Source: Congregibacter litoralis KT71 (GTDB lineage: Bacteria > Pseudomonadota > Gammaproteobacteria > Pseudomonadales > Halieaceae). From it: a stretch of 64,000 nucleotides of DNA. The stretch spans positions 434,809 to 498,808 of the forward strand of contig NZ_CM002299.1 of NCBI RefSeq assembly GCF_000153125.2, given 5' to 3'. The stretch's first letter is position 1. The number at the start of each line of letters is the position of its first letter. Made by a program: the position numbers and the translations under genes. Shown in pieces: positions 1 to 64,000 of the stretch. Below the pieces are notes generated by a model. It searched no databases. It was given only the letters and a program-made list of their open reading frames with translations, and was not told the origin of the DNA.

Positions 1-1034
1 TTCTCAAGAACCCCGAGCCATTCCTTCAGGGGGAGGGGCGCGTCGGGAGCGAGCGCCGCCCCAGGCAATTGCTCCTCGGGGCCGCGATACCCGTGGCGGG
101 AGTCATAGGTCATGAGGCCGTCCACCACAGCCGCGCTGGCGACCTGCTGCAATTTGCTATCCAGGGTGGTGTAGACGCTATAGCCCTCGTTGTAAGCGGA
201 CATGCCGTAGCGCTGCACCATCTGACGCCGGGCCATCTCCGCAGCATACTGGGCTTCCAGGGAGATGCGCGCGCCATGCTGGGTGGCGGTCACAGGCAGT
301 GCGACCGCCGCGTCATAGGTCGCCTGGTCGATGTAATCCAGGGACAGCATTCTTCCGAGAATCCAGTTGCGCCGGTCTTTGCCGGCCTTGGGTCCACTGA
401 GGGGGTTATTCCGGGACGGTGATTTGGGAATGCCCGCCAGCATCGCGTGCTGGGCAAGATTCAGTTCACCAATGCCTTTGCCGTAATACACCTGGGAGGC
501 GGCTTCAAAACCGTAGGAGCGGTGACCAAGGAACACACGGTTCACGTACAGCTCAAAAATTTCTTCCTTGGAGAGGCGCCGCTCGATTTCGATGGCAAGG
601 AGTATCTCGTTGAATTTCCGCATGAACGTGCGATCGAGAGTCAGGAAGTAATTCCGCGCCACCTGCATGGTGAGCGTACTGCCCCCGGAGCCTTTTTCGC
701 CCGTGAGCACAAGCTCTGACACAGCCCGCAGCAGCCCGCCGAAATCAATGCCGCCATGGGAGAAGAAGCCGTCGTCTTCCGCCGCCAGTAGCGCCAGCAC
801 AAACTGCTGTGGGATCTGATCGTAGGTCAGGGGGTTACGCTTCTGTTCACCAAACTGCCCGATGAGATCGCCGTCACGGGTATACACGCGCATGGGTGTT
901 TGCAGGCGAACGTCGCGGAGGGTTTCGACATTCGGGAGATTGGGACTGAGATACAGATAGATGCCGGCAAATAGCCAGCAACCACCAAAAAAGCCCAACA
1001 CCGTAAGGCGCAGGGGCCAGCGCAGCAATTTCAC
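1..1034 (-). CDS. ponA: Penicillin-binding protein 1A, N-terminal part (cut by window edge)
   Basis: Bifunctional class A PBP that polymerises and cross-links peptidoglycan in the periplasm. Only about 344 N-terminal codons are in the window; the reading frame is open to the left edge. The GTG at 1032-1034 is preceded by GGAG at a 5-nt spacing. A short cytoplasmic stretch (VKLLRWPLRLTVLG) leads into one membrane anchor, followed by the glycosyltransferase-51 motifs EDDGFFSHGG, GGSTLTMQ and RKFNEILLAIEIER, including the catalytic Glu of the EDxxFF motif. The transpeptidase domain would lie outside. It is divergent from pilM, the standard ponA//pilM arrangement of pseudomonads and relatives. 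Family assignment is firm; ponA versus mrcA is naming only. Confidence 0.93.
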   Translation of the reverse strand, partial: MKLLRWPLRLTVLGFFGGCWLFAGIYLYLSPNLPNVETLRDVRLQTPMRVYTRDGDLIGQFGEQKRNPLTYDQIPQQFVLALLAAEDDGFFSHGGIDFGGLLRAVSELVLTGEKGSGGSTLTMQVARNYFLTLDRTFMRKFNEILLAIEIERRLSKEEIFELYVNRVFLGHRSYGFEAASQVYYGKGIGELNLAQHAMLAGIPKSPSRNNPLSGPKAGKDRRNWILGRMLSLDYIDQATYDAAVALPVTATQHGARISLEAQYAAEMARRQMVQRYGMSAYNEGYSVYTTLDSKLQQVASAAVVDGLMTYDSRHGYRGPEEQLPGAALAPDAPLPLKEWLGVLE

Positions 1035-2314
<1,280 letters not shown>

Positions 2315-2315
<1 letters not shown>

Positions 2316-2881
2316 TGGCACGCATTAATTTACTCCCCTGGAGAGAGGCCCGGCGCGAGGAACTGAAGCGCGCTTTTCTGAGTATCCTGGGTCTGGTTGC
2401 CGCCGCTGCCGTGATTCTGGTGATGCTGGGCGACCGCTTCGTGAATTCGCAGATTGATGGCCAGCGAGCCCGCAACAATTACATCTCTTCCAATATCAGC
2501 GAACTCGACAAGCAGGTCGAAGAGATCAAGGACCTGCAGCGCAAGCGCAACCAGCTGATTGAGCGCATGCGGGTGATTCAGGAGTTGCAGGGCAACCGTC
2601 CGATTATCGTGCGTGTGCTGGATCAGTTGGTGCGCACTGTGCCCGACGGGGTGTTTTACACCAATGTCAGTGCCCGGGGCGTTGACCTGAGAGTCAATGG
2701 TGTTGCGGAATCCAACAACCGGGTGTCGAGTCTCATGCGTCGTCTGGATGCATCGGATTGGCTGAAAGACCCGAATCTTGATGCCGTTCGCGCCGCACCC
2801 ACCTACGGCGATCAGGCCAACACTTTTGATCTGAGCGTCAAAGTGGATTTGCCCGCTAAAGACAATGAGTCGGGGGATTGA
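2315..2881 (+). CDS. pilN: Type IV pilus assembly protein PilN
   Basis: Bitopic inner-membrane protein of the alignment subcomplex. It pairs with PilO in the periplasm and binds PilM through its cytoplasmic tail. 188 aa. The conserved tail MARINLLPWREARREELKR (PilM-binding INLLPWR motif) is followed by one membrane helix (about residues 22-42), a coiled-coil stretch rich in E/K/Q (50-90) and a ferredoxin-like periplasmic domain. Its ATG overlaps the pilM TAA, implying translational coupling. Confidence 0.95.
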
Positions 2882-2884
2882 TCG

Positions 2885-3499
2885 ATGGCGTTAGATGACA
2901 CGCTGCGCTCCCTCCGGGAATTTGATGTCAATGACATCAACCTCGATAACATCGGCACTTTGCCCGTGGTGGTCAAGGTCATCCTCTGTGCTCTGTTGTT
3001 TGCCCTGGTGCTTGTCGGGGGCTACTACTACCACATCAAGGATCTGCAGCTGCAGCTGGCCAGCGAGCAGAGCCGCGAGTCCACGCTCAAGCAGGACTAC
3101 GAGAAGAAAGCTTTTCAGGTGGCCAACCTGGATGCCTACCGGCGTCAGATGGCTGAGATGGAAGAGTCCTTTGGCGCCCTGATCAGCCAGTTGCCCTCGG
3201 ACACGGAAGTGCCGGGACTCCTGGAAGATATTACTAACAAGGGCCTGCTCAACGGCCTGGCGATCAGCAGCATCGATCTGCAACCTGAGGTCAGCCGCGA
3301 ATTCTATGTGGAGCTCCCCATCGCGATTGTGGCGAGCGGCTCCTACCACGACCTCGGGGCTTTTGTGAGCGGCATGGCCGGTCTCCCGCGCATCGTCACC
3401 CTTCACGACTTCACCATCAGTGCCAGTAGCAGTAATTCCGCGGCTCTGAGCATGAACATCACCGCCAAGACCTATCGTTACAAGGACGGGGAGGGCTAA
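2885..3499 (+). CDS. pilO: Type IV pilus assembly protein PilO
   Basis: Inner-membrane partner of PilN in the PilNOP alignment subcomplex. 204 aa: a cytoplasmic N-terminus of about 30 residues, one membrane helix (VVKVILCALLFALVLVGGYYY, about 29-49), a coiled coil (about 55-100), then the PilO periplasmic domain with GLLEDITNKGLLNGL and TAKTYRY. It starts 3 nt after the pilN stop and overlaps pilP by 1 nt. Confidence 0.95.
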   Translation: MALDDTLRSLREFDVNDINLDNIGTLPVVVKVILCALLFALVLVGGYYYHIKDLQLQLASEQSRESTLKQDYEKKAFQVANLDAYRRQMAEMEESFGALISQLPSDTEVPGLLEDITNKGLLNGLAISSIDLQPEVSREFYVELPIAIVASGSYHDLGAFVSGMAGLPRIVTLHDFTISASSSNSAALSMNITAKTYRYKDGEG

Positions 3500-4032
3500 T
3501 GATGAAAGCGACGAAGCATCTCGCGCTGCTCCTGCCGCTTTTCCTGCTGGTCGCCGGCTGCACCTCCCGGGACTTCTCTGATCTTGACAGTTTTATGGCG
3601 GAGAAGCGTGCCCGCCCCGGCGGCATCATTGCTCCCATACCGACTTTTAAGGCCTATGAGGCCTTCGCCTACAGCGCCACGCGTCTGCGCAGCCCCTTCG
3701 ACCGGCCCATCGAGGTTCGGGAGATCACCCAGCTGCAGTCCATCAGCGCCATCAAGCCTGACGACAACCGCGCCAAAGAATTTCTTGAGCAATACACTTT
3801 TGACTCCCTTGCAATGGTGGGGTCTCTGGAGAGAGGAGCCAACAATTGGAGCCTCGTGAGGGATCCCGAAGGCGGGATTCATCGCGTGCAGGTGGGTAAC
3901 TACCTGGGCCGTAACCACGGCAAGATTGTTGAGATGACAGATACCTATTTGGCCGTGGTGGAAATCGTTACGGACGGCACAAGCGACGGTTGGGTAGAGC
4001 GACCGCGCACCATAGAACTGAGCGGCTTGTAG
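3499..4032 (+). CDS. pilP: Type IV pilus assembly lipoprotein PilP
   Basis: Periplasmic lipoprotein that bridges the inner-membrane PilNO complex to the PilQ secretin. 177 aa. A lipoprotein signal peptide ends in the lipobox LVAGC with the modified Cys at residue 21. The PilP/GspC-like HR domain follows (YSATRLRSPFDRP, then GSLERGANNWSLVRDPEGGIHRV and the typical KIVEMTDTYLAVVEIVTDG). The start overlaps the pilO stop; a second ATG lies directly after the first. Confidence 0.95.
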   Translation: MMKATKHLALLLPLFLLVAGCTSRDFSDLDSFMAEKRARPGGIIAPIPTFKAYEAFAYSATRLRSPFDRPIEVREITQLQSISAIKPDDNRAKEFLEQYTFDSLAMVGSLERGANNWSLVRDPEGGIHRVQVGNYLGRNHGKIVEMTDTYLAVVEIVTDGTSDGWVERPRTIELSGL

Positions 4033-4042
4033 GTCGCCCTGG

Positions 4043-6238
4043 GTGAAGACCATGAATGGAAATCAATCTGCGAGGGCTGAAATGGCCATGAACGCTGAGC
4101 GCGGGAACGCTGGCGTAATGGCATGGCGCAAGGTCCTGAGTCGATCCGCTCTGCGCGTTCTTGGGACGATGCTGGCGCTTTTAAGCTGCACTCAGGCCTT
4201 CGCTACGGCAGTTACGGATATCGAGTTCAGCTCGCGCCCCGGCAGCAAATTTGAAGTGCGCCTGGATTTTGATGAGGCGCCACCGTCAGAGTTGCAGTCC
4301 TACACTATTGAAAAGCCCGCGCGTATTTCCATCGATTTCCCCAACACAACTTCTCAGCTCGAGCGTCGTCGCTACAGCCTGCCCTACGGTAATGCCACGG
4401 GTGTTCTGGTGCTGGAATCCGGTGACCGCACGCGCCTGGTGTTGAATCTGGTGAAACTGGTTCCCTACGACACCCGTGTCGAGGGCAACAGTCTGTTTTT
4501 GACCGTGGGACAGGATGCGGACGCGGAGTACTTCAAACAGGAAAGCGATGCTAATTCGGTCAAAACCAGAATTGAGTCCGTTGCCGACGTGCGCTCCAGC
4601 ATCTCCGATCTGCAGTTCCAGCGCTCCCCCGCGGGTGAGGGTCGCTTGATCCTTCAGCTCACGGATCCTTCCGTTGACGTCAACGTGTTCAGCGAGAGCG
4701 GCGATATCAAGGTCGAGTTTCTCGATACGGATATTCCCGAGCGCCTGCTGCGCCGCTATGACGTCACGGACTTTGCCACGCCCGTAAACAGCGTGGATGT
4801 GAACACCTCCGAGCGCGGCACGGCCCTGACCCTCAAAACCAGCGGGCCCTTTGATTACCTGGCCTATCAGACAGACAATGAGTATGTCGTCAGCATCAAG
4901 CCCCTGAGCAAGAAAGAGGCGGAGGAACGACGCAACGAGTTTGCCTACGTCGGTGATCGTATCTCCCTGAACTTCCAGGACATCGAAGTGCGCGCGGTAC
5001 TTCAACTGATCGCTGATTTTACAGAGCTCAACCTGGTGGCCAGTGATACGGTATCCGGTCGCATCACCCTGCGGTTGAAGAACGTGCCCTGGGATCAGGC
5101 CCTCGAGCTGGTGCTCAAGACCAAGGGTCTGGATAAGCGTCAGATTGGCAACGTGTTAATGGTGGCGCCCGCGGCAGAGATTGCCGAGCGGGAGCGTCAG
5201 GAGATTGAAGCCAACAAGCAGATTGCAGAACTGGCGCCCCTCTCCAGTGAGTTCATCCGCATTCGCTATGCCAACGCCGCAGATATCGTGGGCCTCTTCC
5301 AGGCAGGGTCTGAGGATGGCGGAAGCCTCATCTCATCCCGCGGCTCGGTGATTGTCGAGGCGCGCACCAATTCCCTGATCGTTACGGAGACCTCCGCAAA
5401 ACTGGCCGAGATTCGGGAGCTCATCGATCGCGTTGATATCCCCATCCGCCAGGTCATGATCGAGTCGCGTATTGTGATTGCGCAGTCCGATCTCGAGAAA
5501 GAACTGGGTATTCAGTGGGGTGGTGGTTACCTCGAGCCCGATGCCAATGGCAATATTCTGTCGGTTACGGGTGACGCTACGAATGCGGTGAACCTGAACA
5601 ACTCGGTAATTAACGGTACGCAGCCGGATCTTTCTTACCCGGGTGCTCTGTTGGTGGACCTGGGATCCGGCTCCGCAACCAGCGGTTTTGCCGTCGGCTT
5701 TACCTCCAGCGAGCTGTTTTTGACGGCAGAGCTCTCCGCCCTTGAAGCGGCGGGCAAGAGTGAAGTGGTATCCCAGCCGAAGGTGATTACCGGTGACAAG
5801 CAGCCGGCGACGATCAAGTCCGGTACGGAGATTCCTTTCCAGCAGGCGGCAGCGAGTGGCGCCACCGCCGTGCAGTTTAAGGAAGCCGTGCTGAAGTTGG
5901 ACGTTACGCCGAACATCACTCCCGATGACCGTATTCTTCTGGATCTGGTGATTAATCAGGATTCCGTGGGTGATCTTGTGCCGTCCGGTCAGGGGGGGCT
6001 GATTCCCGCTATCGATACCACCCAGCTGACGACGCAGGTACTGGTTGGCAACGGTGAGACCGTGGTCCTCGGTGGGGTGTTCCGCACGGAGAACCTGGAA
6101 ACCACCTCCAAGGTGCCGTTTTTCGGCGACCTGCCCTACGTAGGCGCGCTGTTCCGAAATGAGTCCAGCCAGCGCACGAAGACCGAAACGCTGATCTTTA
6201 TCACGCCAAGGATCCTCGCTGACACATTGCTCGATTAA
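4043..6238 (+). CDS. pilQ: Type IV pilus secretin PilQ
   Basis: Outer-membrane secretin that forms the gated pore for the pilus fibre. 731 aa. A signal-anchor-like N-terminus ends near residue 50 (CTQAFA), two AMIN domains (about 55-270) bind peptidoglycan, then come the secretin N0/STN domain (DIEVRAVLQLIADFTELNLV, about 312-331), an N1 KH-like domain (about 395-480) and the C-terminal secretin barrel with VSQPKVITGDKQPATIKSG and the signature VPFFGDLPYVGALFRN. The listed start is GTG 4043; ATG 4052 is also possible. It closes the pilMNOPQ run and is followed 82 nt later by aroK, as in pseudomonads. Confidence 0.95.
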   Translation: MKTMNGNQSARAEMAMNAERGNAGVMAWRKVLSRSALRVLGTMLALLSCTQAFATAVTDIEFSSRPGSKFEVRLDFDEAPPSELQSYTIEKPARISIDFPNTTSQLERRRYSLPYGNATGVLVLESGDRTRLVLNLVKLVPYDTRVEGNSLFLTVGQDADAEYFKQESDANSVKTRIESVADVRSSISDLQFQRSPAGEGRLILQLTDPSVDVNVFSESGDIKVEFLDTDIPERLLRRYDVTDFATPVNSVDVNTSERGTALTLKTSGPFDYLAYQTDNEYVVSIKPLSKKEAEERRNEFAYVGDRISLNFQDIEVRAVLQLIADFTELNLVASDTVSGRITLRLKNVPWDQALELVLKTKGLDKRQIGNVLMVAPAAEIAERERQEIEANKQIAELAPLSSEFIRIRYANAADIVGLFQAGSEDGGSLISSRGSVIVEARTNSLIVTETSAKLAEIRELIDRVDIPIRQVMIESRIVIAQSDLEKELGIQWGGGYLEPDANGNILSVTGDATNAVNLNNSVINGTQPDLSYPGALLVDLGSGSATSGFAVGFTSSELFLTAELSALEAAGKSEVVSQPKVITGDKQPATIKSGTEIPFQQAAASGATAVQFKEAVLKLDVTPNITPDDRILLDLVINQDSVGDLVPSGQGGLIPAIDTTQLTTQVLVGNGETVVLGGVFRTENLETTSKVPFFGDLPYVGALFRNESSQRTKTETLIFITPRILADTLLD

Positions 6239-6286
6239 TGCAAGCCCGGTGCTGGCAGACTATGGCGGCACCGCGCTTGTGAGCGG

Positions 6287-6328
6287 TCTCCTTTGAGCAA
6301 CCTCTTTTGAGTAACCTCTTTTGAGCAA
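6287..6328. repeat. Three tandem 14-bp copies across the aroK start codon
   Basis: Three consecutive 14-bp units: TCTCCTTTGAGCAA (6287-6300), CCTCTTTTGAGTAA (6301-6314) and CCTCTTTTGAGCAA (6315-6328). The third copy carries the TTG start and first codons of aroK (TTG AGC AAC). The first two copies contain the same TTG AGY AAC but run into TGA within six codons. Confidence 0.85.
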
Positions 6329-6833
6329 CTACAACCGCGTGTTTCTTGTGGGTCCCATGGGTGCGGGGAAAACAACCATCGGTAAGTTGCTGGCGCGGGG
6401 TCTCAAGCTGGGCTTTGCCGACAGTGACTCCGAGATCGAATCCCGCACCGGTGCCGACATCGCCTGGATTTTTGATGTCGAAGGGGAAGAGGGGTTCAGG
6501 AATAGGGAAGAATCCGTCATCGATGAAATGACGCTTCTCGATCACACCGTTCTGGCCACCGGTGGGGGCGTAGTGATGCGAAATGCCAATCGGCGGGTCC
6601 TGGCCTCGAGGGGCTTTGTTATCTACCTCCACGCGACCCTCGATGAACAGATCCGCAGAACCCGCGGAGACCGCAGCCGGCCGCTGCTCAATGGCAAGGA
6701 TCCGGAAGCGACCCTCCGGGAGCTCTTTGCCCTTCGGGATCCCCTGTACCGGGAGATCGCGGATCACGTTATCGATACGGACAGCAGCAGCCCCAAGGTG
6801 ATTGCACAGAGACTCCTTGCACAGTTACCTTAA
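6321..6833 (+). CDS. aroK: Shikimate kinase I
   Basis: Phosphorylates shikimate at the 3-hydroxyl in aromatic amino acid synthesis, in the cytoplasm. 170 aa, typical. The Walker A loop GPMGAGKTTIG starts near residue 11. Shikimate-binding residues lie in FADSDSEIE, EEGFRNREESV and LATGGGVVMR. The lid is RTRGDRSRPLL and the adenine-side motif is LRDPLYREIADHVIDT. The start is set at TTG 6321, since E. coli AroK begins a similar distance before the P-loop, but no clear Shine-Dalgarno precedes it and the codon sits in a tandem repeat. It is followed 30 nt later by aroB. A second, diverged homologue lies at 47239-47757. Confidence 0.93.
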   Translation: MSNYNRVFLVGPMGAGKTTIGKLLARGLKLGFADSDSEIESRTGADIAWIFDVEGEEGFRNREESVIDEMTLLDHTVLATGGGVVMRNANRRVLASRGFVIYLHATLDEQIRRTRGDRSRPLLNGKDPEATLRELFALRDPLYREIADHVIDTDSSSPKVIAQRLLAQLP

Positions 6834-6863
6834 GACGCCCAGTCCCAGCGCAGTTTTAGCCCC

Positions 6864-7949
6864 ATGAGAACACTCAACGTCCAGCTCGAAGAGCGCAGCT
6901 ACCCCATCTACATAGAAAGTGGCGTGCTGGATGACGCTGAGCGCCTGAACCGCCACATTAAGGGCAAGCAGGTGGTGATTATCAGCAATACCACCGTCGC
7001 GCCGCTGTACATGGAACGTCTGCTCGGGCACCTGGACGAGTCCCTGAAGGTTTCCCGGGTCTTACTCCCCGACGGCGAAGAGCACAAGACCCTGGCAACC
7101 CTCGAACAGATCTTTGACACCGCCCTTCGCGACAATCACAACCGCAGCACCAGCTTTATTGCCCTCGGTGGTGGCGTGGTGGGCGACATGGCCGGTTTTG
7201 CCGCGGCCAGCTATCAGCGCGGCGTGAACTTTATTCAGATACCTACGACGCTCCTGGCCCAGGTGGACTCCAGCGTCGGTGGTAAAACGGGCGTCAATCA
7301 TCCCCTGGGCAAAAACATGATTGGCGCTTTTTACCAGCCCCAGGCGGTGTTTATCGACCCCGATGTGCTGGATAGTCTCCCGGCCCGTGAATATGCCGCG
7401 GGTCTTGCGGAGGTCATCAAGTACGGCCTGATCTGCGATCCCGCGTTTTATCAGTGGATGCATCAGCATCGCGATGATTTTGTCGCCCGTAAAAAAGTGG
7501 TGCTTGAAGAGGCCATTGAGCGCAGCTGCGCCGCGAAGGCGCGGGTGGTTGCCGAGGACGAGCGCGAGGGCGGCATCCGCGCAATCCTGAATCTGGGACA
7601 CACCTTTGGTCATGCCATCGAGGCGGCTCAGGGCTATGGCCGCTGGCTCCATGGTGAGGCGGTCGCCGCCGGTATGGTCCTCGCCGCCCGGCTCTCGGCG
7701 CGTCGCGGCTGTATCAGCGATAGCGAGGTCGACGAACTCGTGGACTGGCTGGAGGCTATGGACCTGCCCACGACGCCACCGGAGGATATGTCCGTCGCTA
7801 CCTGGACCCAGCATATGCTCCGTGACAAAAAGGTCGTCGATGGCAGGCTGCGCCTCGTCCTTCTCGATGCGGTGGGGAACGCGGCTATTGTCGATGATCT
7901 CCCCAGGGCCGAACTCGAGGCCTTTCTCGAGACCTTTTGCCCCGAATAA
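6864..7949 (+). CDS. aroB: 3-dehydroquinate synthase
   Basis: NAD- and zinc-dependent cyclase that converts DAHP to 3-dehydroquinate, the second step of the shikimate pathway. 361 aa, normal length. It shows the NAD-binding loop (LLPDGEEHKTL, residues 65-75), ALGGGVVGDMAGFAAA, the GGKTGVNHPLGKNMIGAFYQP signature region and the zinc ligands in LAEVIKYGL and LNLGHTFGHAIE (with a further His in LHGEAVAAGM). It lies in the aroK-aroB pair. In many relatives a SPOR-domain protein (DamX) follows aroB; here gltB follows instead. Confidence 0.96.
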   Translation: MRTLNVQLEERSYPIYIESGVLDDAERLNRHIKGKQVVIISNTTVAPLYMERLLGHLDESLKVSRVLLPDGEEHKTLATLEQIFDTALRDNHNRSTSFIALGGGVVGDMAGFAAASYQRGVNFIQIPTTLLAQVDSSVGGKTGVNHPLGKNMIGAFYQPQAVFIDPDVLDSLPAREYAAGLAEVIKYGLICDPAFYQWMHQHRDDFVARKKVVLEEAIERSCAAKARVVAEDEREGGIRAILNLGHTFGHAIEAAQGYGRWLHGEAVAAGMVLAARLSARRGCISDSEVDELVDWLEAMDLPTTPPEDMSVATWTQHMLRDKKVVDGRLRLVLLDAVGNAAIVDDLPRAELEAFLETFCPE

Positions 7950-8040
7950 ACAGGTTTGTTCCCGTTTTCCCAACTGTGTAAACTTGCTCCCCCCCGCCTG
8001 CAGTAAAAACCACGCAGCAGCAGGTACCGGCCGGTTTTTT

Positions 8041-8098
8041 TCGCGCCCATATCGCGCCTATATCGCGAACACTTATCGCGAACATATTGCGACCATGA
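8041..8098. repeat. Iterated TCGCG repeats upstream of gltB
   Basis: Five imperfect units beginning TCGCG or TGCG follow each other at 11, 11, 13 and 12 nt: TCGCGCCCATA, TCGCGCCTATA, TCGCGAACACTTA, TCGCGAACATAT, TGCGACCATGA. The spacing is close to one DNA turn, so the block may be a phased protein-binding array or simple tandem duplication in the 209-nt aroB-gltB spacer. A run of seven T follows a GC-rich palindrome just upstream (8028-8041), a weak terminator at best. Confidence 0.6.
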
Positions 8099-8158
8099 GG
8101 ATGGTTTACGGGTGAGGGCGGCCACAAGTAATTGTTTTTAAAGGAATACTATCAAGGT

Positions 8159-11100
8159 ATGAGCGCAGGTCTGTACAGCCCTGAAGAAGTCCGCGACAAC
8201 TGCGGTTTTGGTCTTATCGCGCACATGTCGGGCGATGCGAGCCACCGCCTGTTGCAGGTGGCCATTGAGTCCCTGACCTGCATGACCCATCGTGGCGGTA
8301 TCGCATCCGACGGTCGCACCGGCGACGGCTGTGGCCTGCTCATGCAAATGCCCGAGGCCTTTATGCGGGCCCTGGCTAAAGAGCATTTTGATGTCGACTC
8401 CATCGGACGCCTCGCCATCGGACAGATATTCCTTAATCAGGATGAGGCTCTGGCCCAGGCGGGCCGGGACGCGTTGGAGACAGCCCTGGTGGATCGGGGG
8501 CTTACAGTACTGGGGTGGCGCGAAGTACCCATCGACACCAATGTCTGTGGTGAAATAGCGCTTGCGGGCCTGCCACGCATTGAACAGATCTTTATCGATG
8601 CGGGTGAACTGACCCAGGAACAGCTGTCCACCGCGCTGTTTGTTGTGCGCCGTAAGGCCGAAATGGCCACGGAGGGTGATCGGGAATTCTATATCTGCAG
8701 CCTGTCTTCCCGGGTGATTGCCTACAAGGGCCTTGTGATGCCCGTGGACCTGCCGCGCTTTTACCACGATCTGTCCGACGAGCGTCTGTGCACGGCGATC
8801 TGCGTGTTCCACCAGCGTTTTTCTACCAACACCATGCCCCGCTGGCCTCTGGCGCAGCCCTTCAGGCTCCTGGCTCACAATGGCGAGATCAACACCATTG
8901 AAGGCAACCGTAACTGGGCCACGGCGCGGGCTGCCTTGTTTGAAAACGACCGTCTGCCGGATATTGCCGACATAGCGCCCCTGGTCAATCGCAGCGGCTC
9001 CGACTCCTCCAGTCTGGACAATATGCTCGATGTGCTCCTTACCGGGGGCATCGATATGCCCCGGGCCCTGCGCATGTTGATTCCGCCGGCCTGGCAGAAC
9101 ATCGAGTCCATCGATCCGGATCTCAAGGCTTTTTACGAATACCACTCCATGCACATGGAGCCCTGGGACGGACCGGCCGGCATCGTGCTCACCGATGGTC
9201 GCTACGCGGTCTGTGTTCTCGACCGGAACGGCCTCCGCCCGGCGCGCTGGGTGCGCACCACCGATGGATTTATCACCGTCGCCTCGGAAGTGGGCACCCA
9301 TGGTTATAAGAATGAAGACGTGGTTGCCAAGGGCCGTGTGGGCCCGGGGCAGCTGCTGGTCATCGATACGCACACCGGCGAATTTTTGCAGACGGAAGAA
9401 ATCGACAACCGCCTCAAGTCCGCGCACCCCTATAAGCGCTGGCTGAAGGAGAGCTCCCAACGCATTGTGGGGAGCTTCCACGGCGAGGGCACCCAGGGCA
9501 TCGACCCCGACGATCTCCAGTCCTACATGAAAATGTTCCAGGTCAGCTTTGAGGAACGGGAGCAGGTGCTGCGTCCCCTCGCTGAGTCCGGCAACGAGGC
9601 CGTGGGCTCCATGGGAGACGACACGCCTATGGCCGTGCTGTCTCTCAAGCAGCGCTCGCTCTACGATTACTTCCGTCAGAAGTTCGCCCAGGTCACGAAC
9701 CCGCCCATCGATCCCCTGCGCGAAGCCATTGTCATGTCCCTCGAGACCGCCATCGGTGTCGAGCGGAATCTGTTTCACCTGGGGCCGGAGCACGCGGATC
9801 GCGTGATTCTCACCTCGCCGGTGCTGTCTCAGGGTAAATTCAACACCCTCATGAACCTGGATCGACCGGGCTTTCATGTCGCGGATATCGACTGCAGTTT
9901 TGATCCCCGGGAAACCGATCTGCACAGTGCCGTTGAGGCCCTGAAGCAGGAAGCCGAGGCGGCGGTTCGCGACGGCAATACCATCGTGCTGCTATCAGAC
10001 CGACGCATCGAAGGCGGTCGATTGCCCGTGCACAGCCTCCTCGCCACCGGTGCCGTTCATCACCATCTGATACAGGTAGGCCTGCGCTGTAACGCTAACC
10101 TGGTGGTAGAGACCGCCAGCGCCCGGGACTCGCACCAGATCGCCTGCCTCCTCGGCTTTGGCGCTACAGCGGTGTACCCCTATCTGGCTTACTCGGTATT
10201 GGAAGAACTCCTGCGCAGCGGTGAGCTCCTGGGCGAGCCCGGTGTCTGCTACAAGAACTACCGACGCGGCCTGAACAAGGGCCTCCTGAAGATCATGTCC
10301 AAGATGGGAATCTCCGCGGTGAGTTCCTATCGCGGTGCCCAGCTGTTCGAAGCGGTGGGTCTATCCCGGGAGGTCATCGATACGGCCTTTTGTGGCGTAG
10401 CCAGTCGCATTGAGGGTGCGCGTTTTGTCGATCTTCAGGAAGATTCCGAAGCCCTGGCGCGCCTGGCCTGCAGTCAGCGCAAGGGCATCAGCCAGGGCGG
10501 TCTTCTCAAGTATGTTCACGGTCAGGAGTACCACGCCTTCAATCCTGATGTAGTGATGACGCTGCAGCAGGCCGTGTCCACGGGCAGTTACAGTCATTAT
10601 CAAAGCTATGCCAAACTCGTGAACGAGCGCCCCGTCGCCACCCTTCGGGATTTGTTCACCCCCGTTGCCAGTGCTGGGCCCATTCCCATCGATGAGGTGG
10701 AACCCGTTGAAGCGATCATGCAGCGCTTTGATTCTGCCGGTATGTCCCTGGGTGCCCTGAGTCCCGAGGCCCACGAGGCTCTCGCGGCGGCCATGAACCG
10801 TGTGGGCGCGCGCTCAAATTCCGGTGAGGGCGGTGAGGATCCGGCGCGCTTTGGCACCGATCGCGTGTCGAAGATCAAGCAGATTGCCTCGGGTCGCTTC
10901 GGTGTGACTCCCCATTATCTGGTGAACGCGGAAGTCCTTCAGATCAAGGTGGCTCAGGGCGCCAAGCCCGGTGAGGGCGGACAGCTGCCCGGCGGTAAGG
11001 TCAACGAGCTCATTGCCCGATTGCGCTATTCTGTTCCCGGGGTAACGCTGATTTCGCCACCCCCTCACCACGACATCTATTCCATCGAAGATCTTGCCCA

Positions 11101-12601
11101 GTTGATTTTCGATCTCAAGCAGGTGAATCCCTCGGCGTTGGTTTCGGTGAAGCTGGTATCGGAGCCCGGTGTTGGAACCATCGCGGCGGGTGTTGCCAAG
11201 GCCTACGCAGACCTCATCACGATCAGTGGCTACGACGGTGGTACGGCGGCGAGCCCCCTTACCTCTATTCGCCATGCGGGTTCTCCCTGGGAGCTCGGCC
11301 TTGCGGAAGTTCAGCAAACGCTCCGGGGTAACGGTCTTCGCGGCAATGTGCGTCTTCAGGCGGATGGCGGTATGAAGACGGGGCTGGACGTGGTGAAAGC
11401 GGCCATTCTGGGGGCCGAGAGCTTTGGTTTTGGTACGGCGCCCATGGTGGCGCTGGGTTGTAAGTACTTACGTATCTGTCATCTCAACAACTGCGCTACA
11501 GGCGTTGCCACGCAGAACGAGTATCTTCGTGACGATCATTTCAACGGCACCGTAGAGATGGTGGTGCACTTCTTTACCTTTGTAGCTCAGGAGACCCGCG
11601 AGTGGTTGGCGAGCCTGGGTATGCGATCCCTGGAAGAGTTGATCGGCCGCACGGATCTCTTACACAGACTGCCCGGGGATACCGCAAGACAGCGGTCCCT
11701 GGATCTCGCGCCGATTCTCCACAAGTCCGAAGACGCCGAAGGGCAGCCGGAGTTTTGCATAGTCGCCTCCAACAACCCCTTTGATCGCGGGGAGAAAGCT
11801 GAGGCGATGCTCAAGGCAACCCTGTCTGCCATCGAGGCGGGCAGCGGAGGCGAGTTCGCTTTTACCGTCACCAACTGTGATCGTTCCATCGGGGCGCGAC
11901 TGTCCGGCGAGATCGCCCGCCGTCACGGCAACATGGGCATGGAAGATGCGCCGATTACCCTCAGGCTTACGGGAACCGCGGGACAGAGCTTCGGCGTGTG
12001 GAATGCCGGTGGCCTGCATATGTACCTTGAAGGGGACAGCAACGATTACGTGGGCAAAGGTATGGCAGGCGGCAAGCTGGTTGTTTATCCGCCGGCGAAC
12101 AGCAAATATGCCTCCCAGGAAACCACCATCATCGGCAACACCTGTCTCTACGGTGCGACGGGTGGCGCGCTCTACGCGGCGGGTATTGCCGGCGAGCGCT
12201 TTGCCGTGCGTAATTCAGGCGCCCATGCGGTGGTTGAAGGCGCGGGGGACCACTGTTGTGAATACATGACCGGCGGTTGCGTCACGGTTCTGGGCGACAC
12301 CGGTGTGAATTTCGGTGCGGGCATGACCGGTGGGTTTGCCTACGTCCTTGATCAGCAGCGGCAGTTTATCGATCGTTACAACAGCGAACTGGTGGAGATT
12401 CACCGGGTCAGCTCCGAGTACATGGAAGCCTATCGAACCCACCTGCTGGATATCCTGGGACAGCATGTGGCTGAGACCGGCTCTGCCTGGGGCCGGGAGA
12501 TCCAGGAAAACTTTGAAGACTACGTAGGCAAGTTCTGGCTGGTGAAACCCAAGGCCGCCGATCTTCAGCAATTGCTGAGCCGCCTGCGCGAAACAGACTA
12601 G
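8159..12601 (+). CDS. gltB: Glutamate synthase (NADPH), large subunit
   Basis: Transfers the amide nitrogen of glutamine to 2-oxoglutarate (GOGAT), the main ammonium-assimilation route with glutamine synthetase. About 1480 aa. It has an N-terminal class II glutaminase domain whose nucleophile Cys15 ([17 protein letters not shown]) is exposed by propeptide cleavage, a central domain, an FMN-binding TIM barrel with the 3Fe-4S cysteines in [19 protein letters not shown], and a C-terminal beta-helix of GxGxG repeats. ATG 8159 leaves a 14-residue propeptide; an in-frame TTG at 8132 would add nine residues and has AAAGGA between the two. gltD follows 22 nt later. Confidence 0.95.
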
Positions 12602-12605
12602 GTAA

Positions 12606-14045
<1,440 letters not shown>

Positions 14046-14124
14046 GGTATCGGCTCCGCGCAACAACACATTACTGATTCAATGAGTCATCGGCCTGTTA
14101 CGGCCGGTTGAGGGAAAAATAACG

Positions 14125-15192
14125 ATGAGTGAACTCAAAAACGACCGTTTCCTGCGTGCCCTGATGCGTGAGCCCGTGGATCGCACGCCTCTGTGGATGA
14201 TGCGTCAGGCCGGCCGTTATCTGCCTGAATACCGCGCCACGCGAGAGGAGGCGGGATCGTTTCTGGACCTGTGTAAAAACACCGAGCTTGCCTGCGAAGT
14301 CACCATGCAGCCCCTGCGACGCTACGCGATGGATGCAGCGATTTTGTTTTCGGACATTCTGACCATTCCCGACGCCCTGGGTCTGGGCCTGTATTTTGAA
14401 ACCGGCGAAGGGCCGCGGTTTCGCAAGACCGTCCGCAGCGCCGAAGATCTCGCGGGACTTAACTCCTTTAAAGCGAGTGATGATCTCGGGTACGTGATGG
14501 ATGCGGTGAGTGCTATTCGCAAGGAGCTCAATGGCTCCGTACCCCTCATTGGTTTTTCCGGTTCGCCCTGGACCCTGGCGACCTACATGGTCGAGGGCGG
14601 CTCTTCGAAGGATTTCTCCCGGGTCAAAACCATGGCCTACGATCAGCCCGAGCTCATGCACGAGCTGCTGACGGTGCTGGCGGACGCCGTAGCGGACTAT
14701 CTGACAGCGCAGGTGGAAGCCGGGGCGCAGGCCTTGCAGATTTTTGATACCTGGGGCGGTAGCCTGAGTGCCGGCGCTTACAAGGAGTTCTCTCTCAAGT
14801 ACATGCAGCGCATCGTATCGCGTCTACCCCGGGAGGCCGACGGCCGGCCCGTGCCGGTTATCGTCTTTACCAAGGGTGGCGGTCAGTGGCTATCAACGAT
14901 TGCCGACTGCGGTGCCCAGGCAGTGGGCATCGATTGGACAACGGATATTGCCACCGCCAAGAAACTCGTCGGTGATCGAGTGGCGATCCAGGGCAATATG
15001 GATCCCATGATGCTGTTCGCATCCCCCGATCGAATCCGCGAAGAAGTGGCAGGCATTCTCGCCGGCTTCGGCCACGGCAGTGGCCACGTCTTCAACCTGG
15101 GCCATGGCATTACCCCCGGGGTGAACCCGGACCATGTGACGGCGTTTGTTGATGCGGTGATCGAGTTGTCACCCCAGTATCATCGGGATTAA
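14125..15192 (+). CDS. hemE: Uroporphyrinogen decarboxylase
   Basis: Decarboxylates uroporphyrinogen III to coproporphyrinogen III in heme biosynthesis, cofactor-free, in the cytoplasm. 355 aa. The substrate-binding motif [16 protein letters not shown] is at residues 23-38, the catalytic Asp is in [14 protein letters not shown], and [17 protein letters not shown] and the C-terminal [15 protein letters not shown] are typical. It follows gltD by 79 nt, the usual order in this group, and is convergent with cysE across a long hairpin. Confidence 0.97.
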
Positions 15193-15210
15193 GTGCGGAC
15201 TCCGCTATAC

Positions 15211-15332
15211 GCGCGGCCCTTGCCTGGTAGCGATTACGCGGACCGCCAAAAAGCGTCCTCCATGACAGGCTCGGCGATTGCCATCCATGGCAATCGACGT
15301 CCGCTTAAATCACCACCAGGCAAGGGCCGCGC
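15211..15332. repeat. Nested long hairpin between convergent hemE and cysE
   Basis: Exact 18-bp inverted arms GCGCGGCCCTTGCCTGGT (15211-15228) and its complement (15315-15332) bracket 86 nt. Just inside, 15229-15243 and 15297-15314 pair again with few mismatches (shared GCGGAC and GATT). An inner hairpin of 9-bp arms, GATTGCCAT/ATGGCAATC with a 2-nt gap, lies at 15276-15295. No T-run of usual intrinsic-terminator form follows. Its place between convergent genes suggests a bidirectional stop or a small palindromic repetitive element. Confidence 0.7.
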
Positions 15333-15353
15333 TCTAAACGTGCTCGCGACACC

Positions 15354-16154
15354 TTAATCGTCGCAGCAAGGCCAGCTGTGATCCATATCGAGGGCTGGTT
15401 GATCTGAGTTGGGCTTGCCGACCACCTTGGCCGGTACGCCGGCGACGGTCGTATGCGGTGGCACCGGTTCCAGCACGACGCTGCCGGCACCTACCTTTGC
15501 CCCTTCACCCACACAGATATTCCCCAGAATCTTCGCGCCGGCGCTGATCAACACGCCGTCGCAGATCTTGGGGTGGCGATTGCCATCTTCCTTGCCGGTA
15601 CCGCCCAGGGTCACAGACTGGAGTATGGACACGTTGTTGCCCACGCGCGCCGTTTCTCCAATCACCAGGCCCGTAGCGTGATCCAGCATGATGCCCCGGC
15701 CGATGCGCGCGGCGGGGTGAATATCGACGGCAAACTTGGTGCTGACGCGGTTTTGAAAAAACAGCGCCAGGGACTGTCGACCCTCGGTCCACAGCCAGTG
15801 TGACACGCGGTGAGCTTGCAGTGCATGAAAACCCTTGTAGTACAGAAAGGGTATGTAGAGTTCATGGGTCGCGGAATCCCGGTCAAGTACCGCCAGCAAA
15901 TCCGCGCGGACTGCATCGAGAATGGTCGGATCCGCCTCAAAGGCTTCGAGCATGACCTCTCGCAGGAGCAGGGAGGACGCGGCGGGGCTGTCCAGTTGAT
16001 TGGCAAGCAAAAAGCTTAAAGAGCGCTCGATCTTCTTATGGTTGAGGATCGTTGCGTGCAAGTAACTTGCAAGCATAGGCTCCTCCTGGGAGTGTTGGCG
16101 CGTCTCTTCGAGTATTCGTTGCCAGATCGGGTCGTCGATTGCGGGCATCATCAT
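15354..16154 (-). CDS. cysE: Serine O-acetyltransferase
   Basis: Acetylates L-serine with acetyl-CoA, the first committed step of cysteine synthesis. 266 aa, the length of the long enterobacterial-type CysE with its alpha-helical N-terminal domain (residues 1-140). The catalytic region has DIHPAARIGRGIMLDHATG, then left-handed beta-helix hexapeptides (VIGETARVGNNVSI, GDGVLISAGAKILGN, VGAGSVVLEPVPPHTTVAGVPAKVVG). Three consecutive ATG codons form the start; the first has AGAGGAAC upstream. It is a single gene, convergent with hemE. Confidence 0.95.
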   Translation of the reverse strand: MMMPAIDDPIWQRILEETRQHSQEEPMLASYLHATILNHKKIERSLSFLLANQLDSPAASSLLLREVMLEAFEADPTILDAVRADLLAVLDRDSATHELYIPFLYYKGFHALQAHRVSHWLWTEGRQSLALFFQNRVSTKFAVDIHPAARIGRGIMLDHATGLVIGETARVGNNVSILQSVTLGGTGKEDGNRHPKICDGVLISAGAKILGNICVGEGAKVGAGSVVLEPVPPHTTVAGVPAKVVGKPNSDQPALDMDHSWPCCDD

Positions 16155-16214
16155 TTTGTTCCTCTAGTCATGGTGCCTAGGGTAGCGGATTGCCGCGTAG
16201 TCTTCATGTCCACT

Positions 16215-16892
16215 CTATACGACAGCTTCGTCCTGAGAGCTCACAAGATCTGCCGACAGTGACCAGAGTTCGTGACCACTCTTGCGGTACTTCTCCTCAA
16301 ACAGGGTGAGCGCGGCGCCTTCGGTAGAGCTTATTGCCACGCGCGAGGGGTGTCCGAGGAGGGTGAGCGCCACGCCAAACTCCTCTACATACAGCCGCCA
16401 GTTGCTGCGCAGCTCCAGGTGACCACCGAGAGCCAAAAGCTCCGTAAATGCCGGGTGTCCGTGGATGCGACGACCCAGGTGGCCTGGCTTGGGCCAGGGA
16501 TTGGGGTAGAGAATTGTATGGGCCAAAAGCCTTGTCCGTCGCTCCCTGAGATGTCGCCATACTGCCTCGCAGTGGGCCTGCAGGAGCAAGCCGTTCTCCG
16601 GCAGCTCGGGATGGCGATCCAGTCGGTGGGATGATTTGTCCACGCCGATGACCAGGGCATCCGGATAACGCCCGCAGAGAATGGCGGTGCTGTGTCCGGT
16701 GCCACAAAAAGAGTCCAGAACCACCGACCCCCGATGAGTCTCCAGGGCCGCATCCAGGGTATTCAGGGCCGGCTGATCGACGCTTTGGGGCGGTTTTTGC
16801 CACGGCTGCCGCTGATGTCGTCGAAGCAGCGCTGGCAGACCGGGGTGAACGCCGCGCTGACTGCTCTGTACCTGCCGGGACGATGACTGCAT
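16215..16892 (-). CDS. TrmB-like SAM-dependent methyltransferase
   Basis: 225 aa. The SAM-binding motif VVLDSFCGTGHSTAILCGRYPDALVIGVDKS is at about residues 57-87, with the TrmB-type substrate motif YPNPWPKPGHLGRRIHGHPAF near 148-168. TrmB makes 7-methylguanosine at tRNA position 46. This protein belongs to a shorter, diverged branch with SFCGTG in place of the usual DIGCGxG, so the substrate is not certain. It starts 12 nt from a divergent acyltransferase gene and lies next to cysE. Family confident, exact function not. Confidence 0.75.
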   Translation of the reverse strand: MQSSSRQVQSSQRGVHPGLPALLRRHQRQPWQKPPQSVDQPALNTLDAALETHRGSVVLDSFCGTGHSTAILCGRYPDALVIGVDKSSHRLDRHPELPENGLLLQAHCEAVWRHLRERRTRLLAHTILYPNPWPKPGHLGRRIHGHPAFTELLALGGHLELRSNWRLYVEEFGVALTLLGHPSRVAISSTEGAALTLFEEKYRKSGHELWSLSADLVSSQDEAVV

Positions 16893-16904
16893 AGGAGAAT
16901 TTGC

Positions 16905-17696
16905 ATGGTTGCAAGCTGGCCGCGAATGATACGGTTAGCCCTCTTGCAGTCGCAAACCTATCGATCTTCTATGCGTGACGATCTGAGACCCTACTGGGTA
17001 AAAAAAGCCTACCTTCGATACCGTCGCTGGTACGTGGATTACTTTTTACGGCCCGAGTGCGCAAGCCTCGGTGACTACTCGACCTTCATGAAGCCGCGCT
17101 ATGTGATTATCTCTGGTCCCAACATACATATCGGCGATTGTTTTACCGCGGTTGCCGAGCCCATGCATCGCGTGGAGATAGGCGTGTGGGGTCGTGAGGC
17201 GGGGGCGGGGACCATCCGTATTGGACGCGGCGTGCTTATGAGCCCGGGTTCCAGAATCAGCGCTTCGGACGAGATCACGATTGGCGATGGCGTGATGATG
17301 GCCAACGGTACCTACATCACGGACTCGGATTGGCATACGGTCTACGATCGCACCCAGCGCAGTGACCGCGTGACACCCGTGCACATCGGCAACAATGTCT
17401 GGCTTGGGGATCACGCGACGGTCCTGAAGGGCGTCACGATTGGCGACAACAGCGTGGTGGCGGCGCGGTCCGTAGTCACCAAAGACGTGCCCGCAAATGT
17501 GATCGTGGCGGGTAATCCGGCCAAAGTCGTGAGAGAGCTGGACCCGGATCGCGAGATGATTACTCGCCTTGACTACTTTGCCGACCCCGAGGGTCAGTTA
17601 CGGTTTTTTGATGACGTCGATCGGATGGTGCTGGGGCAGAACAGTTTTTGGCGCTGGATCTGGAGTGTTTTATGTCCGGGGTCACGAAAGCGCTGA
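16905..17696 (+). CDS. Hexapeptide-repeat acyltransferase
   Basis: 263 aa. The N-terminal 50 residues are basic (YWVKKAYLRYRRWYVDYFLRP), then a left-handed parallel beta-helix of acetyl/acyltransferase type follows: GPNIHIGDCF, GTIRIGRGVLMSPGSRIS, ITIGDGVMMANGTYITDSDWH (catalytic-type His), VHIGNNVWLGDHATVLKGVTIG, VVTKDVPANVIVAGNPAKVV. AGGAGA sits 6 nt before ATG 16905. This is the maltose/galactoside/NodL acetyltransferase fold; the acceptor is unknown, likely a saccharide. It is convergent with srkA and divergent from the TrmB-like gene. Confidence 0.8.
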   Translation: MVASWPRMIRLALLQSQTYRSSMRDDLRPYWVKKAYLRYRRWYVDYFLRPECASLGDYSTFMKPRYVIISGPNIHIGDCFTAVAEPMHRVEIGVWGREAGAGTIRIGRGVLMSPGSRISASDEITIGDGVMMANGTYITDSDWHTVYDRTQRSDRVTPVHIGNNVWLGDHATVLKGVTIGDNSVVAARSVVTKDVPANVIVAGNPAKVVRELDPDREMITRLDYFADPEGQLRFFDDVDRMVLGQNSFWRWIWSVLCPGSRKR

Positions 17697-17709
17697 CCAA
17701 ACTGGGATC

Positions 17710-18690
17710 TCATAGCAACCGCAACACCGGCTCCTGCAGCCGGGAGAACTGTTCTCTCAGTTCCAGAATATGATCTGACCAGTAGCGCTCGGTGTTAAAC
17801 CAGGGGAATGCCTTGGGAAAGGCCGGATCATCCCAGCGGCGAGCCAGCCAGGCGGCATAACGGATGATTCGCAGAGTGCGCAACGTCTCTATCCAGTGCA
17901 ATTCTCTGGGATCAAATTCAAAAAATTCTTCATAACCTGCGATGACTTCGCCCAGCTGTATCTCCTGATCGTTGGACTCTCCGGATAAAAACATCCACAG
18001 ATCCTGTATTGCCGGTGCGGTCATGCAGTCATCCAGGTCTACAAAGTTGGCGGTCTCATCCCGCCAGAGGATGTTGCCGCCATGGCAATCGCCATGGATA
18101 CGAATGCCGCCGGCGGCTTCCATCTGCTGGATCTTTGGCGCCAACTCCTTTTCCAGATCATTCAGCAGAGTGACGTAGGCCGTTTTCAGTTCCGTCGGAA
18201 TAAAGCTATCCGGCAAGAGCTTGCGGCTTTCTTCAATGATCGTCTGGCCCTCAAGTCTCGGCCGAAAGCTGAAGGGCTTTGTTGCGCCGATGGCATGGAT
18301 GCGCCCGAGGGTCCTGCCGAGCACTAATAAGTTGTCGAGATTATCGAACTCCGGTGCATGACCGCCGCGGCGGGGAAACACGGTGTACAGCAGATTACCC
18401 CAGCGATGGACGGTCTCTCCCGTCTCGGATTTGATGGGGGCGACCACGGGTATTTCTGCCTCGACGAGCTCTTCGCTAAAACTGTGCTCCTCGCGAAGTT
18501 GCTCCTCGGTCCAGCGGCCGGGGCGGTAGAACTTCACGATCACCGGCGTGTCGTCTTCAACCCCCACCTGATAAACACGATTTTCGTAGCTGTTGAGCGC
18601 CAGAAGTCTCGCATCACTGACAAAACCGGCAGCCTCTACGGCATCGATGATCGCATCGGGAGTAAGCACATCAAAGGGATGACTGCTCAT
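17710..18690 (-). CDS. srkA: Stress response kinase A (YihE/RdoA family)
   Basis: Ser/Thr protein kinase of the choline/aminoglycoside kinase fold that in E. coli counters stress-induced cell death. 326 aa. The ATP-binding strand is VIVKFYRPGRWTEEQL, the catalytic loop is IHGDCHGGNILW (about residue 198) and the Mg-binding motif is FVDLDDCMTAPAIQDLWMFL, all typical of SrkA. It overlaps the modC stop by 4 nt (ATGA), so it is the last gene of comF-modABC-srkA. Regulation with molybdate uptake is unexpected. Confidence 0.92.
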   Translation of the reverse strand: MSSHPFDVLTPDAIIDAVEAAGFVSDARLLALNSYENRVYQVGVEDDTPVIVKFYRPGRWTEEQLREEHSFSEELVEAEIPVVAPIKSETGETVHRWGNLLYTVFPRRGGHAPEFDNLDNLLVLGRTLGRIHAIGATKPFSFRPRLEGQTIIEESRKLLPDSFIPTELKTAYVTLLNDLEKELAPKIQQMEAAGGIRIHGDCHGGNILWRDETANFVDLDDCMTAPAIQDLWMFLSGESNDQEIQLGEVIAGYEEFFEFDPRELHWIETLRTLRIIRYAAWLARRWDDPAFPKAFPWFNTERYWSDHILELREQFSRLQEPVLRLL

Positions 18691-19760
18691 CGTGCGTCGC
18701 CCAGAAGGGCGGTGCTTTTAATCTGTGCAAACAATTGATCACCCGGTCTTAGTTTGAGGTCTTCCCTGGAGCGTCTCGTGACGCGCGCCAGCAGACATTG
18801 TTGTTTTAATTGAAGGCGCAGGAGGCAATGCGCCTTCGAGAGTTCGCGAATCTCCAGCAAAGTCACGGGCAGCACATTCTGAATACTGGTATCCACGGGC
18901 CGTTCGCGACAGACACTGACGTCCCGCGCGGGGACCCGCAGGCGGCGGAGGTTTCCGCGATCTTCGGATCCCGCCACCCAAAGAGACTGTCCGTCTACGC
19001 GAAGTTCCGTCAGGCCGAACTCCGGATCCTGAGCAAACACCTCCACGGCCAGCAAGCTCGCAGCAGATTCATCCTCGGCAAGCGCAGTGTTTACCTGGCT
19101 GGCGAGCTCCAACAACGGACCCTGCTCCGTAACTTTTCCATTCGCTATGAGCAGGATTTGGTCGGCGATGGTACTGAGTTCCTCGATCTGGTGACTCACG
19201 TAGATCATGGGCAACTCACGCTCCCGATGAATACGCCGGAGGCAGGCGAGGCACGCCGCAGCAGCGCTTCGATCCAGATTGGCGAGAGGCTCATCGAGGA
19301 GGAGCAGATCCGGGTCCCGCATGAGGGCGCGGGCGATAGCAACGCGGGCCTGCTGTCCCGCTGAGAGCGTTTCGGGGAATCGCTCCATCAAGGCCGTGAT
19401 GTCCATGGCCGTCGCGATCTGCTCGGCGTCGGGAGCAGCGGTCGCGTGCTTGGCAGCAAACGCCAGATTTTGCGCGACGGTCATATGGGGGAACAGCCGC
19501 GCATCCTGAAAAACATAGCTCAGGGATCGCTTCCAGGGGGGCGTATGTTGCGAGCCTTCTTGCCAGTTTTTGCCGTTAAAAGCGATGGTGGCGTCGCTGA
19601 TGTCAGGGCGCAGTCCCGCGATGGCATCGAGGATAGTGGTTTTGCCACTCCCGCTGGGGCCGAAGAGGGCAGTCACCCCGGTCAATGCCAGATCGGTGTG
19701 GATACTGAGGTGAAAGCCCTCGGCGTCGCGATGCTCGATGTTGAGTGACAGCTGTGTCAT
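18687..19760 (-). CDS. modC: Molybdenum ABC transporter, ATP-binding protein
   Basis: ATPase of the high-affinity molybdate importer. 357 aa. Walker A is GPSGSGKTTILDAIAG (about 34-49), the Q-loop region is SYVFQDARLFPHMTV, the signature is LSAGQQARVAIARAL (Ala instead of the second Gly), Walker B is LLLLDEPLANLD, and the H-loop is YVSHQIEE. The C-terminal TOBE/Mop-like domain (about 290-357) has the LRLQLKQQCLLARVTRRS pattern. ATGA overlaps with both modB and srkA. Confidence 0.95.
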   Translation of the reverse strand: MTQLSLNIEHRDAEGFHLSIHTDLALTGVTALFGPSGSGKTTILDAIAGLRPDISDATIAFNGKNWQEGSQHTPPWKRSLSYVFQDARLFPHMTVAQNLAFAAKHATAAPDAEQIATAMDITALMERFPETLSAGQQARVAIARALMRDPDLLLLDEPLANLDRSAAAACLACLRRIHRERELPMIYVSHQIEELSTIADQILLIANGKVTEQGPLLELASQVNTALAEDESAASLLAVEVFAQDPEFGLTELRVDGQSLWVAGSEDRGNLRRLRVPARDVSVCRERPVDTSIQNVLPVTLLEIRELSKAHCLLRLQLKQQCLLARVTRRSREDLKLRPGDQLFAQIKSTALLGDAR

Positions 19761-20434
19761 CGGCCGATACGCCAGCCGCGATCACGATACAGCCAGAACA
19801 GCAGGAGCAACGAGAATGCGACCAGTCCGATAGCGATCTGGTGCGCGCTGCCATAGTCCATGGCTTCGACGTGATCATATAAAGCGATGGACAGCACCTG
19901 GGTTTCGCCGGGGATATTGCCGCCGATCATCAATACCACGCCAAACTCCCCCACCGTGTGTGCAAAGCCCAGAGCGCCGGCGATCACAAAGCTGCGTTTA
20001 CACAGGGGTAATGTGATAGCGCTGAACTGTGACATGGGAGATGCCCCCAGCGTCGCCGCGGCTTTCAGGAGGTTTTCGGGGACCCGGGCAAACGCCTGCT
20101 GCAGGGGCTGCACCACAAAAGGCAGGGAGTAGATCACGGAGCCGACCACCAACGCCGAAAAGCTAAAGGCCAGTTGCCTGCCCGTCACCGACTGCCAAAG
20201 CTGTCCGGGGAGGGCATCCGGCGCCAGTGTCAGCAGCAGGTAAAAGCCAAGGACTGTGGGCGGCAGCACCAGCGGTAGAGCAACCAGCGCCTCGACGAAT
20301 GCGCCGAAAGATCCTCTCTGACGGGAAAGCCAGTAGGCCAGGGGTGTGCCCACAAGCAATAAGATTACGGTGCTCACTCCCGCCAGGCGAAGGGTCAGGG
20401 TAACGGCCTGCCACTCGGTTTCACTCAGGAGCAT
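19757..20434 (-). CDS. modB: Molybdenum ABC transporter, permease
   Basis: Inner-membrane channel of ModABC. 225 aa, about five membrane segments, usual length. The binding-protein-dependent transport signature is LGASPMSQFSAITLPLCKRSFVIAGALGFAHTVGEFGVVLM, with the EAA-type motif TLGASPMSQFSAITLP. It overlaps the modA 3' end by 10 nt and modC by 4 nt. Confidence 0.95.
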   Translation of the reverse strand: MLLSETEWQAVTLTLRLAGVSTVILLLVGTPLAYWLSRQRGSFGAFVEALVALPLVLPPTVLGFYLLLTLAPDALPGQLWQSVTGRQLAFSFSALVVGSVIYSLPFVVQPLQQAFARVPENLLKAAATLGASPMSQFSAITLPLCKRSFVIAGALGFAHTVGEFGVVLMIGGNIPGETQVLSIALYDHVEAMDYGSAHQIAIGLVAFSLLLLFWLYRDRGWRIGR

Positions 20435-21234
20435 TGCTGGTATCCAAAGGCTGCGAGTACGGGTTCGCTGTCGGGCCCCAGGAGGTATTCAAGAAACCTG
20501 CGTGCCGTCGCGGGATTTTCCGAGCGGCCATTTAAAACAGCGTACTGTTCGATGGGCGGATGCCAGGCGTTGGGGACGGCGATGCCCGCCGTCGGGCTGA
20601 GGGAGCGGGCGACCAAAGCGAGGTCCGCGCCACCGCTGCTATAGAACTGCAGCGCCTGTTGCACGTTGCCGCCTCGGACGATTCGCCGCTTTGCGGCATT
20701 TGCGGGCTGGTAACGCGCCAGCACGGCTTCCGCCGCAATGCCGTAGGGTGCCGAGCGAGGATTGGCAATGGCGACGCTTTTGCTCTGATCCGAAAGCGCG
20801 GATTCCAGGTCCTTTGCGCCCAGGAGCACCAGTGAGCCCAGGGCATAGCACTCAGCAGGGCCCGGACTGCTTACATCGTCAACCAGAGACTGCGGGCGGG
20901 CTCGGTCCGCAGCCAGGAGAATGTCAAAGGGAGCGCCGCGGCGCATCTGGGCGGCAAGCACACCCGTTGATGCGCTGCTGATCTGCACGGGTATGCCGGT
21001 TTCATGGGTAAATTTGTTGGCCAGTTGCTCCGCTGCGGGCCGGAAATTGGCGGCAACGGCGATGGTGAGCGATGGGCTGTCGTCCGAGCGGCTTTGCATC
21101 GAGCCCAAAAATAACAGCGCCGCGAGGAGCACGGGCATGCATAGTTTTTTGTTGCCGCCTGAGGGACGTAAAACGGTCGTGTCGCAGGCGCGGGAGAAGC
21201 GCAAAAATCCGGCGGGAATAAGGGAGAGAAACAT
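20425..21234 (-). CDS. modA: Molybdate-binding periplasmic protein
   Basis: Solute-binding protein of ModABC. About 270 aa from ATG 21234. The mature part starts near SDDSPSLTIAVAANFRPAAEQLA; the oxyanion-binding Ser/Ala pattern is ISSASTGVLAAQM, with GAPFDILLAADRARP and NPRSAPYGIAAEAVL characteristic of ModA. The start is uncertain: ATG 21234 lies 14 nt after the comF stop but gives a long, odd leader; ATG 21138 gives a short hydrophobic signal (MPVLLAALLFLGSMQ) without basic residues; an upstream ORF start at 21351 would overlap comF. No molybdenum-cofactor riboswitch was seen ahead of it. Confidence 0.9.
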   Translation of the reverse strand: MFLSLIPAGFLRFSRACDTTVLRPSGGNKKLCMPVLLAALLFLGSMQSRSDDSPSLTIAVAANFRPAAEQLANKFTHETGIPVQISSASTGVLAAQMRRGAPFDILLAADRARPQSLVDDVSSPGPAECYALGSLVLLGAKDLESALSDQSKSVAIANPRSAPYGIAAEAVLARYQPANAAKRRIVRGGNVQQALQFYSSGGADLALVARSLSPTAGIAVPNAWHPPIEQYAVLNGRSENPATARRFLEYLLGPDSEPVLAAFGYQQCS

Positions 21235-21248
21235 CGCTGCATTGTAGG

Positions 21249-21968
21249 TCAAGGCGACGGCGTTCGGGCAAGACAAATGAGGTGAACCTCTGATGCGCCT
21301 GCCTGTAAAAGCGCTGTCGCCATGGCATTGCCCGTCGCACCGGTCGTGCAAACGTCGTCAACGATACCGACCCTGCAGCCGCGCACGTCGCCTGTCACGG
21401 CAAAAGCATCCCGGAGATTGCTCAGTCGCTCCCGTCGGGAGGCCCGGGCCTGAGCTTTGGTGACCTTTTTGCGCTTGAGCTTCACATCCGCTGCCGTCCT
21501 GTCGTTGAGCTCCGGGTACAGCGCGCAGAGCGCCTGAAGCAAATCCTCGCTTTGATTGAAGCCGCGGCGTAACTGCCGACGCCAGTGGAGTGGGGTGGCA
21601 ATCACCAAATCCGGATTTTTAAAGGTGATACCGGTATTTTTGAATATTTTAGCCGCCGTTAGCGACAGGTTGGCTTCGCCGAGATACTTCCAGCGATGTA
21701 TGAAATAGGCGATCGCCGCATCATAAACAAAAGCTGCGGTGACGCTCTTGAGAGCAGGATCCCGCTCCAGGCAGCCGGGACAGAGTCGGGCACCCATGTC
21801 CGGGAGCGCGCAGCGGGGGCAGGCGCTATCGTTGAGGATCAGTGCGTCTTCGCACACTTCGCAGATTCTCTCCTGACGGTGGCTTGGCTGATCACAGTAG
21901 ATACAGCGCTGGGGCGCCAGGTAGTCGAGGAGGTCGCGCACAAAGCCTTTGATCACACTGTTAACCAT
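21249..21968 (-). CDS. comF: ComF-family phosphoribosyltransferase-like competence protein
   Basis: 239 aa. The N-terminal zinc-ribbon has four Cys pairs (CIYCDQ, CEVCED, CPRCAL, CPGC; residues 19-65). The C-terminal type I phosphoribosyltransferase fold has the PRPP loop VGIVDDVCTTGATGNAMATAL (about 209-229). ComF acts in handling DNA taken up during natural transformation; this genome also carries type IV pilus genes (left end). It is the first gene of comF-modABC-srkA and is divergent from bioB, the common comF//bioB neighbourhood. Confidence 0.9.
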   Translation of the reverse strand: MVNSVIKGFVRDLLDYLAPQRCIYCDQPSHRQERICEVCEDALILNDSACPRCALPDMGARLCPGCLERDPALKSVTAAFVYDAAIAYFIHRWKYLGEANLSLTAAKIFKNTGITFKNPDLVIATPLHWRRQLRRGFNQSEDLLQALCALYPELNDRTAADVKLKRKKVTKAQARASRRERLSNLRDAFAVTGDVRGCRVGIVDDVCTTGATGNAMATALLQAGASEVHLICLARTPSP

Positions 21969-22038
21969 AGGCCGCTAAATGAGTTGACCGGGAATGTTGA
22001 TGATTTACCATGACGATCATTCCAACGAGAGCCCTCCT

Positions 22039-23073
22039 ATGAATCAGCCTCTGCCATCAAGCCTCACCTCTGAGTCCCTCCGCCACGATTGGCAGCGAGA
22101 GGAAGTGGCCGAGCTCTTTGCACTGCCGTTTAGCGATTTGCTGTTTCGGGCGCAGTCTGTGCATCGCCGGTATTTTGACCCCAACGAAGTGCAGGTCAGC
22201 ACTTTGCTTTCGATCAAAACCGGCGCCTGTCCCGAGGATTGCGCTTACTGCCCCCAAAGTACGCGTTTCGATACCGGCCTGTCGGTGGAGGCGCTCATGG
22301 AAGTCAATCAGGTGCTGGAGCAGGCGCGAGCAGCGCGGCGATCCGGCGCCACACGGTTCTGCATGGGGGCGGCATGGCGTTCCCCCAAGGATCGTGATCT
22401 CCCTGCCCTGATCGCGATGATTGAGGGGGTGAAAGATCTTGGTCTGGAAACCTGCATGACCCTGGGAATGCTCAGTGATACCCAGGCCAAGACCCTCGCC
22501 GAGGCAGGTCTCGATTACTACAATCACAACCTTGATACCTCGCCGGAGTATTACGGCGATATCATCACGACGCGTACCTATAACGACCGCCTCGAAACCC
22601 TGGCGCACGTTCGCGACGCGGGAATGAAGGTTTGTAGCGGCGGCATTGTGGGTATGGGTGAGGAGCAAAGCGATCGCGTGGGTCTTTTGCAGCAGCTGGC
22701 GAACCTGCCCGAGCATCCGGAAAGCGTGCCCATCAATATGCTGGTCCGTGTGCCCGGTACGCCCCTGGCTGAGGAGGGTGACCTCGATCCTTTTGAGTTT
22801 GTGCGGACCATTGCCGTTGCTCGAATCCTCATGCCCGCATCTCATGTGCGCTTGTCTGCGGGCCGCGAGGATATGAACGATCAGACACAGGCCCTGGCGT
22901 TTTTAGCCGGTGCCAACTCGATTTTCTATGGTGAGAAATTGCTCACCACGGCCAATCCCGGTGCCAATACTGATCTTGCCCTGTTTGCTCGCCTGGGCAT
23001 TAATCCCGAGGAGCGGGAGATGTCTGGAGACGAAGACGCCGATCCGCGGTTTTACAACGCTATGGAAGTTTAG
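22039..23073 (+). CDS. bioB: Biotin synthase
   Basis: Radical-SAM enzyme that inserts sulfur into dethiobiotin. 344 aa from ATG 22039. The radical-SAM cluster motif is [11 protein letters not shown]; the 2Fe-2S ligands are in [18 protein letters not shown] and [12 protein letters not shown], with the Arg in VRLSAGRED. The upstream in-frame codons to 21994 are not conserved. In many gammaproteobacteria bioFHCD follow; here bioB is alone and is followed by a 263-nt spacer. I did not see a convincing BirA box. Confidence 0.96.
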
Positions 23074-23120
23074 ATAGCGCTGTCTAAACCAAACCTTGAT
23101 ATGTAGGGCTCTATGGGTAA

Positions 23121-23136
23121 GTAAGCGCTAGCTTAC
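23121..23136. promoter_or_regulatory. 16-bp palindrome downstream of bioB
   Basis: GTAAGCGCTAGCTTAC: 6-bp arms GTAAGC/GCTTAC around GCTA, in the bioB to acyl-CoA dehydrogenase spacer. It is the size and shape of a TetR-family operator but no regulator gene is adjacent. Possible operator of the downstream gene; role unproven. Confidence 0.35.
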
Positions 23137-23187
23137 AAGCACCTCTCCCGATACCCGCAAAGCCTTGCCCAGCTTTTGCCTCTCTCT

Positions 23188-23215
23188 GTGACCAGCTTAT
23201 TGCGGGGGTGGTCAC
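23188..23215. promoter_or_regulatory. Inverted repeat GTGACCA-N14-TGGTCAC
   Basis: Perfect 7-bp arms separated by 14 nt, about 35 nt upstream of the best -10 box of the acyl-CoA dehydrogenase gene. It fits an operator overlapping the -35 zone. No T-run follows on the plus strand, so it is not a good intrinsic terminator for bioB. Confidence 0.4.
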
Positions 23216-23222
23216 AAAAATA

Positions 23223-23253
23223 TTCATGCAAGGTTGGATATTTTGACTATAAT
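23223..23253 (+). promoter_or_regulatory. Putative promoter of the acyl-CoA dehydrogenase gene
   Basis: Perfect -10 hexamer TATAAT at 23248-23253 with only a weak -35 (TTCATG, 19-nt spacer). A start point near 23260 would give a leader of about 75 nt ending in GGGGAGAGAG before ATG 23337. The weak -35 suggests activator dependence. Confidence 0.4.
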
Positions 23254-23336
23254 ACCCGCCGAAGTTAACACTGAACACATCGGCCCAAGGCCTCGCAACG
23301 GACGAGCGTCACCGCCGACCTTCTGGGGAGAGAGTC

Positions 23337-25016
23337 ATGCCAAGCTACAAGGCGCCGCTGCGCGATATCCAGTTTGTTATCAATGAGGTGCTGGACACCG
23401 AAAATCTTTACGCCGGCTTAAAAGGCTACGAAGAAGCCACGCCGGATCTGATGAATGCCATCATTGAAGAGGGCGCCAAGTTCGCCGAGAACGTGCTCTC
23501 TCCGCTTAACCAAAGCGGTGACGAAGAAGGCTGCGTCTGGTCCGAAGAAGGCGTAAAAACGCCCGAGGGTTTTGCCGAAGCGTACAAGCAGTACGTTGAT
23601 AATGGCTGGCCCTCGTTGTCTGCCGAGCCCGAGTTTGGCGGTCAGGACATGCCCAACATGCTGGGTATTGTGATCAACGAGCTGGCGGGAACCGCCAATT
23701 GGTCCTGGCTCATGTATCCGGGCCTGTCCCACGGTTGCATCAAGACGCTGGAAGCCCACGGTTCTCCCGAGCAAAAGGCGCAGTACCTGCCCAAGCTGGT
23801 GGCGGGTAACTGGACCGGCACCATGTGCCTCACCGAGTCCCATTGTGGATCGGATCTCGGCCTCCTTCGCACCAAGGCGGAGCCTCAGGCGGACGGCAGC
23901 TATGCCATCACCGGCACCAAGATTTTTATCTCTGCCGGTGAGCACGACATGTCCGACAATATTGTGCACATCGTCATTGCGCGCATGCCCGATGCACCCG
24001 AGGGCACCAAAGGCATCTCCCTGTTTGTGGTTCCCAAGTTCAACGTCAATGAGGACGGTAGCCTTGGCGAGCGCAATGGCGTGCACTGCGCGTCCATCGA
24101 AAAGAAGATGGGTATCAAGGCATCGGCGACCTGCGTGATGAACTTTGACGGCGCAAAAGGCTACCTCATTGGTGAGCCCAATCGCGGTCTCAACATGATG
24201 TTCACCTTTATGAACACGGCGCGTATCGGCACCGCGATCCAAGGCCTCGCTCACGCTGAGCTCTCGTATCAGGGTTCTTTGGAATACGCCCGGGAGCGCC
24301 TGGCCATGCGCAGTCTTACGGGCCCTAAAAATCCCGATGGCCCTGCGGATCCGATCATTGTGCACCCCGATGTGCGCCGCATGCTGTTAACTCAGAAGGC
24401 CATCGCTGAGGGCAGCCGCGCCATGCTTTATTACCTGGCGCAGCTCGGTGACATTGTCGACCGCGGCGACGAAGAAGCTGCCAAGAAAGCGGATGACCTC
24501 ATGGCAGTACTGACGCCCATCGCTAAAGCTTTTGTGACGGAAGCGGGACTTGAGGCGGCGAACCACGGCATCCAGATCTACGGCGGCCACGGCTTTATTC
24601 GCGAGTGGGGTATGGAGCAAATTGCCCGGGATGCCCGCATTGCAACGCTGTACGAAGGCACTACGGGGATTCAGGCATTGGATCTCATCGGACGCAAGGT
24701 ACTGGGCTCCGGCGGTAAGTTGCTCATGGGCTTTACCGAAATGATGGGTGAGTTCGTTGAAGCCAACAGTGACGAGGCCTATGCCGAATTTACCGGTCCC
24801 CTCGCCACCTACAAGGACGAGTGGCTGACGATGTCTCTCGAGGTGGGTGGCAAGGCCATGGAGAATCCCGACGAGGCGGGTGCCGCTTCCGTGGACTATC
24901 TCATGTACTCAGGTTACGTCGTGCTGGCGTACTTCTGGGCGCAGATGGCCATTGTCGCGCAAAAGAAAATTGCTGCAGGCGAGGGCGATACGGCGTTTAC
25001 GAAGCCAAGCTCATGA
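23337..25016 (+). CDS. Acyl-CoA dehydrogenase (3' end frameshifted)
   Basis: FAD enzyme that introduces the alpha-beta double bond in acyl-CoA thioesters. As read, 559 aa. It has an N-terminal helical domain unique to the roughly 600-residue branch, the FAD/substrate motif MCLTESHCGSDLGLLRTKA, then KIFISAGEHDM, and the C-terminal signature GIQIYGGHGFIREWGMEQIARDARIATLYEGTTGIQALDLIGRK with the catalytic Glu in YEGT. After GEGDTAF (residues about 549-555) the frame breaks: the family-typical tail continues in another frame to 25129. One extra base in the TTT run at 24996-24998 would restore about 597 aa. Start ATG 23337 has GGGGAGAGAG upstream. Confidence 0.9.
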   Translation: MPSYKAPLRDIQFVINEVLDTENLYAGLKGYEEATPDLMNAIIEEGAKFAENVLSPLNQSGDEEGCVWSEEGVKTPEGFAEAYKQYVDNGWPSLSAEPEFGGQDMPNMLGIVINELAGTANWSWLMYPGLSHGCIKTLEAHGSPEQKAQYLPKLVAGNWTGTMCLTESHCGSDLGLLRTKAEPQADGSYAITGTKIFISAGEHDMSDNIVHIVIARMPDAPEGTKGISLFVVPKFNVNEDGSLGERNGVHCASIEKKMGIKASATCVMNFDGAKGYLIGEPNRGLNMMFTFMNTARIGTAIQGLAHAELSYQGSLEYARERLAMRSLTGPKNPDGPADPIIVHPDVRRMLLTQKAIAEGSRAMLYYLAQLGDIVDRGDEEAAKKADDLMAVLTPIAKAFVTEAGLEAANHGIQIYGGHGFIREWGMEQIARDARIATLYEGTTGIQALDLIGRKVLGSGGKLLMGFTEMMGEFVEANSDEAYAEFTGPLATYKDEWLTMSLEVGGKAMENPDEAGAASVDYLMYSGYVVLAYFWAQMAIVAQKKIAAGEGDTAFTKPSS

Positions 25017-25129
25017 CCGCGCGGTTCTATTTCGAGCGTATTCTGCCGCGAACCCTGTCTCACAAGCAGGCACTGTTGTCGGGTGCAGACAACCTCATGG
25101 CTATGCCCGAGGCGATGTTCGCTTTTTGA
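24996..25129 (+). pseudogene. Out-of-frame C-terminal tail of the acyl-CoA dehydrogenase
   Basis: Read from base 24998, the sequence gives YEAKLMTARFYFERILPRT and then SHKQALLSGADNLMAMPEAM FAF, ending at TGA 25127-25129. This is the usual last helix block of this acyl-CoA dehydrogenase branch, so the preceding gene is missing it through a one-base deletion or a sequencing error. The site has no X XXY YYZ slippery heptamer in the right phase, so programmed frameshifting is unlikely. Confidence 0.75.
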
Positions 25130-25188
25130 TCATCTTCGAGACCCCCGGGTCGCCCGTGTTGGCGGTTCAGGGGTGCAATATCCAGCTG

Positions 25189-25214
25189 CGGGCGCGATAA
25201 TTCGCGCCCGTTTT
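25189..25214 (+). terminator. Hairpin terminator after the acyl-CoA dehydrogenase
   Basis: Perfect 9-bp stem CGGGCGCGA/TCGCGCCCG with a TAAT loop, followed by TTTT. It lies between the acyl-CoA dehydrogenase tail and the DUF3094 gene. Confidence 0.7.
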
Positions 25215-25234
25215 CGCTTCCAGGAGGCAATAGT

Positions 25235-25468
25235 ATGTCTCAAGAGCAAGACAAGCCCGAGGCTCCGGCGGCAGGCGCCACCGAAGGCCCCGAGCGTCAG
25301 TTGTATCCTGAAGATCAGGCCAAGGTCGATGCGTTCCTGAAACGCGGCGTCAACTCCGTCGAACGAAAGCCCTTCAAGCCGCTGTATCTATTGGTCATGC
25401 TGATCGTGGTGGTTGGAGGTTTGAGTCTTTTCAGTCAGTGGCTGGCACATCAGGCTGGCGTGTACTGA
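25235..25468 (+). CDS. DUF3094 small membrane protein
   Basis: 77 aa. An acidic/Ala-rich N-terminus is followed by the conserved block LYPEDQAKVDAFLKRGVNSV and ERKPFKPLYLL, then one C-terminal membrane helix (LLVMLIVVVGGLSLFSQWL, about 52-70). This pattern matches the DUF3094 family of gammaproteobacteria; function unknown. CAGGAGGCAA precedes the ATG. Its stop codon lies in a small repeat (25458-25496). Confidence 0.8.
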   Translation: MSQEQDKPEAPAAGATEGPERQLYPEDQAKVDAFLKRGVNSVERKPFKPLYLLVMLIVVVGGLSLFSQWLAHQAGVY

Positions 25469-25496
25469 GCAGCGCGTGCTGACTCGCGTGTACTGA
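25458..25496. repeat. Repeats of GCGTGTACTGA across the DUF3094 stop codon
   Basis: Identical 11-mers GCGTGTACTGA at 25458-25468 (including the TGA stop of the DUF3094 gene) and 25486-25496, with a shortened copy GCGTGCTGA at 25474-25482 between them. The two exact copies are 28 nt apart. Confidence 0.7.
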
Positions 25497-25507
25497 AAAG
25501 ACGAGTT

Positions 25508-25516
25508 TGCTATGAT
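25508..25516 (+). promoter_or_regulatory. Extended -10 promoter of tRNA-Pro
   Basis: TGCTATGAT (TGn extended -10) lies 24 nt before the tRNA and is followed by a GC-rich discriminator GGCGC, as expected for a stable-RNA promoter under stringent control. No clear -35 hexamer. Confidence 0.5.
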
Positions 25517-25539
25517 TTCGGCGCTCGAAAGAGCATAGT

Positions 25540-25616
25540 CGGTGTGTGGCGCAGCCTGGTAGCGCACTTCCTTCGGGAGGAAGGGGTCGGAGGTTCGAAT
25601 CCTCTCACACCGACCA
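25540..25616 (+). tRNA. tRNA-Pro (anticodon CGG)
   Basis: 77 nt with encoded CCA. Acceptor stem CGGTGTG/CACACCG, D-arm GCGCAGCCTGGTAGCGC, anticodon stem CTTCC/GGAAG with loop TTCGGGA giving anticodon CGG (reads CCG), T-arm CGGAGGTTCGAATCCTCT, discriminator A, then CCA. An IS481 element starts about 14 nt downstream, leaving the tRNA intact. Confidence 0.97.
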
Positions 25617-25618
25617 TT

Positions 25619-25629
25619 CTACAAAGGGT
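25619..25629. repeat. Left target-site duplication of the IS481 element
   Basis: CTACAAAGGGT, identical to 26916-26926 on the other side of the element. An 11-bp duplication is within the range produced by IS481-family elements. Confidence 0.7.
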
Positions 25630-26915
25630 CTGTACCGGAGACATCCTTTACAGTTCATACCGGACACATGGTTTACAGTTCCGGTTTAAAAGGATTCGGT
25701 GCGGGCTCAACCCGACCGACCTCCTCATCGAAGAATCCTAGATCATAATGCAAGAAGCTGACGAGCCAAATGTTGTCAGCGATTTCGCGTATTCCCACGG
25801 ATTGTCCCGCGAACACCGTGCTGAGATTGATCTTGCGCCTGCCGATACAGATTCGTCCACACTGAGTCACTTTGATGGTGCGGTCGTGGTAGGGATAGTC
25901 GGGTGGTTCTGGTGAGCGATAAGCCCGCGTTGACGGTGTAAAGAGATCGCCAGGATAGCGCCCCTCTAACGCTTGGTGAGGCCGCTCGTTGTTGTAAACA
26001 TCGATAAAGCTATCAAAGCGCTCCTGCTGTTGTAGGAAGTTGAAAGAGGCGGGTTTGGTGGCCTCCTTCTTGAGGGTGAGGTGCATACGTTCATGGCGTC
26101 CATTCTGCTCGGGATGGCCAGGCTTGATGCGCTCGATACGAATTCCCAGGCGTAACCACCAAATAGATAGGCGACTCAAACCGAACAGTGCATTGGGTGA
26201 GGCGAAGGGTGTGCCGTTATCGGTGCGAATCGCCTCAGGCACGCCAAACTCACGAAATACACGTTCAAACACGGTAATTGCGGTGGGAGTCTTAGTGGAT
26301 TCCAGGCCTTCACAAGCCAACAAATAGCGAGAGAACTGATCGGTGATGGTCAATGGATAGCAGTACTGGCGGTTACCCAGCTGAAACTCCCCTTTGTAAT
26401 CTGCGCACCAGAGCGTATTGGGAGCTGTAGCACGGGATAGTGGTGTCCCCTGTGCTTTATGGCGACGTCGCCGTCGGTGCTTCACGAGGCCATGGCGGTC
26501 GAGTACGGCGTGAATCGTACTTTTGGCGGGCGGTGGAATCACCGGATACTCGCGTATGAGCTTCTCGCGGATCTTCGGGGCGCCCCAGGAGGGATACTCG
26601 CGCTTGATCTGCAAAATGGTCCGCTCAACTTGAAAGGGCAACTTATTGCCATGCCTGTATGGCCGTCGACTGCGATCTTCGAGGCCTTCTAGTCCGCATT
26701 CTTTGTATCGATTGAGGATTTTGTAGCCTGTGGGCCGTGATATACCAAACTCGCGGCATAGGGCTGACATCGTCTCGCCTTCTAGGCAGCGAGCGACGAA
26801 TCTAAGACGTTCGTCCATCGGTTTACACTCCTTCCAAGGCATGTGAGGTCCTCCCTCAAATGCCTAAATGTGTAAACCATGTACTCGGTATAGTCTGTAA
26901 GTGATGTCTCAGGTA
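25630..26915. mobile_element. IS481-family insertion sequence, about 1.29 kb
   Basis: Bounded by the 11-bp direct repeat CTACAAAGGGT. The left end, from TGTACCGGAGACAT (25631), and the reverse complement of the right end (TACCTGAGACATCACTTACAG) match over about 46 bp with a few mismatches, forming imperfect terminal inverted repeats. Each end has two copies of a roughly 21-bp unit (for example TACCGGACACATGGTTTACAG), as expected for repeated transposase sites. It contains one intact transposase gene on the minus strand, so it may be active. Confidence 0.85.
25673..26842 (-). CDS. IS481-family transposase
   Basis: DDE recombinase, 389 aa and uninterrupted. The N-terminal helix-turn-helix ([19 protein letters not shown], about 25-43) is followed by the basic [15 protein letters not shown] stretch and a retroviral-integrase-like core. 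The catalytic triad lies in [22 protein letters not shown] and [22 protein letters not shown]. The C-terminus has a beta-rich domain ([16 protein letters not shown]). It fills almost the whole element. Confidence 0.95.
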
Positions 26916-26926
26916 CTACAAAGGGT
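26916..26926. repeat. Right target-site duplication of the IS481 element
   Basis: CTACAAAGGGT, same orientation and sequence as 25619-25629. Confidence 0.7.
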
Positions 26927-26953
26927 GCTTTCTTGGCACATCGGTAACACTTT

Positions 26954-26974
26954 TATACCGAACACATCGTTTAC
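26954..26974 (+). repeat. Solo IS481-type end repeat outside the element
   Basis: TATACCGAACACATCGTTTAC matches the inner left-end unit of the IS (CATACCGGACACATGGTTTAC, 25656-25676) at 18 of 21 positions, in the same orientation, but lies 28 bp beyond the right target duplication. It may be a remnant of an earlier related insertion or a target-like site. Confidence 0.6.
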
Positions 26975-27037
26975 TCCTCTTTTTACTCCGTAAACCACAG
27001 GCGCTTTTGCCTCGCTATCTTGGAGAAGCGTCAGGTC

Positions 27038-27469
27038 ATGAGGGAACCCACAGAAGCCGAGTTACCGGCAATAGAAAAGCTCCTGGTCGATTCTGGATTG
27101 CCTGCGGATGATCTCAGGGAGCAGGACCTATCGCTTTTTCGCGTTATGGCAACACCTCGCGGTATAGACGCTGTAGGTGGACTCCAGCGCTGCGGAGAAA
27201 CGGCGCTCCTACGCTCTGTTGCAACGTCTCCCGCTTTAAGAGGACGGGGCATTGCGGGAAAGGTTATTCATGAACTCGAGAAACTCGCGGTGAGAAAGGG
27301 TCTTGAAAGCCTATACCTCCTCACCGAGTCCGCAGAGGCCTACTTTGAATCTAAAGGTTATTCACAGGCCTCTCGGTCCGATGTTCCTGATGCGATCAGA
27401 GCAAGTTGCCAGTTTTCATCTCTCTGCCCCGACAGTGCGAAAGTTATGCGCAAGCAAATTGTTGTGTAA
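27038..27469 (+). CDS. GNAT N-acetyltransferase, ArsN2-like
   Basis: 143 aa. The acetyl-CoA-binding motif A is LLRSVATSPALRGRGIAGKVIHELE, with LYLLTESAEAYFESKGY and the C-terminal block AIRASCQFSSLCPDSAKVMRK. The SLCPxSAxxM ending is characteristic of ArsN2 proteins, which accompany arsenic resistance genes. No ars gene is near, so the substrate is open. ATG 27038 (AGG upstream) fits the family start; an in-frame TTG at 27020 adds six residues. It lies right beside the IS481 insertion. Confidence 0.7.
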   Translation: MREPTEAELPAIEKLLVDSGLPADDLREQDLSLFRVMATPRGIDAVGGLQRCGETALLRSVATSPALRGRGIAGKVIHELEKLAVRKGLESLYLLTESAEAYFESKGYSQASRSDVPDAIRASCQFSSLCPDSAKVMRKQIVV

Positions 27470-27508
27470 TGTGTATACCGGTCTTGAACACACTAAAAGG
27501 GATAAAAG

Positions 27509-27877
27509 ATGCTTGGATACGTAACACTGGGATCAAATCAGTTTGATCAGGCTGCGTCGTTTTACGATGCACTTTTTGCGGTCTGTGGCGCCAAGCGCTT
27601 GATGGAGCTGGAGGGATTCATCCTCTGGGGCACGTCCATGGAAGCAGGTGCCATAGCTCTTACAAAACCCTTCAATCAGGAGCCAGCCTCCGTCGGAAAC
27701 GGCGTTATGGCGGCTATCCGCGCCAACTCTAAAGAGATTGTCGACGCCATGCACAGCAAGGCTCTGGCACTCGGTGGTCAATGTGAAGGAGAGCCTGGTC
27801 CGCGGGACGATGGCTTTTATGCGAGCTATTTCCGGGACTTGGACGGCAACAAGCTTGCGGCATTTTTCATTGGCTGA
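27509..27877 (+). CDS. VOC-family (glyoxalase-like) protein
   Basis: 122 aa, one vicinal-oxygen-chelate unit: an N-terminal strand LGYVTLGSNQFDQAASFYDALF and the C-terminal pattern GFYASYFRDLDGNKLAAFFIG, typical of glyoxalase/dioxygenase-like proteins. The metal-ligand His usually present in the first strand is not obvious (VTLGSN), so enzymatic activity is uncertain. Likely cotranscribed with the GNAT gene 39 nt upstream. Substrate unknown. Confidence 0.75.
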   Translation: MLGYVTLGSNQFDQAASFYDALFAVCGAKRLMELEGFILWGTSMEAGAIALTKPFNQEPASVGNGVMAAIRANSKEIVDAMHSKALALGGQCEGEPGPRDDGFYASYFRDLDGNKLAAFFIG

Positions 27878-27928
27878 TGTGCGACGCGATCGTGGCTTGG
27901 AATCCAGGCCATTCAGGGTGACGCTTCT

Positions 27929-29011
27929 TTAGCGCCGGTTGTCGTAGTGAACCTTACCGGCGCGAAAGGGTAGATCGCTGTCATCGTAACCGGAAGCTGG
28001 TTCTTTAAGCTCGAACAGCGGCGCCCAGCAATTTGCGCTCTCCAGGGTCGTTTGTAATCGATCCTGATCCACTTGGGGAACTGCCCGTGCTTTGCGCTGC
28101 AGCTCTTCAAGGCACCATACGCGATACTGTGAGACCGGCACGTCGCGGTACTGCACGCCCAGAGTTGTCGGGTTAAACCGTTCCTGTCTTTGCTGCCAAG
28201 CCCGCGCATTATCGTTGAGATAGGGTAGATAGGCCGCTCCAACGTCTTTCAGAATCGGCATCAAATCTCCGGGAACAGCGTCGAGCCAGCGACTTGTACT
28301 GTTCCATCGCGCGTTCCACAAACGCGCCTGCCACTCGAACACCCCGGGGGCCTGCAGTCGCATAATGTCCGACGCCGTCGGGTCCTGACTGAAGTGGCGG
28401 AACATAGACGCGAAGAGCCCGAAGTCAGCAAGCGATGGTTTGTCGCCCAAAAGATATTCCCGCTGGGAGAGGACGTTTTCCAGACGCTCTAAGGTTTTAA
28501 GGTAAATGGATTCAACGTGATCCCAGGTGTCGCTACTCACGCCATCCTTCTTGACATACCTGCCCAGCTGACGCCGACGGATAACCGCACGCATAATCAT
28601 CTTGGGCACGGGCATATCCGTCATGAACTCATCGACTATCTTTCGTGACAGGTGCAGGCGCGAGGGTTGATAGCTCCAGCGATAGTGCATGGCCGGTCGC
28701 CATAGCCATTCTTCAAAATAGTCCTCGAGAAGATGAGCGAGGAAAGCGAGGACCGGATCCTCCGGCACGACGGGGGTGTCGGGATACTGGGATTCAAACC
28801 AGGCGATCATGGGTGTTGTATCGGCCATGAAACGGCCATCGGGAAGCTCGATCGCCGGCATTTGCGCTGTACCGGTCTTTTCCTCAATACGCCGGAATCG
28901 GGCACGGTTGAGCGTGACAAAGTCATGCTCTATGCCCTTGTAGCGAAGGTAAGCCTCCATTTTTCCCGTGTAATAGGAGATTCTCAGTCCGTATAGCTTG
29001 ATCTTTTCCAT
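27929..29011 (-). CDS. Glutathione S-transferase family protein
   Basis: About 360 aa. The N-terminal thioredoxin-like GST domain is MEKIKLYGLRISYYTGKMEAYLRYKGI, with the glutathione-binding cis-Pro/ESxT-type region MPAIELPDGRFMADTTPMIAWFE (residues about 52-74). The helical C-domain contains QREYLLGDKPSLADFGLFASMFRHF. The long C-terminal extension (about 250-360) is beyond a standard GST. ATG 29011 starts the conserved domain 25 nt after the upstream gene; the longer ORF to 29074 would overlap it. Likely an operon with the CinA-like gene. Confidence 0.8.
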   Translation of the reverse strand: MEKIKLYGLRISYYTGKMEAYLRYKGIEHDFVTLNRARFRRIEEKTGTAQMPAIELPDGRFMADTTPMIAWFESQYPDTPVVPEDPVLAFLAHLLEDYFEEWLWRPAMHYRWSYQPSRLHLSRKIVDEFMTDMPVPKMIMRAVIRRRQLGRYVKKDGVSSDTWDHVESIYLKTLERLENVLSQREYLLGDKPSLADFGLFASMFRHFSQDPTASDIMRLQAPGVFEWQARLWNARWNSTSRWLDAVPGDLMPILKDVGAAYLPYLNDNARAWQQRQERFNPTTLGVQYRDVPVSQYRVWCLEELQRKARAVPQVDQDRLQTTLESANCWAPLFELKEPASGYDDSDLPFRAGKVHYDNRR

Positions 29012-29036
29012 AGGGTCTACCGCGATTCGCTGCAGG

Positions 29037-29798
29037 CTATTCCTGGGGCTCGCCATCCATGCACTCTGCACCAATTGCCTGAGCGGCTTCCTTTATCTCG
29101 GCGAGTACGGGTGGTATCTCTGCGGCGTCAATTGATCGCACCAGCAGAGCGGCGCCGATGCGTCCCTGGCGGAAGAACGGATAAGACCCGATGGAGACCT
29201 CCGGGTGAGCGCTCTGAATTTGCTCCAGGCGCTCCGCCATTTCACTTTCCGGAGAGAACACGGTGACGGTTCCCGATTGCATCGGCGCAGCGCCTGCGAG
29301 CACGCCACGCAGTCCTTCAAGCATACCCCGCATAATCCCGGGAATGCCGGCCAGCATATAGACATTCCCTTTGCTCACACCGGGCGCGCCGCTCATGGGA
29401 TTTTTAATGAGATCACCCCCTTCGGGCACCCGCGCCATGCGTTTGCGGGCTTCCGTCAGGCCCTCCTCACCATAGTATTTCCTGAGCATTTGCAGGGCTT
29501 CGTCGTGATACATCACCGCAACGCCCAGGGCGGCGGCGACGGCATCGACGGTAATGTCGTCGTGGGTCGGGCCGATACCACCTGTGGTAAAACAGTAGTC
29601 ACAGCGATCTCGCAGGGTATTCACCGCTTCTCCGATAGCTGCGGGGTTATCGGCCACGATGCGCACTTCCTTCAGAATGACGCCCTCTTCGTTGAGCCAT
29701 TTGGCAAGATAGGCAACGTTCGCATCTTGCGTGCGTCCCGATAGAATTTCGTCGCCGATGACGACAAGGCCTGCAGTGACACTTTGAGGTTTTGACAT
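29037..29798 (-). CDS. CinA-like molybdopterin-binding domain protein
   Basis: 253 aa from ATG 29798. MoaB/MogA-type fold: AGLVVIGDEILSGRTQDAN, then DYCFTTGGIGPTHDDITVDAVAAALG and GAPGVSKGNVYMLAGIPGIMRGML. This is the N-terminal domain of CinA (competence/damage-inducible protein); the C-terminal nicotinamide-nucleotide amidase domain is absent. The stand-alone form is often annotated competence/damage-inducible protein A. Its true substrate (nucleotide or pterin) cannot be told from sequence. Confidence 0.8.
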   Translation of the reverse strand: MSKPQSVTAGLVVIGDEILSGRTQDANVAYLAKWLNEEGVILKEVRIVADNPAAIGEAVNTLRDRCDYCFTTGGIGPTHDDITVDAVAAALGVAVMYHDEALQMLRKYYGEEGLTEARKRMARVPEGGDLIKNPMSGAPGVSKGNVYMLAGIPGIMRGMLEGLRGVLAGAAPMQSGTVTVFSPESEMAERLEQIQSAHPEVSIGSYPFFRQGRIGAALLVRSIDAAEIPPVLAEIKEAAQAIGAECMDGEPQE

Positions 29799-29955
29799 GC
29801 GGTAAATCGGTGGCTCCGGGGCTGTGACCAAGCTGTTAGTGTAGCGGTATCGGAAGGAGCTGCGTTAGCAACGAGGGGCAAATGCTTGCGCTAGCTGCTG
29901 ACCACGGGGATGCAAGGTTTTGGGTCAATTGGTGGAGGAAGGAGAGGGGACTGAG

Positions 29956-30450
29956 GTGTCTGACGTTCAACTAAGGCTGCGCGAATTCCGCGCCGAAGAT
30001 GCGTCTCGCGTTGCACAGCTTGTGGGGGATAAAGAGCTGTCGAAATGGACGTCAAGCATCCCCTATCCGTATTCATTGGAAGACGCCCAAGTGTGGATAG
30101 AGTCCATGAAGACCGATAGCTCCCGAAGCTCCTACGCGGTGGAGTGGGATGGGAAACTCGTCGCCTGCGTCGCACACTGGCCAGAGGAACCGGATGGGAT
30201 TGAAGTCGGCTATTGGGTGGGCCGGGAGTATTGGGGAAAGGGTATTGGCTCCAAGGCATTGGGACTCTTACTGGTGAGCGGTCACATCTCACCCGAAACA
30301 GACATCTATGCCAAGGTGATGGCAGCAAACATCGGCTCCCGGCGCGTGTTGGAAAAATGCGGTTTTTCCTTTTACGAAAACGGCAGGATTCACAAAGCCG
30401 GCAATGATCTTGAGGCGAAGTTTTATATTCGCCGTGCCCGAGCCTCGTAG
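29956..30450 (+). CDS. GNAT acetyltransferase, RimJ/RimL-like
   Basis: 164 aa. RimJ/L-type features: LRLREFRAEDASRVAQLVGD at the N-terminus, WVGREYWGKGIGSKALGLLL as the acetyl-CoA motif and ANIGSRRVLEKCGFSFYENG near the end. The start is GTG 29956, with an AGGAGAGGGG ribosome-binding site about 6 nt upstream; a TTG at 29920 would add an unconserved extension. RimL relatives acetylate ribosomal-protein N-termini or small molecules; the substrate here is unknown. Confidence 0.75.
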   Translation: MSDVQLRLREFRAEDASRVAQLVGDKELSKWTSSIPYPYSLEDAQVWIESMKTDSSRSSYAVEWDGKLVACVAHWPEEPDGIEVGYWVGREYWGKGIGSKALGLLLVSGHISPETDIYAKVMAANIGSRRVLEKCGFSFYENGRIHKAGNDLEAKFYIRRARAS

Positions 30451-30547
30451 TGCCTTATCACCGTTTGTACTCGTCATAACGCCCACGGTTAAGGCTTGGC
30501 GTTATACTCTCGCCCCCGACAATTCTTCAGCAAAAGGATATCGATTA

Positions 30548-31654
30548 ATGACTACAGGTAAACAGCTCTACAGCACCCTCGCCGACGGCAAACTCACCGT
30601 TGAGGTGGTAGAAAAAGAATTTGCGGCTCCCACGGGTAACTCCGTGCTGGTTCAGATGGAAGCGGCGCCCATTAATCCCTCGGATCTTGCGATCCTTACG
30701 AGCGCGGCTGACCTTGACAATGCCGAGTACTCACCGGGCAAATTTGTTGCCGATATGCCGGAGCCTTTTAACAGCGCGCAAAAAGCCCGCCATGGTCAGC
30801 GTCTGCCCGTGGGCAATGAAGGCGCCGGTACCGTTATCGCGGCAGGCGACACTGAAGCCGCACAAGCACTCATGGGCCAACGCGTAGCTTGTGTACCAGG
30901 CAATGCCTATTCTCAGTACTGCTACGCCGACGCCGGTATGTGTCTGCCTTTGGGCGATCTCACCGCGGAACAGGGTGCATCGGCTTTTGTGAACCCCATG
31001 ACGGCACTCGGTTTTGTAGAAACCGCAAAAATGGAAAATCAGGGCGCCATTATTCATACCGCTGCGGCGTCAAATCTCGGCCAGATGCTGGTGAAAATCT
31101 GTCAGGAGGATGACATTCCCCTGGTGAACATCGTCCGTAAGGCTGAGCATGTAGAGCTGCTCAAGGGCCTGGGTGCGACCCACGTCATCAACTCATCCGA
31201 CGATGATTACTTCAAGCAGCTAAAAAGCGCGATTGAGACTACCGATGCCTATTTCGGTTTTGATCCCATCGGCGGTGGCAATGCCGTCGATACCTGCTTT
31301 AAAGCCATGGAGCAGGTCGCCGTGAGCAAAATGACCGAGTACTCCCGCTATGGTTCCGATCAGGCGAAGAAGATGTACATCTACGGCCGCCTGGACTTTG
31401 GCCCCACGATGCTGACACCGGCCTATGGCTTTGGTTGGACGCTATCCGGCTGGCTGCTCACGCCGTTTCTGGCAAATGCCGGTCTGGAGACCATGGGCCG
31501 TATGCGCAAGCGCGTGTTGGAGGGTCTCACGTCTACCTTCGCGAGTTCTTACAAGAGCCGGGTAAATCTGGAAGAGATGCTGACCAAAGAGGCAGCTACT
31601 GATTACCGCACCATGAAGACCGGCGAGAAGTATCTCGTTACTCCTCATGCCTAA
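30548..31654 (+). CDS. Zinc-less MDR-type alcohol dehydrogenase / quinone oxidoreductase
   Basis: 368 aa. N-terminal GroES-like fold (VLVQMEAAPINPSDLAIL, then LPVGNEGAGTVIAAG) and Rossmann domain (GAIIHTAAASNLGQMLVKICQ). The catalytic zinc ligands of alcohol dehydrogenases are not evident, pointing to the quinone-oxidoreductase/enoyl-reductase side of the MDR superfamily. AAAAGGATAT precedes ATG 30548. The stop codon lies in a 14-bp tandem repeat. Confidence 0.8.
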   Translation: MTTGKQLYSTLADGKLTVEVVEKEFAAPTGNSVLVQMEAAPINPSDLAILTSAADLDNAEYSPGKFVADMPEPFNSAQKARHGQRLPVGNEGAGTVIAAGDTEAAQALMGQRVACVPGNAYSQYCYADAGMCLPLGDLTAEQGASAFVNPMTALGFVETAKMENQGAIIHTAAASNLGQMLVKICQEDDIPLVNIVRKAEHVELLKGLGATHVINSSDDDYFKQLKSAIETTDAYFGFDPIGGGNAVDTCFKAMEQVAVSKMTEYSRYGSDQAKKMYIYGRLDFGPTMLTPAYGFGWTLSGWLLTPFLANAGLETMGRMRKRVLEGLTSTFASSYKSRVNLEEMLTKEAATDYRTMKTGEKYLVTPHA

Positions 31655-31689
31655 AACCCCGCGCCTAAACGCCCAGGCCTAAACACCAG
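31649..31689. repeat. Three 14-bp-spaced copies of GCCTAAA across a stop codon
   Basis: GCCTAAAACCCCGC (31649-31662), GCCTAAACGCCCAG (31663-31676) and GCCTAAACACCAG (31677-31689) follow in tandem. The first copy provides the last codon and TAA stop of the MDR oxidoreductase gene; the others repeat the same Ala-stop reading. Confidence 0.8.
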
Positions 31690-31696
31690 GCATCGA

Positions 31697-32983
31697 TCAG
31701 CGGTGGGTCTGCCTTTGGGCGGACTCCGCCGCGGTCAACTTGGGCCAGCGCCTGCTGAGTGCGTTGATGAGTTTCAGCGTGCGAAATCCGTCGAGCCACT
31801 GATGATACTGATCGATAAATGCGCCCTGGTCGGCGCATTGTTTTTTTGCGTGCTCCAAAAAGTTTTCCAGTCCCAAATGGATTACCGCAGTTAGCAGTTC
31901 GGGATGATTGTTAAGCTGCGCGGCAAGGTCCTCGACCTTGCTGCCGGGGAAACCATGGTCCTCCACGAAGCGAATAAGCGCAGCCAGGGCCTCAAAACAT
32001 CGCGGGTCATAAAAGAGCGCGACGGACTCCGGCTGATCTGAAGACAATAGCCGAGCCATCGCGGGTCCCGTGCCAAAAGGCACCCGGCTCGACAGGCGGG
32101 CTGACAATCGCAGGGGCTCGCAATGCGGCGTGTGCACGCTGCCATGCTTTGCCACCTTGTTGAGAAGGTAAAAATCCTCGCCCGCCGCGCGGCGTGGAAA
32201 ACCTCGCACCAATGCGTACGCATCGGTTTTAACGGCGATACAGCTGCCGATCGTGTGAAACGCATAGGGTGAGCGAGCCTTCCGGAGCCCCTCTACGTAG
32301 TGATGAAGATACGCTTCGTATAAAGCTATCGCCCGCCGCTCACGGGCATCTGCAGGGGGGATGTGCTCAAAGGGGTAGGTGAGCGCCACCATCTTGTTGT
32401 CCCCTTGTACCGCTCGCGCCGCTGCAAAATAGTCCGCTGGCAATATCGCGTCGGCATCGCTGCAGTGAATCCATGGGCTGGTGACGAATCCGCCTGCGCT
32501 CAGAGCCAGGGCGATATCGCAGCCGATTTTCCGGGCCAGACCCACACCTTCTTTCTGAGGCAGGGGCTCGGCTCTCTCCACGAGGAGGATGTGATTGCCG
32601 CTTCCCTCGTATTTTTCTGCGCTTTTTTCCTCGCCTCTTTCCTCGCTTCTTCCCTCGCCTCTTTTTTCACCGAACTCATAGAGCCTGCTGTTGGCCTGGG
32701 GGTAATGTCCCAGGGCCTTGAAACAGCTGAGGCTATTGCGAAGGGCATCGTTACAGTGAGGGTCAGCTTCCGTGTCGGGGCGATTCAGTACCAGGATTAA
32801 CAAAAGCTGTGAAAACTGCTGGAGACTGTTGAGGAGTGCCGCGTTTTCTTTGTAGGCGGGGATAACAAGAACCTGTTGCCAGGGAGGTGACGTCGGTCCG
32901 TTCTGCGCCCCGGTGAGCGCTTCTAAAATCGCCGGCGCTTCAGGAGCGGCATAGCGCTCGAGATACTGCCGGACTACCTTCAA
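31697..32983 (-). CDS. Family 2-like glycosyltransferase, unassigned
   Basis: 428 aa. It has a GT-A-type beginning (QQVLVIPAYKENAALLNSL, about 36-54), GVGLARKIGCDIALALS, and the DxD-like motif WIHCSDADAILPADYFAAA, followed by GEDFYLLNKVAKHG. This resembles glycosyltransferase family 2 proteins acting on unknown acceptors. A charged low-complexity insert (about residues 105-130) is encoded by three in-frame 12-bp repeats. It overlaps miaE by 4 nt (ATGA). Confidence 0.65.
   Translation of the reverse strand: MKVVRQYLERYAAPEAPAILEALTGAQNGPTSPPWQQVLVIPAYKENAALLNSLQQFSQLLLILVLNRPDTEADPHCNDALRNSLSCFKALGHYPQANSRLYEFGEKRGEGRSEERGEEKSAEKYEGSGNHILLVERAEPLPQKEGVGLARKIGCDIALALSAGGFVTSPWIHCSDADAILPADYFAAARAVQGDNKMVALTYPFEHIPPADARERRAIALYEAYLHHYVEGLRKARSPYAFHTIGSCIAVKTDAYALVRGFPRRAAGEDFYLLNKVAKHGSVHTPHCEPLRLSARLSSRVPFGTGPAMARLLSSDQPESVALFYDPRCFEALAALIRFVEDHGFPGSKVEDLAAQLNNHPELLTAVIHLGLENFLEHAKKQCADQGAFIDQYHQWLDGFRTLKLINALSRRWPKLTAAESAQRQTHR
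32629..32664. repeat. In-frame 12-bp triple repeat inside the glycosyltransferase gene
   Basis: CCTCGCCTCTTT, CCTCGCTTCTTC, CCTCGCCTCTTT (plus strand) in direct succession. On the coding strand they give four-residue units of the kind KRGE/GRSE/ERGE. Copy-number changes would keep the frame. Confidence 0.75.
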
Positions 32984-33603
32984 TGCAAGGCGGCGCGCAG
33001 GGGCAGAGATCGCACAATCGCCGCCTCGTCTTCCAGTAACTCCTGCCAGCGTTCTGCAACGACGTCCTCGGGGAAGTATCGCTCCGCAAGTCCATAAAAA
33101 AGTTCGAAGTGCCGTTCTTCCGAGCGCGCAATCGCCCGATAAAACTTATGCAGGGGTCCGGACGCCAGAGCCTCCGCAACAAGGGCAAAGCGTTCGGCGC
33201 CTCTGGCTTCAATGATGCCTGCGGTGAGCAGGCGGTCTAATAGATATACCTCCTTACCATCGCGAATGGACTTTCGAAAACGACCGACGTAGGGATCTTT
33301 TTGATCGGGTGCCGTGCGTTGGCCCCGCTGGTGGATCCACTTGACGACTTCGCGATAGTGCGACAGTTCTTCAACGGCCAGATCCGCCATGGCTTCTACC
33401 AGTTCGGGGCGGTCAGGGTAATGGGAGAGCATGGAGACCGCCATGCCCGAGGCTTTTTTTTCAGCAGCGGCATGATCCAGCAGAAACTGATCAAAGTCTC
33501 CCATCACAACATCCACCCAGCCCCTGGGGGTGGGGAACAGTAGAGGAGTGATGAAAGGGGCGTCCTTCGGGGGCGATTCCCGTTGCGCCTGCGATGAGGC
33601 CAT
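32980..33603 (-). CDS. miaE: tRNA-(ms2io6A)-hydroxylase
   Basis: Diiron enzyme that hydroxylates the isopentenyl group of 2-methylthio-N6-isopentenyladenosine at tRNA position 37. 207 aa. Ferritin-like four-helix bundle with iron ligands in DHAAAEKKASGMAV, LAVEELSHYREV, IEARGAERFALVAEAL and ARSEERHFELFYGLAERYF (two ExxH-type pairs). Its start overlaps the crotonase stop and its end overlaps the glycosyltransferase start. Confidence 0.92.
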   Translation of the reverse strand: MASSQAQRESPPKDAPFITPLLFPTPRGWVDVVMGDFDQFLLDHAAAEKKASGMAVSMLSHYPDRPELVEAMADLAVEELSHYREVVKWIHQRGQRTAPDQKDPYVGRFRKSIRDGKEVYLLDRLLTAGIIEARGAERFALVAEALASGPLHKFYRAIARSEERHFELFYGLAERYFPEDVVAERWQELLEDEAAIVRSLPLRAALH

Positions 33604-34313
33604 CAGTTGCTCGCGGCGATGGCCGAGTCGCCCGCCTCAAAGTCCCGGCGAAGGGCTTCTTCTAGACTCGCCATCATAGGCTCTCGGACGCGCGCCTTAG
33701 TGGCCTTGTGAGCGGCCATGTTTAAGGCGCTGAAACCCTCGGCGAGTTCCACCGCGCGATGGATGAGTTGATCGGCCTCCACCGCCTCGTCCAGATAGCC
33801 GGCACTCACGGCGCTGTCGGGGTCATAAACATGAGCGAGGCCCACGGCGTCGTTGATCTGCGTTTCGTCGAGGCGCGCCCGGGCCAACTCGATGCCAAAC
33901 CATGGCAGGGTCATACCGATGGCGACCTCATTCAGGCCCAGCTTGTAATTCCCTTTCATGCCTACGCGATAGTCCGCTGACAGGCACAGGAGTGCGCCCA
34001 TGGCCAAGGCATGGCCGCTCACCGCCAGCACCACGGGGGTGCTGAAAGACAGCAGGCGCACGGAGAGCTCTGCGCCGGTGCGCAGGAGTCTTATCATGGG
34101 CTCACCACCTGCGCCCATGACCGACAGGTCAAAGCCCGCAGAAAACTTGCCCGGTCGACCGGCGATGATCACCACTTTGCCCGTTGCCTCCGCAGTATCC
34201 AGGGCTGCATTCAGGGCGTCGAACATGTCAAAAGACAGGGCGTTTGCCTTGCCATCGTCCATGGTGATGAGGGTGTAGTGTTCGTTTTCCTGCGTGGTGA
34301 CGAGTTCTGTCAT
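33603..34313 (-). CDS. Enoyl-CoA hydratase/isomerase family protein
   Basis: 236 aa, a little short for a crotonase. Oxyanion-hole segments are FSAGFDLSVMG (first) and LAMGALLCLSADYRVG (second); NYKLGLNEVAIGMTLPWFGIELAR is the third conserved block. The usual catalytic Glu pair is only partly recognisable, so hydratase activity is not assured. Overlaps miaE by one base. Confidence 0.85.
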   Translation of the reverse strand: MTELVTTQENEHYTLITMDDGKANALSFDMFDALNAALDTAEATGKVVIIAGRPGKFSAGFDLSVMGAGGEPMIRLLRTGAELSVRLLSFSTPVVLAVSGHALAMGALLCLSADYRVGMKGNYKLGLNEVAIGMTLPWFGIELARARLDETQINDAVGLAHVYDPDSAVSAGYLDEAVEADQLIHRAVELAEGFSALNMAAHKATKARVREPMMASLEEALRRDFEAGDSAIAASN

Positions 34314-34361
34314 GTCTGGAGTCCTTGGATTTATAGGTGTTGTAAAAGGATGTTGGCCTGA

Positions 34362-34901
34362 TCAGGACATCACCAGACCCAGGAAAACGAGCAAGCCGCT
34401 CCCCGCCGCGATCAGCGTTCTGACTCGCAGGCGTGAGGAGGACAGGCCCAGCCACACGCCGCTCAGAATAATGAACAGCATGCCCGCCGCAAAAACTTTT
34501 TGAAACTCCCGATACATGGAGGGCCCATGACCAAAATGCAGTTCCTGCATGCGTTTTTGGAAGCTGGGCTCGTTGCGGCTGATGCTGACGCTATCACCAT
34601 CAACAGTCAGTCCGTAGTAGGTGCGCGAGGTGGGACGGGTGTAGAGGGTGTCGCCACGGGTGATGACGTAGTCGAAGTTGAAGTCGTCGACGCCCGCCTC
34701 TGCCAATGCTTCCAGCACGGCTGCTTTACTGGGATCGGCCATCAAAGCCACACCACCATCGGTCTGTGCCACCGGTGTTGTGTCGAGGGAGCCTTTGACT
34801 CCCAGCAAATACATGCCGCCGGAGAAGGCGACGAGCACTACTACCGCAGCGAAAAATGACGACAGATACAGGTGGATGGAAATAAAAAGACTACGGCTCA
34901 T
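34362..34901 (-). CDS. PepSY-associated-type membrane protein
   Basis: 179 aa from ATG 34901 (GGAG 9 nt upstream). One N-terminal membrane helix (HLYLSSFFAAVVVLVAFSGGMYLLG, about 9-33) and two near the C-terminus (VFAAGMLFIILSGVWLGLSS and TLIAAGSGLLVFLGLVM). The periplasmic loop has YYGLTVDGDSVSISR and LHFGHGPSMYREFQKVFAAG; the His-containing HxGHGP segment before a helix is like PepSY-domain membrane proteins of reductase systems. Function not known. No ribosome-site ambiguity. Confidence 0.55.
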   Translation of the reverse strand: MSRSLFISIHLYLSSFFAAVVVLVAFSGGMYLLGVKGSLDTTPVAQTDGGVALMADPSKAAVLEALAEAGVDDFNFDYVITRGDTLYTRPTSRTYYGLTVDGDSVSISRNEPSFQKRMQELHFGHGPSMYREFQKVFAAGMLFIILSGVWLGLSSSRLRVRTLIAAGSGLLVFLGLVMS

Positions 34902-35029
34902 GAAAAATGACTCCAAAACAAGGACTTGCTGTGTATTTGGAGCCGGATGCTACGCGATATCAGAGCCCGGGAAAAGTTGGGCATGGCAGCGGACCCCGCG
35001 CCGGAGCAAGAGCACTGGTAAGCCCTTTC

Positions 35030-35959
35030 TCAGCGATCAAAAATCGGCGTGACCACATCACTGAAAGACTCGGTCATTCGCTCGCGTATCAGCGTCGCCA
35101 GCGCCTGATAGAGGTGTCTGACCGGGCTTCCGTTGCGATATATCAGCGCGTGCTCCCGATAAAGCCGCGCCCCCTCGATGCGGATAACATCCAGCTCCTC
35201 GGGACGATGGATTTCCGAGCGGATGTACAGCGCCGGTAAAAAGGCGACGCCCATGCCCATAACGACCATTTGCCGCAAGGTGTCGAGGCTGGTGCCTTCG
35301 TAGTCGCGGTTCAGCACCGCGCCTGTGCGCTCGCATATGCGCTGGACTTCCTGGTGAAGTTGATGACGCTCGTCAAGGCTCAGAATACTCATGCCCGCCA
35401 GTTCCTGCTCCTGAAGCACGCCATCCACGGCCAGGCCTGACTCCTTTGAGGCAACCAGCAGCAGGGGCTCGCGAAACAATACGTCCACGGCCAGGCTGCT
35501 CGATCGCAGGGGCAGAGGCACTAGCGCCAGATCATGGCGTCCTTCCTTTACTCCCGCTTCCAGCTGGCTGGGAGGTTCTTCGCGCACGTAGAGCTTCAGG
35601 CGATCGAACTGTTTATGGATGGCCGGGACAATGTTCGGGAGTAGATAAGGGCCAAGCGTGGGAGGCACGCCCATACGATGGGTTGAGGCCGCGGTATCCG
35701 AGAGGGTGTGGGCGAGCTCCTGCATCTCGTGCCATTGACCGATGAGCTGCTTGGTCACCGGCAGCAGCTGTCGACCCGCAGGTGTGAGCTGGGTTATCCG
35801 GCGGCTGCGCTCAAAGAGGGTCACCCCAAGACTTTTCTCCAGGGCAGCGAGCTGGGTGGAGAGGGTCGGCTGGGCAATATCCAGTTTATCGGCGGCGCGG
35901 CGAATGGACTGCGTTTCCGCTACCGCCTGAAAATACTGAATCTGCTTGATTGTTGCCAT
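35030..35959 (-). CDS. OxyR-like LysR-family regulator lacking the peroxidatic cysteine
   Basis: 309 aa. The N-terminal winged HTH is QYFQAVAETQSIRRAADKLDIAQPTLSTQLAALEKSLGVTLFERS. The effector domain resembles OxyR throughout: TLGPYLLPNIVPAIHKQF, LDTLRQMVVMGMGVAFLPAL, HALIYRNGSPVRHLYQAL. At the OxyR redox loop the E. coli pattern GHC(199)LRDQAMGFC(208) is here RHQ(200)LHQEVQRIC(209): the peroxidatic Cys is Gln while the resolving Cys is kept. It is divergent from the SulP gene, with OxyR-type boxes directly upstream, so autoregulation and control of SulP are likely. Ligand or redox input unknown. Confidence 0.88.
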   Translation of the reverse strand: MATIKQIQYFQAVAETQSIRRAADKLDIAQPTLSTQLAALEKSLGVTLFERSRRITQLTPAGRQLLPVTKQLIGQWHEMQELAHTLSDTAASTHRMGVPPTLGPYLLPNIVPAIHKQFDRLKLYVREEPPSQLEAGVKEGRHDLALVPLPLRSSSLAVDVLFREPLLLVASKESGLAVDGVLQEQELAGMSILSLDERHQLHQEVQRICERTGAVLNRDYEGTSLDTLRQMVVMGMGVAFLPALYIRSEIHRPEELDVIRIEGARLYREHALIYRNGSPVRHLYQALATLIRERMTESFSDVVTPIFDR

Positions 35960-35971
35960 TGGGAGCTGACC

Positions 35972-36001
35972 ATAGGGGGCTGCTATATAGGTAAAAACTA
36001 T
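35972..36001. promoter_or_regulatory. Two abutting OxyR-type operator boxes
   Basis: ATAGGTAAAAACTAT (35987-36001) matches the OxyR half-operator consensus ATAGnTnnnAnCTAT at every specified position. Directly before it, ATAGGGGGCTGCTAT (35972-35986) keeps the ATAG-N7-CTAT frame but not the inner T and A. The site begins 13 nt upstream of the regulator's start codon and ends 99 nt upstream of SulP. The classical OxyR tetramer site has 7 nt between boxes; here there is none. Confidence 0.7.
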
Positions 36002-36100
36002 AACAGAAAAGCTTAGCTTGCATTTGTTTTACGTTAAGCAGGGCTCATAGTACGTATATCAGGTAAAGGATTCCCAGGCAGTTTGGGGAAGGACCCGGAA

Positions 36101-37762
36101 ATGCGATCGTTGTTAAAGTTTGATTTAAGCCACCTGCGCGGTGATGTGTACGGCGGATTGACCGCCGGTGTCGTTGCCATTCCCCTGGCGCTGGCCTTCG
36201 GTGTGGCCTCGGGACTCGGGCCCATTGCGGGCATGTATGGCGCCATCATCGTCGGTTTTTTTGCGGCGATGTTTGGCGGTACGCCCACGAACGTGTCAGG
36301 CCCCACGGGCCCCATGGTGGTGGTTCTCGCCGGTCTTTTTGCGAGCCTGTCGGGTGATGTGGGTCTGATCTTCACCGCCGTGATGCTCGCCGGTGTGTTT
36401 CAGATCATTTTTGGTGCCGTTGGCGCGGGAAACTACATTCGCCTCGTGCCCTATCCCGTGGTCTCGGGTTTTATGAGCGGCATCGGTGTGATCATTATCA
36501 TTCTTCAGGCTAACGCCTTCTTCGGCCACGAATCGCCCTCCGGTACCCTGAACGCTCTGGCTCATTTACCCACCGTGCTTTCGGACATCAACTTTTCGGC
36601 GCTGGTCGTAGGCCTGATTACGCTGACCGTTGCTTACAAGTGGCCGACAAAGTGGGGCACCTACGTACCCGGCGCCCTCGCAGCGCTGGCAATTGGTACG
36701 CTGCTCAGCCTCTTTATGCCTGCAATGCCTATTCTGGGCGATATCCCCTCAGGTTTGCCGTCATTTCATATGCCGGTGTTTGATCAGTCAGCAATGGCGC
36801 TGGTTTTGGAAGCTGCCTTTATTCTTGCGGTGCTGGGGGCGATTGACAGCCTGCTGACGTCGCTGGTGGCAGATAACATGACCCGAACCCGCCACGACTC
36901 CAACAAGGAGCTCATCGGTCAGGGCGTGGGTAACGCGGTTGCCGGCATGTTCGGCGGTATCGCTGGTGCCGGTGCAACCATGCGTACGGTCATTAATATT
37001 CGCTCGGGGGGTGTCACACGCCTATCCGGGATGATCCACTCCGTGGTACTGGCTGCGGTTGTACTGGGTGTGGGCTCCGTTGCCTCCGTCATTCCCCATG
37101 CGGCTCTCGCAGGCGTGCTGGTGAAGGTGGGCATGGACATCATCGATTTCAGCTACCTCAAGCGTGCGCACCGCGGTCCCCGTTGGGATCTGGCGCTCAT
37201 GGCGCTGGTTCTGGGGCTCACGGTGTTTGTTGACCTGATTACTGCGGTTGGTGCTGGCGTCGTACTTGCCGCACTCGCCTACGTGCAGCAGGTCGCCAAG
37301 ATTCAGCTTGAGGAACTCGCCTCACGGCCGAACGCGCAGACCTCCGAAGAGGAACGAGAGTTGCTGGATCGTCTGGGTAACCAGGTAACTCTTTTTGAAT
37401 TCGGTGGGCTCCTGAGTTTTGGCGCCGCGGCTGATGTGGGTCACCACGTTCGGGAGCGCTACAAAGAGGCCACACACTCCATCATCCTCGACTTTAACCG
37501 CGTGCCCTTCCTGGACGTGTCCGCCGCTCGAGCCGTCGAAACCATTGCCGATGACGCACATAAGGCTGGCAAGCGGGTGTACATCACCGGGATGGCGCAA
37601 TCGATTCAAGACACCCTCAGCAGTCTCGGGTCCGATGAGAGCCTTCACGATGACGCTCACTTTGAAACCCGACTGGAGGCCCTGCAGGCGATTGCCGAGC
37701 GCTCGGGCATTGATTATCGCGGTCGCTCAGCGCGGTTGGTCTCGGCCGCTGCGGCCCATTGA
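36101..37762 (+). CDS. SulP-family inorganic anion transporter with STAS domain
   Basis: 553 aa from ATG 36101 (AAGGA 7-8 nt upstream). Residues about 15-410 hold the SulP membrane region: GGLTAGVVAIPLALAFGVASG, GTPTNVSGPTGPMVVVLAGLF, NKELIGQGVGNAVAGMFGGIAG. The C-terminal STAS domain (about 425-530) has ILDFNRVPFLDVSAARAVETI. SulP proteins import bicarbonate, sulfate or other anions with sodium or protons; the sequence does not decide which. The divergent OxyR-like regulator and operator suggest redox- or stress-linked control. Confidence 0.92.
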   Translation: MRSLLKFDLSHLRGDVYGGLTAGVVAIPLALAFGVASGLGPIAGMYGAIIVGFFAAMFGGTPTNVSGPTGPMVVVLAGLFASLSGDVGLIFTAVMLAGVFQIIFGAVGAGNYIRLVPYPVVSGFMSGIGVIIIILQANAFFGHESPSGTLNALAHLPTVLSDINFSALVVGLITLTVAYKWPTKWGTYVPGALAALAIGTLLSLFMPAMPILGDIPSGLPSFHMPVFDQSAMALVLEAAFILAVLGAIDSLLTSLVADNMTRTRHDSNKELIGQGVGNAVAGMFGGIAGAGATMRTVINIRSGGVTRLSGMIHSVVLAAVVLGVGSVASVIPHAALAGVLVKVGMDIIDFSYLKRAHRGPRWDLALMALVLGLTVFVDLITAVGAGVVLAALAYVQQVAKIQLEELASRPNAQTSEEERELLDRLGNQVTLFEFGGLLSFGAAADVGHHVRERYKEATHSIILDFNRVPFLDVSAARAVETIADDAHKAGKRVYITGMAQSIQDTLSSLGSDESLHDDAHFETRLEALQAIAERSGIDYRGRSARLVSAAAAH

Positions 37763-37806
37763 GAATATTTTTATTACCCCTTTGTTGACACGTAAAGGAG
37801 ATCAAC

Positions 37807-38211
37807 ATGACCGAAGTTAACGTAATGCAGTTTTTTCAGCGCTGGAACGATGCCCTGGCAACGGGCAACCCCGATGCGGTAACCGCCCTCTACGCCGAAG
37901 ATGCGATTCTTCTGCCGACGGTGTCCAATCAGGTGCGCCACAATCACGAAGAGATTCGCGATTACTTCGTGAACTTCCTGGCGAAAGAGCCCAAGGGCGT
38001 TATCGACGAGGCGAACATCCGCTTCCTCGCGGATGACCTGGCGATCAACTCGGGTGTTTACACCTTTACCTTTGGCGATCAGTCTCAGGTGACAGCGCGC
38101 TACACCTACCTCTATCGCAGGATTGATGGCGACTGGAAGATTGTTGAGCACCACAGTTCTGCCATGCCCGAGGTAGCCAGCGTGTCAGATCAGGAGTCTG
38201 CCGCAGCCTGA
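37807..38211 (+). CDS. NTF2/SnoaL-like protein (SgcJ/EcaC or CaMKII-association type)
   Basis: 134 aa. Cone-shaped NTF2-like fold: VMQFFQRWNDALATGNPDAVTALYAEDAILLPT, then RHNHEEIRDYFVNFLAKEPKG and DGDWKIVEHHSSAMP at the end. This pattern matches the CaMKII-association/SgcJ group, small dimeric or oligomeric proteins without a general function. AAAGGAG precedes the ATG. It lies 44 nt after sulP and just before a strong terminator, so the two are probably one transcript. Confidence 0.75.
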   Translation: MTEVNVMQFFQRWNDALATGNPDAVTALYAEDAILLPTVSNQVRHNHEEIRDYFVNFLAKEPKGVIDEANIRFLADDLAINSGVYTFTFGDQSQVTARYTYLYRRIDGDWKIVEHHSSAMPEVASVSDQESAAA

Positions 38212-38234
38212 TAAATCAGTCTGGGTAACCGAAG

Positions 38235-38266
38235 GGGGCGTTCTGCGTGGCAGACCGCCCTTTTTT
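38235..38266 (+). terminator. Intrinsic terminator after sulP and the NTF2-like gene
   Basis: Stem GGGCGTTCTGC/GCAGACCGCCC with one mismatch, a GTG loop region, then six T. Strong, correctly placed 24 nt after the stop codon. Confidence 0.85.
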
Positions 38267-38327
38267 ATGCCTGTCGTGTAAGTAAGTAATGAGAGCGGGC
38301 AATGGTGCGCGCAGCTAATGCTTCAGC

Positions 38328-39146
38328 CTACTGCCCCTGCATTTGCCGACCGATGTACCCGGGATAGATGACAATGTCATCGCCGTCCAGAGCATCAAAA
38401 ATATCCTGAGCAGCGATGGCAGGATCTTCCCAATCCTGAGAAATGTCTGAACCCGGCTTCACCGCGGGGCCTTTCGTATGCTTTCCAATGTTGGTTTTCA
38501 TGCCCGCGGGCGCCGCAATGATCACTTTGATGTTGTCCGCCTCAAGCTCCTTCGCCGCGGTTTGAAACAAACCCAGCAGAGCATGCTTGGTCGCGCCGTA
38601 GTGCCCATAGGTGGGCGGAGAGGGGCGCACTCCCAAAATGGAGGCGGTGTTCACAATCGTGCCGCCGCCTACGCTGCGCATGGGCTCAATAACGCGCTGC
38701 GCCAGATCGGCATAGGCCCAGTAGTTGACCTCGAAGATATGGTGGGCGTCGTCAAGGGACATACCCTCGAGACTGGCGAGATAGGCATAACCCGCGTTGT
38801 TAAACAAAAAGTCGATACGTCCAAAAGCCTCCAGGGCGCGCTCAATAATTTGCGGACGTTCTTCCGCGATGGCCAGATCAGCCTCCACGAAAATAGCCTC
38901 TCCACCCGCTGCGGTTATCTCGTCCACCAGTGCTTCCGAGGGTTCCGGTCGCATATCCACCAGTACCAGCTTCATCCCGCTATCTCGCGCGAGATGGCTC
39001 AGCTCCCGTCCAAGACCAAAGCTGCTCCCCGTAATAATCGCCACCTTGTTCTTGGCGTCCTCGATATCAATGGCAAAGAGTTTCGTGCTGAGGATGCTGC
39101 TACTCAGCACAACGCTAATAAGCAAAAGGCGTTTCAGGTTATTCAT
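38328..39146 (-). CDS. Short-chain dehydrogenase with an N-terminal signal-like sequence
   Basis: 272 aa. A classical SDR: cofactor motif IITGSSFGLGREL (TGxxxGxG), NNAG in FLFNNAGYAYLA, catalytic Ser in VNTASILGV, and YGATK for YxxxK. Asp in VLVDMRPEPS after the second strand favours NAD over NADP. Unusually it begins with NNLKRLLLISVVLSSSILS followed by TKLFAIDIE, which looks like a cleavable or anchoring export signal, although SDRs need cytoplasmic NAD(P). Substrate unknown. Confidence 0.85.
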   Translation of the reverse strand: MNNLKRLLLISVVLSSSILSTKLFAIDIEDAKNKVAIITGSSFGLGRELSHLARDSGMKLVLVDMRPEPSEALVDEITAAGGEAIFVEADLAIAEERPQIIERALEAFGRIDFLFNNAGYAYLASLEGMSLDDAHHIFEVNYWAYADLAQRVIEPMRSVGGGTIVNTASILGVRPSPPTYGHYGATKHALLGLFQTAAKELEADNIKVIIAAPAGMKTNIGKHTKGPAVKPGSDISQDWEDPAIAAQDIFDALDGDDIVIYPGYIGRQMQGQ

Positions 39147-39170
39147 GTTTAGGTGCTCGTATAAAAAGGA

Positions 39171-40724
39171 TTACCGTGTGAAGACAAAAAACTCGCCCTG
39201 CATCCATTTGCCCCGTTCTTTGCGAAGGTTGGCTTCCTCTTGGTGGATAAGCTTGAGACCAGCGTCTTCACCACAGCGCTGTACATACTCACTGGAGTGT
39301 GCGAAACGCCCGGACTTCCTGAGTTTGACCCCCTCGCCGTCCCACTTTTCGGTGCTTAGAATAAAACGCATGCCGGGATTCGAATGCAGCGCCACGCTTT
39401 TAAAGACCTCTTCAAGGGCGCCGACATAAACCAGCACATCACCGCAAACTATCAGATCGTACCGCGTGTCGGAGTCCCGCAGCACTTCAGATATGTCGCC
39501 CGCGACAAGATGGTCGTAAACCGCTTTTTCTTTAGCCTTGTCCAGCATGGCAGGCGCAATATCAACGCCGGTGAGGTGGTCACAATGAGCACGGACCTGC
39601 AGGCCGACAAGACCTGTGCCGCAACCGAGGTCAATCGCATGCTGGTACCAGGCATTCTCGCCATCTAATTCTTCCAGAATAGTAGGGATTTTTTGGGGAA
39701 CGAGGTATTCGAGCGACTCCGTCAGATGTTTCTCGAAGTTCGCCGCGTAGCCCTGAAATACTTCTCGAGCATAGGCAGTATCTCCGCGTGTCAAATTGTC
39801 GCCGGTGACTGCGGCCAATAAATGTTTGGTTGGTCTATCCTCCGGATTTAGCCTCAATAAACGTTCAAGATACTGGATGGCATCCTTGTCACGCCCAAGG
39901 GCCAAAAGAGCGTTAGCTATACCGCTGAGGGTTCGCCTATCTTCGGGCTGCATTTCGATTAACTCTTGGTAGAGTGCAATTGCGAGTTGGGGTTTACCCA
40001 TAGAGCTGTAGCTTAATGCGAGATTGAGAAGTGCCTTGCGGTGGCGCGGCTCAATGTTCAAGGCGCTCTCGTAGGCTTTTATCGCCTCTTCGTGCTTGCC
40101 CATGTCGTTGAGCAGGTTGCCAATGTCATTAAATGCGTCGGTGTAGAGGGGATTAATCTTCAACGCACGTCGAAGCGCCTCGAGGGCGTTTTCCTGTTGT
40201 CCTGCACCTCTCAGGGCTCTGGCGAGATTCGCATACACTTCGGCGTCAGCTTCACCACGATTCACCAGTTCCTGATAGCAGCCCAGGGCCTCTTTGTACT
40301 GCCCCAGATCCGTGTAGACCGTTGCAAGATTGTTGAGGGCCTCGGAGAAGGCCGGTTCCAGGGACAAGGCCGCCTTGTAGGCTTCCAGGGCATGCTCGGG
40401 CTCGGACAACCTGCTGAGCACCACGCCGCGAAGATTGTGAAGCGCCGGCTGTTCGGGATGAAGTCGACACAGTTTGTTGATATCGGCACGGGCCGCGTCT
40501 AACTTGCCCACGGAGATGAGCTGTGCCACCCGCTCGAAGTCCGCCGCCGTGAGGGGCGCCTTGCTGTTACCCCGGAGGGCCTTCAGGGACTTTTTGGCCT
40601 TCTTGTTGCCCGGTTCAACGTTAAGCACCTGCGCATAGAGACGCTTTGCTTCGTCGATATTGCCGGCTTTTTCCTGCGCTGCTGCCTGGCTCATCGCCTC
40701 GCTGCTGGTCATTTGTCTTGCCAT
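39171..40724 (-). CDS. TPR-repeat protein with C-terminal SAM methyltransferase
   Basis: 517 aa. Residues about 5-300 form eight or so tetratricopeptide repeats (for example EALNNLATVYTDLGQYKEAL, DAFNDIGNLLNDMGKHEEAI). A linker YAREVFQGYAANFEKHLTESLEYLVP leads to a class I methyltransferase with DLGCGTGLVGLQVRAHC, DIAPAMLDKAKEK and DLIVCGDVLVYVG. This arrangement is seen in predicted protein or polysaccharide methyltransferases whose TPRs hold the substrate. ATG 40724 is chosen; ATG 40712 is possible. Target unknown. Confidence 0.85.
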   Translation of the reverse strand: MARQMTSSEAMSQAAAQEKAGNIDEAKRLYAQVLNVEPGNKKAKKSLKALRGNSKAPLTAADFERVAQLISVGKLDAARADINKLCRLHPEQPALHNLRGVVLSRLSEPEHALEAYKAALSLEPAFSEALNNLATVYTDLGQYKEALGCYQELVNRGEADAEVYANLARALRGAGQQENALEALRRALKINPLYTDAFNDIGNLLNDMGKHEEAIKAYESALNIEPRHRKALLNLALSYSSMGKPQLAIALYQELIEMQPEDRRTLSGIANALLALGRDKDAIQYLERLLRLNPEDRPTKHLLAAVTGDNLTRGDTAYAREVFQGYAANFEKHLTESLEYLVPQKIPTILEELDGENAWYQHAIDLGCGTGLVGLQVRAHCDHLTGVDIAPAMLDKAKEKAVYDHLVAGDISEVLRDSDTRYDLIVCGDVLVYVGALEEVFKSVALHSNPGMRFILSTEKWDGEGVKLRKSGRFAHSSEYVQRCGEDAGLKLIHQEEANLRKERGKWMQGEFFVFTR

Positions 40725-40756
40725 AGAACTTTTGCCTGATTGCCCGTACTTGTAAC

Positions 40757-41611
40757 TCAGAAACTATAGGTCAGCGTGACGGTGGGCCCGTCCAACTGTG
40801 CGTTAAGGTCGACGGTATCCGTGGCCCTCACGCGCTTTATGTCAATATCTGTGGATTGATAGCCGAGAGAAACGCCAAATTTTTCACCGATTCGATAAAA
40901 CCCCCGAAGGTGTGCATAGACGAAGTCTCCCTCGTACTCGTCGACGTTGGCCGATAACCACCCGCCCACGAGGCTGACGTAAATACGGTCATTGAGCGCC
41001 CAACTCGCGGAGCCGCGTACATTGGGCACCGGTGCCAGCAGAGTGGTGCCGGCCGTTGCAACTTCGGCCGACTCACCGTTGATCTCAAGGCGCCCGCGAA
41101 GGCCAATCCCAAAGTCCAGAGCATGAAATCCCGCGCCCAACAGGACCTGGACGTTGTCGCTGCGATGGACGGTGTACAACAGATCGACCATATAGGTATC
41201 GATTTCAAGATCTGCCCGAACGCGGGTGTTGGCGGTGAACTCCGTGCCGTCAAAATTAAAGTCTCGTGACCATACATTCTCGCCACTCCCCGAAAAGGAA
41301 TAGGCACCAGCGAACAGCGACCATCGCTCGCTAAATTTATAGCGGTAGTCAATGAAGTAGGAGTTATCACTGTTGCTGACACCCAGATCATCCAGGGTCA
41401 GCGGCGTCGGCTCAAAGTTCTCGGTGGTTGCAGCGATGGTAATTTCCGTGGTCTGGCGCGTCGCTCCGATGGAGAGCTTGTGTTTGTCATCAAAAAAACG
41501 GGACGCATAATCCACAGGGGCCTCAGCGTGGGCGAACCCGGCAAAAACACAAAAAACAGAAGGAAAAAGGGCAGTACGAGAGACGAAGGGGGCTATAGCT
41601 TTTGGCCGCAT
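40757..41611 (-). CDS. Outer membrane beta-barrel protein, unassigned
   Basis: 284 aa from ATG 41611, with AGGAGT 9 nt upstream. The signal peptide ends near AGFAHA/EAP (about residue 29). The rest has alternating strands of barrel type (SNSDNSYFIDYRYKFSERWS, KFGVSLGYQSTDIDI) and ends in LTYSF, with the terminal Phe recognised by the BAM complex. No family recognised. It lies 32 nt upstream of the TPR-methyltransferase on the same strand, so the two may be cotranscribed. Confidence 0.7.
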   Translation of the reverse strand: MRPKAIAPFVSRTALFPSVFCVFAGFAHAEAPVDYASRFFDDKHKLSIGATRQTTEITIAATTENFEPTPLTLDDLGVSNSDNSYFIDYRYKFSERWSLFAGAYSFSGSGENVWSRDFNFDGTEFTANTRVRADLEIDTYMVDLLYTVHRSDNVQVLLGAGFHALDFGIGLRGRLEINGESAEVATAGTTLLAPVPNVRGSASWALNDRIYVSLVGGWLSANVDEYEGDFVYAHLRGFYRIGEKFGVSLGYQSTDIDIKRVRATDTVDLNAQLDGPTVTLTYSF

Positions 41612-41732
41612 TGTTATTGTACTCCTGATCATCTGTCGGTCTTTGGGCGGTGCAGGGCCAAGTATACGCCCGGCCCGTCAGGATGGGGATTGCTACGCCT
41701 ACCCCAGTTCCATGGTGTATTGCAGATCCTCT

Positions 41733-42770
41733 TCAGAATCCCCCGACGTAATCCGGCGCTATCTCACGTTTGCTGTCGGCTCCCGGAACCTCAACGGCAA
41801 GCTTTGGCACCAGATAGCCCGGACGTTTGCTGGCGAGCTGCCCCAGTATTTGCCGGGCACGGAGTTCGCTCACCTCAAAGTGGGCACTTCCCGCAACCTT
41901 GTCCAGCATATGCAGGTAATACGGCATGGCACCCGCAGCAAAGAGCTGGTCGCTTAGTTCCGCGAGAACGTCGGCGTCATCGTTGATCCCTTTCAGAAGC
42001 ACCGACTGGTTTAATACGGTAACGCCACCATCGCGCAGGCGCTCGAGGGCACGCGCCGTGTCGTGATCAATCTCCCGGGGGTGATTGCTGTGCACGACGA
42101 CCACGACCCGCTGTTCCCGGGGCATCAGGGCATCAATGAGCGATGCCGTCACGCGGTCCGGGATGACGATGGGCAGGCGCGTGTGAATGCGCAGAGTGAT
42201 TCCTCGGGTATTGCCGCGAAGACGCCGGGCGATGGCAGCGAGACTCGCGTCCGGGAGGAGTAGCGGGTCCCCGCCGCTTAAGATTACCTCGCCGATCGAG
42301 GGATCTGCCAGCAGGGTATCGATGGCGGCGAGGCGCTCCTTACTGGATTGGCTGTTATCGCCGTAGGGATAACTGCGCCGGAAACAGTATCGGCAATTGA
42401 CCGCGCACTGTCCGGTGGCGACCAGTAGCGCGCGTCCCTGATACTTTTGAATCACGCCGGGCGTATCGGCATAGAGGCTTGTCTCCCCCACGGGATCGTC
42501 ACTGAAGCCCTCCGCCGGTAAATTCTCCTGGGGGACTGCCAGGACCTGCCGGAGCAGGGGATCCCACGCGTTGCCCTTTTCCATGCGGGCGACAAACGCG
42601 GCGGGTACCAGCAGGGGAAAAGCATCGTCCGCCGCAGCGGAGTAGGGCAGTTCCTCAAGGGTGAGTCCCAGCGCCGCAGACAGTTCCGAAGGTGTGCGAA
42701 TCGCCTGTTGCAACTGCTCCTGCCAGCTATGGCGGCTGTGGAGCTGAAGTGTCTGGGGTGCAGCGCTCAT
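41733..42770 (-). CDS. epmB: EF-P beta-lysylation protein EpmB
   Basis: Radical-SAM lysine 2,3-aminomutase that supplies (R)-beta-lysine for modification of elongation factor P. 345 aa. Signature sequences: SWQEQLQQAI, FPLLVPAAFVARM, YQGRALLVATGQCAVNCRYCFRR with the CxxxCxxC cluster, VILSGGDPLLL, and the PLP Lys region VAGSAHFEV near the C-terminus. Its ATG overlaps the puuB stop (ATGA), although no efp or epmA is in the window. Confidence 0.92.
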   Translation of the reverse strand: MSAAPQTLQLHSRHSWQEQLQQAIRTPSELSAALGLTLEELPYSAAADDAFPLLVPAAFVARMEKGNAWDPLLRQVLAVPQENLPAEGFSDDPVGETSLYADTPGVIQKYQGRALLVATGQCAVNCRYCFRRSYPYGDNSQSSKERLAAIDTLLADPSIGEVILSGGDPLLLPDASLAAIARRLRGNTRGITLRIHTRLPIVIPDRVTASLIDALMPREQRVVVVVHSNHPREIDHDTARALERLRDGGVTVLNQSVLLKGINDDADVLAELSDQLFAAGAMPYYLHMLDKVAGSAHFEVSELRARQILGQLASKRPGYLVPKLAVEVPGADSKREIAPDYVGGF

Positions 42771-44047
42771 CCCAGGCGATCCCGCAGGCTGTAATACAAC
42801 ATACCGACTACCAGGCCCGGCCAGCGCAGGAGTGTGCCGCCGGGAAACTTCGGTGTTGGCACGCTGGCCATGACGTCAAAACGCTCCGCGGTTCCGCTGA
42901 TGCATTCTGCAAGGAGCTTGCCCGCGAGGGTAGCGATGGGCACGCCGTGTCCGGAGTAGCCGTGAGCATAGAGAATGCGGGGAGAGACATGGCCGAGGGC
43001 TGGCATGCGGTTGAGGGTGATTGCCAGGGTGCCGCCCCAGCCGTAATCGATTCTGCTGTTCTCAAGCTCGGGATAGATGCTCAGCATGTAGGGCCGCACA
43101 AAGGCCGGTATATCCTTCGGGAAGCGCGACGTGTAGGACTCACCTCCTCCGAAGAGCAGCCGCTTATCCGCGGACAGCTTCCAGTAGTTGATCACAAAGC
43201 GCGAATCCGACATGGAGCTGTCGTTGCGGATCAAACGCCGGGCTAAATCCTCGTCCAGGGGCTCGGTGGCCACCACATAGTTATTGATGGGCATGATTTG
43301 CCCTGCCACACGGGACTCGAGTTTCCCCAGGTAACCGTTACAGGCCAGTAAGAGATGCTCGCAATGAACCTGCCCTTGGGAGGTGTGTACCTTTACCCGG
43401 GTGTTCTCGTCGTAATGGGTGACGCGGCTGTCTTCGTGCATCACCACGCCCAGGGCCTCGGCGGCGCGGGCCAGGCCCAGGCAGTAGTTCAGGGGATGCA
43501 GGTGGCGCGCGCCGGTATCCAGCAGGGCGCCGTGAAACCCCTGGGCCGAGGTCATGGTGGTCAGCTCATCGCTGTCGACGTAGCGGATGTGCTCGTAGCT
43601 ATAGTCCGTTTGTAGATGCGCGGCTTCTTCGCGCAGTTCCTCAGCGGCTTTCCTGGTGCAGGCCGTGTGGAGGTTGCCGGTTTTTAACTCACAGTCGATG
43701 GCAAACTCGTCGATGAGCTCGCAGACCGTTGCAACGCCCTCGAGTCCCAACTCCCACAGGTTCTTCGCCTGCTCCCTGCCCACAAGCTTTTCCAGGCTCT
43801 CCTGGTCGGCGCGCTGTCCCGTCCCTACATGACCACCATTGCGTCCCGAGGCGCCCCAGCCAAGGCGATGGGCTTCCAGCAGGGTGACGCTGTAACCCCG
43901 TTTGCGCAGGTGGATGGCGGCGGACAAGCCGGTGTAACCGCCGCCAACAATACAAACATCGGAGCTCGCGCTGCCCCTGAGAGGGGGGAAGCGCTTCTGG
44001 AAGTTAGCGGTGGCGGCATACCAGGAGTTCGTGTGACCTTCACTCAT
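42767..44047 (-). CDS. puuB: Gamma-glutamylputrescine oxidoreductase
   Basis: FAD-dependent amine oxidase of the DAO fold, 426 aa. N-terminal NSWYAATANFQKRFPPLRG is typical of PuuB/OrdL. FAD motifs: DVCIVGGGYTGLSAAIHLRKRG and WGASGRNGGHVGTGQ; C-terminal GYSGHGVPIATLAGKLLAE. It oxidises gamma-glutamylputrescine in the Puu route of putrescine breakdown. It is divergent from puuA and translationally coupled to epmB. A general glycine/D-amino-acid oxidase role is less likely given the neighbour. Confidence 0.85.
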   Translation of the reverse strand: MSEGHTNSWYAATANFQKRFPPLRGSASSDVCIVGGGYTGLSAAIHLRKRGYSVTLLEAHRLGWGASGRNGGHVGTGQRADQESLEKLVGREQAKNLWELGLEGVATVCELIDEFAIDCELKTGNLHTACTRKAAEELREEAAHLQTDYSYEHIRYVDSDELTTMTSAQGFHGALLDTGARHLHPLNYCLGLARAAEALGVVMHEDSRVTHYDENTRVKVHTSQGQVHCEHLLLACNGYLGKLESRVAGQIMPINNYVVATEPLDEDLARRLIRNDSSMSDSRFVINYWKLSADKRLLFGGGESYTSRFPKDIPAFVRPYMLSIYPELENSRIDYGWGGTLAITLNRMPALGHVSPRILYAHGYSGHGVPIATLAGKLLAECISGTAERFDVMASVPTPKFPGGTLLRWPGLVVGMLYYSLRDRLG

Positions 44048-44231
44048 GTTGCTTGGCGGTGATCCCGATAAAAACCCTGAATGAGCCCATGGTAGCGCAG
44101 CGCCATTATCGTCGCGACACCGGGAATTGCCCGAATGTTGTGACAGCCTTCTTTAAAGCTGCCCTTTCGCGGGTATTGCTAGGTCGCCAAGGCTACTGCG
44201 ATACTCTTTTGCAAACAGCAGGACAAACCCC

Positions 44232-45578
44232 ATGAGCGCCAACCACAAGATTATCAGCGACTGGCTCAAACAGCAGCAGATATCCGAGATCGAATGCCTG
44301 GTACCGGATATGACAGGTAATGCACGGGGAAAGTTTATTCCGGCACACCAGTTCATTTCCCATGGCGACCCGCGGCTGCCAGAAAGCATTCTGGTGCAGA
44401 CCGTCACCGGTGAGTACAGCGATGAGCACTGGGATTTTGTGGAGCCCACGGACACGGACATGTTGCTGCGCCCCGACGAATCCACCATGCGTCTTGTTCC
44501 CTGGGCGCGGGAGCCCACCGCGCAGATCATTCACGATTGCTACACCCAGGCGGGAGAGCTGCACCCTCTCGCATCACGCACGGTGTTACGCAAGGTGCTG
44601 GCAGCCTATGAGGAAGCGGGGATCCAGCCCGTGGTGGCGCCGGAGATGGAATTCTATCTGGTGGCCCGCAACGAGGATTCAGACTACGAGCTGGTCCCCC
44701 CCGTAGGGCGAAGCGGCCGGCGGGAGACGGCGCGGCTCTCCTACAGTATTGACGCCGTGGCGGAGTTCGAAGACTTCGTCGAGGACATGTACGACTATGC
44801 CGACGCCCAGGCTCTGGATGTGGATACGCTCATCCATGAAAACGGTGCGGCACAAATGGAGATTAATTTCCGTCATGGAGATCCCCTCTCCCTTGCGGAT
44901 CAGGTCTTTGTCTTCAAACGCACGGTGCGGGAAACCGCTCACAAGCATGAGATGTACGCGACCTTTATGGCCAAGCCCATGAAGGGAGAGCCCGGGAGTG
45001 CCATGCACATCCACCAGAGTCTCCTTGATGCCTCGGGTAACAATCTTTTTGTTAACGAGCAGGGTGAGCATTCCGAGGCCTTCCTGAGCTATATCGCTGG
45101 TTTGCAGCAGTACACGCCGGAGCTGATCAGTCTCTATGCACCCAATGTAAACTCCTATCGTCGTCTCGCGCCGGAAATCGCTGCCCCCATCAACCTCAAC
45201 TGGGGGCTGGACAACCGCACCTGCGCATTTCGCGTGCCCCAGAGCGATACGGCCGCCACGCGGGTTGAAAACCGCTTTCCCGGCGCGGATGCCAATCCCT
45301 ATCTGGCGATTGCCGCTTCCCTGGCCAGTGGTCTCGTGGGTATGCAGAAAAACCTGAAACCTACAGAGCCTCACCGGGGGACAGCTAATGAGGATAGCGT
45401 TGAGGTGGCGCGAACCCTGGAGGAGGGTCTGCGAAACCTCGGAAGTACGCCGGAATTGTCCTCACTGTTTGGCGACCTGTTTTTACGGGCCTACGCCGCG
45501 GTCAAGCTTGACGAATTTGAGGAGTTCAACCGGGTGATCAGCTCCTGGGAGCGGGAGCACTTGCTTCTGCAGGTCTAA
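44232..45578 (+). CDS. puuA: Gamma-glutamylputrescine synthetase (glutamine synthetase family)
   Basis: ATP-dependent ligase that joins glutamate to putrescine. 448 aa. GS beta-grasp N-domain (ECLVPDMTGNARGKFIPA) and catalytic domain with PEMEFYLV, HENGAAQMEINFRHGDP, GSAMHIHQSL, and RVENRFPGADANPYLAIAASLASGL; no adenylylation Tyr motif of GlnA seen. The 184-nt divergent spacer to puuB holds a possible promoter TTGCTA (44176-44181) with GATACT (44200-44205), spacing 18. It is followed after 4 nt by a membrane protein gene. Confidence 0.87.
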   Translation: MSANHKIISDWLKQQQISEIECLVPDMTGNARGKFIPAHQFISHGDPRLPESILVQTVTGEYSDEHWDFVEPTDTDMLLRPDESTMRLVPWAREPTAQIIHDCYTQAGELHPLASRTVLRKVLAAYEEAGIQPVVAPEMEFYLVARNEDSDYELVPPVGRSGRRETARLSYSIDAVAEFEDFVEDMYDYADAQALDVDTLIHENGAAQMEINFRHGDPLSLADQVFVFKRTVRETAHKHEMYATFMAKPMKGEPGSAMHIHQSLLDASGNNLFVNEQGEHSEAFLSYIAGLQQYTPELISLYAPNVNSYRRLAPEIAAPINLNWGLDNRTCAFRVPQSDTAATRVENRFPGADANPYLAIAASLASGLVGMQKNLKPTEPHRGTANEDSVEVARTLEEGLRNLGSTPELSSLFGDLFLRAYAAVKLDEFEEFNRVISSWEREHLLLQV

Positions 45579-45582
45579 GGTC

Positions 45583-46422
45583 ATGGAGGCCGGAGTCTTT
45601 GGAAGTGGTCTGCGTGGCCGTCTGTTCACGGCGGTCAAGTACCTGACGTATCTGCTTCTTTTGGGGAACGTCTTTCTGTTCCTCCATGAAGAAACCCAGT
45701 CCCTCGAGCACACTTTTAGCGGTGCCCTGTCCCTCAGTCAGTATGTGCAGGTGTTTGCCGCTACCCTGGATACCGCCGCCTGGGTGGTCCTGCTTCTGCT
45801 GTTCGAGCTCGAAACATCGGTGCTTGAGGATGAAAAAATTCGCGGCTCTGTCAAACGCGCCATTCACGGTGTGCGTATGCTCTGTGGTGCCGCTATCGTC
45901 TGGGCGTTTACCGGCTACTGTGCAGAGCTCATTACCTTGTACCAGGTGACCCTCCTGGAGGCCTGGAACGGCTGTGCGCAGCTCGGGGACGGCTGGTCCC
46001 TCCTTGAGCGCCTGGACGAATACGCGCCCCTGAGTGCCGAGAACTGTGCCGTGGTAGCCGATACGGCGATACGCATCAGTGATTTCAACATCGTGGCCGA
46101 TGCAGAAACCCTCCGCGCTACCCGCTATCTCGCCTGGACCGATGTGATTAACGCCGGAGCCTGGATACTGGTGGTGGTGGTGCTGGAGATCGAAGTGCGA
46201 TTACAGTTGCGAGGCAGTCTGACCGATGCTGTGGTTCAGGGTACCCGCTACCTGAAATACGGTTTGTATTCGACGCTTTTTATCGCCGCGGTGTACTGGG
46301 GTATTGCCGGCAAATTTCTGGATTTCTACGACGCCAGTCTGTGGCTGTTCGCGTTTATCTTCATTGAGCTGAATGTCTTCGACTGGCAGCGGGAGACGCA
46401 GGATGTCGAACAGCGCCTTTAA
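45583..46422 (+). CDS. Multi-pass membrane protein with internal duplication
   Basis: 279 aa, family not recognised. About six hydrophobic segments: 20-36, 52-76, 97-118, 183-208, 223-243 and 249-267. The two halves look alike: DTAAWVVLLLLFELE with a charged stretch and then a helix near 97-118, versus NAGAWILVVVVLEIE with a charged stretch and a helix near 223-243. A soluble loop (about 120-180) separates them and holds two Cys (GCAQLGD, ENCAVV). It starts 4 nt after puuA and is probably coupled to it; a role in amine transport is only a guess. Confidence 0.6.
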   Translation: MEAGVFGSGLRGRLFTAVKYLTYLLLLGNVFLFLHEETQSLEHTFSGALSLSQYVQVFAATLDTAAWVVLLLLFELETSVLEDEKIRGSVKRAIHGVRMLCGAAIVWAFTGYCAELITLYQVTLLEAWNGCAQLGDGWSLLERLDEYAPLSAENCAVVADTAIRISDFNIVADAETLRATRYLAWTDVINAGAWILVVVVLEIEVRLQLRGSLTDAVVQGTRYLKYGLYSTLFIAAVYWGIAGKFLDFYDASLWLFAFIFIELNVFDWQRETQDVEQRL

Positions 46423-46439
46423 GTCTTTAAAGCGTGTTC

Positions 46440-46518
46440 TTGAAAGAGAGCTTTCAAACGGGTGATTTTTGATAAGTGCTTTTGGAAGCACTTTCGAAAA
46501 AGCGCTTTCGAAAAAGCG
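46440..46518. repeat. Hairpin cluster with an exact 14-bp tandem duplication
   Basis: Three structures in a row: TTGAAAG-AGAG-CTTTCAA (46440-46457), AAGTGCTT-TTGG-AAGCACTT (46474-46493), and CTTTCGAAAAAGCG repeated exactly twice (46491-46504 and 46505-46518), itself containing AAAGCGCTTT at the junction. The cluster sits just after the membrane-protein gene and before the opposing small gene; no clear T-run follows, so termination is only a possible role. Confidence 0.7.
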
Positions 46519-46603
46519 GCAAAAAAAAGCGATAGCTACAGAGGCCGCGCGTGAATACCGCGGAGCGGGGTGACGAATACCAGACACAGCGCCAGGCGCT
46601 GGC

Positions 46604-46822
46604 TCAGTAGTCGTCGAACTCCAGGTCGTAATCGCCGAGCTCTTCGCGAAGCCTGAGCTCCTCGATTCGCTGCTCCGCACGCCGGCGCTTTTCCGCCAGT
46701 TGGTGCTTCCCCGAAGGTTCCGAACTCAGACCCTCGTAGGCCTCCTCCGAAAACTCTCCGATCACGGGCTCGAACATTTCGTCCATACCGTCATTGACGG
46801 ATTCCTGATTGCGATCTCCCAC
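46604..46822 (-). CDS. Small acidic/charged protein, PA3496-like
   Basis: 72 aa from GTG 46822, chosen because AGGAGG lies 6 nt upstream; the longer ORF to 46930 lacks such a site. The N-terminal half is acidic (MFEPVIGEFSEEAYEGL) and the C-terminal half is a charged helix (EKRRRAEQRIEELRLREELGDYDLEFDDY without gaps over residues 44-72). The ending resembles the small PA3496-type proteins of pseudomonads (putative envelope integrity). Function unknown; similarity judged by eye. Confidence 0.5.
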   Translation of the reverse strand: MGDRNQESVNDGMDEMFEPVIGEFSEEAYEGLSSEPSGKHQLAEKRRRAEQRIEELRLREELGDYDLEFDDY

Positions 46823-47238
46823 AAACCACCTCCTGATGATCACGGGCCATCCACAGCTGCCAATATCCGGCAGCGATGGGGGGGAGTCAATCTGTTCAGG
46901 CCCCTGATTTACATGAAAAATTACGATCAAAAAGTGTTAAAAACACCAAAAAGTTGACGGGCAATCCCGGGCTTCTTCCGTGAATTCACGCTGCACATCC
47001 CTGTGCCTGACCCGTAGGCTGCGTGTCCGGGAGCCTCGTCGTGCGTCCCCGGGGGAACACAAGGGAGGGTTTGCAAGGGCTATGCCACTGCTATCGAAGG
47101 GCGAAAAAGCCCTGATATGGCGGAAAACGGTGCTTTTTGGCGGCGCTGGGCACCCTGGGGCGGCGGGCGTTTGCAAGGCGGACGTGACTGGCGGTGTATC
47201 GCGAACGCGTTCGCCCCAGGATCACCGATGGTTTGAGC
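46823..47238. other. 416-nt spacer between two minus-strand genes
   Basis: No convincing gene. Forward ORFs here are low-scoring shadows of the kinase-like gene region. A weak terminator-like hairpin for the minus-strand kinase gene is GTGTTTTTAACAC followed by TTTTT (46933-46950 read on the minus strand). An AT-rich part at 46915-46955 could serve as promoter for the small gene to its left. The rest is GC-rich with no repeat I could see. Confidence 0.4.
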
Positions 47239-47757
47239 CTAGGAATACAGCTCCTGAACGATCAAAGCCGCAACAGCATCCGCACTGCCGCCCACGGCAT
47301 CTACATTATGGGAGGCAAAGCGTTCGTAGAGAGGGGTCCGCTCGTTGTAGATATCCTCAAAGGTCTGGTTTGCACTGCTGGCAATGCCACGGTCGGGATT
47401 GGCCGCCACTCTCTGAATGAGCGTCGCCACATCGGCGCGCAGATAGACCACGGGACCCGCTGCGCGAAGACGCGCCATGATGGCTTCGCTGTAGATCACG
47501 CTGCCTCCCGTGGCCAGTACGCGACCCTTTATGGGCTCGCTGAGGAGGACCTCTTCTTCCACTTCGCGCAGTCGCAGGTGACCCTCGCTATCGATGATCT
47601 GCTGCAGGGTCTTGCCTTCCCGGGCCTGGATAGACAGATCGGTGTCGGTAAACTCCAGACCGATGAGCTTTGCCAGGATTACGCCCACGGTACTTTTGCC
47701 AACGCCGGGCATGCCAATGAGGCTGATGGTCTGAAACTGACTCCGGATATTGTTCAT
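47239..47757 (-). CDS. Shikimate-kinase-like protein with altered substrate site
   Basis: 172 aa. P-loop GMPGVGKSTVG (15-25), the DTD motif FTDTDLSI (38/40) and Arg64 in LRLREVEEEV are like AroK. However, the third glycine of GGG is Ser (LATGGSVIY, 84-86) and the lid that normally reads RPLL is DRGIASSANQTF (122-133). Arg140 (ERTPLYERF) is kept. A true AroK is present at 6321-6833, so this paralogue may be a second shikimate kinase or act on another alcohol. Confidence 0.75.
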   Translation of the reverse strand: MNNIRSQFQTISLIGMPGVGKSTVGVILAKLIGLEFTDTDLSIQAREGKTLQQIIDSEGHLRLREVEEEVLLSEPIKGRVLATGGSVIYSEAIMARLRAAGPVVYLRADVATLIQRVAANPDRGIASSANQTFEDIYNERTPLYERFASHNVDAVGGSADAVAALIVQELYS

Positions 47758-47863
47758 GCTGCTTTCCTTTTGTGGAGGTGCATTATCCTCACTTCCGGGG
47801 GAGGCTCAAAGTGCTTTAGCTGCGTGTTAAAGTGCGCCCCCTGACTTGCCAGGGAAAAGCGCC

Positions 47864-48976
47864 ATGAGCCTCAAACACACGCCGCTGGACGGGCTTCACC
47901 GGGAACTGGGCGCACGCATGGTGCCCTTCGCGGGCTACGACATGCCCGTACAGTATCGCGATGGAATCATTGCGGAGCATCGCCATACCCGGGAACGTGC
48001 CGGTCTGTTTGATGTGTCACACATGGGGCAGTTTATTCTCGAAGGGCCGGGTATCACGACCACCCTGGAGTCTCTGGTGCCCGTTGATCTTGAGGCTCTG
48101 GGTGAGCATCGCCAGAGCTATGCACTCCTGACCAATGATGAGGGCGGCGTCCGCGACGATCTGATCATTACCCGCTGGGGTCCCGACACATTTTTTCTGG
48201 TGGTGAACGCCGCCTGCAAAGCCGAGGACCGCGCCTGGATCGAGTCTCAGCTCGCCCCGGGGCAGACGCTTCGGGAACTGGAAGGCCAGGGACTCCTTGC
48301 CGTACAGGGTCCGAAGGCCCGGGCGGTGCTGGCGGAGCTCCTGCCTTTCGCTGAGGATCTGACGTTTCTTCAGGGTGCTCATGGTGAATTGAACGGCGCG
48401 CCCATCTACGTCACCTGCTCGGGTTACACCGGAGAAGACGGCTATGAGTTGTCTGTGCCCGAGGCCCAGGTTGAGGCCGTGGCGCGGAGCTTACTGGCCC
48501 ACGATGATGTGGCTCCCATCGGTCTCGGCGCCAGGGACTCCCTGCGACTGGAGTCGGGGCTGTGTCTCTACGGCCATGAGCTGTCGCCGGCTATTTCGCC
48601 TATCGAGGCAAAACTCAATTGGTCTATCAGCAAGTCCCGACGCTCCGGCGGCGCGAAGGCCGGTGGTTATCCGGGAGCAGAACGCATTGCCAGAGAGATG
48701 AGTGAGGGAACCTCCCGGGTGCGCGTCGGCATGCGGGTGTTGGGAAAGCGTCCCGTGCGCGAGGGGCAGAATGTACTCAATGCGGCAGGTGAGGTGATTG
48801 GCGCCGTAAGTTCCGGCGCTTTTGCCGCCACCGTGGATGCGCCCGTAGCCATGGCCTTTGTGGATAGTAGCTACGCCGCGTTGGATACAGAGCTCAGCGT
48901 TGATGTGCGGGGTAAAGCCTTAGCCGTGGTGGTGTGCAAACTCCCCCTGGTACCCCAGCGCTACTATCGCGGCTGA
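47864..48976 (+). CDS. gcvT: Glycine cleavage system aminomethyltransferase (T-protein)
   Basis: Transfers the methylene group from the H-protein-bound intermediate to tetrahydrofolate. 370 aa. N-terminal LKHTPLDGLHRELGARMVPFAGYDMPVQY, then GLFDVSHMGQ, VNAACKAEDRAWIES, the folate-binding CSGYTGEDGYE, and LRLESGLCLYGHEL. The C-terminal barrel ends VVVCKLPLVPQRYYRG. ATG 47864 has AGGGA 8-9 nt upstream. No gcvH or gcvP lies in the window and no glycine riboswitch is visible in the 106-nt leader. Confidence 0.93.
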   Translation: MSLKHTPLDGLHRELGARMVPFAGYDMPVQYRDGIIAEHRHTRERAGLFDVSHMGQFILEGPGITTTLESLVPVDLEALGEHRQSYALLTNDEGGVRDDLIITRWGPDTFFLVVNAACKAEDRAWIESQLAPGQTLRELEGQGLLAVQGPKARAVLAELLPFAEDLTFLQGAHGELNGAPIYVTCSGYTGEDGYELSVPEAQVEAVARSLLAHDDVAPIGLGARDSLRLESGLCLYGHELSPAISPIEAKLNWSISKSRRSGGAKAGGYPGAERIAREMSEGTSRVRVGMRVLGKRPVREGQNVLNAAGEVIGAVSSGAFAATVDAPVAMAFVDSSYAALDTELSVDVRGKALAVVVCKLPLVPQRYYRG

Positions 48977-48994
48977 AGCGGGAGAATAATAGGG

Positions 48995-49546
48995 TCAGTG
49001 CGCCCAGTCCCGGGGCGCCTTGAATTGCTGGGACAGATACTGCATCTGATCTGCCAGGATGCGGTCCTTGGCCAGATAGTGCCACTCGTAGGTATTGGGT
49101 CTGAAAGGAATGGCGAGGAGGGGCATGCCCGCTTCTTCCGGCGTCTTGTTGTCCTTTTGCCAGTTGCAGCGTTTACAGGCCGCGACAACGTTTTCCCAGC
49201 GGTCGCGGCCACCGCGGGATACGGGGAGCACATGGTCCCGCGTTAAATCCGAGCGACCGTACTGGGTGCCGCAGTAGAGACAGCGGTGATCATCCCGCCG
49301 GAACAGCGTGCGGTTGCAAAGGGGCGGCGTGAAGCCCTGTACGATTCGGCCCTGAAGGGCAATGATGGGTTGGAGGTCGATACGGGAGCGTTCGCCGGAG
49401 AGTCTCTGGACACCCCCGAACACCGGCGGTAACACGTCCCCGATGCCGTAGACGACGTCGCCTCGGGCATAGGCCGATATGGCTTCATGCAGTGACAACC
49501 ACCCGCGAGGTTGTCCTGCCAGGTCCAGCTTGAGGATCGCTTGCAT
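48995..49546 (-). CDS. HNH endonuclease family protein
   Basis: 183 aa. The HNH core has two CxxC zinc pairs: CLYCGTQYGRSDLTRDHVLPVSRGGRDRWENVVAACKRCN (split here as residues about 89-128), with the DHVLPxSRGG and WENVVAACxxCN signatures. The N-terminal 80 residues (LHEAISAYARGDVVY and FTPPLCNRTLFRRDD) are shared by a widespread stand-alone family without a known system. Convergent with gcvT. Nuclease activity expected but role unknown. Confidence 0.8.
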   Translation of the reverse strand: MQAILKLDLAGQPRGWLSLHEAISAYARGDVVYGIGDVLPPVFGGVQRLSGERSRIDLQPIIALQGRIVQGFTPPLCNRTLFRRDDHRCLYCGTQYGRSDLTRDHVLPVSRGGRDRWENVVAACKRCNWQKDNKTPEEAGMPLLAIPFRPNTYEWHYLAKDRILADQMQYLSQQFKAPRDWAH

Positions 49547-49636
49547 GCGTTCCTACTCGTAGAGGTCTCCCCTAAGCTACTGCAATCTTCCGGCGCAAAC
49601 AATCCCCGGCGCTAATTGCCTCGCTGGCCCCGTCAA

Positions 49637-51451
49637 TCAGGCGCTATCCTTGGGTTTGTCCGATGCCGTTTTCTCGGTGTTTTTCCACACCAGGGCGATG
49701 AGCCGTTGAGGCTCCGTCTGATTGGCGAGAGTCTCGGGATCGTCGATGACCCGCAGTTTCTGCTTTTCACCGAGGCTGAACAGGGGTAGCAGTTTCGAGC
49801 CGCTTTCCCGCTTGTAATCCTCGAGACTGAAGTCCTCTCCAAGGCGGATGGTCTTCATTTCTGCGCCCCCCGCAAGCAGGCTGGCCAGCTTTTCGAAAGT
49901 GACATCGGTGGTGAACAGGCGGGGTGGGGCATATTCGTCGGCAATCCGGGAGCGATCCGTTTCCTTGCGATCTTCGCTGTTACGCAGGCTGAACACGCGC
50001 TGGGGACCGAATTCGCTGCGAAACTTCATACAGGCCAGGGTATTCCACCGGGAGCGGCGACTCACGGCAAACAGGCGCCCGATGCCCGAGAGCTCCAGAA
50101 ACTGATCAGCATGGGAGGAGATGGGATCTCCGTAGTAGACCTCGAGGCCGGCCATGCGCGCGGCGCGAATTTCTTCGTAGGAGGTATCCGCCAGTTTGAC
50201 GCGGTAGCCTTCCTCCTGCAGCGCCTTTCCCAAAGCCCGGGCAACGCTGTTGGCCCCCAGGAACAGCATGCCATTGGGCTCCGCCTCGGCCAGTCCCAGG
50301 GCTGCGGTCATACGCCGCGCCGTGAAGCTCTGGAGCACCACCGTCGCGAGAATCACCAGGAACGTCAGGGCAACAAGCGTTGATGCACCCTCGTGACCGG
50401 TTTCTTCCAGGCGAATGGCAAACAGAGACGATACGGCGGCGGCGACGATACCCCGGGGCGCAACCCAGGCGATCAATGCCTTCTGCTGCCAGCGATAACC
50501 GCTCCGTATGGTAGACAGCCACACCACGACGGGTCGGGCGGCAAGAATCACCAGGAGAACAATGATGCCCTGCCAGCCGGTCGCAATGATTTCTGCGGGA
50601 TCCACCCGTGCGCCCAGCACCACAAACAGCATGGAGATAATGAGCACCGAGAGACTTTCTTTGAAGCTGAGGATTTCGTTGACGGCAACATTGCGCATAT
50701 TGCCCAGGAGCACACCCATGATGGTGACAGCAAGCAAACCGGATTCGTGCACAAAGGCATCGCTTACCGCAAAAATCATCACCACCCAGGCGAGGGTTAG
50801 TACGTTCAGCAAATATTCCGGCACCCAATGGCGACGCAGCACCACGCCGAGACTGCCGGCGCCCGCAAGACCCAGAAGTGTGCCCGTGGCGACGCTTTCG
50901 GCAAAGAGCAGAAGGGAGTTCTGACCGGTGAGCAGATACTGAAAAACCAGCACGGCAATAAGAGCGCCCACGGGATCGATCATGATGCCTTCCCAGCGCA
51001 GGACCTGGCTCACGCTGTTCTCGGCACGCATGGTGCGCAGGAGGGGATTGATTACCGTGGGACCGGTGACGATCATCAGGGCAGCAAACAGCATGGCGAT
51101 ATCACCCGAGAGGCCCGCCAGATAATGGGCTCCCGCGGCGATGAGCAGCCAGTTGAGCACTGCGCCCCAGCTCACAAGGTTGGTGACCACTGCCCCATGT
51201 CCGCGTATGTCCCGGAATCTGAGGGTCATGCCGCCCTCGAAGAGGACCAGGGCGACGCCCAGAGAAACCATGGGAAAGAGAATGGGGCCGAACATCTCGT
51301 CGGGATTGAGGATCCCCGTGGCCGGTCCCGCAAGAATACCCAGGGCGAGGAGGGGAAGAATGGAGGGAAGCTTTAGCCGCCAGGCCAGCCACTGGGCGCC
51401 GACGCCGAGTACCAACACGGCGGCCATGGTGTAGAGAACTGATTGATCCAT
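49637..51451 (-). CDS. Cation:proton antiporter with C-terminal TrkA-N domain
   Basis: 604 aa. Residues 1 to about 395 form about twelve membrane segments of the Na/H exchanger fold (LPSILPLLALGILAGPATGI, then FEGGMTLRFRD, the ion-site region MIVTGPTVINPLLR and WEGIMIDPVGALIAVLVF). The C-terminal part has a Rossmann-type nucleotide domain (GMLFLGANSVARALGKALQEEGYRVKLAD) and a further regulatory domain. Similar proteins exchange Na+ or K+ for protons. Single gene, AGCCCTC-containing leader with no clear operator. Confidence 0.85.
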   Translation of the reverse strand: MDQSVLYTMAAVLVLGVGAQWLAWRLKLPSILPLLALGILAGPATGILNPDEMFGPILFPMVSLGVALVLFEGGMTLRFRDIRGHGAVVTNLVSWGAVLNWLLIAAGAHYLAGLSGDIAMLFAALMIVTGPTVINPLLRTMRAENSVSQVLRWEGIMIDPVGALIAVLVFQYLLTGQNSLLLFAESVATGTLLGLAGAGSLGVVLRRHWVPEYLLNVLTLAWVVMIFAVSDAFVHESGLLAVTIMGVLLGNMRNVAVNEILSFKESLSVLIISMLFVVLGARVDPAEIIATGWQGIIVLLVILAARPVVVWLSTIRSGYRWQQKALIAWVAPRGIVAAAVSSLFAIRLEETGHEGASTLVALTFLVILATVVLQSFTARRMTAALGLAEAEPNGMLFLGANSVARALGKALQEEGYRVKLADTSYEEIRAARMAGLEVYYGDPISSHADQFLELSGIGRLFAVSRRSRWNTLACMKFRSEFGPQRVFSLRNSEDRKETDRSRIADEYAPPRLFTTDVTFEKLASLLAGGAEMKTIRLGEDFSLEDYKRESGSKLLPLFSLGEKQKLRVIDDPETLANQTEPQRLIALVWKNTEKTASDKPKDSA

Positions 51452-51559
51452 AGAGGGCTAAAGCTCACATGCAAAATAGCGGCTCAGCCTACTGTGATCG
51501 GGACCCGATGGAAAGGAAGGCGCTGGATCAAGGTCAACAAAACCCAGCGCCTGTGGGCA

Positions 51560-52093
51560 TTAGTCGTAGCGGTCTTTGAGAACAAAGAACGCCAGAAACA
51601 GCAGCGCGATGCTGAAAGGCAGAGCGATGTAGATGCCATTGATACCCAGCAATGACTCGAGGGTCACTGCGCCGAAGTTCGCTGGTTGAATCAGCGTGGA
51701 CTCCAGAAAGGGGAAGGCCAGAGAAAACAGAAATGCTCCCGCGAGGGCCCCCAGGAGGGTGAAAATGGCGTCTTTTTTGCCCTCTGCGCTGCCCACGACG
51801 CAGGTGCCGGGACAGTAACCCGCCACTGCCCAGCCAATGCCAAAGATGGCGCCGCCGGCGGCAATGCCCCAGAGATAAGCGGGTTTGACCGACATGTTCG
51901 CCAGACCCCCCATATCGAGGAGGTAGATGCCGAGAGAGCCCACGCCGATGGCCGTCATCATCAGCTTGATGATCCACATATCTTTTAGAAGCAGCGTTCC
52001 CAGAATACGACGGTAACTGGTTGCACCGCCCATATACAGAATAGCGCCAAAGGCGCAGCCGATGAGAAAGCCGATGATTAGCGTAGCCATCAC
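51560..52093 (-). CDS. DUF6691/YeeE-type sulfur transport half-protein
   Basis: 177 aa, about four to five membrane helices. The conserved pattern GIGWAVAGYCPGTCVVGSAEGKKDA and the second-half LGALAGAFLFSLAFP match the DUF6691 partner of YeeE/YedE proteins. The related single-chain TsuA imports thiosulfate, handing it along conserved cysteines; here GYCPGTC holds the Cys. It overlaps the partner gene by 4 nt, so both are made together, next to the sox region. Confidence 0.85.
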   Translation of the reverse strand: MMATLIIGFLIGCAFGAILYMGGATSYRRILGTLLLKDMWIIKLMMTAIGVGSLGIYLLDMGGLANMSVKPAYLWGIAAGGAIFGIGWAVAGYCPGTCVVGSAEGKKDAIFTLLGALAGAFLFSLAFPFLESTLIQPANFGAVTLESLLGINGIYIALPFSIALLFLAFFVLKDRYD

Positions 52094-52623
52094 ACTCTCC
52101 CCCGATACAGGAATTTAGCCATGAGAATGGCGCTTCCAAATGTGATGACGCCGAAAATAAAGGAGCTGAGGGCAAGCTGGGAGATGCCGCTGATCATGTG
52201 ACCACTGGTGCAGCCTCCCGCCAGTCGTGCGCCAAAAAGCAGCAGCACACCGCCGAAGAAAGAGGCCAGATAGCGCTTTGTCTGTGACGGGCCAAAGGTG
52301 TTTTTCCAAAGCTCGGGCATGGAGCCCTTGTCCGCCTGCGGCTGACGCCGGCGAAGGAGTATGGAGGTGACGCCGCCCCCGACTACCATGCCGAAAACCA
52401 GCATCCAGCCGTAACCCACGCCCCAGTTGTTTTCCTCTCCGTATTTCGAGAGATAGGTGTTGGACTCGGCAAATTGGGGAGCCACCTGATGTGCAACAAT
52501 CCCGTCGGTGACTACAAACTGCGAGGAGACGCCCAGCGGTTTTACCAGGGCTGTCGCAATGATGAGTAGCAAACCCAGTGAAATGCCAGCGGCCTTCCAC
52601 GAAATAATGAAGTCTTTGTTCAA
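52090..52623 (-). CDS. YeeE/YedE-family sulfur transport half-protein
   Basis: 177 aa with an N-terminal hydrophobic helix (KAAGISLGLLLIIATALVKPLG), a periplasmic stretch of about 50 residues (HQVAPQFAESNTYLSKYGEENNWG), then further helices and the motif FGARLAGGCTSGHMISG, typical of YeeE/YedE. Forms a pair with the DUF6691 gene, probably a membrane pathway for thiosulfate or another sulfur species. Its upstream region shares three sequence blocks with that of the FadL-type gene. Confidence 0.85.
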   Translation of the reverse strand: MNKDFIISWKAAGISLGLLLIIATALVKPLGVSSQFVVTDGIVAHQVAPQFAESNTYLSKYGEENNWGVGYGWMLVFGMVVGGGVTSILLRRRQPQADKGSMPELWKNTFGPSQTKRYLASFFGGVLLLFGARLAGGCTSGHMISGISQLALSSFIFGVITFGSAILMAKFLYRGRV

Positions 52624-52636
52624 AGCGCTCTCCCTG

Positions 52637-52707
52637 TTTATTTTATCGTTGTTGATGTAACGTCATTGAATATTAGCAAATTAAAATATTAAGTAAATCG
52701 ACTATTT
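52637..52707. promoter_or_regulatory. Candidate sulfur-responsive control region of the YeeE pair
   Basis: Three blocks, in plus-strand order: TTTATTTTATCGTTGTTG (52637-52654), CATTGAATATTA (52664-52675) and GTAAATCGACTATTT (52693-52707). Near-identical blocks in the same order precede the FadL-type gene at 55331-55436. AT-rich AATATT pairs here resemble operators of BigR/SqrR-type ArsR proteins. It may also affect the divergent MBL gene at 52720. Confidence 0.55.
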
Positions 52708-52719
52708 GGTGCCGCACCC

Positions 52720-53688
52720 ATGCGTTCATTTAAATCGGGCTCAAGAACCCTCTCAGTTTTTCTCTGCCTGGCATTGCTGCTGATAGGGGGACGACAGCTT
52801 TGGGCTTCGGATACATCCCCTTTTTTGCCGGAGCTGGAGATCACCCGGGTGAGCGATACCGTGTTCTCCGCCATCGGCGCTACGGCCGCGCCCTCACGGG
52901 AGAATTTTGGTCACAACAACAACCTGACGTTCATCATCGCCGGGGACGGAGTGGTGGTAGTTAACGGGGGTGACAATGCCTTACTTGCTGCTGCATTGCA
53001 CCGTGCCATCCGCGAACGCACGGACAAGCCCGTGCGTTACGTCATCAATGAAAATGGTCAGGGCCACGCATTTCTGGGCAACAGCTACTGGAGTGAGCTG
53101 GGTGTTCCGATCATTGCCCAGCGGCTTGCGATCGAAGAAATACAAGCCCACGGGGAGCGTTCCCTGGCGCAGATGCGTGAGCGCATGGGGGCTTCGGTAG
53201 ATTCCGCAAAGGTCGTGTTGCCTGATATTGCCGTGGAGGATAGTTATATCCTGGATCTCGAGGGGCAGCGCATTGAACTGCGCCGTTTCGGTCGTGCCCA
53301 CTCTCCCGGTGATCTATCTGTCTGGCTTCCTGAGCAGCGCCTATTGATTGCCGGCGATATCGCATTCCATGAACGCCTGCTGGGAATATTTCCTGATTCC
53401 GATGTCGATGCCTGGATTGATTCTTTTGACGTCATGGCGACCCTCGAACCTGAGAAAGTTATTCCGGGACACGGCGGGCCCACGGACATCGATACGATCC
53501 GCTACTACACTCAGGGCTATTTGAAGTTTTTGCGGGACGAGGTCGAGGCTATCCTGGATGATGACGGTGACCTCAGCGACGCTTACGAGATCGATCAGTC
53601 CGCTTACAGTGACCTGGATACCTTCGAGGAGCTTGCCCGAAAGAATGCCGGGCGCCTGTTCAGGCAGATGGAGGAGAAGCTCTTCTGA
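52720..53688 (+). CDS. Exported MBL-fold protein with degenerate metal motif
   Basis: 322 aa. Signal peptide about 1-29 (LSVFLCLALLLIGGRQLWA). The fold is metallo-beta-lactamase like proteins of sox clusters (SoxH-type): NNLTFIIAGDGVVVVNGG, RAHSPGDLSVWLP, LIAGDIAF and VIPGHGGPTD keep the later metal-site residues. But the first site, normally NTHxHxDHxxGN, reads NENGQGHAFLGN (110-121): three His and the Asp are replaced or shifted. It is divergent from the YeeE pair and precedes the FadL gene. A sulfur-related role is inferred from place. Confidence 0.75.
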   Translation: MRSFKSGSRTLSVFLCLALLLIGGRQLWASDTSPFLPELEITRVSDTVFSAIGATAAPSRENFGHNNNLTFIIAGDGVVVVNGGDNALLAAALHRAIRERTDKPVRYVINENGQGHAFLGNSYWSELGVPIIAQRLAIEEIQAHGERSLAQMRERMGASVDSAKVVLPDIAVEDSYILDLEGQRIELRRFGRAHSPGDLSVWLPEQRLLIAGDIAFHERLLGIFPDSDVDAWIDSFDVMATLEPEKVIPGHGGPTDIDTIRYYTQGYLKFLRDEVEAILDDDGDLSDAYEIDQSAYSDLDTFEELARKNAGRLFRQMEEKLF

Positions 53689-53848
53689 TTCCGAACAAGG
53701 CTCTCTGGCCATGAATACGGCAGTAGCGGCATGAACGCGGCAAGCCGGCCCGATCCGCTGCACTCGCTGGGATGGGTGACGCTCGCTCCGCGAATCAGTC
53801 CAGCTTGCCTCGTTTCGGCGCGACGCGGCGCCTCACGCGTAACACGAA

Positions 53849-53920
53849 GGACAGCTGACGGTGTTTACGTAACGAGCGTCCCCCCCACTTAGCGAGTGGA
53901 GTAAGCAGCGTCAGCTGTCC
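53849..53920. repeat. Long inverted repeat between convergent MBL and FadL genes
   Basis: Exact 12-bp arms GGACAGCTGACG (53849-53860) and CGTCAGCTGTCC (53909-53920). The next eight bases inside pair at six positions (GTGTTTAC versus GTAAGCAG), giving an arm of about 20 bp around a loop of about 32 nt with a run of eight C near its middle. It lies in the 262-nt convergent spacer, like the hairpin at 15211-15332. Nothing else was recognised in this spacer. Confidence 0.65.
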
Positions 53921-53950
53921 AACTCTCAAACTCGCTGAGGGCCAAACGTG

Positions 53951-55318
53951 CTACCAGCTCCAGGAGAACTCGATCTCAAACTGATCCATGGTCAGGTCGA
54001 TAGTCTGCGTAGGATCAAAGGCATTGGGCCCGCTGATTGTGTTCTCCGGCGCATACATAAATGCGACGCTGAACTCGTTGCCTGATTGGGTCTTGCGAGA
54101 CACGCCAAAGGTGAAGTGCTGTTCCACCGTGCCTGGCGCAAGAATATTCAACACCACGGCGGATTCGTCGATGGGCTGTTCGCTGTAGTTATAGCCAAAG
54201 CGATAGGTGAAGGGCGCATCTCCGCGCACGTAGCTGCCACCGATTTTGTACGTAGTGACATCACTCCAGCCAAAGCCTGCGCCCTGGTTACCGCCAAAGC
54301 AGGCCTCGACATTGGTGCCACCCTGGCCCGCTGTGGGGCAGTCGAATATGCGCTGGAGCGGTGTCGCAATCGATTCAATCTCACCGTATTGCGCGTGTTC
54401 AATGTCGAGATGAAGTCTGAGGCGCTCCGTCGCCTGCCAGCTCATGCCGACGCGTCCTACAGCAGGAATATCGAAAGAGCCTCCCCTGGCAAATAGGTCC
54501 GAATAGTCATCGAACTCCTGCATCTCCATCCGGGACTGATAGGACACGGCAAAATCCAGGGTGTCCGTGGCATCCCATATGGCCCCAACCTTCAGTCCGT
54601 AACCCAGGGAGTAATCGGTGCCATTGTTGCTCAGGCCGGTGGGGGGTTGGGTGCCGCCGCTGGCTGCGAAGGTTTTGGTAAAGCCACCGAAGGCACTGAC
54701 GCCCTCAATTTCAAAGGCCTGCATAGCGATTACCGGCCCGATGCCAAAGGCAAAATCGCCGGTCTTGAAGCTATAACCCAACTCCAGGAATGCCTGGTTG
54801 AGGTTCACGCCGGTATTGCCCGTACCAAAGGTGCCGGGCAGTGTCATAACCGGTGCGGGTCCGGGACCATCGGGATCAAAGGTGGCGCTGCCATCTTTAT
54901 AGTCGGAGTTCATGCCGCCGCGACCGTAGAAAATCAGACTGAGAGCGCGATCGTTCTCCAGTGTCCAGCTTTTACCGATGTAGGGGATAGGGAAGTATTC
55001 GCTACCACTCTCTACGTTGTCAGCGTTTACAGTAAAGGAACCGAACTGGCCGTTCAGCTGGCTGTCCGAGGTGTTGTAGCTCCGCCTTGGTGAAAACAGG
55101 GCGATGCCCACATCAAGGCGATCACCCACCAAAACGCCCGATGCAATGTTATTGGCCGCATCGATAGACTGCTCCGGCGATGCTGTGCCGGCGCCGGCCT
55201 GCGCCTTATTGTGAGTGCCTATACCGTGGGTAAAGTAACCGTTCGTCGCGGCAGCGTTGCCGGAAATAAACAGTGCGGTTGCGATCGCACCACCCGCGAA
55301 GAGCTTGTTTGCTCGCAT
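53951..55318 (-). CDS. FadL/OmpP1-type outer membrane channel
   Basis: 455 aa from ATG 55318, with AAAAGGAACG upstream; the ORF to 55363 adds a non-signal extension. A signal peptide ends near GNAAA (about residue 24), followed by the FadL N-terminal hatch: TNGYFTHGIGTHNKAQAGAGTASPEQSIDAANN. The rest is strand-rich with an aromatic terminus (MDQFEIEFSWSW). FadL proteins let hydrophobic molecules cross the outer membrane. Its place beside sox genes and its shared upstream blocks suggest a sulfur-related hydrophobic substrate rather than fatty acids. Confidence 0.85.
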   Translation of the reverse strand: MRANKLFAGGAIATALFISGNAAATNGYFTHGIGTHNKAQAGAGTASPEQSIDAANNIASGVLVGDRLDVGIALFSPRRSYNTSDSQLNGQFGSFTVNADNVESGSEYFPIPYIGKSWTLENDRALSLIFYGRGGMNSDYKDGSATFDPDGPGPAPVMTLPGTFGTGNTGVNLNQAFLELGYSFKTGDFAFGIGPVIAMQAFEIEGVSAFGGFTKTFAASGGTQPPTGLSNNGTDYSLGYGLKVGAIWDATDTLDFAVSYQSRMEMQEFDDYSDLFARGGSFDIPAVGRVGMSWQATERLRLHLDIEHAQYGEIESIATPLQRIFDCPTAGQGGTNVEACFGGNQGAGFGWSDVTTYKIGGSYVRGDAPFTYRFGYNYSEQPIDESAVVLNILAPGTVEQHFTFGVSRKTQSGNEFSVAFMYAPENTISGPNAFDPTQTIDLTMDQFEIEFSWSW

Positions 55319-55330
55319 GGTTCGTTCCTT

Positions 55331-55436
55331 TTTGTATTTTATCGTTATTGTCCCCCGCAGCATCGACGTTGAGATCGCCGCGCTACATTCGAATATTACG
55401 ATATTGTGATTTTCGCCTGGTGTAAACGACTATTTA
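55331..55436. promoter_or_regulatory. Candidate sulfur-responsive control region of the FadL gene
   Basis: Blocks TTTGTATTTTATCGTTATTG (55331-55350), CATTCGAATATTA (55386-55398) and GTAAACGACTATTTA (55422-55436) match those at 52637-52707 in sequence and order. The middle block belongs to AATAT-TACG-ATATT (55392-55405), a perfect inverted repeat that could be the ArsR-type binding site. Confidence 0.55.
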
Positions 55437-55495
55437 CAGGGTTTTTTCAGGCAGTCCCGTTTGAGCGTCGTATTTTTTTTCAAAGGGAACGAGGG

Positions 55496-55801
55496 CTAGC
55501 CGCCATCGTCAGCACAGTAAAGATCATAAAGAACGCCCACGACCTGCGCTATTTTCTGGTCCGTAATGAAGTAGTACATCGTCTGGGCTTCCCGGCGGCT
55601 GGCGACCACGCCTTCATGACGCATACGCGCCAGGTGCTGGGAAAGCGGTGACTGTTTGACGCCTAAATTGCGCGATAACTCTCCCACGGACTGCTCGCCG
55701 AACTTCAGCTGACAGAGCACCATGAGCCTGTCCGGATGCCCCAGAAGCTTCAGCAGATCGCTGACATCGGAGGCTGCACTGTGCATTTTTTCGAGATTCA
55801 T
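55496..55801 (-). CDS. ArsR-family regulator of the persulfide-sensing (BigR/SqrR) type
   Basis: 101 aa. A winged helix with LLKLLGHPDRLMVLCQLKFG, SVGELSRNLGVKQSPLSQHLARMRHEGVV as the recognition HTH, and REAQTMYYFITDQKIAQVV as the wing. It has just two Cys, C30 (in LMVLC) and C96 (in DLYCADDGG), at the two places used by SqrR/BigR to form a polysulfide bridge. It is divergent from soxC, so it probably represses the sox operon and neighbours until sulfide-derived persulfides appear. Metal-site residues of ArsR/SmtB (CxC) are absent. Confidence 0.85.
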   Translation of the reverse strand: MNLEKMHSAASDVSDLLKLLGHPDRLMVLCQLKFGEQSVGELSRNLGVKQSPLSQHLARMRHEGVVASRREAQTMYYFITDQKIAQVVGVLYDLYCADDGG

Positions 55802-55815
55802 AATCTTCCGGGTTT

Positions 55816-55845
55816 GTTATATGAGAAATTTATAATATATTAACG
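55816..55845. promoter_or_regulatory. AT-rich candidate operator between arsR-type gene and soxC
   Basis: The 113-nt divergent spacer holds GTTATATGAGAAATTTATAA then TATATTAACG, with the palindrome AATATATT and TTAT/ATAA pairs. It is like the AATATT-rich blocks at 52664 and 55391. Probable binding site for the regulator and overlap of both promoters; the exact boxes are uncertain. Confidence 0.45.
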
Positions 55846-55913
55846 CTTGTGGGGATGTTGGTGAGTCTACTACCGACCGGCTCGCAGCACTAAATATAAG
55901 AAAGGTAGCCAAA

Positions 55914-57224
55914 ATGCAAAAACAGCAGCAGCTGGATCAATGGGTCCGGGCCGTCGCCGAGTCCGGTGAAAAACTTAACGGCGCTGAACGACGGAGTTTT
56001 CTCAAGAACGGCCTCGCACTCCTTGGTGGGGCGGGACTGGCTGGTGCGGCCTCGGGCACGGCGGCGCAGGCTATGCCGCCGGGTATTCCATCGTGGACGC
56101 GCAGCCTGGGTTCCGCAGTTAACACCAACCCCTATGGTATGCCCTCGCCGCATGAGTCCAATGTTCAGCGCCGCACGGTGGAGTGGCTGACTGCGGACAA
56201 GATCGCGTCCGTGAGCTTTACCCCTCTGGCTGATCTCAAGGGCATCATTACACCCAGTGGCGTGGTGTTTGAGCGATATCACGCGGGCCTGCCCGACGTT
56301 GATCCCAATCAGCATCGCCTGATGATTCACGGCATGGTGGATCGTCCCCTGATCTTCAGCATGGAAGATCTCATGCGTTTTCCCTCGGTGAGCATGATTC
56401 GCTTTCTTGAGTGTCCCGCCAATGGTGGAATGGAGTGGCGCGCTGCGCAGATGGATCGATTACAGTTTTCCCACGGCATGTTGTCCTGTTGTGAGTGGAC
56501 CGGTGTTCTGCTGTCGACGCTTTTGCAGGAGTGCGGTGTGCAAAAGGGTGCGAAGTGGATCCTGGCGGAAGGCAGTGATGGCTCTCATATGAGTCGCAGC
56601 ATTCCCATGGAGAAAGCCATGGACGATGCCCTCATTGTCTATGCGCAGAATGGCGAGGCCCTGCGTCCTGAGCAGGGTTACCCGGTCCGACTGATTAACC
56701 CCGGTTGGGAAGGCAATACCTGTGTGAAGTGGCTCCGTCGTTTAGAAGTCGGTGATCAGCCCTGGTATCACCGCGAAGAGACCTCCAAGTACACCGATTT
56801 GCTGCCCAGTGGCAAAGCGAGAGAATTCACGTTTGTGCAGGAGGCCAACTCCGTACTGACCAATCCCTGCCCCGAAAAGCCGCTGACAAAACCCGGCAAG
56901 ATCTGGGTAGAGGGCCTGGCCTGGTCCGGCAGAGGACGCATCAAACATGTCGACGTATCCTTTGACGGCGGCGTGAGTTGGCGCGAGGCGCGCTTTACCA
57001 GCGTTGTGGAACCTCGTGCCCTTACCCGCTTCGGTGTTGAGTGGGACTGGAATGGTAATCCGGCTCTGCTCCAGAGCCGTGCCGTAGACGAAACCGGCTA
57101 CGTGCAGCCGACCTACGGGCAACTGCGTGATGCGCGGGGGTCCTCATCGATCTACCACAAAAATGCGATCCATACCTGGAAGCTCAACGGTGATGGGAGT
57201 GTCGTCAATGCGCAACTTGCTTAA
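55914..57224 (+). CDS. soxC: Sulfur dehydrogenase molybdenum subunit SoxC
   Basis: Molybdopterin subunit of SoxCD, which oxidises the SoxY-bound sulfane sulfur in the periplasm. 436 aa. The Tat signal has ERRSFLKNGLALLGGAG (26-42). Sulfite-oxidase fold: the Mo-ligand Cys167 is in MIRFLECPANGGMEW, followed by GYPVRLINPGWEGNTCVKWL and the C-terminal dimerisation domain (IKHVDVSFDGGVSW). AAGGTAG precedes ATG 55914. First gene of soxCDXYZA-(SoxXA-binding)-soxB. Needs molybdate, which ModABC could supply. Confidence 0.95.
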   Translation: MQKQQQLDQWVRAVAESGEKLNGAERRSFLKNGLALLGGAGLAGAASGTAAQAMPPGIPSWTRSLGSAVNTNPYGMPSPHESNVQRRTVEWLTADKIASVSFTPLADLKGIITPSGVVFERYHAGLPDVDPNQHRLMIHGMVDRPLIFSMEDLMRFPSVSMIRFLECPANGGMEWRAAQMDRLQFSHGMLSCCEWTGVLLSTLLQECGVQKGAKWILAEGSDGSHMSRSIPMEKAMDDALIVYAQNGEALRPEQGYPVRLINPGWEGNTCVKWLRRLEVGDQPWYHREETSKYTDLLPSGKAREFTFVQEANSVLTNPCPEKPLTKPGKIWVEGLAWSGRGRIKHVDVSFDGGVSWREARFTSVVEPRALTRFGVEWDWNGNPALLQSRAVDETGYVQPTYGQLRDARGSSSIYHKNAIHTWKLNGDGSVVNAQLA

Positions 57225-58158
57225 TCAATGCCGTGGGGCTGTTATCGCTGCAGCCAGTTTCTCCTGCCTGGTTGCCAGTACGGCGACATTGGCCGCGGAT
57301 AATGAACGATTCGGCTACGGCAGCCCCGCCACGGCAGAACAGATAGCCGGCTGGGATATTGATGTGCGTGCCGATGGACAGGGCCTGCCGCCGGGGGAGG
57401 GCTCCGTCGAAGATGGCGAGTGGCTCTACGAGGAAAAATGCGCCCTCTGTCACGGTTCCTTTGGTGAAAGCGTAGGCGGGTATCCGGCGCTTGCCGGGGG
57501 AGAGGGGAGCCTGACGGACCCCCGACCCAAGAAGACCGTTGGCAGCTATTGGCGCTATACGAGCACACTCTGGGACTACATTCATCGGGCTATGCCCTTC
57601 ACGCAGCCTGAGTCTTTAAGTGATGACGAGGTGTATGCGATTACCGCCTATGTGCTGCATCTCAATGATATCGTGGATTACGATTTCGTTTTGACGCGGG
57701 ATAACCTCACGGACGTTCATTTGCCCAATGAGAACAATTTTATTCCCGATCAGCGTCCTGACACACGCAACAAGCGGTGCATGAAGCGCTGCAAAGATCC
57801 CGCCGACGTGAAGGTGGCTTCCGAAGCCGCGGCGTACATACCCGAAGGGGGGCCCGATGCCCTCTATAGCGAGGCAGAGGCTTTGGATGATGGTCTCGTG
57901 ACAACGGTGACCGGTGGTGGTGTCTACGAGCGTCACTGTGCGCTGTGCCACGCCGAAGGTATCGGCGGCGCGCCCATGCTGGGAGATGCCGGCGCCTGGG
58001 CAGGGCGTATCGAACAGGGCGTCGACGTCCTGTATCGCCACGCCATAGAGGGGTACACCGGTGAAGATGGGATCATGCCGCCCAAAGGGGGGTTTGTGAA
58101 TCTGCCCGACAATGAAGTCAGTCTGGCTGTGGACTATATTGTGGAGCAGAGTCAATGA
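57208..58158 (+). CDS. soxD: Sulfur dehydrogenase diheme cytochrome subunit SoxD
   Basis: 316 aa from ATG 57208, overlapping the soxC end by 17 nt; the longer ORF from 57127 is not conserved. Signal peptide about 1-30 (ending ATLAA). Two CxxCH heme sites, CALCH at 78-82 and CALCH at 244-248, so this is the diheme form known from Paracoccus. Conserved SoxD patterns include YWRYTSTLWDYIHRAMPFTQP and GIMPPKGGFVNLPD. Accepts electrons from SoxC and passes them to cytochrome c. Confidence 0.95.
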   Translation: MRNLLNQCRGAVIAAASFSCLVASTATLAADNERFGYGSPATAEQIAGWDIDVRADGQGLPPGEGSVEDGEWLYEEKCALCHGSFGESVGGYPALAGGEGSLTDPRPKKTVGSYWRYTSTLWDYIHRAMPFTQPESLSDDEVYAITAYVLHLNDIVDYDFVLTRDNLTDVHLPNENNFIPDQRPDTRNKRCMKRCKDPADVKVASEAAAYIPEGGPDALYSEAEALDDGLVTTVTGGGVYERHCALCHAEGIGGAPMLGDAGAWAGRIEQGVDVLYRHAIEGYTGEDGIMPPKGGFVNLPDNEVSLAVDYIVEQSQ

Positions 58159-58169
58159 AGGAGTGTCCC

Positions 58170-58547
58170 ATGTCCGTACAGCAATCATCCATGCCGTTTT
58201 TACCGGCCGCCGCAGCTTTGATTATCGGGATTCTGGCGGTCGTCAATGGCGCTAGCGCTCAGGCTGCCGACAGCGCTTCTATTGCCGAGGGAAAAGAAAT
58301 CTCGGCGGACCGTAATCGCGGCAACTGCTATTCCTGTCACATGGTCGAGGGCGCAGAGATGACCGGCAACGGTGGGCCACCGCTGATGCAGATGCGGCTG
58401 CGATTCCCCGACCGGGATGTGCTGAAAGCCCAGATTGCTGATCCGCGAAATCGAAATCCCAACACCGTGATGCCACCCTACGGCGCTCACGGCATTCTTA
58501 CGGAGCGCGAGTTGGATCTCGTGACCGACTACATTCATTCACTTTAA
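58170..58547 (+). CDS. soxX: Sulfur oxidation c-type cytochrome SoxX
   Basis: Small monoheme subunit of SoxXA. 125 aa from ATG 58170, chosen for AAGGAG 6 nt upstream; an ATG at 58155 overlaps the soxD stop. Signal peptide about 1-33 (NGASAQAA). Heme site CYSCH at 53-57 and Met axial-ligand region NTVMPPYGAHGIL near the C-terminus. SoxXA joins thiosulfate to SoxY. Confidence 0.93.
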   Translation: MSVQQSSMPFLPAAAALIIGILAVVNGASAQAADSASIAEGKEISADRNRGNCYSCHMVEGAEMTGNGGPPLMQMRLRFPDRDVLKAQIADPRNRNPNTVMPPYGAHGILTERELDLVTDYIHSL

Positions 58548-58572
58548 GTAAGAAAACACACAGGAGTATCCC

Positions 58573-59025
58573 ATGCAGGGAACATTGACTAGACGGCGTT
58601 TCGGTCAGGCGATAGTGGCCTTCGCCGCGCTTGCGACTTTGCCGCTACAGGTATTTGCGCGAAGCAGAGAGGCTTTCAAAGCCGTTAAATCAGACGAGGC
58701 GATCACCTCACTATTTGGTGACAAGCCGGTGACGGAGAGCGACGACTTTGAGTTTAAAGTGCCCGATATTGCGGAGGATGGATCTATTGTTCCCGTAACA
58801 GTTAGCACAGACATGGAGGGAGTGAAATCCATTGCCCTGCTGGTCGATGCCAACCCCAACCCCCTGTCGGCGCGTTTTCACTTTATGCCCGGTGCGGTGC
58901 CCGAGTTCAAAACTCGAATCAAGATGGGCGAGAGCTCCGATGTGCGCGCAGTGATCGAAACTGCTGATGCACTTTATGTGGCCACCAAGAACGTCAAGGT
59001 AACCCTTGGCGGTTGCGGCGGTTAA
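58573..59025 (+). CDS. soxY: Thiosulfate oxidation carrier protein SoxY
   Basis: Carries sulfur intermediates on a C-terminal Cys. 150 aa. A Tat signal (TRRRFGQAIVAFAALATLPL, residues 6-25) exports it folded with SoxZ. An immunoglobulin-like domain (VPVTVSTDMEGVKSIALLVD) is followed by the swinging arm TLGGCGG with Cys148. soxZ follows after 24 nt. Confidence 0.96.
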   Translation: MQGTLTRRRFGQAIVAFAALATLPLQVFARSREAFKAVKSDEAITSLFGDKPVTESDDFEFKVPDIAEDGSIVPVTVSTDMEGVKSIALLVDANPNPLSARFHFMPGAVPEFKTRIKMGESSDVRAVIETADALYVATKNVKVTLGGCGG

Positions 59026-59049
59026 ACAAGCACAGGACGGAGAAGTAAC

Positions 59050-59361
59050 ATGGACGTAAAACCAATTAAGATTCGCGGTCGTCTCAAAGGCGGCAAAGCA
59101 TCGGTCAAATGCCTCATGCCCCATCCCATGGAAACCGGCGTGCGCAAAGACCTTGATGGCAACAAGATCCCCGCACACTTCATCGAGACGGTGACCTGTA
59201 CGAAAAACGGCGAAGTCTTTATTGCTGCCGATTGGGGTGCATCAGTATCCAAGGACCCTTACTTCGGCTTTGTCGTCGCTGACGCAAAAGAGGGAGACGT
59301 TATTGAGGTGCGCTGGGAAGACAACCTGGGCAACACTTCCTCCGGTGACATTACTCTGTGA
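59050..59361 (+). CDS. soxZ: Thiosulfate oxidation carrier complex protein SoxZ
   Basis: 103 aa, no signal peptide, as expected for co-export with SoxY. Conserved stretches: KGGKASVKCLMPHPMETG, PAHFIETVTCTKNGEVFIAADW, VSKDPYFGFVVADAKEGDVIEVRW. GGAGAAGTAAC precedes the ATG. It scaffolds SoxY. Confidence 0.96.
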   Translation: MDVKPIKIRGRLKGGKASVKCLMPHPMETGVRKDLDGNKIPAHFIETVTCTKNGEVFIAADWGASVSKDPYFGFVVADAKEGDVIEVRWEDNLGNTSSGDITL

Positions 59362-59380
59362 GACAGCGAGGGTTCTCTCC

Positions 59381-60217
59381 ATGCCAGGTAACTTGAAGCA
59401 GGGTATTTACGCGGGATTAATTTTCGCGATGGGGGCTGCGGCTATCGCAGGTCCTGAAGAAGACCGCAGCGCGCTGCGCGCATTCTATGAGCAGCGCTTT
59501 CCCGGGGTAGAGCTTGATGCCCACGTTGACGGCGCCTATGCCCTTGATGCGGACAAGCGGGAGCAATGGCTGGAGATGGAGGATTTTCCTCCCTACGAGA
59601 TCGCCATCGACGACGGTGCTGATCTCTATGAAACGCCCCTCGCCGATGGCAGCAGCTACGCCGAATGTCTCGGTGAGGGCGCGCCGGTGGTGAAGCAGCA
59701 TTTCCCGCGCTTTGATGCACAGAGTGGTCAGGTAGAAACCCTGGAGCAGCGAATCAACAGCTGCCGTACTGCCGCGGGTGATGAGCCCTGGGACTATCTC
59801 GGTACCAGGATGAGTTCTCTCATGGCATTTATTGCCTATGAATCCCGCGATGAGACCCTTGCAATCGAAGTCCCTGATGACCCTCGGGCGCAGGCTGCCT
59901 ATGAGGATGGAAAAGAGTTTTTCTATACCCGTCGGGGGCAGCTCAACTTCGCATGCAGCAGCTGTCACGTTTCCATGGTCGGGAACGCCCTTCGTGCAGA
60001 GCGTCTGAGTGCGGCCCTGGGGCACGCCACACACTGGCCCGTGTACCGGCTGAAGTGGAAGGAAGTTGGCCCCTTGCACAAGCGGTTTATCGAGTGCAAC
60101 TCGCAGGTGCGGGCTGTTCCCCTGGAGGCCCAGAGCGAGTCTTACCGAAACCTTGAATATTTTCTGACGTATATGAGCAACGGTATGGCGCTCAATGGGC
60201 CGGCGTCACGGAAGTAG
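59381..60217 (+). CDS. soxA: Sulfur oxidation cytochrome SoxA, monoheme type
   Basis: Catalytic subunit of SoxXA. 278 aa from ATG 59381; the ORF to 59222 runs inside soxZ and is not used. Signal peptide about 1-24. One heme site only, CSSCH at 192-196. The first heme site of diheme SoxA is replaced by Cys96 and Cys128, likely a disulfide. The catalytic Cys that ligates heme and bears the persulfide is C239 in RFIECNSQVRAVP, followed by EYFLTYMSNGMALNGP. Confidence 0.94.
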   Translation: MPGNLKQGIYAGLIFAMGAAAIAGPEEDRSALRAFYEQRFPGVELDAHVDGAYALDADKREQWLEMEDFPPYEIAIDDGADLYETPLADGSSYAECLGEGAPVVKQHFPRFDAQSGQVETLEQRINSCRTAAGDEPWDYLGTRMSSLMAFIAYESRDETLAIEVPDDPRAQAAYEDGKEFFYTRRGQLNFACSSCHVSMVGNALRAERLSAALGHATHWPVYRLKWKEVGPLHKRFIECNSQVRAVPLEAQSESYRNLEYFLTYMSNGMALNGPASRK

Positions 60218-60242
60218 CGAGCTATAAAGAAAAGAGGCTGTA

Positions 60243-60554
60243 ATGAATAAAACAATACATACAGTGATCAGACAGGGTTTGTTAGTGCCGTTACTGCTGA
60301 GCCCCGCCGTGGTGTTAGGCGATCCCGTGGAGACCCTTGCGCGGGCGATGGATATCCATCAGCAAGCCCTGGCTGAGGAGCATGGATGGGCCGTGACGGA
60401 GCCTCTCATGGAAGAGGCGAGGGCGGCGCTGGAAGCAGGGGACCCGGAGCAGGCCCAGATGCTTGCTGACCGCGCTCTGTTGGTCGCTGAGCAGTCGCTC
60501 AAGCAGGCTCAGAGCGAGAAGACCGCCTGGAAGACACGCGTGGTGGGTCGCTAA
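60243..60554 (+). CDS. SoxXA-binding protein (SAXB/SoxK type)
   Basis: 103 aa. Signal peptide about 1-26 (LLVPLLLSPAVVLGD), then a helical domain of charged repeats (MDIHQQALAEEHGWAVTEPL, LEAGDPEQAQMLADRALLVA). Size, helix content and place between soxA and soxB match the SoxXA-binding protein that stabilises or activates SoxXA in other bacteria. Identified mainly by context and pattern. Confidence 0.75.
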   Translation: MNKTIHTVIRQGLLVPLLLSPAVVLGDPVETLARAMDIHQQALAEEHGWAVTEPLMEEARAALEAGDPEQAQMLADRALLVAEQSLKQAQSEKTAWKTRVVGR

Positions 60555-60627
60555 GGCAGCCTGGCCCCGTCCTTGTTCGGCGGCGCGCGTCTGCGCCGCT
60601 CCTAAGTCATTCCTTGAGGAGTCGCCC

Positions 60628-62391
60628 GTGAATCGACGAGAGTTTATCCAGCTATTGCTTCAGGGTGCCGCTGTCGCTGGAACCAGTGCCTATTTTGGCA
60701 GTGCCCAGGCCAGTGCCCGCGCCCTGTACGACCTGGAGAGTTTCGGCAGTGCGCGCATTTTGCATATGACAGACTGCCACGCGCAGTTGAACCCGATTTA
60801 CTTTCGCGAACCCAATGTCAATATTGGCCTGGGGGAGGCGCATGGACGCTGGCCTCATGTGGTTGGCCGCAATCTGCTTAAAGAGCTCGGAGATATCTCC
60901 CCGCGGGATGCCCACGCTTTTACCTACCTCGACTTTGTGCAGGCAGCGGAGAAGTTCGGTCGGGTAGGTGGCTTTGCCCATCTCAAAACCCTGGTGGATC
61001 AGCTCCGGGGAGCGGTGGCCGATGGCGGCAGCTTGCTTCTTGATGGGGGGGATACCTGGCAGGGGTCCGGCACGGCGCTGTGGACCCGCGGGCGCGATAT
61101 GGTGGAGGCCACAAACCTTCTCGGTGTCGACATCATGACGGGACACTGGGAGTTTACCTACCGGGAAGAGGAGATCCTCGAGAACATCGAGGCATTTAAT
61201 GGCGAATTCCTGGCGCATAACACCTATGCCACAGAGGATGCGCTTTTTGATGGCGTGCCGGTCTACGATGAAGACACAGGTCACGTGTTCAAGCCCTACA
61301 CGATTCGTGAGATGAATGGACGCCGCGTTGCGGTGATTGGCCAGGCGTTCCCTTACACACCCATCGCAAATCCCAAACGCTTTATCCCCAACTGGACCTT
61401 CGGTATCCGGGATGAGGAGTTGAGTCAGCTGGTGGACAGTATTCGCAGTTCAGAAAAACCAGACGCGGTGCTGCTGCTCTCGCACAATGGTATGGATGTT
61501 GATCTCAAGCTCGCAAGCCGCGTGTCGGGTATCGACTTTATCCTCGGTGGGCACACTCATGATGGTATGCCGCGTCCCATAGAGGTGGAAAACTCCGGGG
61601 GCAAAACCGTCGTGACCAACGCCGGGAGCAATGGAAAATTTGTCGCCGTGCTTGATCTGGAGTTTGGTAACGACGGGGTTAGCGGTTATCGCTACAAATT
61701 ACTTCCGGTGTTTTCCGACTTGCTGGTACCCAATACCGCCATGCAGGCGCATATCAATGCTGTGCGCGCGCCCCACCGGGAGGTATTGGAAGAGGAGCTG
61801 GCGGTCGCGGACTCCCTGCTATACCGCCGGGGTAATTTCAACGGCAGCTTCGACCAGCTCATTGTGGATGCCATGCGCGAGGAGCTCGATGCGCAAATAG
61901 CCCTGTCTCCCGGTTTCCGCTGGGGGACCACGGTGATGCCCGGCGAGGCTATCACGATGGATCGACTGCTTGATCAAACCTGCATGACGTATCCGGAGAC
62001 CTATGTGCGGGAGATGAGTGGTGCAGAGCTTAGGAACATTCTCGAGAGCGTCGCGGATAATCTCTTTAATGCCGACCCCTACTATCAGCAGGGGGGAGAT
62101 ATGGTGCGCACGGGCGGATTCAACTATCGCCTGGACCCTAAAGCTGCGATGGGAAGCCGGGTCTCAGACATGACCCTGGCTAACGGCAAGCGGATGCAGG
62201 ATGGCGGATCTTATAAAGTCGCCGGCTGGGCCACCGTGGGCTCTGCGTCGACCGGTGATCCTGTCTGGGAGGTTGTGGCGAGGTATTTGCGCGCGCAAAA
62301 GTCCGTGCGAATCGAGCGCCTGGAGTCCCCTACGCTCATGAACGTCAGGGGGAACCCCGGAATAGCGGACTACCGCGGCACTTTCTCCTGA
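60628..62391 (+). CDS. soxB: Thiosulfohydrolase SoxB
   Basis: Dimanganese enzyme that hydrolyses the sulfonate from SoxY-cysteine S-thiosulfonate. 587 aa from GTG 60628, with GAGGAGT 6 nt upstream; the longer ORF from 60463 overlaps the preceding gene. N-terminal twin-Arg signal NRREFIQLLLQGAAVAG. Metal-site motifs: MTDCHAQLNPIYFREP (D49, H51), LLDGGDTWQGSGT, MTGHWEFT, LLSHNGMDVD and LGGHTHDGMP, all of the 5'-nucleotidase-related fold. Last sox gene of the run. Confidence 0.96.
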   Translation: MNRREFIQLLLQGAAVAGTSAYFGSAQASARALYDLESFGSARILHMTDCHAQLNPIYFREPNVNIGLGEAHGRWPHVVGRNLLKELGDISPRDAHAFTYLDFVQAAEKFGRVGGFAHLKTLVDQLRGAVADGGSLLLDGGDTWQGSGTALWTRGRDMVEATNLLGVDIMTGHWEFTYREEEILENIEAFNGEFLAHNTYATEDALFDGVPVYDEDTGHVFKPYTIREMNGRRVAVIGQAFPYTPIANPKRFIPNWTFGIRDEELSQLVDSIRSSEKPDAVLLLSHNGMDVDLKLASRVSGIDFILGGHTHDGMPRPIEVENSGGKTVVTNAGSNGKFVAVLDLEFGNDGVSGYRYKLLPVFSDLLVPNTAMQAHINAVRAPHREVLEEELAVADSLLYRRGNFNGSFDQLIVDAMREELDAQIALSPGFRWGTTVMPGEAITMDRLLDQTCMTYPETYVREMSGAELRNILESVADNLFNADPYYQQGGDMVRTGGFNYRLDPKAAMGSRVSDMTLANGKRMQDGGSYKVAGWATVGSASTGDPVWEVVARYLRAQKSVRIERLESPTLMNVRGNPGIADYRGTFS

Positions 62392-62422
62392 CCTATCTTT
62401 ACCCGCTGCCCCGTCGACGTCA

Positions 62423-62929
62423 CTACCAGCTGAGGGTTCCGGCAATGATCTGTTCCAGAAGTTGGTGCACCGCCGCGTAATCGGCCTGCTCCAGTTCCGG
62501 GGCCCGAATACTCAGATTCACCGTGTCAGGGGTCTCGCTGAGCGTGTAAATAGAGATGCTGTAGGGACAGAGCGTGATGTTATGGGGGTTGCTCAGGGTC
62601 AGCTCGTAGGTAAGTTCTGCACTACAGAACAGAAGGGACTCGGCATTTTCATAGACCTGCTTTTTAGCGCCGGTGGCATCAGCGGTGCGCCTAAGCATGC
62701 TCGCCAGGTGGGCGGTATAAGAAATCACCAGCCCCTCATCCTGAATCGCCTGTACCAGATCATCGCGAACGTTGTGATAAAGCCCCTGGGTTTTGTAAAC
62801 CCAGGACGACCCCACAACCTCGGGTTTGGGCAGCGTCTGCGTCCAGCCGGGGCTCGCCGGCAACACCAGGGTGCTTAATAACAATGCCGTTAGGAAGAAG
62901 GCGCCTTTGCCGGGCTTGGGAAGGTTCAT
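62423..62929 (-). CDS. DUF302-family exported protein
   Basis: 168 aa. Signal peptide about 1-31 (FFLTALLLSTLVLPASPGWTQT). The domain pattern matches DUF302: LVQAIQDEGLVISYTAHLASML, then ESLLFCSAELTYELTLSNPHNITLCPYSISIYTL. DUF302 proteins are found beside sulfur-oxidation genes in several bacteria, but have no settled function. Convergent with soxB; probably cotranscribed with the alpha/beta hydrolase upstream. Confidence 0.75.
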   Translation of the reverse strand: MNLPKPGKGAFFLTALLLSTLVLPASPGWTQTLPKPEVVGSSWVYKTQGLYHNVRDDLVQAIQDEGLVISYTAHLASMLRRTADATGAKKQVYENAESLLFCSAELTYELTLSNPHNITLCPYSISIYTLSETPDTVNLSIRAPELEQADYAAVHQLLEQIIAGTLSW

Positions 62930-62951
62930 AGGGCTATTTTCGCAGTCTTGA

Positions 62952-63866
62952 TCATGGATCGCTCCGCATAAAGTCTATGGCAATCTCCACAAGTTCATCG
63001 GCGTAAAGATCGCGGAAAAAGTGATCAGCACCGTCTATCTCCTGTACCGATACCGTCGGCGCTCGTTCTGCCATCGCTGCAGCAAGTCCTGCGGCAATTT
63101 GATCATCACTTCCTGCAATGACAAGCATCGGCATGGGTAACTGCGCAAGAACCGTCGGGGTGTCACGGAGCGGATCCCTGCGGTAGTAGGACGCAAAGCT
63201 GGCAGCGGTCGCCTGCGTCTTATCACAATAGAGTAAGCCGACATTCCCGGGCATGGCTGTGTCACCTTTCCCCGCCGCAATCCGTGTCTCGGCCTCGGCG
63301 AGAAGATCCTCCAAAGCACCGTTATGACGTGTCATGTAGGCTCTTCGGGATTCCTCCCAGGACCACTGCGGTGGTGCAATGAGCACCAGTCGTTTCAGGT
63401 GATGATCTTCGCTGTCCTCTATATAACGCGCTAACTGATTGGCACCGCGGGAATGACCCACTGCGGTAATGTTCCTGGCGCCCTCGTTAAACAGCCATCG
63501 GGACCAGCGGGCGAGTTCCTGGCCCGCATCGTCTTCCCGGTGGGTGTGTAAACTGTCGCAGGCGAACGCGCCCCTGCGGTTGTCGATACCGAGACTCAGG
63601 TTTATGGCCAGGGTGCTGACACCCTCATCACCCAGAAGGGTTTCCAGGGATTGGATGATCTCCGTGTCTCTATGAGAAAGGGTTCCATGGAGGATCAGGG
63701 CGACGTCACCCTCAGGCCAGGTGGCACTGCGCAAAAGTCGTCCTGACAGCGTGGGTTGCAGATCCTTAAGCTGAATCTCTTCAGCAAAGGCAGCGGTGCC
63801 CTCAAAGCAGAGGACAAGGAGAGTGAAAAGCGCCGTCACTACGGTCCGGTAACTACTGGTTTTCAT
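62952..63866 (-). CDS. Periplasmic alpha/beta hydrolase
   Basis: 304 aa from ATG 63866, which gives a clean signal peptide (KTSSYRTVVTALFTLLVLCF to about residue 28). Alpha/beta fold with ALILHGTLSHRD, nucleophile elbow GHSRGAN (Ser), acid in VIAGSDDQI and His in DGADHFFRD. Substrate unknown. Lies 22 nt upstream of the DUF302 gene on the same strand, suggesting a two-gene unit next to the sox operon. Confidence 0.75.
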   Translation of the reverse strand: MKTSSYRTVVTALFTLLVLCFEGTAAFAEEIQLKDLQPTLSGRLLRSATWPEGDVALILHGTLSHRDTEIIQSLETLLGDEGVSTLAINLSLGIDNRRGAFACDSLHTHREDDAGQELARWSRWLFNEGARNITAVGHSRGANQLARYIEDSEDHHLKRLVLIAPPQWSWEESRRAYMTRHNGALEDLLAEAETRIAAGKGDTAMPGNVGLLYCDKTQATAASFASYYRRDPLRDTPTVLAQLPMPMLVIAGSDDQIAAGLAAAMAERAPTVSVQEIDGADHFFRDLYADELVEIAIDFMRSDP

Positions 63867-63975
63867 GGCAAACATCACCGATACTCGTAAGAGAAAGTCA
63901 TTGTACGTACTGGGTGGCGTGGAACGCCAGCTGCGCAGCTACAGCACTTGTTATTAGTTGAATCAGGAGTTTTTG

Positions 63976-64000
63976 ATGCGATCTTTTTTACGCAACGCCG
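63976..64000 (+). CDS. Start of a gene cut by the right window edge
   Basis: ATG 63976 follows AGGAG at 7 nt and opens the frame MRSFLRNA. Only eight codons are present, so the product cannot be named; the basic/hydrophobic start would fit a signal peptide. Confidence 0.4.

Follow-up and report, generated by a model that had tools for sequence, protein, structure and literature searches.

The stretch of DNA analysed here, 64,000 nucleotides from Congregibacter litoralis KT71 (the window), encodes an OxyR-related transcription regulator that probably still recognises DNA as OxyR does, no longer senses peroxide and has come to control bicarbonate uptake and carbonic anhydrase (CA). As it belongs to a separate group that lacks the equivalent of E. 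coli OxyR Cys199, and its relatives usually adjoin genes for bicarbonate uptake and CA, a role in inorganic-carbon uptake rather than oxidant defence is proposed. The regulator would bind a predicted ATAG-N7-CTAT box at 35987-36001 and would control the divergent genes for a BicA-like SulP transporter and an iota-CA, and probably its own gene as well. Switching would be brought about by a signal bound in the cleft of the effector domain, between its two halves and at the site of the C199/T129/D202 peroxide pocket of OxyR, and this signal would most likely report a shortage of inorganic carbon or a linked pH or Na+ state. The proposal builds on the sequence, the grouping, the gene order and the conserved box, all of which are seen directly; from them we infer the binding of the box, the direction of control, the co-transcription of SulP and iota-CA genes, and the effector. 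An initial annotation had treated the protein as an OxyR-like regulator that has lost its peroxidatic cysteine, and made no use of the gene order and conserved box that link it to bicarbonate transport and CA.

The regulator and its neighbours in the window

Table 1. Features of the regulator-SulP locus, in window coordinates
Feature	Position	Strand	Basis
LysR-type regulator, OxyR-like group without Cys199, 309 aa	35030..35959	-	ATG start; Pfam HTH_1 + LysR_substrate
Gln200 codon, place of E. coli OxyR Cys199	35360..35362	-	alignment
Cys209 codon, sole cysteine, place of E. coli OxyR Cys208	35333..35335	-	alignment
Divergent intergenic region, regulator-SulP, 141 bp	35960..36100	.	same divergent order in relatives
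Palindromic box ATAGGTAAAAACTAT, predicted recognition site	35987..36001	.	exact match to OxyR half-site ATAGntnnnanCTAT
SulP/SLC26 transporter with STAS, BicA-like	36101..37762	+	Pfam Sulfate_transp + STAS
CaMKII_AD / 'SgcJ/EcaC' protein, HHSS motif	37807..38211	+	PF08332 2.2e-28; EHHSSAMPE

The regulator combines a LysR helix-turn-helix with an OxyR-type effector domain. Alignment with E. coli K-12 OxyR from NC_000913 (b3961) agrees with the initial annotation in placing a glutamine where OxyR has Cys199 and a cysteine where it has Cys208. The same glutamine is found in the three other genomes of the genus that yielded an orthologue (L014, L015, L016), which rules out a sequencing error. Because Cys209 is the single cysteine of the protein, nothing can stand in for C199 and no disulfide can form within the molecule. 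A replacement cysteine elsewhere in the protein, which would have refuted the annotation, is thereby ruled out, and its statement that the C199-C208 switch is unusable holds.

By profile and by structure, OxyR ranks first. The best profile is that of OxyR (NF008361, 198.1 bits; next model 145.1 bits), and the top PDB matches, those of a fold search with the model included, are OxyR structures. The NF008361 cut-off of 329 bits was considered as an exclusion test and dropped, since the genome's own canonical OxyR (L003, 234.6 bits) falls short of it as well. The AlphaFold2 model of the regulator (mean pLDDT 89.1) superposes on 1i69 with a TM score, by target, of 0.90 and an rmsd of 2.3-2.4, and on 1i6a with 0.87 and 3.0, a slightly better match to the reduced form of OxyR than to the oxidised one. 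That the effector domain follows OxyR closely, as originally described, is too strong, as identity is 34% to the effector-domain structures of E. coli OxyR and 27% to L003.

On the divergent side, the SulP start was set at the ATG at 36101; a TTG at 36083 lies in the open frame. The best-scoring NCBIfam model of the product is BicA (NF050096, 532.7 bits, under its cut-off of 880) and its best PDB match is 6ki1 (E=5.8e-109; next 5iof, 2.5e-42). This entry, labelled a low affinity sulfate transporter in the PDB, is presumably the BicA structure, and by these similarities the SulP protein is a probable bicarbonate transporter. The product of the following gene matches 3h51 (E=9.6e-41) and the iota-CA 7c5x (E=4.4e-11, no single stretch being significant alone). 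The cited passages of PMC8425729 and PMC6776030 describe bacterial SgcJ/EcaC-type proteins with an (H)HHSS motif as homologues of iota-CAs; activity is reported for the homologue from Burkholderia territorii (PMC8425729) and is left open for the bacterial homologues in PMC6776030. By sequence, then, this product is a probable iota-CA. The genome encodes one beta-CA elsewhere. RuBisCO found no match in the genome, which leaves the bicarbonate without an evident use and counts against the bicarbonate-uptake reading. A scan of 35900-36160 found neither a sigma-70-like promoter nor a terminator, and the missing promoter likewise counts against that reading. Downstream of the regulator, at 32983-34313 on the minus strand, lie a MiaE-like tRNA hydroxylase gene and an enoyl-CoA hydratase-like gene, with no tie to the regulator seen.

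Gene order across relatives

Relatives were compared as 114 DNA loci, the best-scoring ones pooled from genome, family and wider searches. The wider search kept the best 80 of at least 589 relatives, from at least 593 matching stretches, and one survey scored at most seven candidates per genome and listed those that matched at E<=1e-60 (6 of 323 genomes). The 114 loci are redundant: clustering at 70% identity leaves 42 groups, of which 25 include SulP and 25 include the box, and clustering at 50% leaves 11 (7 and 7). A SulP gene adjoins the regulator in 84 of the 114 (tblastn E<=1e-6). Among 80 named loci, 62 have SulP, 58 a CA (beta or iota), 53 both, and 70 at least one of SulP, CA and SbtA; SbtA occurs in three, NhaA in four, Mrp in three and SulP together with DabA in one, leaving five with none.

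The CA slot is occupied by a beta-CA, an SgcJ-type iota-CA or a COG4337-type iota-CA, which are different enzymes for one reaction. Between regulator and SulP stands a beta-CA in most loci that have both a CA and SulP, and an SgcJ-type enzyme in eight; L066 and L067 have a COG4337-type iota-CA there, that of L067 matching 7c5x at E=4.1e-76. The iota-CA gene follows SulP instead in the window and in five close relatives (L051, L053-L056). SulP in L068 and in L096 reaches only 28% identity. At the CA place of L083 (Marinibactrum halimedae), a short ORF at 4493-4741 with weak beta-CA similarity is perhaps a decayed CA. In L094 and L163 (Pseudohaliea rubra in L094), the order regulator-SulP-DabA is accompanied by a second LysR gene and, by eye, an Mrp-like gene, a cluster that looks as if it combines two kinds of inorganic-carbon uptake.

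Other partners are found in smaller sets of relatives: SbtA (Pfam Sbt_1) in L124, L126 and L130, Mrp antiporter genes in L076, L100 and L113, and NhaA in L108, L121, L122 and L128, off the divergent side in L121 and with a weak beta-CA match (33-35% identity) in two of the four. An alphaproteobacterial group of 11 loci has SbtA or NhaA in seven; L117-L119, named as alphaproteobacteria and lying outside that group, have SulP and a beta-CA.

Within the family of the window organism, 28 regulator places were found, and at 19 of them the 1.5-kb flank holds a divergent SulP gene. The remaining nine (L002, L032-L039) are classed here as paralogues of the L002 type. SulP is present in 24 of 81 family genomes, with the regulator beside it in 19 and absent in five. 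At these five loci a beta-CA precedes SulP in four, and an ArsR-type HTH gene (Pfam HTH_5) heads the pair in two of the four. These four pairs without the OxyR-like regulator are from one sister genus (L158-L161); the ArsR-type gene was confirmed in L158 and L160, where a regulator swap, the ArsR-type gene standing in for the OxyR-like one, is possible. A search of the flanking DNA, at most 1.5 kb long, for SulP, beta-CA and SgcJ-type CA genes found none at the 24 canonical OxyR loci.

Relation to canonical OxyR

A second, canonical OxyR, whose presence the initial annotation had proposed to check, was found elsewhere in the genome (L003, with the GHC...C motif). The genome also holds L002, a paralogue 44% identical to the window regulator and likewise with Gln at 199. 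L002 (G000 C1:225958-229839) adjoins RmuC, an aspartyl-protease-like gene and a PPFKR-repeat gene, and a similar set is present in seven of the nine such loci read; the aspartyl protease assignment was checked by Pfam at L002.

Cys199 occurs in none of the 114 best-scoring related loci, and position 208 is Cys in 106 of them and Ala in eight. In 123 aligned rows (121 proteins, E. coli OxyR and L002), residue 199 is H in 40, Q in 33, L in 17, A in 16, T in nine, V in four, R in one, a gap in two and C in one, the last being E. coli OxyR. MAFFT settings differed between the alignments of these rows, of the 114 loci and of the pocket residues below. Both cysteines are present in all 25 canonical OxyR proteins compared, namely E. 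coli OxyR and those of the 24 loci that L003 retrieved from the window's family.

A quick tree built on 80 rows, eight of them outgroup LysR-type regulators (LTTRs), puts the 60 rows lacking C199 in one group (SH-aLRT 100). A careful tree of 75 rows, which leaves out four of the outgroups and L153c and retains four outgroup LTTRs, recovers the group at 81/96 (bootstrap/SH-aLRT) and places canonical OxyR beside it at 91/41. L002-type paralogues are nested inside the C199-less group in both trees, and both that group and canonical OxyR are separate from the outgroup LTTRs. Since the C199-less proteins form one group, Cys199 has long been missing, and throughout the group, which may on these sequences be either sister to OxyR or derived from within it. 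A recent loss of Cys199 in a true OxyR, as the wording of the initial annotation implied, is rejected, given this grouping and the presence of a canonical OxyR in the same genome. In the tree it had called for, OxyR neighbours the group, apart from the outgroup LTTRs, and the group is separate from canonical OxyR (bootstrap only 81).

The sensor pocket

Pocket residues were compared in a module set of 88 loci, comprising those that were not hand-placed as canonical, paralogue (12), alphaproteobacterial (11) or Mrp-linked (3) and including L125, within whose 6.7 kb none of the sought partner genes lies. We take T100, T129, H198 and D202 to be the peroxide pocket residues of OxyR. The window regulator keeps T100 and H198 and has Pro for T129 and Gln for D202. 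Across the 88 module proteins, T100 and H198 are each kept in 86, R266 in all 88 and C199 in none; T129 is replaced by Pro in 77, A147 by Pro (48) or Thr (34), and A233 by Met in 84, so the peroxide pocket is altered at several places. The stretch E220-D225 (EGTSLD) is invariant in the set, and D or E stands at 202 in 11 of 11 alphaproteobacterial relatives. In the subgroup made up of L076, L100 and L113, residue 199 is Ser; these three adjoin Mrp Na+/H+ antiporter genes and have the same box upstream.

An alignment of 27 proteins has 54 invariant columns, 41 of them in the effector domain. Such constraint suggests a ligand other than peroxide, and among the three readings offered at the outset (constitutive activity, another molecule, Cys209 alone) the sensing of another molecule is the best supported.

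The ATAG-N7-CTAT box

The intergenic box agrees with the OxyR half-site consensus as it is quoted in PMC10580950. It starts 28 bp before the regulator start codon and ends 100 bp before that of SulP. No other site in the window comes within one mismatch of the consensus; 36 of 100 window shuffles hold at least one match as good, so the box is weak on its own. Exact ATAGNTNNNANCTAT sites number three in the genome, as does a reversed-pattern control, and two of the three adjoin the two C199-less OxyR-like genes, the third lying inside an ORF. As the genome count equals that of the control and shuffles match equally well, only placement and conservation speak for the box.

Comparison across the module set makes the case strong: 59 of 88 loci have an exact ATAG-N7-CTAT in the 160 nt upstream of the regulator (shuffled mean 0.33, maximum 2), and the other 29 count against the preferred reading. 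Other spacers from 3 to 12 yield 0 or 1 per spacer in this set. At the same distance, the exact box is present in 8 of 10 alphaproteobacterial loci (L115, with less than 100 nt of upstream DNA, being dropped), in 3 of 3 Mrp-linked loci and in 0 of 12 paralogue loci. None of the 24 canonical OxyR loci, and none of the five SulP loci that lack the regulator, has it anywhere in the locus. The related pattern GATA-N9-TATC was counted in 49 of 88 module loci, against a shuffled mean of 0.44, and in 4 of 10 alphaproteobacterial loci, all three Mrp-linked loci and none of the 24 canonical ones.

Fifty-seven aligned sites extend the box to GTGATAG-N7-CTATCAC, with flanks conserved at 45-80%; the window site has T and A where the consensus flanks have G and C. 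The same consensus shows a second CTATC-like element about 18 bp further on. LysR regulators have a paired-site layout at promoters, and this element fits such a pair as expected; in the window, a second, ABS-like box is not clearly visible. Paralogue loci carry one exact site elsewhere in the locus in 11 of 12. In seven of the nine read it lies between the aspartyl-protease-like gene and the PPFKR/PPYKR-repeat gene, as it does at L002 (PPFKR), and in L036 and L037 it lies directly past the 3' end of the regulator.

Alternative explanations

The conserved cysteine invites a different account, a one-cysteine redox sensor in which Cys209 is oxidised to a sulfenic acid or a mixed disulfide and which is now wired to the CA-SulP genes. 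The cysteine is invariant in alignments of 27 and of 51 closer proteins (27/27 and 51/51) as well as being present in most of the 114 loci, H198 and R266 are retained, and LsrB, an LTTR other than OxyR, is described in the cited part of PMC11975290 as using other cysteines. Such a sensor nevertheless appears improbable: Ala takes the place of Cys208 in four module-linked loci (L107, L117-L119) and four paralogues, there is a single cysteine and hence no intramolecular partner here and in 50 of 88 module proteins, and the window regulator is changed at T129 and D202. E. coli CynR also has a Cys at the 208 position, so packing may account for the residue, and Cys209 may have a structural role. 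To our knowledge, CynR is not a peroxide sensor. What stands of the earlier suggestion that Cys209 might work alone is thus the wide retention of the cysteine; the eight Ala loci and CynR speak against the rest. A constitutive, ligand-independent activator related to OxyR would agree with the missing peroxidatic cysteine and with the wide variation of residue 199 (H, L, Q, A, T and others), but the invariant columns of the effector domain go beyond what a constitutive factor would need, and we regard this account as less probable still. Degeneration into a drifting, functionless OxyR can be all but dismissed: it has the loss of the key cysteine in its favour, and against it are reading frames listed without internal stops, the invariant positions and a gene order kept over several families and a few phyla.

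A regulator that answers alkaline pH or sodium, with bicarbonate uptake as one Na+-linked task among others, overlaps with the preferred reading and is a tentative competitor to it. BicA and SbtA are Na+-dependent, Pfam describes Sbt_1 as such, and relatives stand beside NhaA (4), Mrp (3) and SbtA (3) with the exact box within 250 nt upstream in nine of these ten. Against a primary role in Na+ or pH control, SulP is the partner in 62 of the 80 named loci, NhaA or MnhB is found in none of those 62 stretches, and CA has no direct Na+ link. The inorganic-carbon state fits the common neighbours, and pH or Na+ fits the relatives beside NhaA, Mrp and SbtA; the NhaA and Mrp neighbours point to a broader part in ion or pH control and are counted against control of bicarbonate uptake and CA as the preferred reading. 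Also weighed against it are the wide retention of the Cys208 equivalent, the SulP score below the BicA cut-off, the redundancy of the loci compared and the pdh target of the Magnetospirillum OxyR-Like protein described below.

Implications

A broader reading, to which we give an even chance, is that this widespread LysR group is a regulator family in its own right for inorganic carbon (and pH/Na+), arisen from OxyR or sister to it, with a redesigned sensor and OxyR's box, which in marine heterotrophs would govern bicarbonate uptake with exchangeable CAs, perhaps with cross-talk from true OxyR acting on these boxes too. Several proteins of the group are named 'hydrogen peroxide-inducible genes activator' in databases, so the group is probably counted among peroxide sensors in many marine genomes. 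If control of bicarbonate uptake holds, these proteins would be its regulators in bacteria of which some, like KT71, have no RuBisCO match, and in which such control is little known. It would also mean that the OxyR scaffold has been rewired while its DNA code stayed the same. The variation of residue 199 within the group provides a natural set for asking what else the pocket senses.

Comparison with known systems

OxyR itself (E. coli b3961; PDB 1i69/1i6a, 4x6g, 6g4r) shares with the regulator the LTTR architecture, the effector fold, T100, H198 and R266, the cysteine at position 208 and the ATAG-N7-CTAT box, here as a predicted site. The regulator differs in the missing peroxidatic cysteine, in Pro for T129 and Gln for D202, in belonging to a separate group and in having bicarbonate transporter and CA genes as neighbours. 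E. coli CynR is likewise a LysR regulator beside a CA gene (cynT), with a Cys at position 208. It has a role in cyanate metabolism, its profile scores 131.8 bits on the window regulator, and in neither tree does it join the OxyR and C199-less rows. CmpR, CcmR and CbbR are LysR regulators too, of genes for the uptake and fixation of CO2, and CcmR (5y2v) leads the non-OxyR structures found in the fold search with the regulator model; their ligands are metabolites according to the cited part of PMC3401165. A CbbR-type regulator is ruled out by profile scores (TransRegCbbRRhodb 94.9 bits against 198.1 for OxyR), and there is no RuBisCO match in the genome either. LsrB, the redox LTTR of Rhizobiales, was set apart by its description, the cited part of PMC11975290 giving its cysteines at other numbers.

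The neighbouring genes have a counterpart in the can2-sulP cluster of Acidithiobacillus ferrooxidans, where a CA gene likewise adjoins SulP. As described in the portion of PMC6458275 cited here, its transcripts fall as CO2 rises, bicarbonate uptake is proposed for it, and sulP-can microsynteny extends to many organisms; unlike the window module, it comes with no mention of OxyR (0 occurrences in the main text of PMC6458275). Mention of the pairing of regulator, CA and SulP was not found in the literature searched, which was screened mostly at listing level. A precedent for the regulator is the OxyR-Like protein of Magnetospirillum gryphiswaldense (MGMSRv2_2107), which, in the cited part of PMC5308003, resembles E. 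coli OxyR, lacks the functional cysteine ('Cys201') and has a new function: its footprint covers GATA-N9-TATC both at its own promoter and at pdh, and it controls the pyruvate dehydrogenase operon (PMC5308003). The likeness to the window regulator is one of description, and the target is pdh rather than carbon uptake. The protected motif is the core of the group consensus GTGATAG-N7-CTATCAC. By analogy, and as far as the cited part of that paper goes, the footprint supports the binding of such a palindrome by a Cys-less OxyR-like protein and would show that regulators of this kind can control targets besides carbon uptake.
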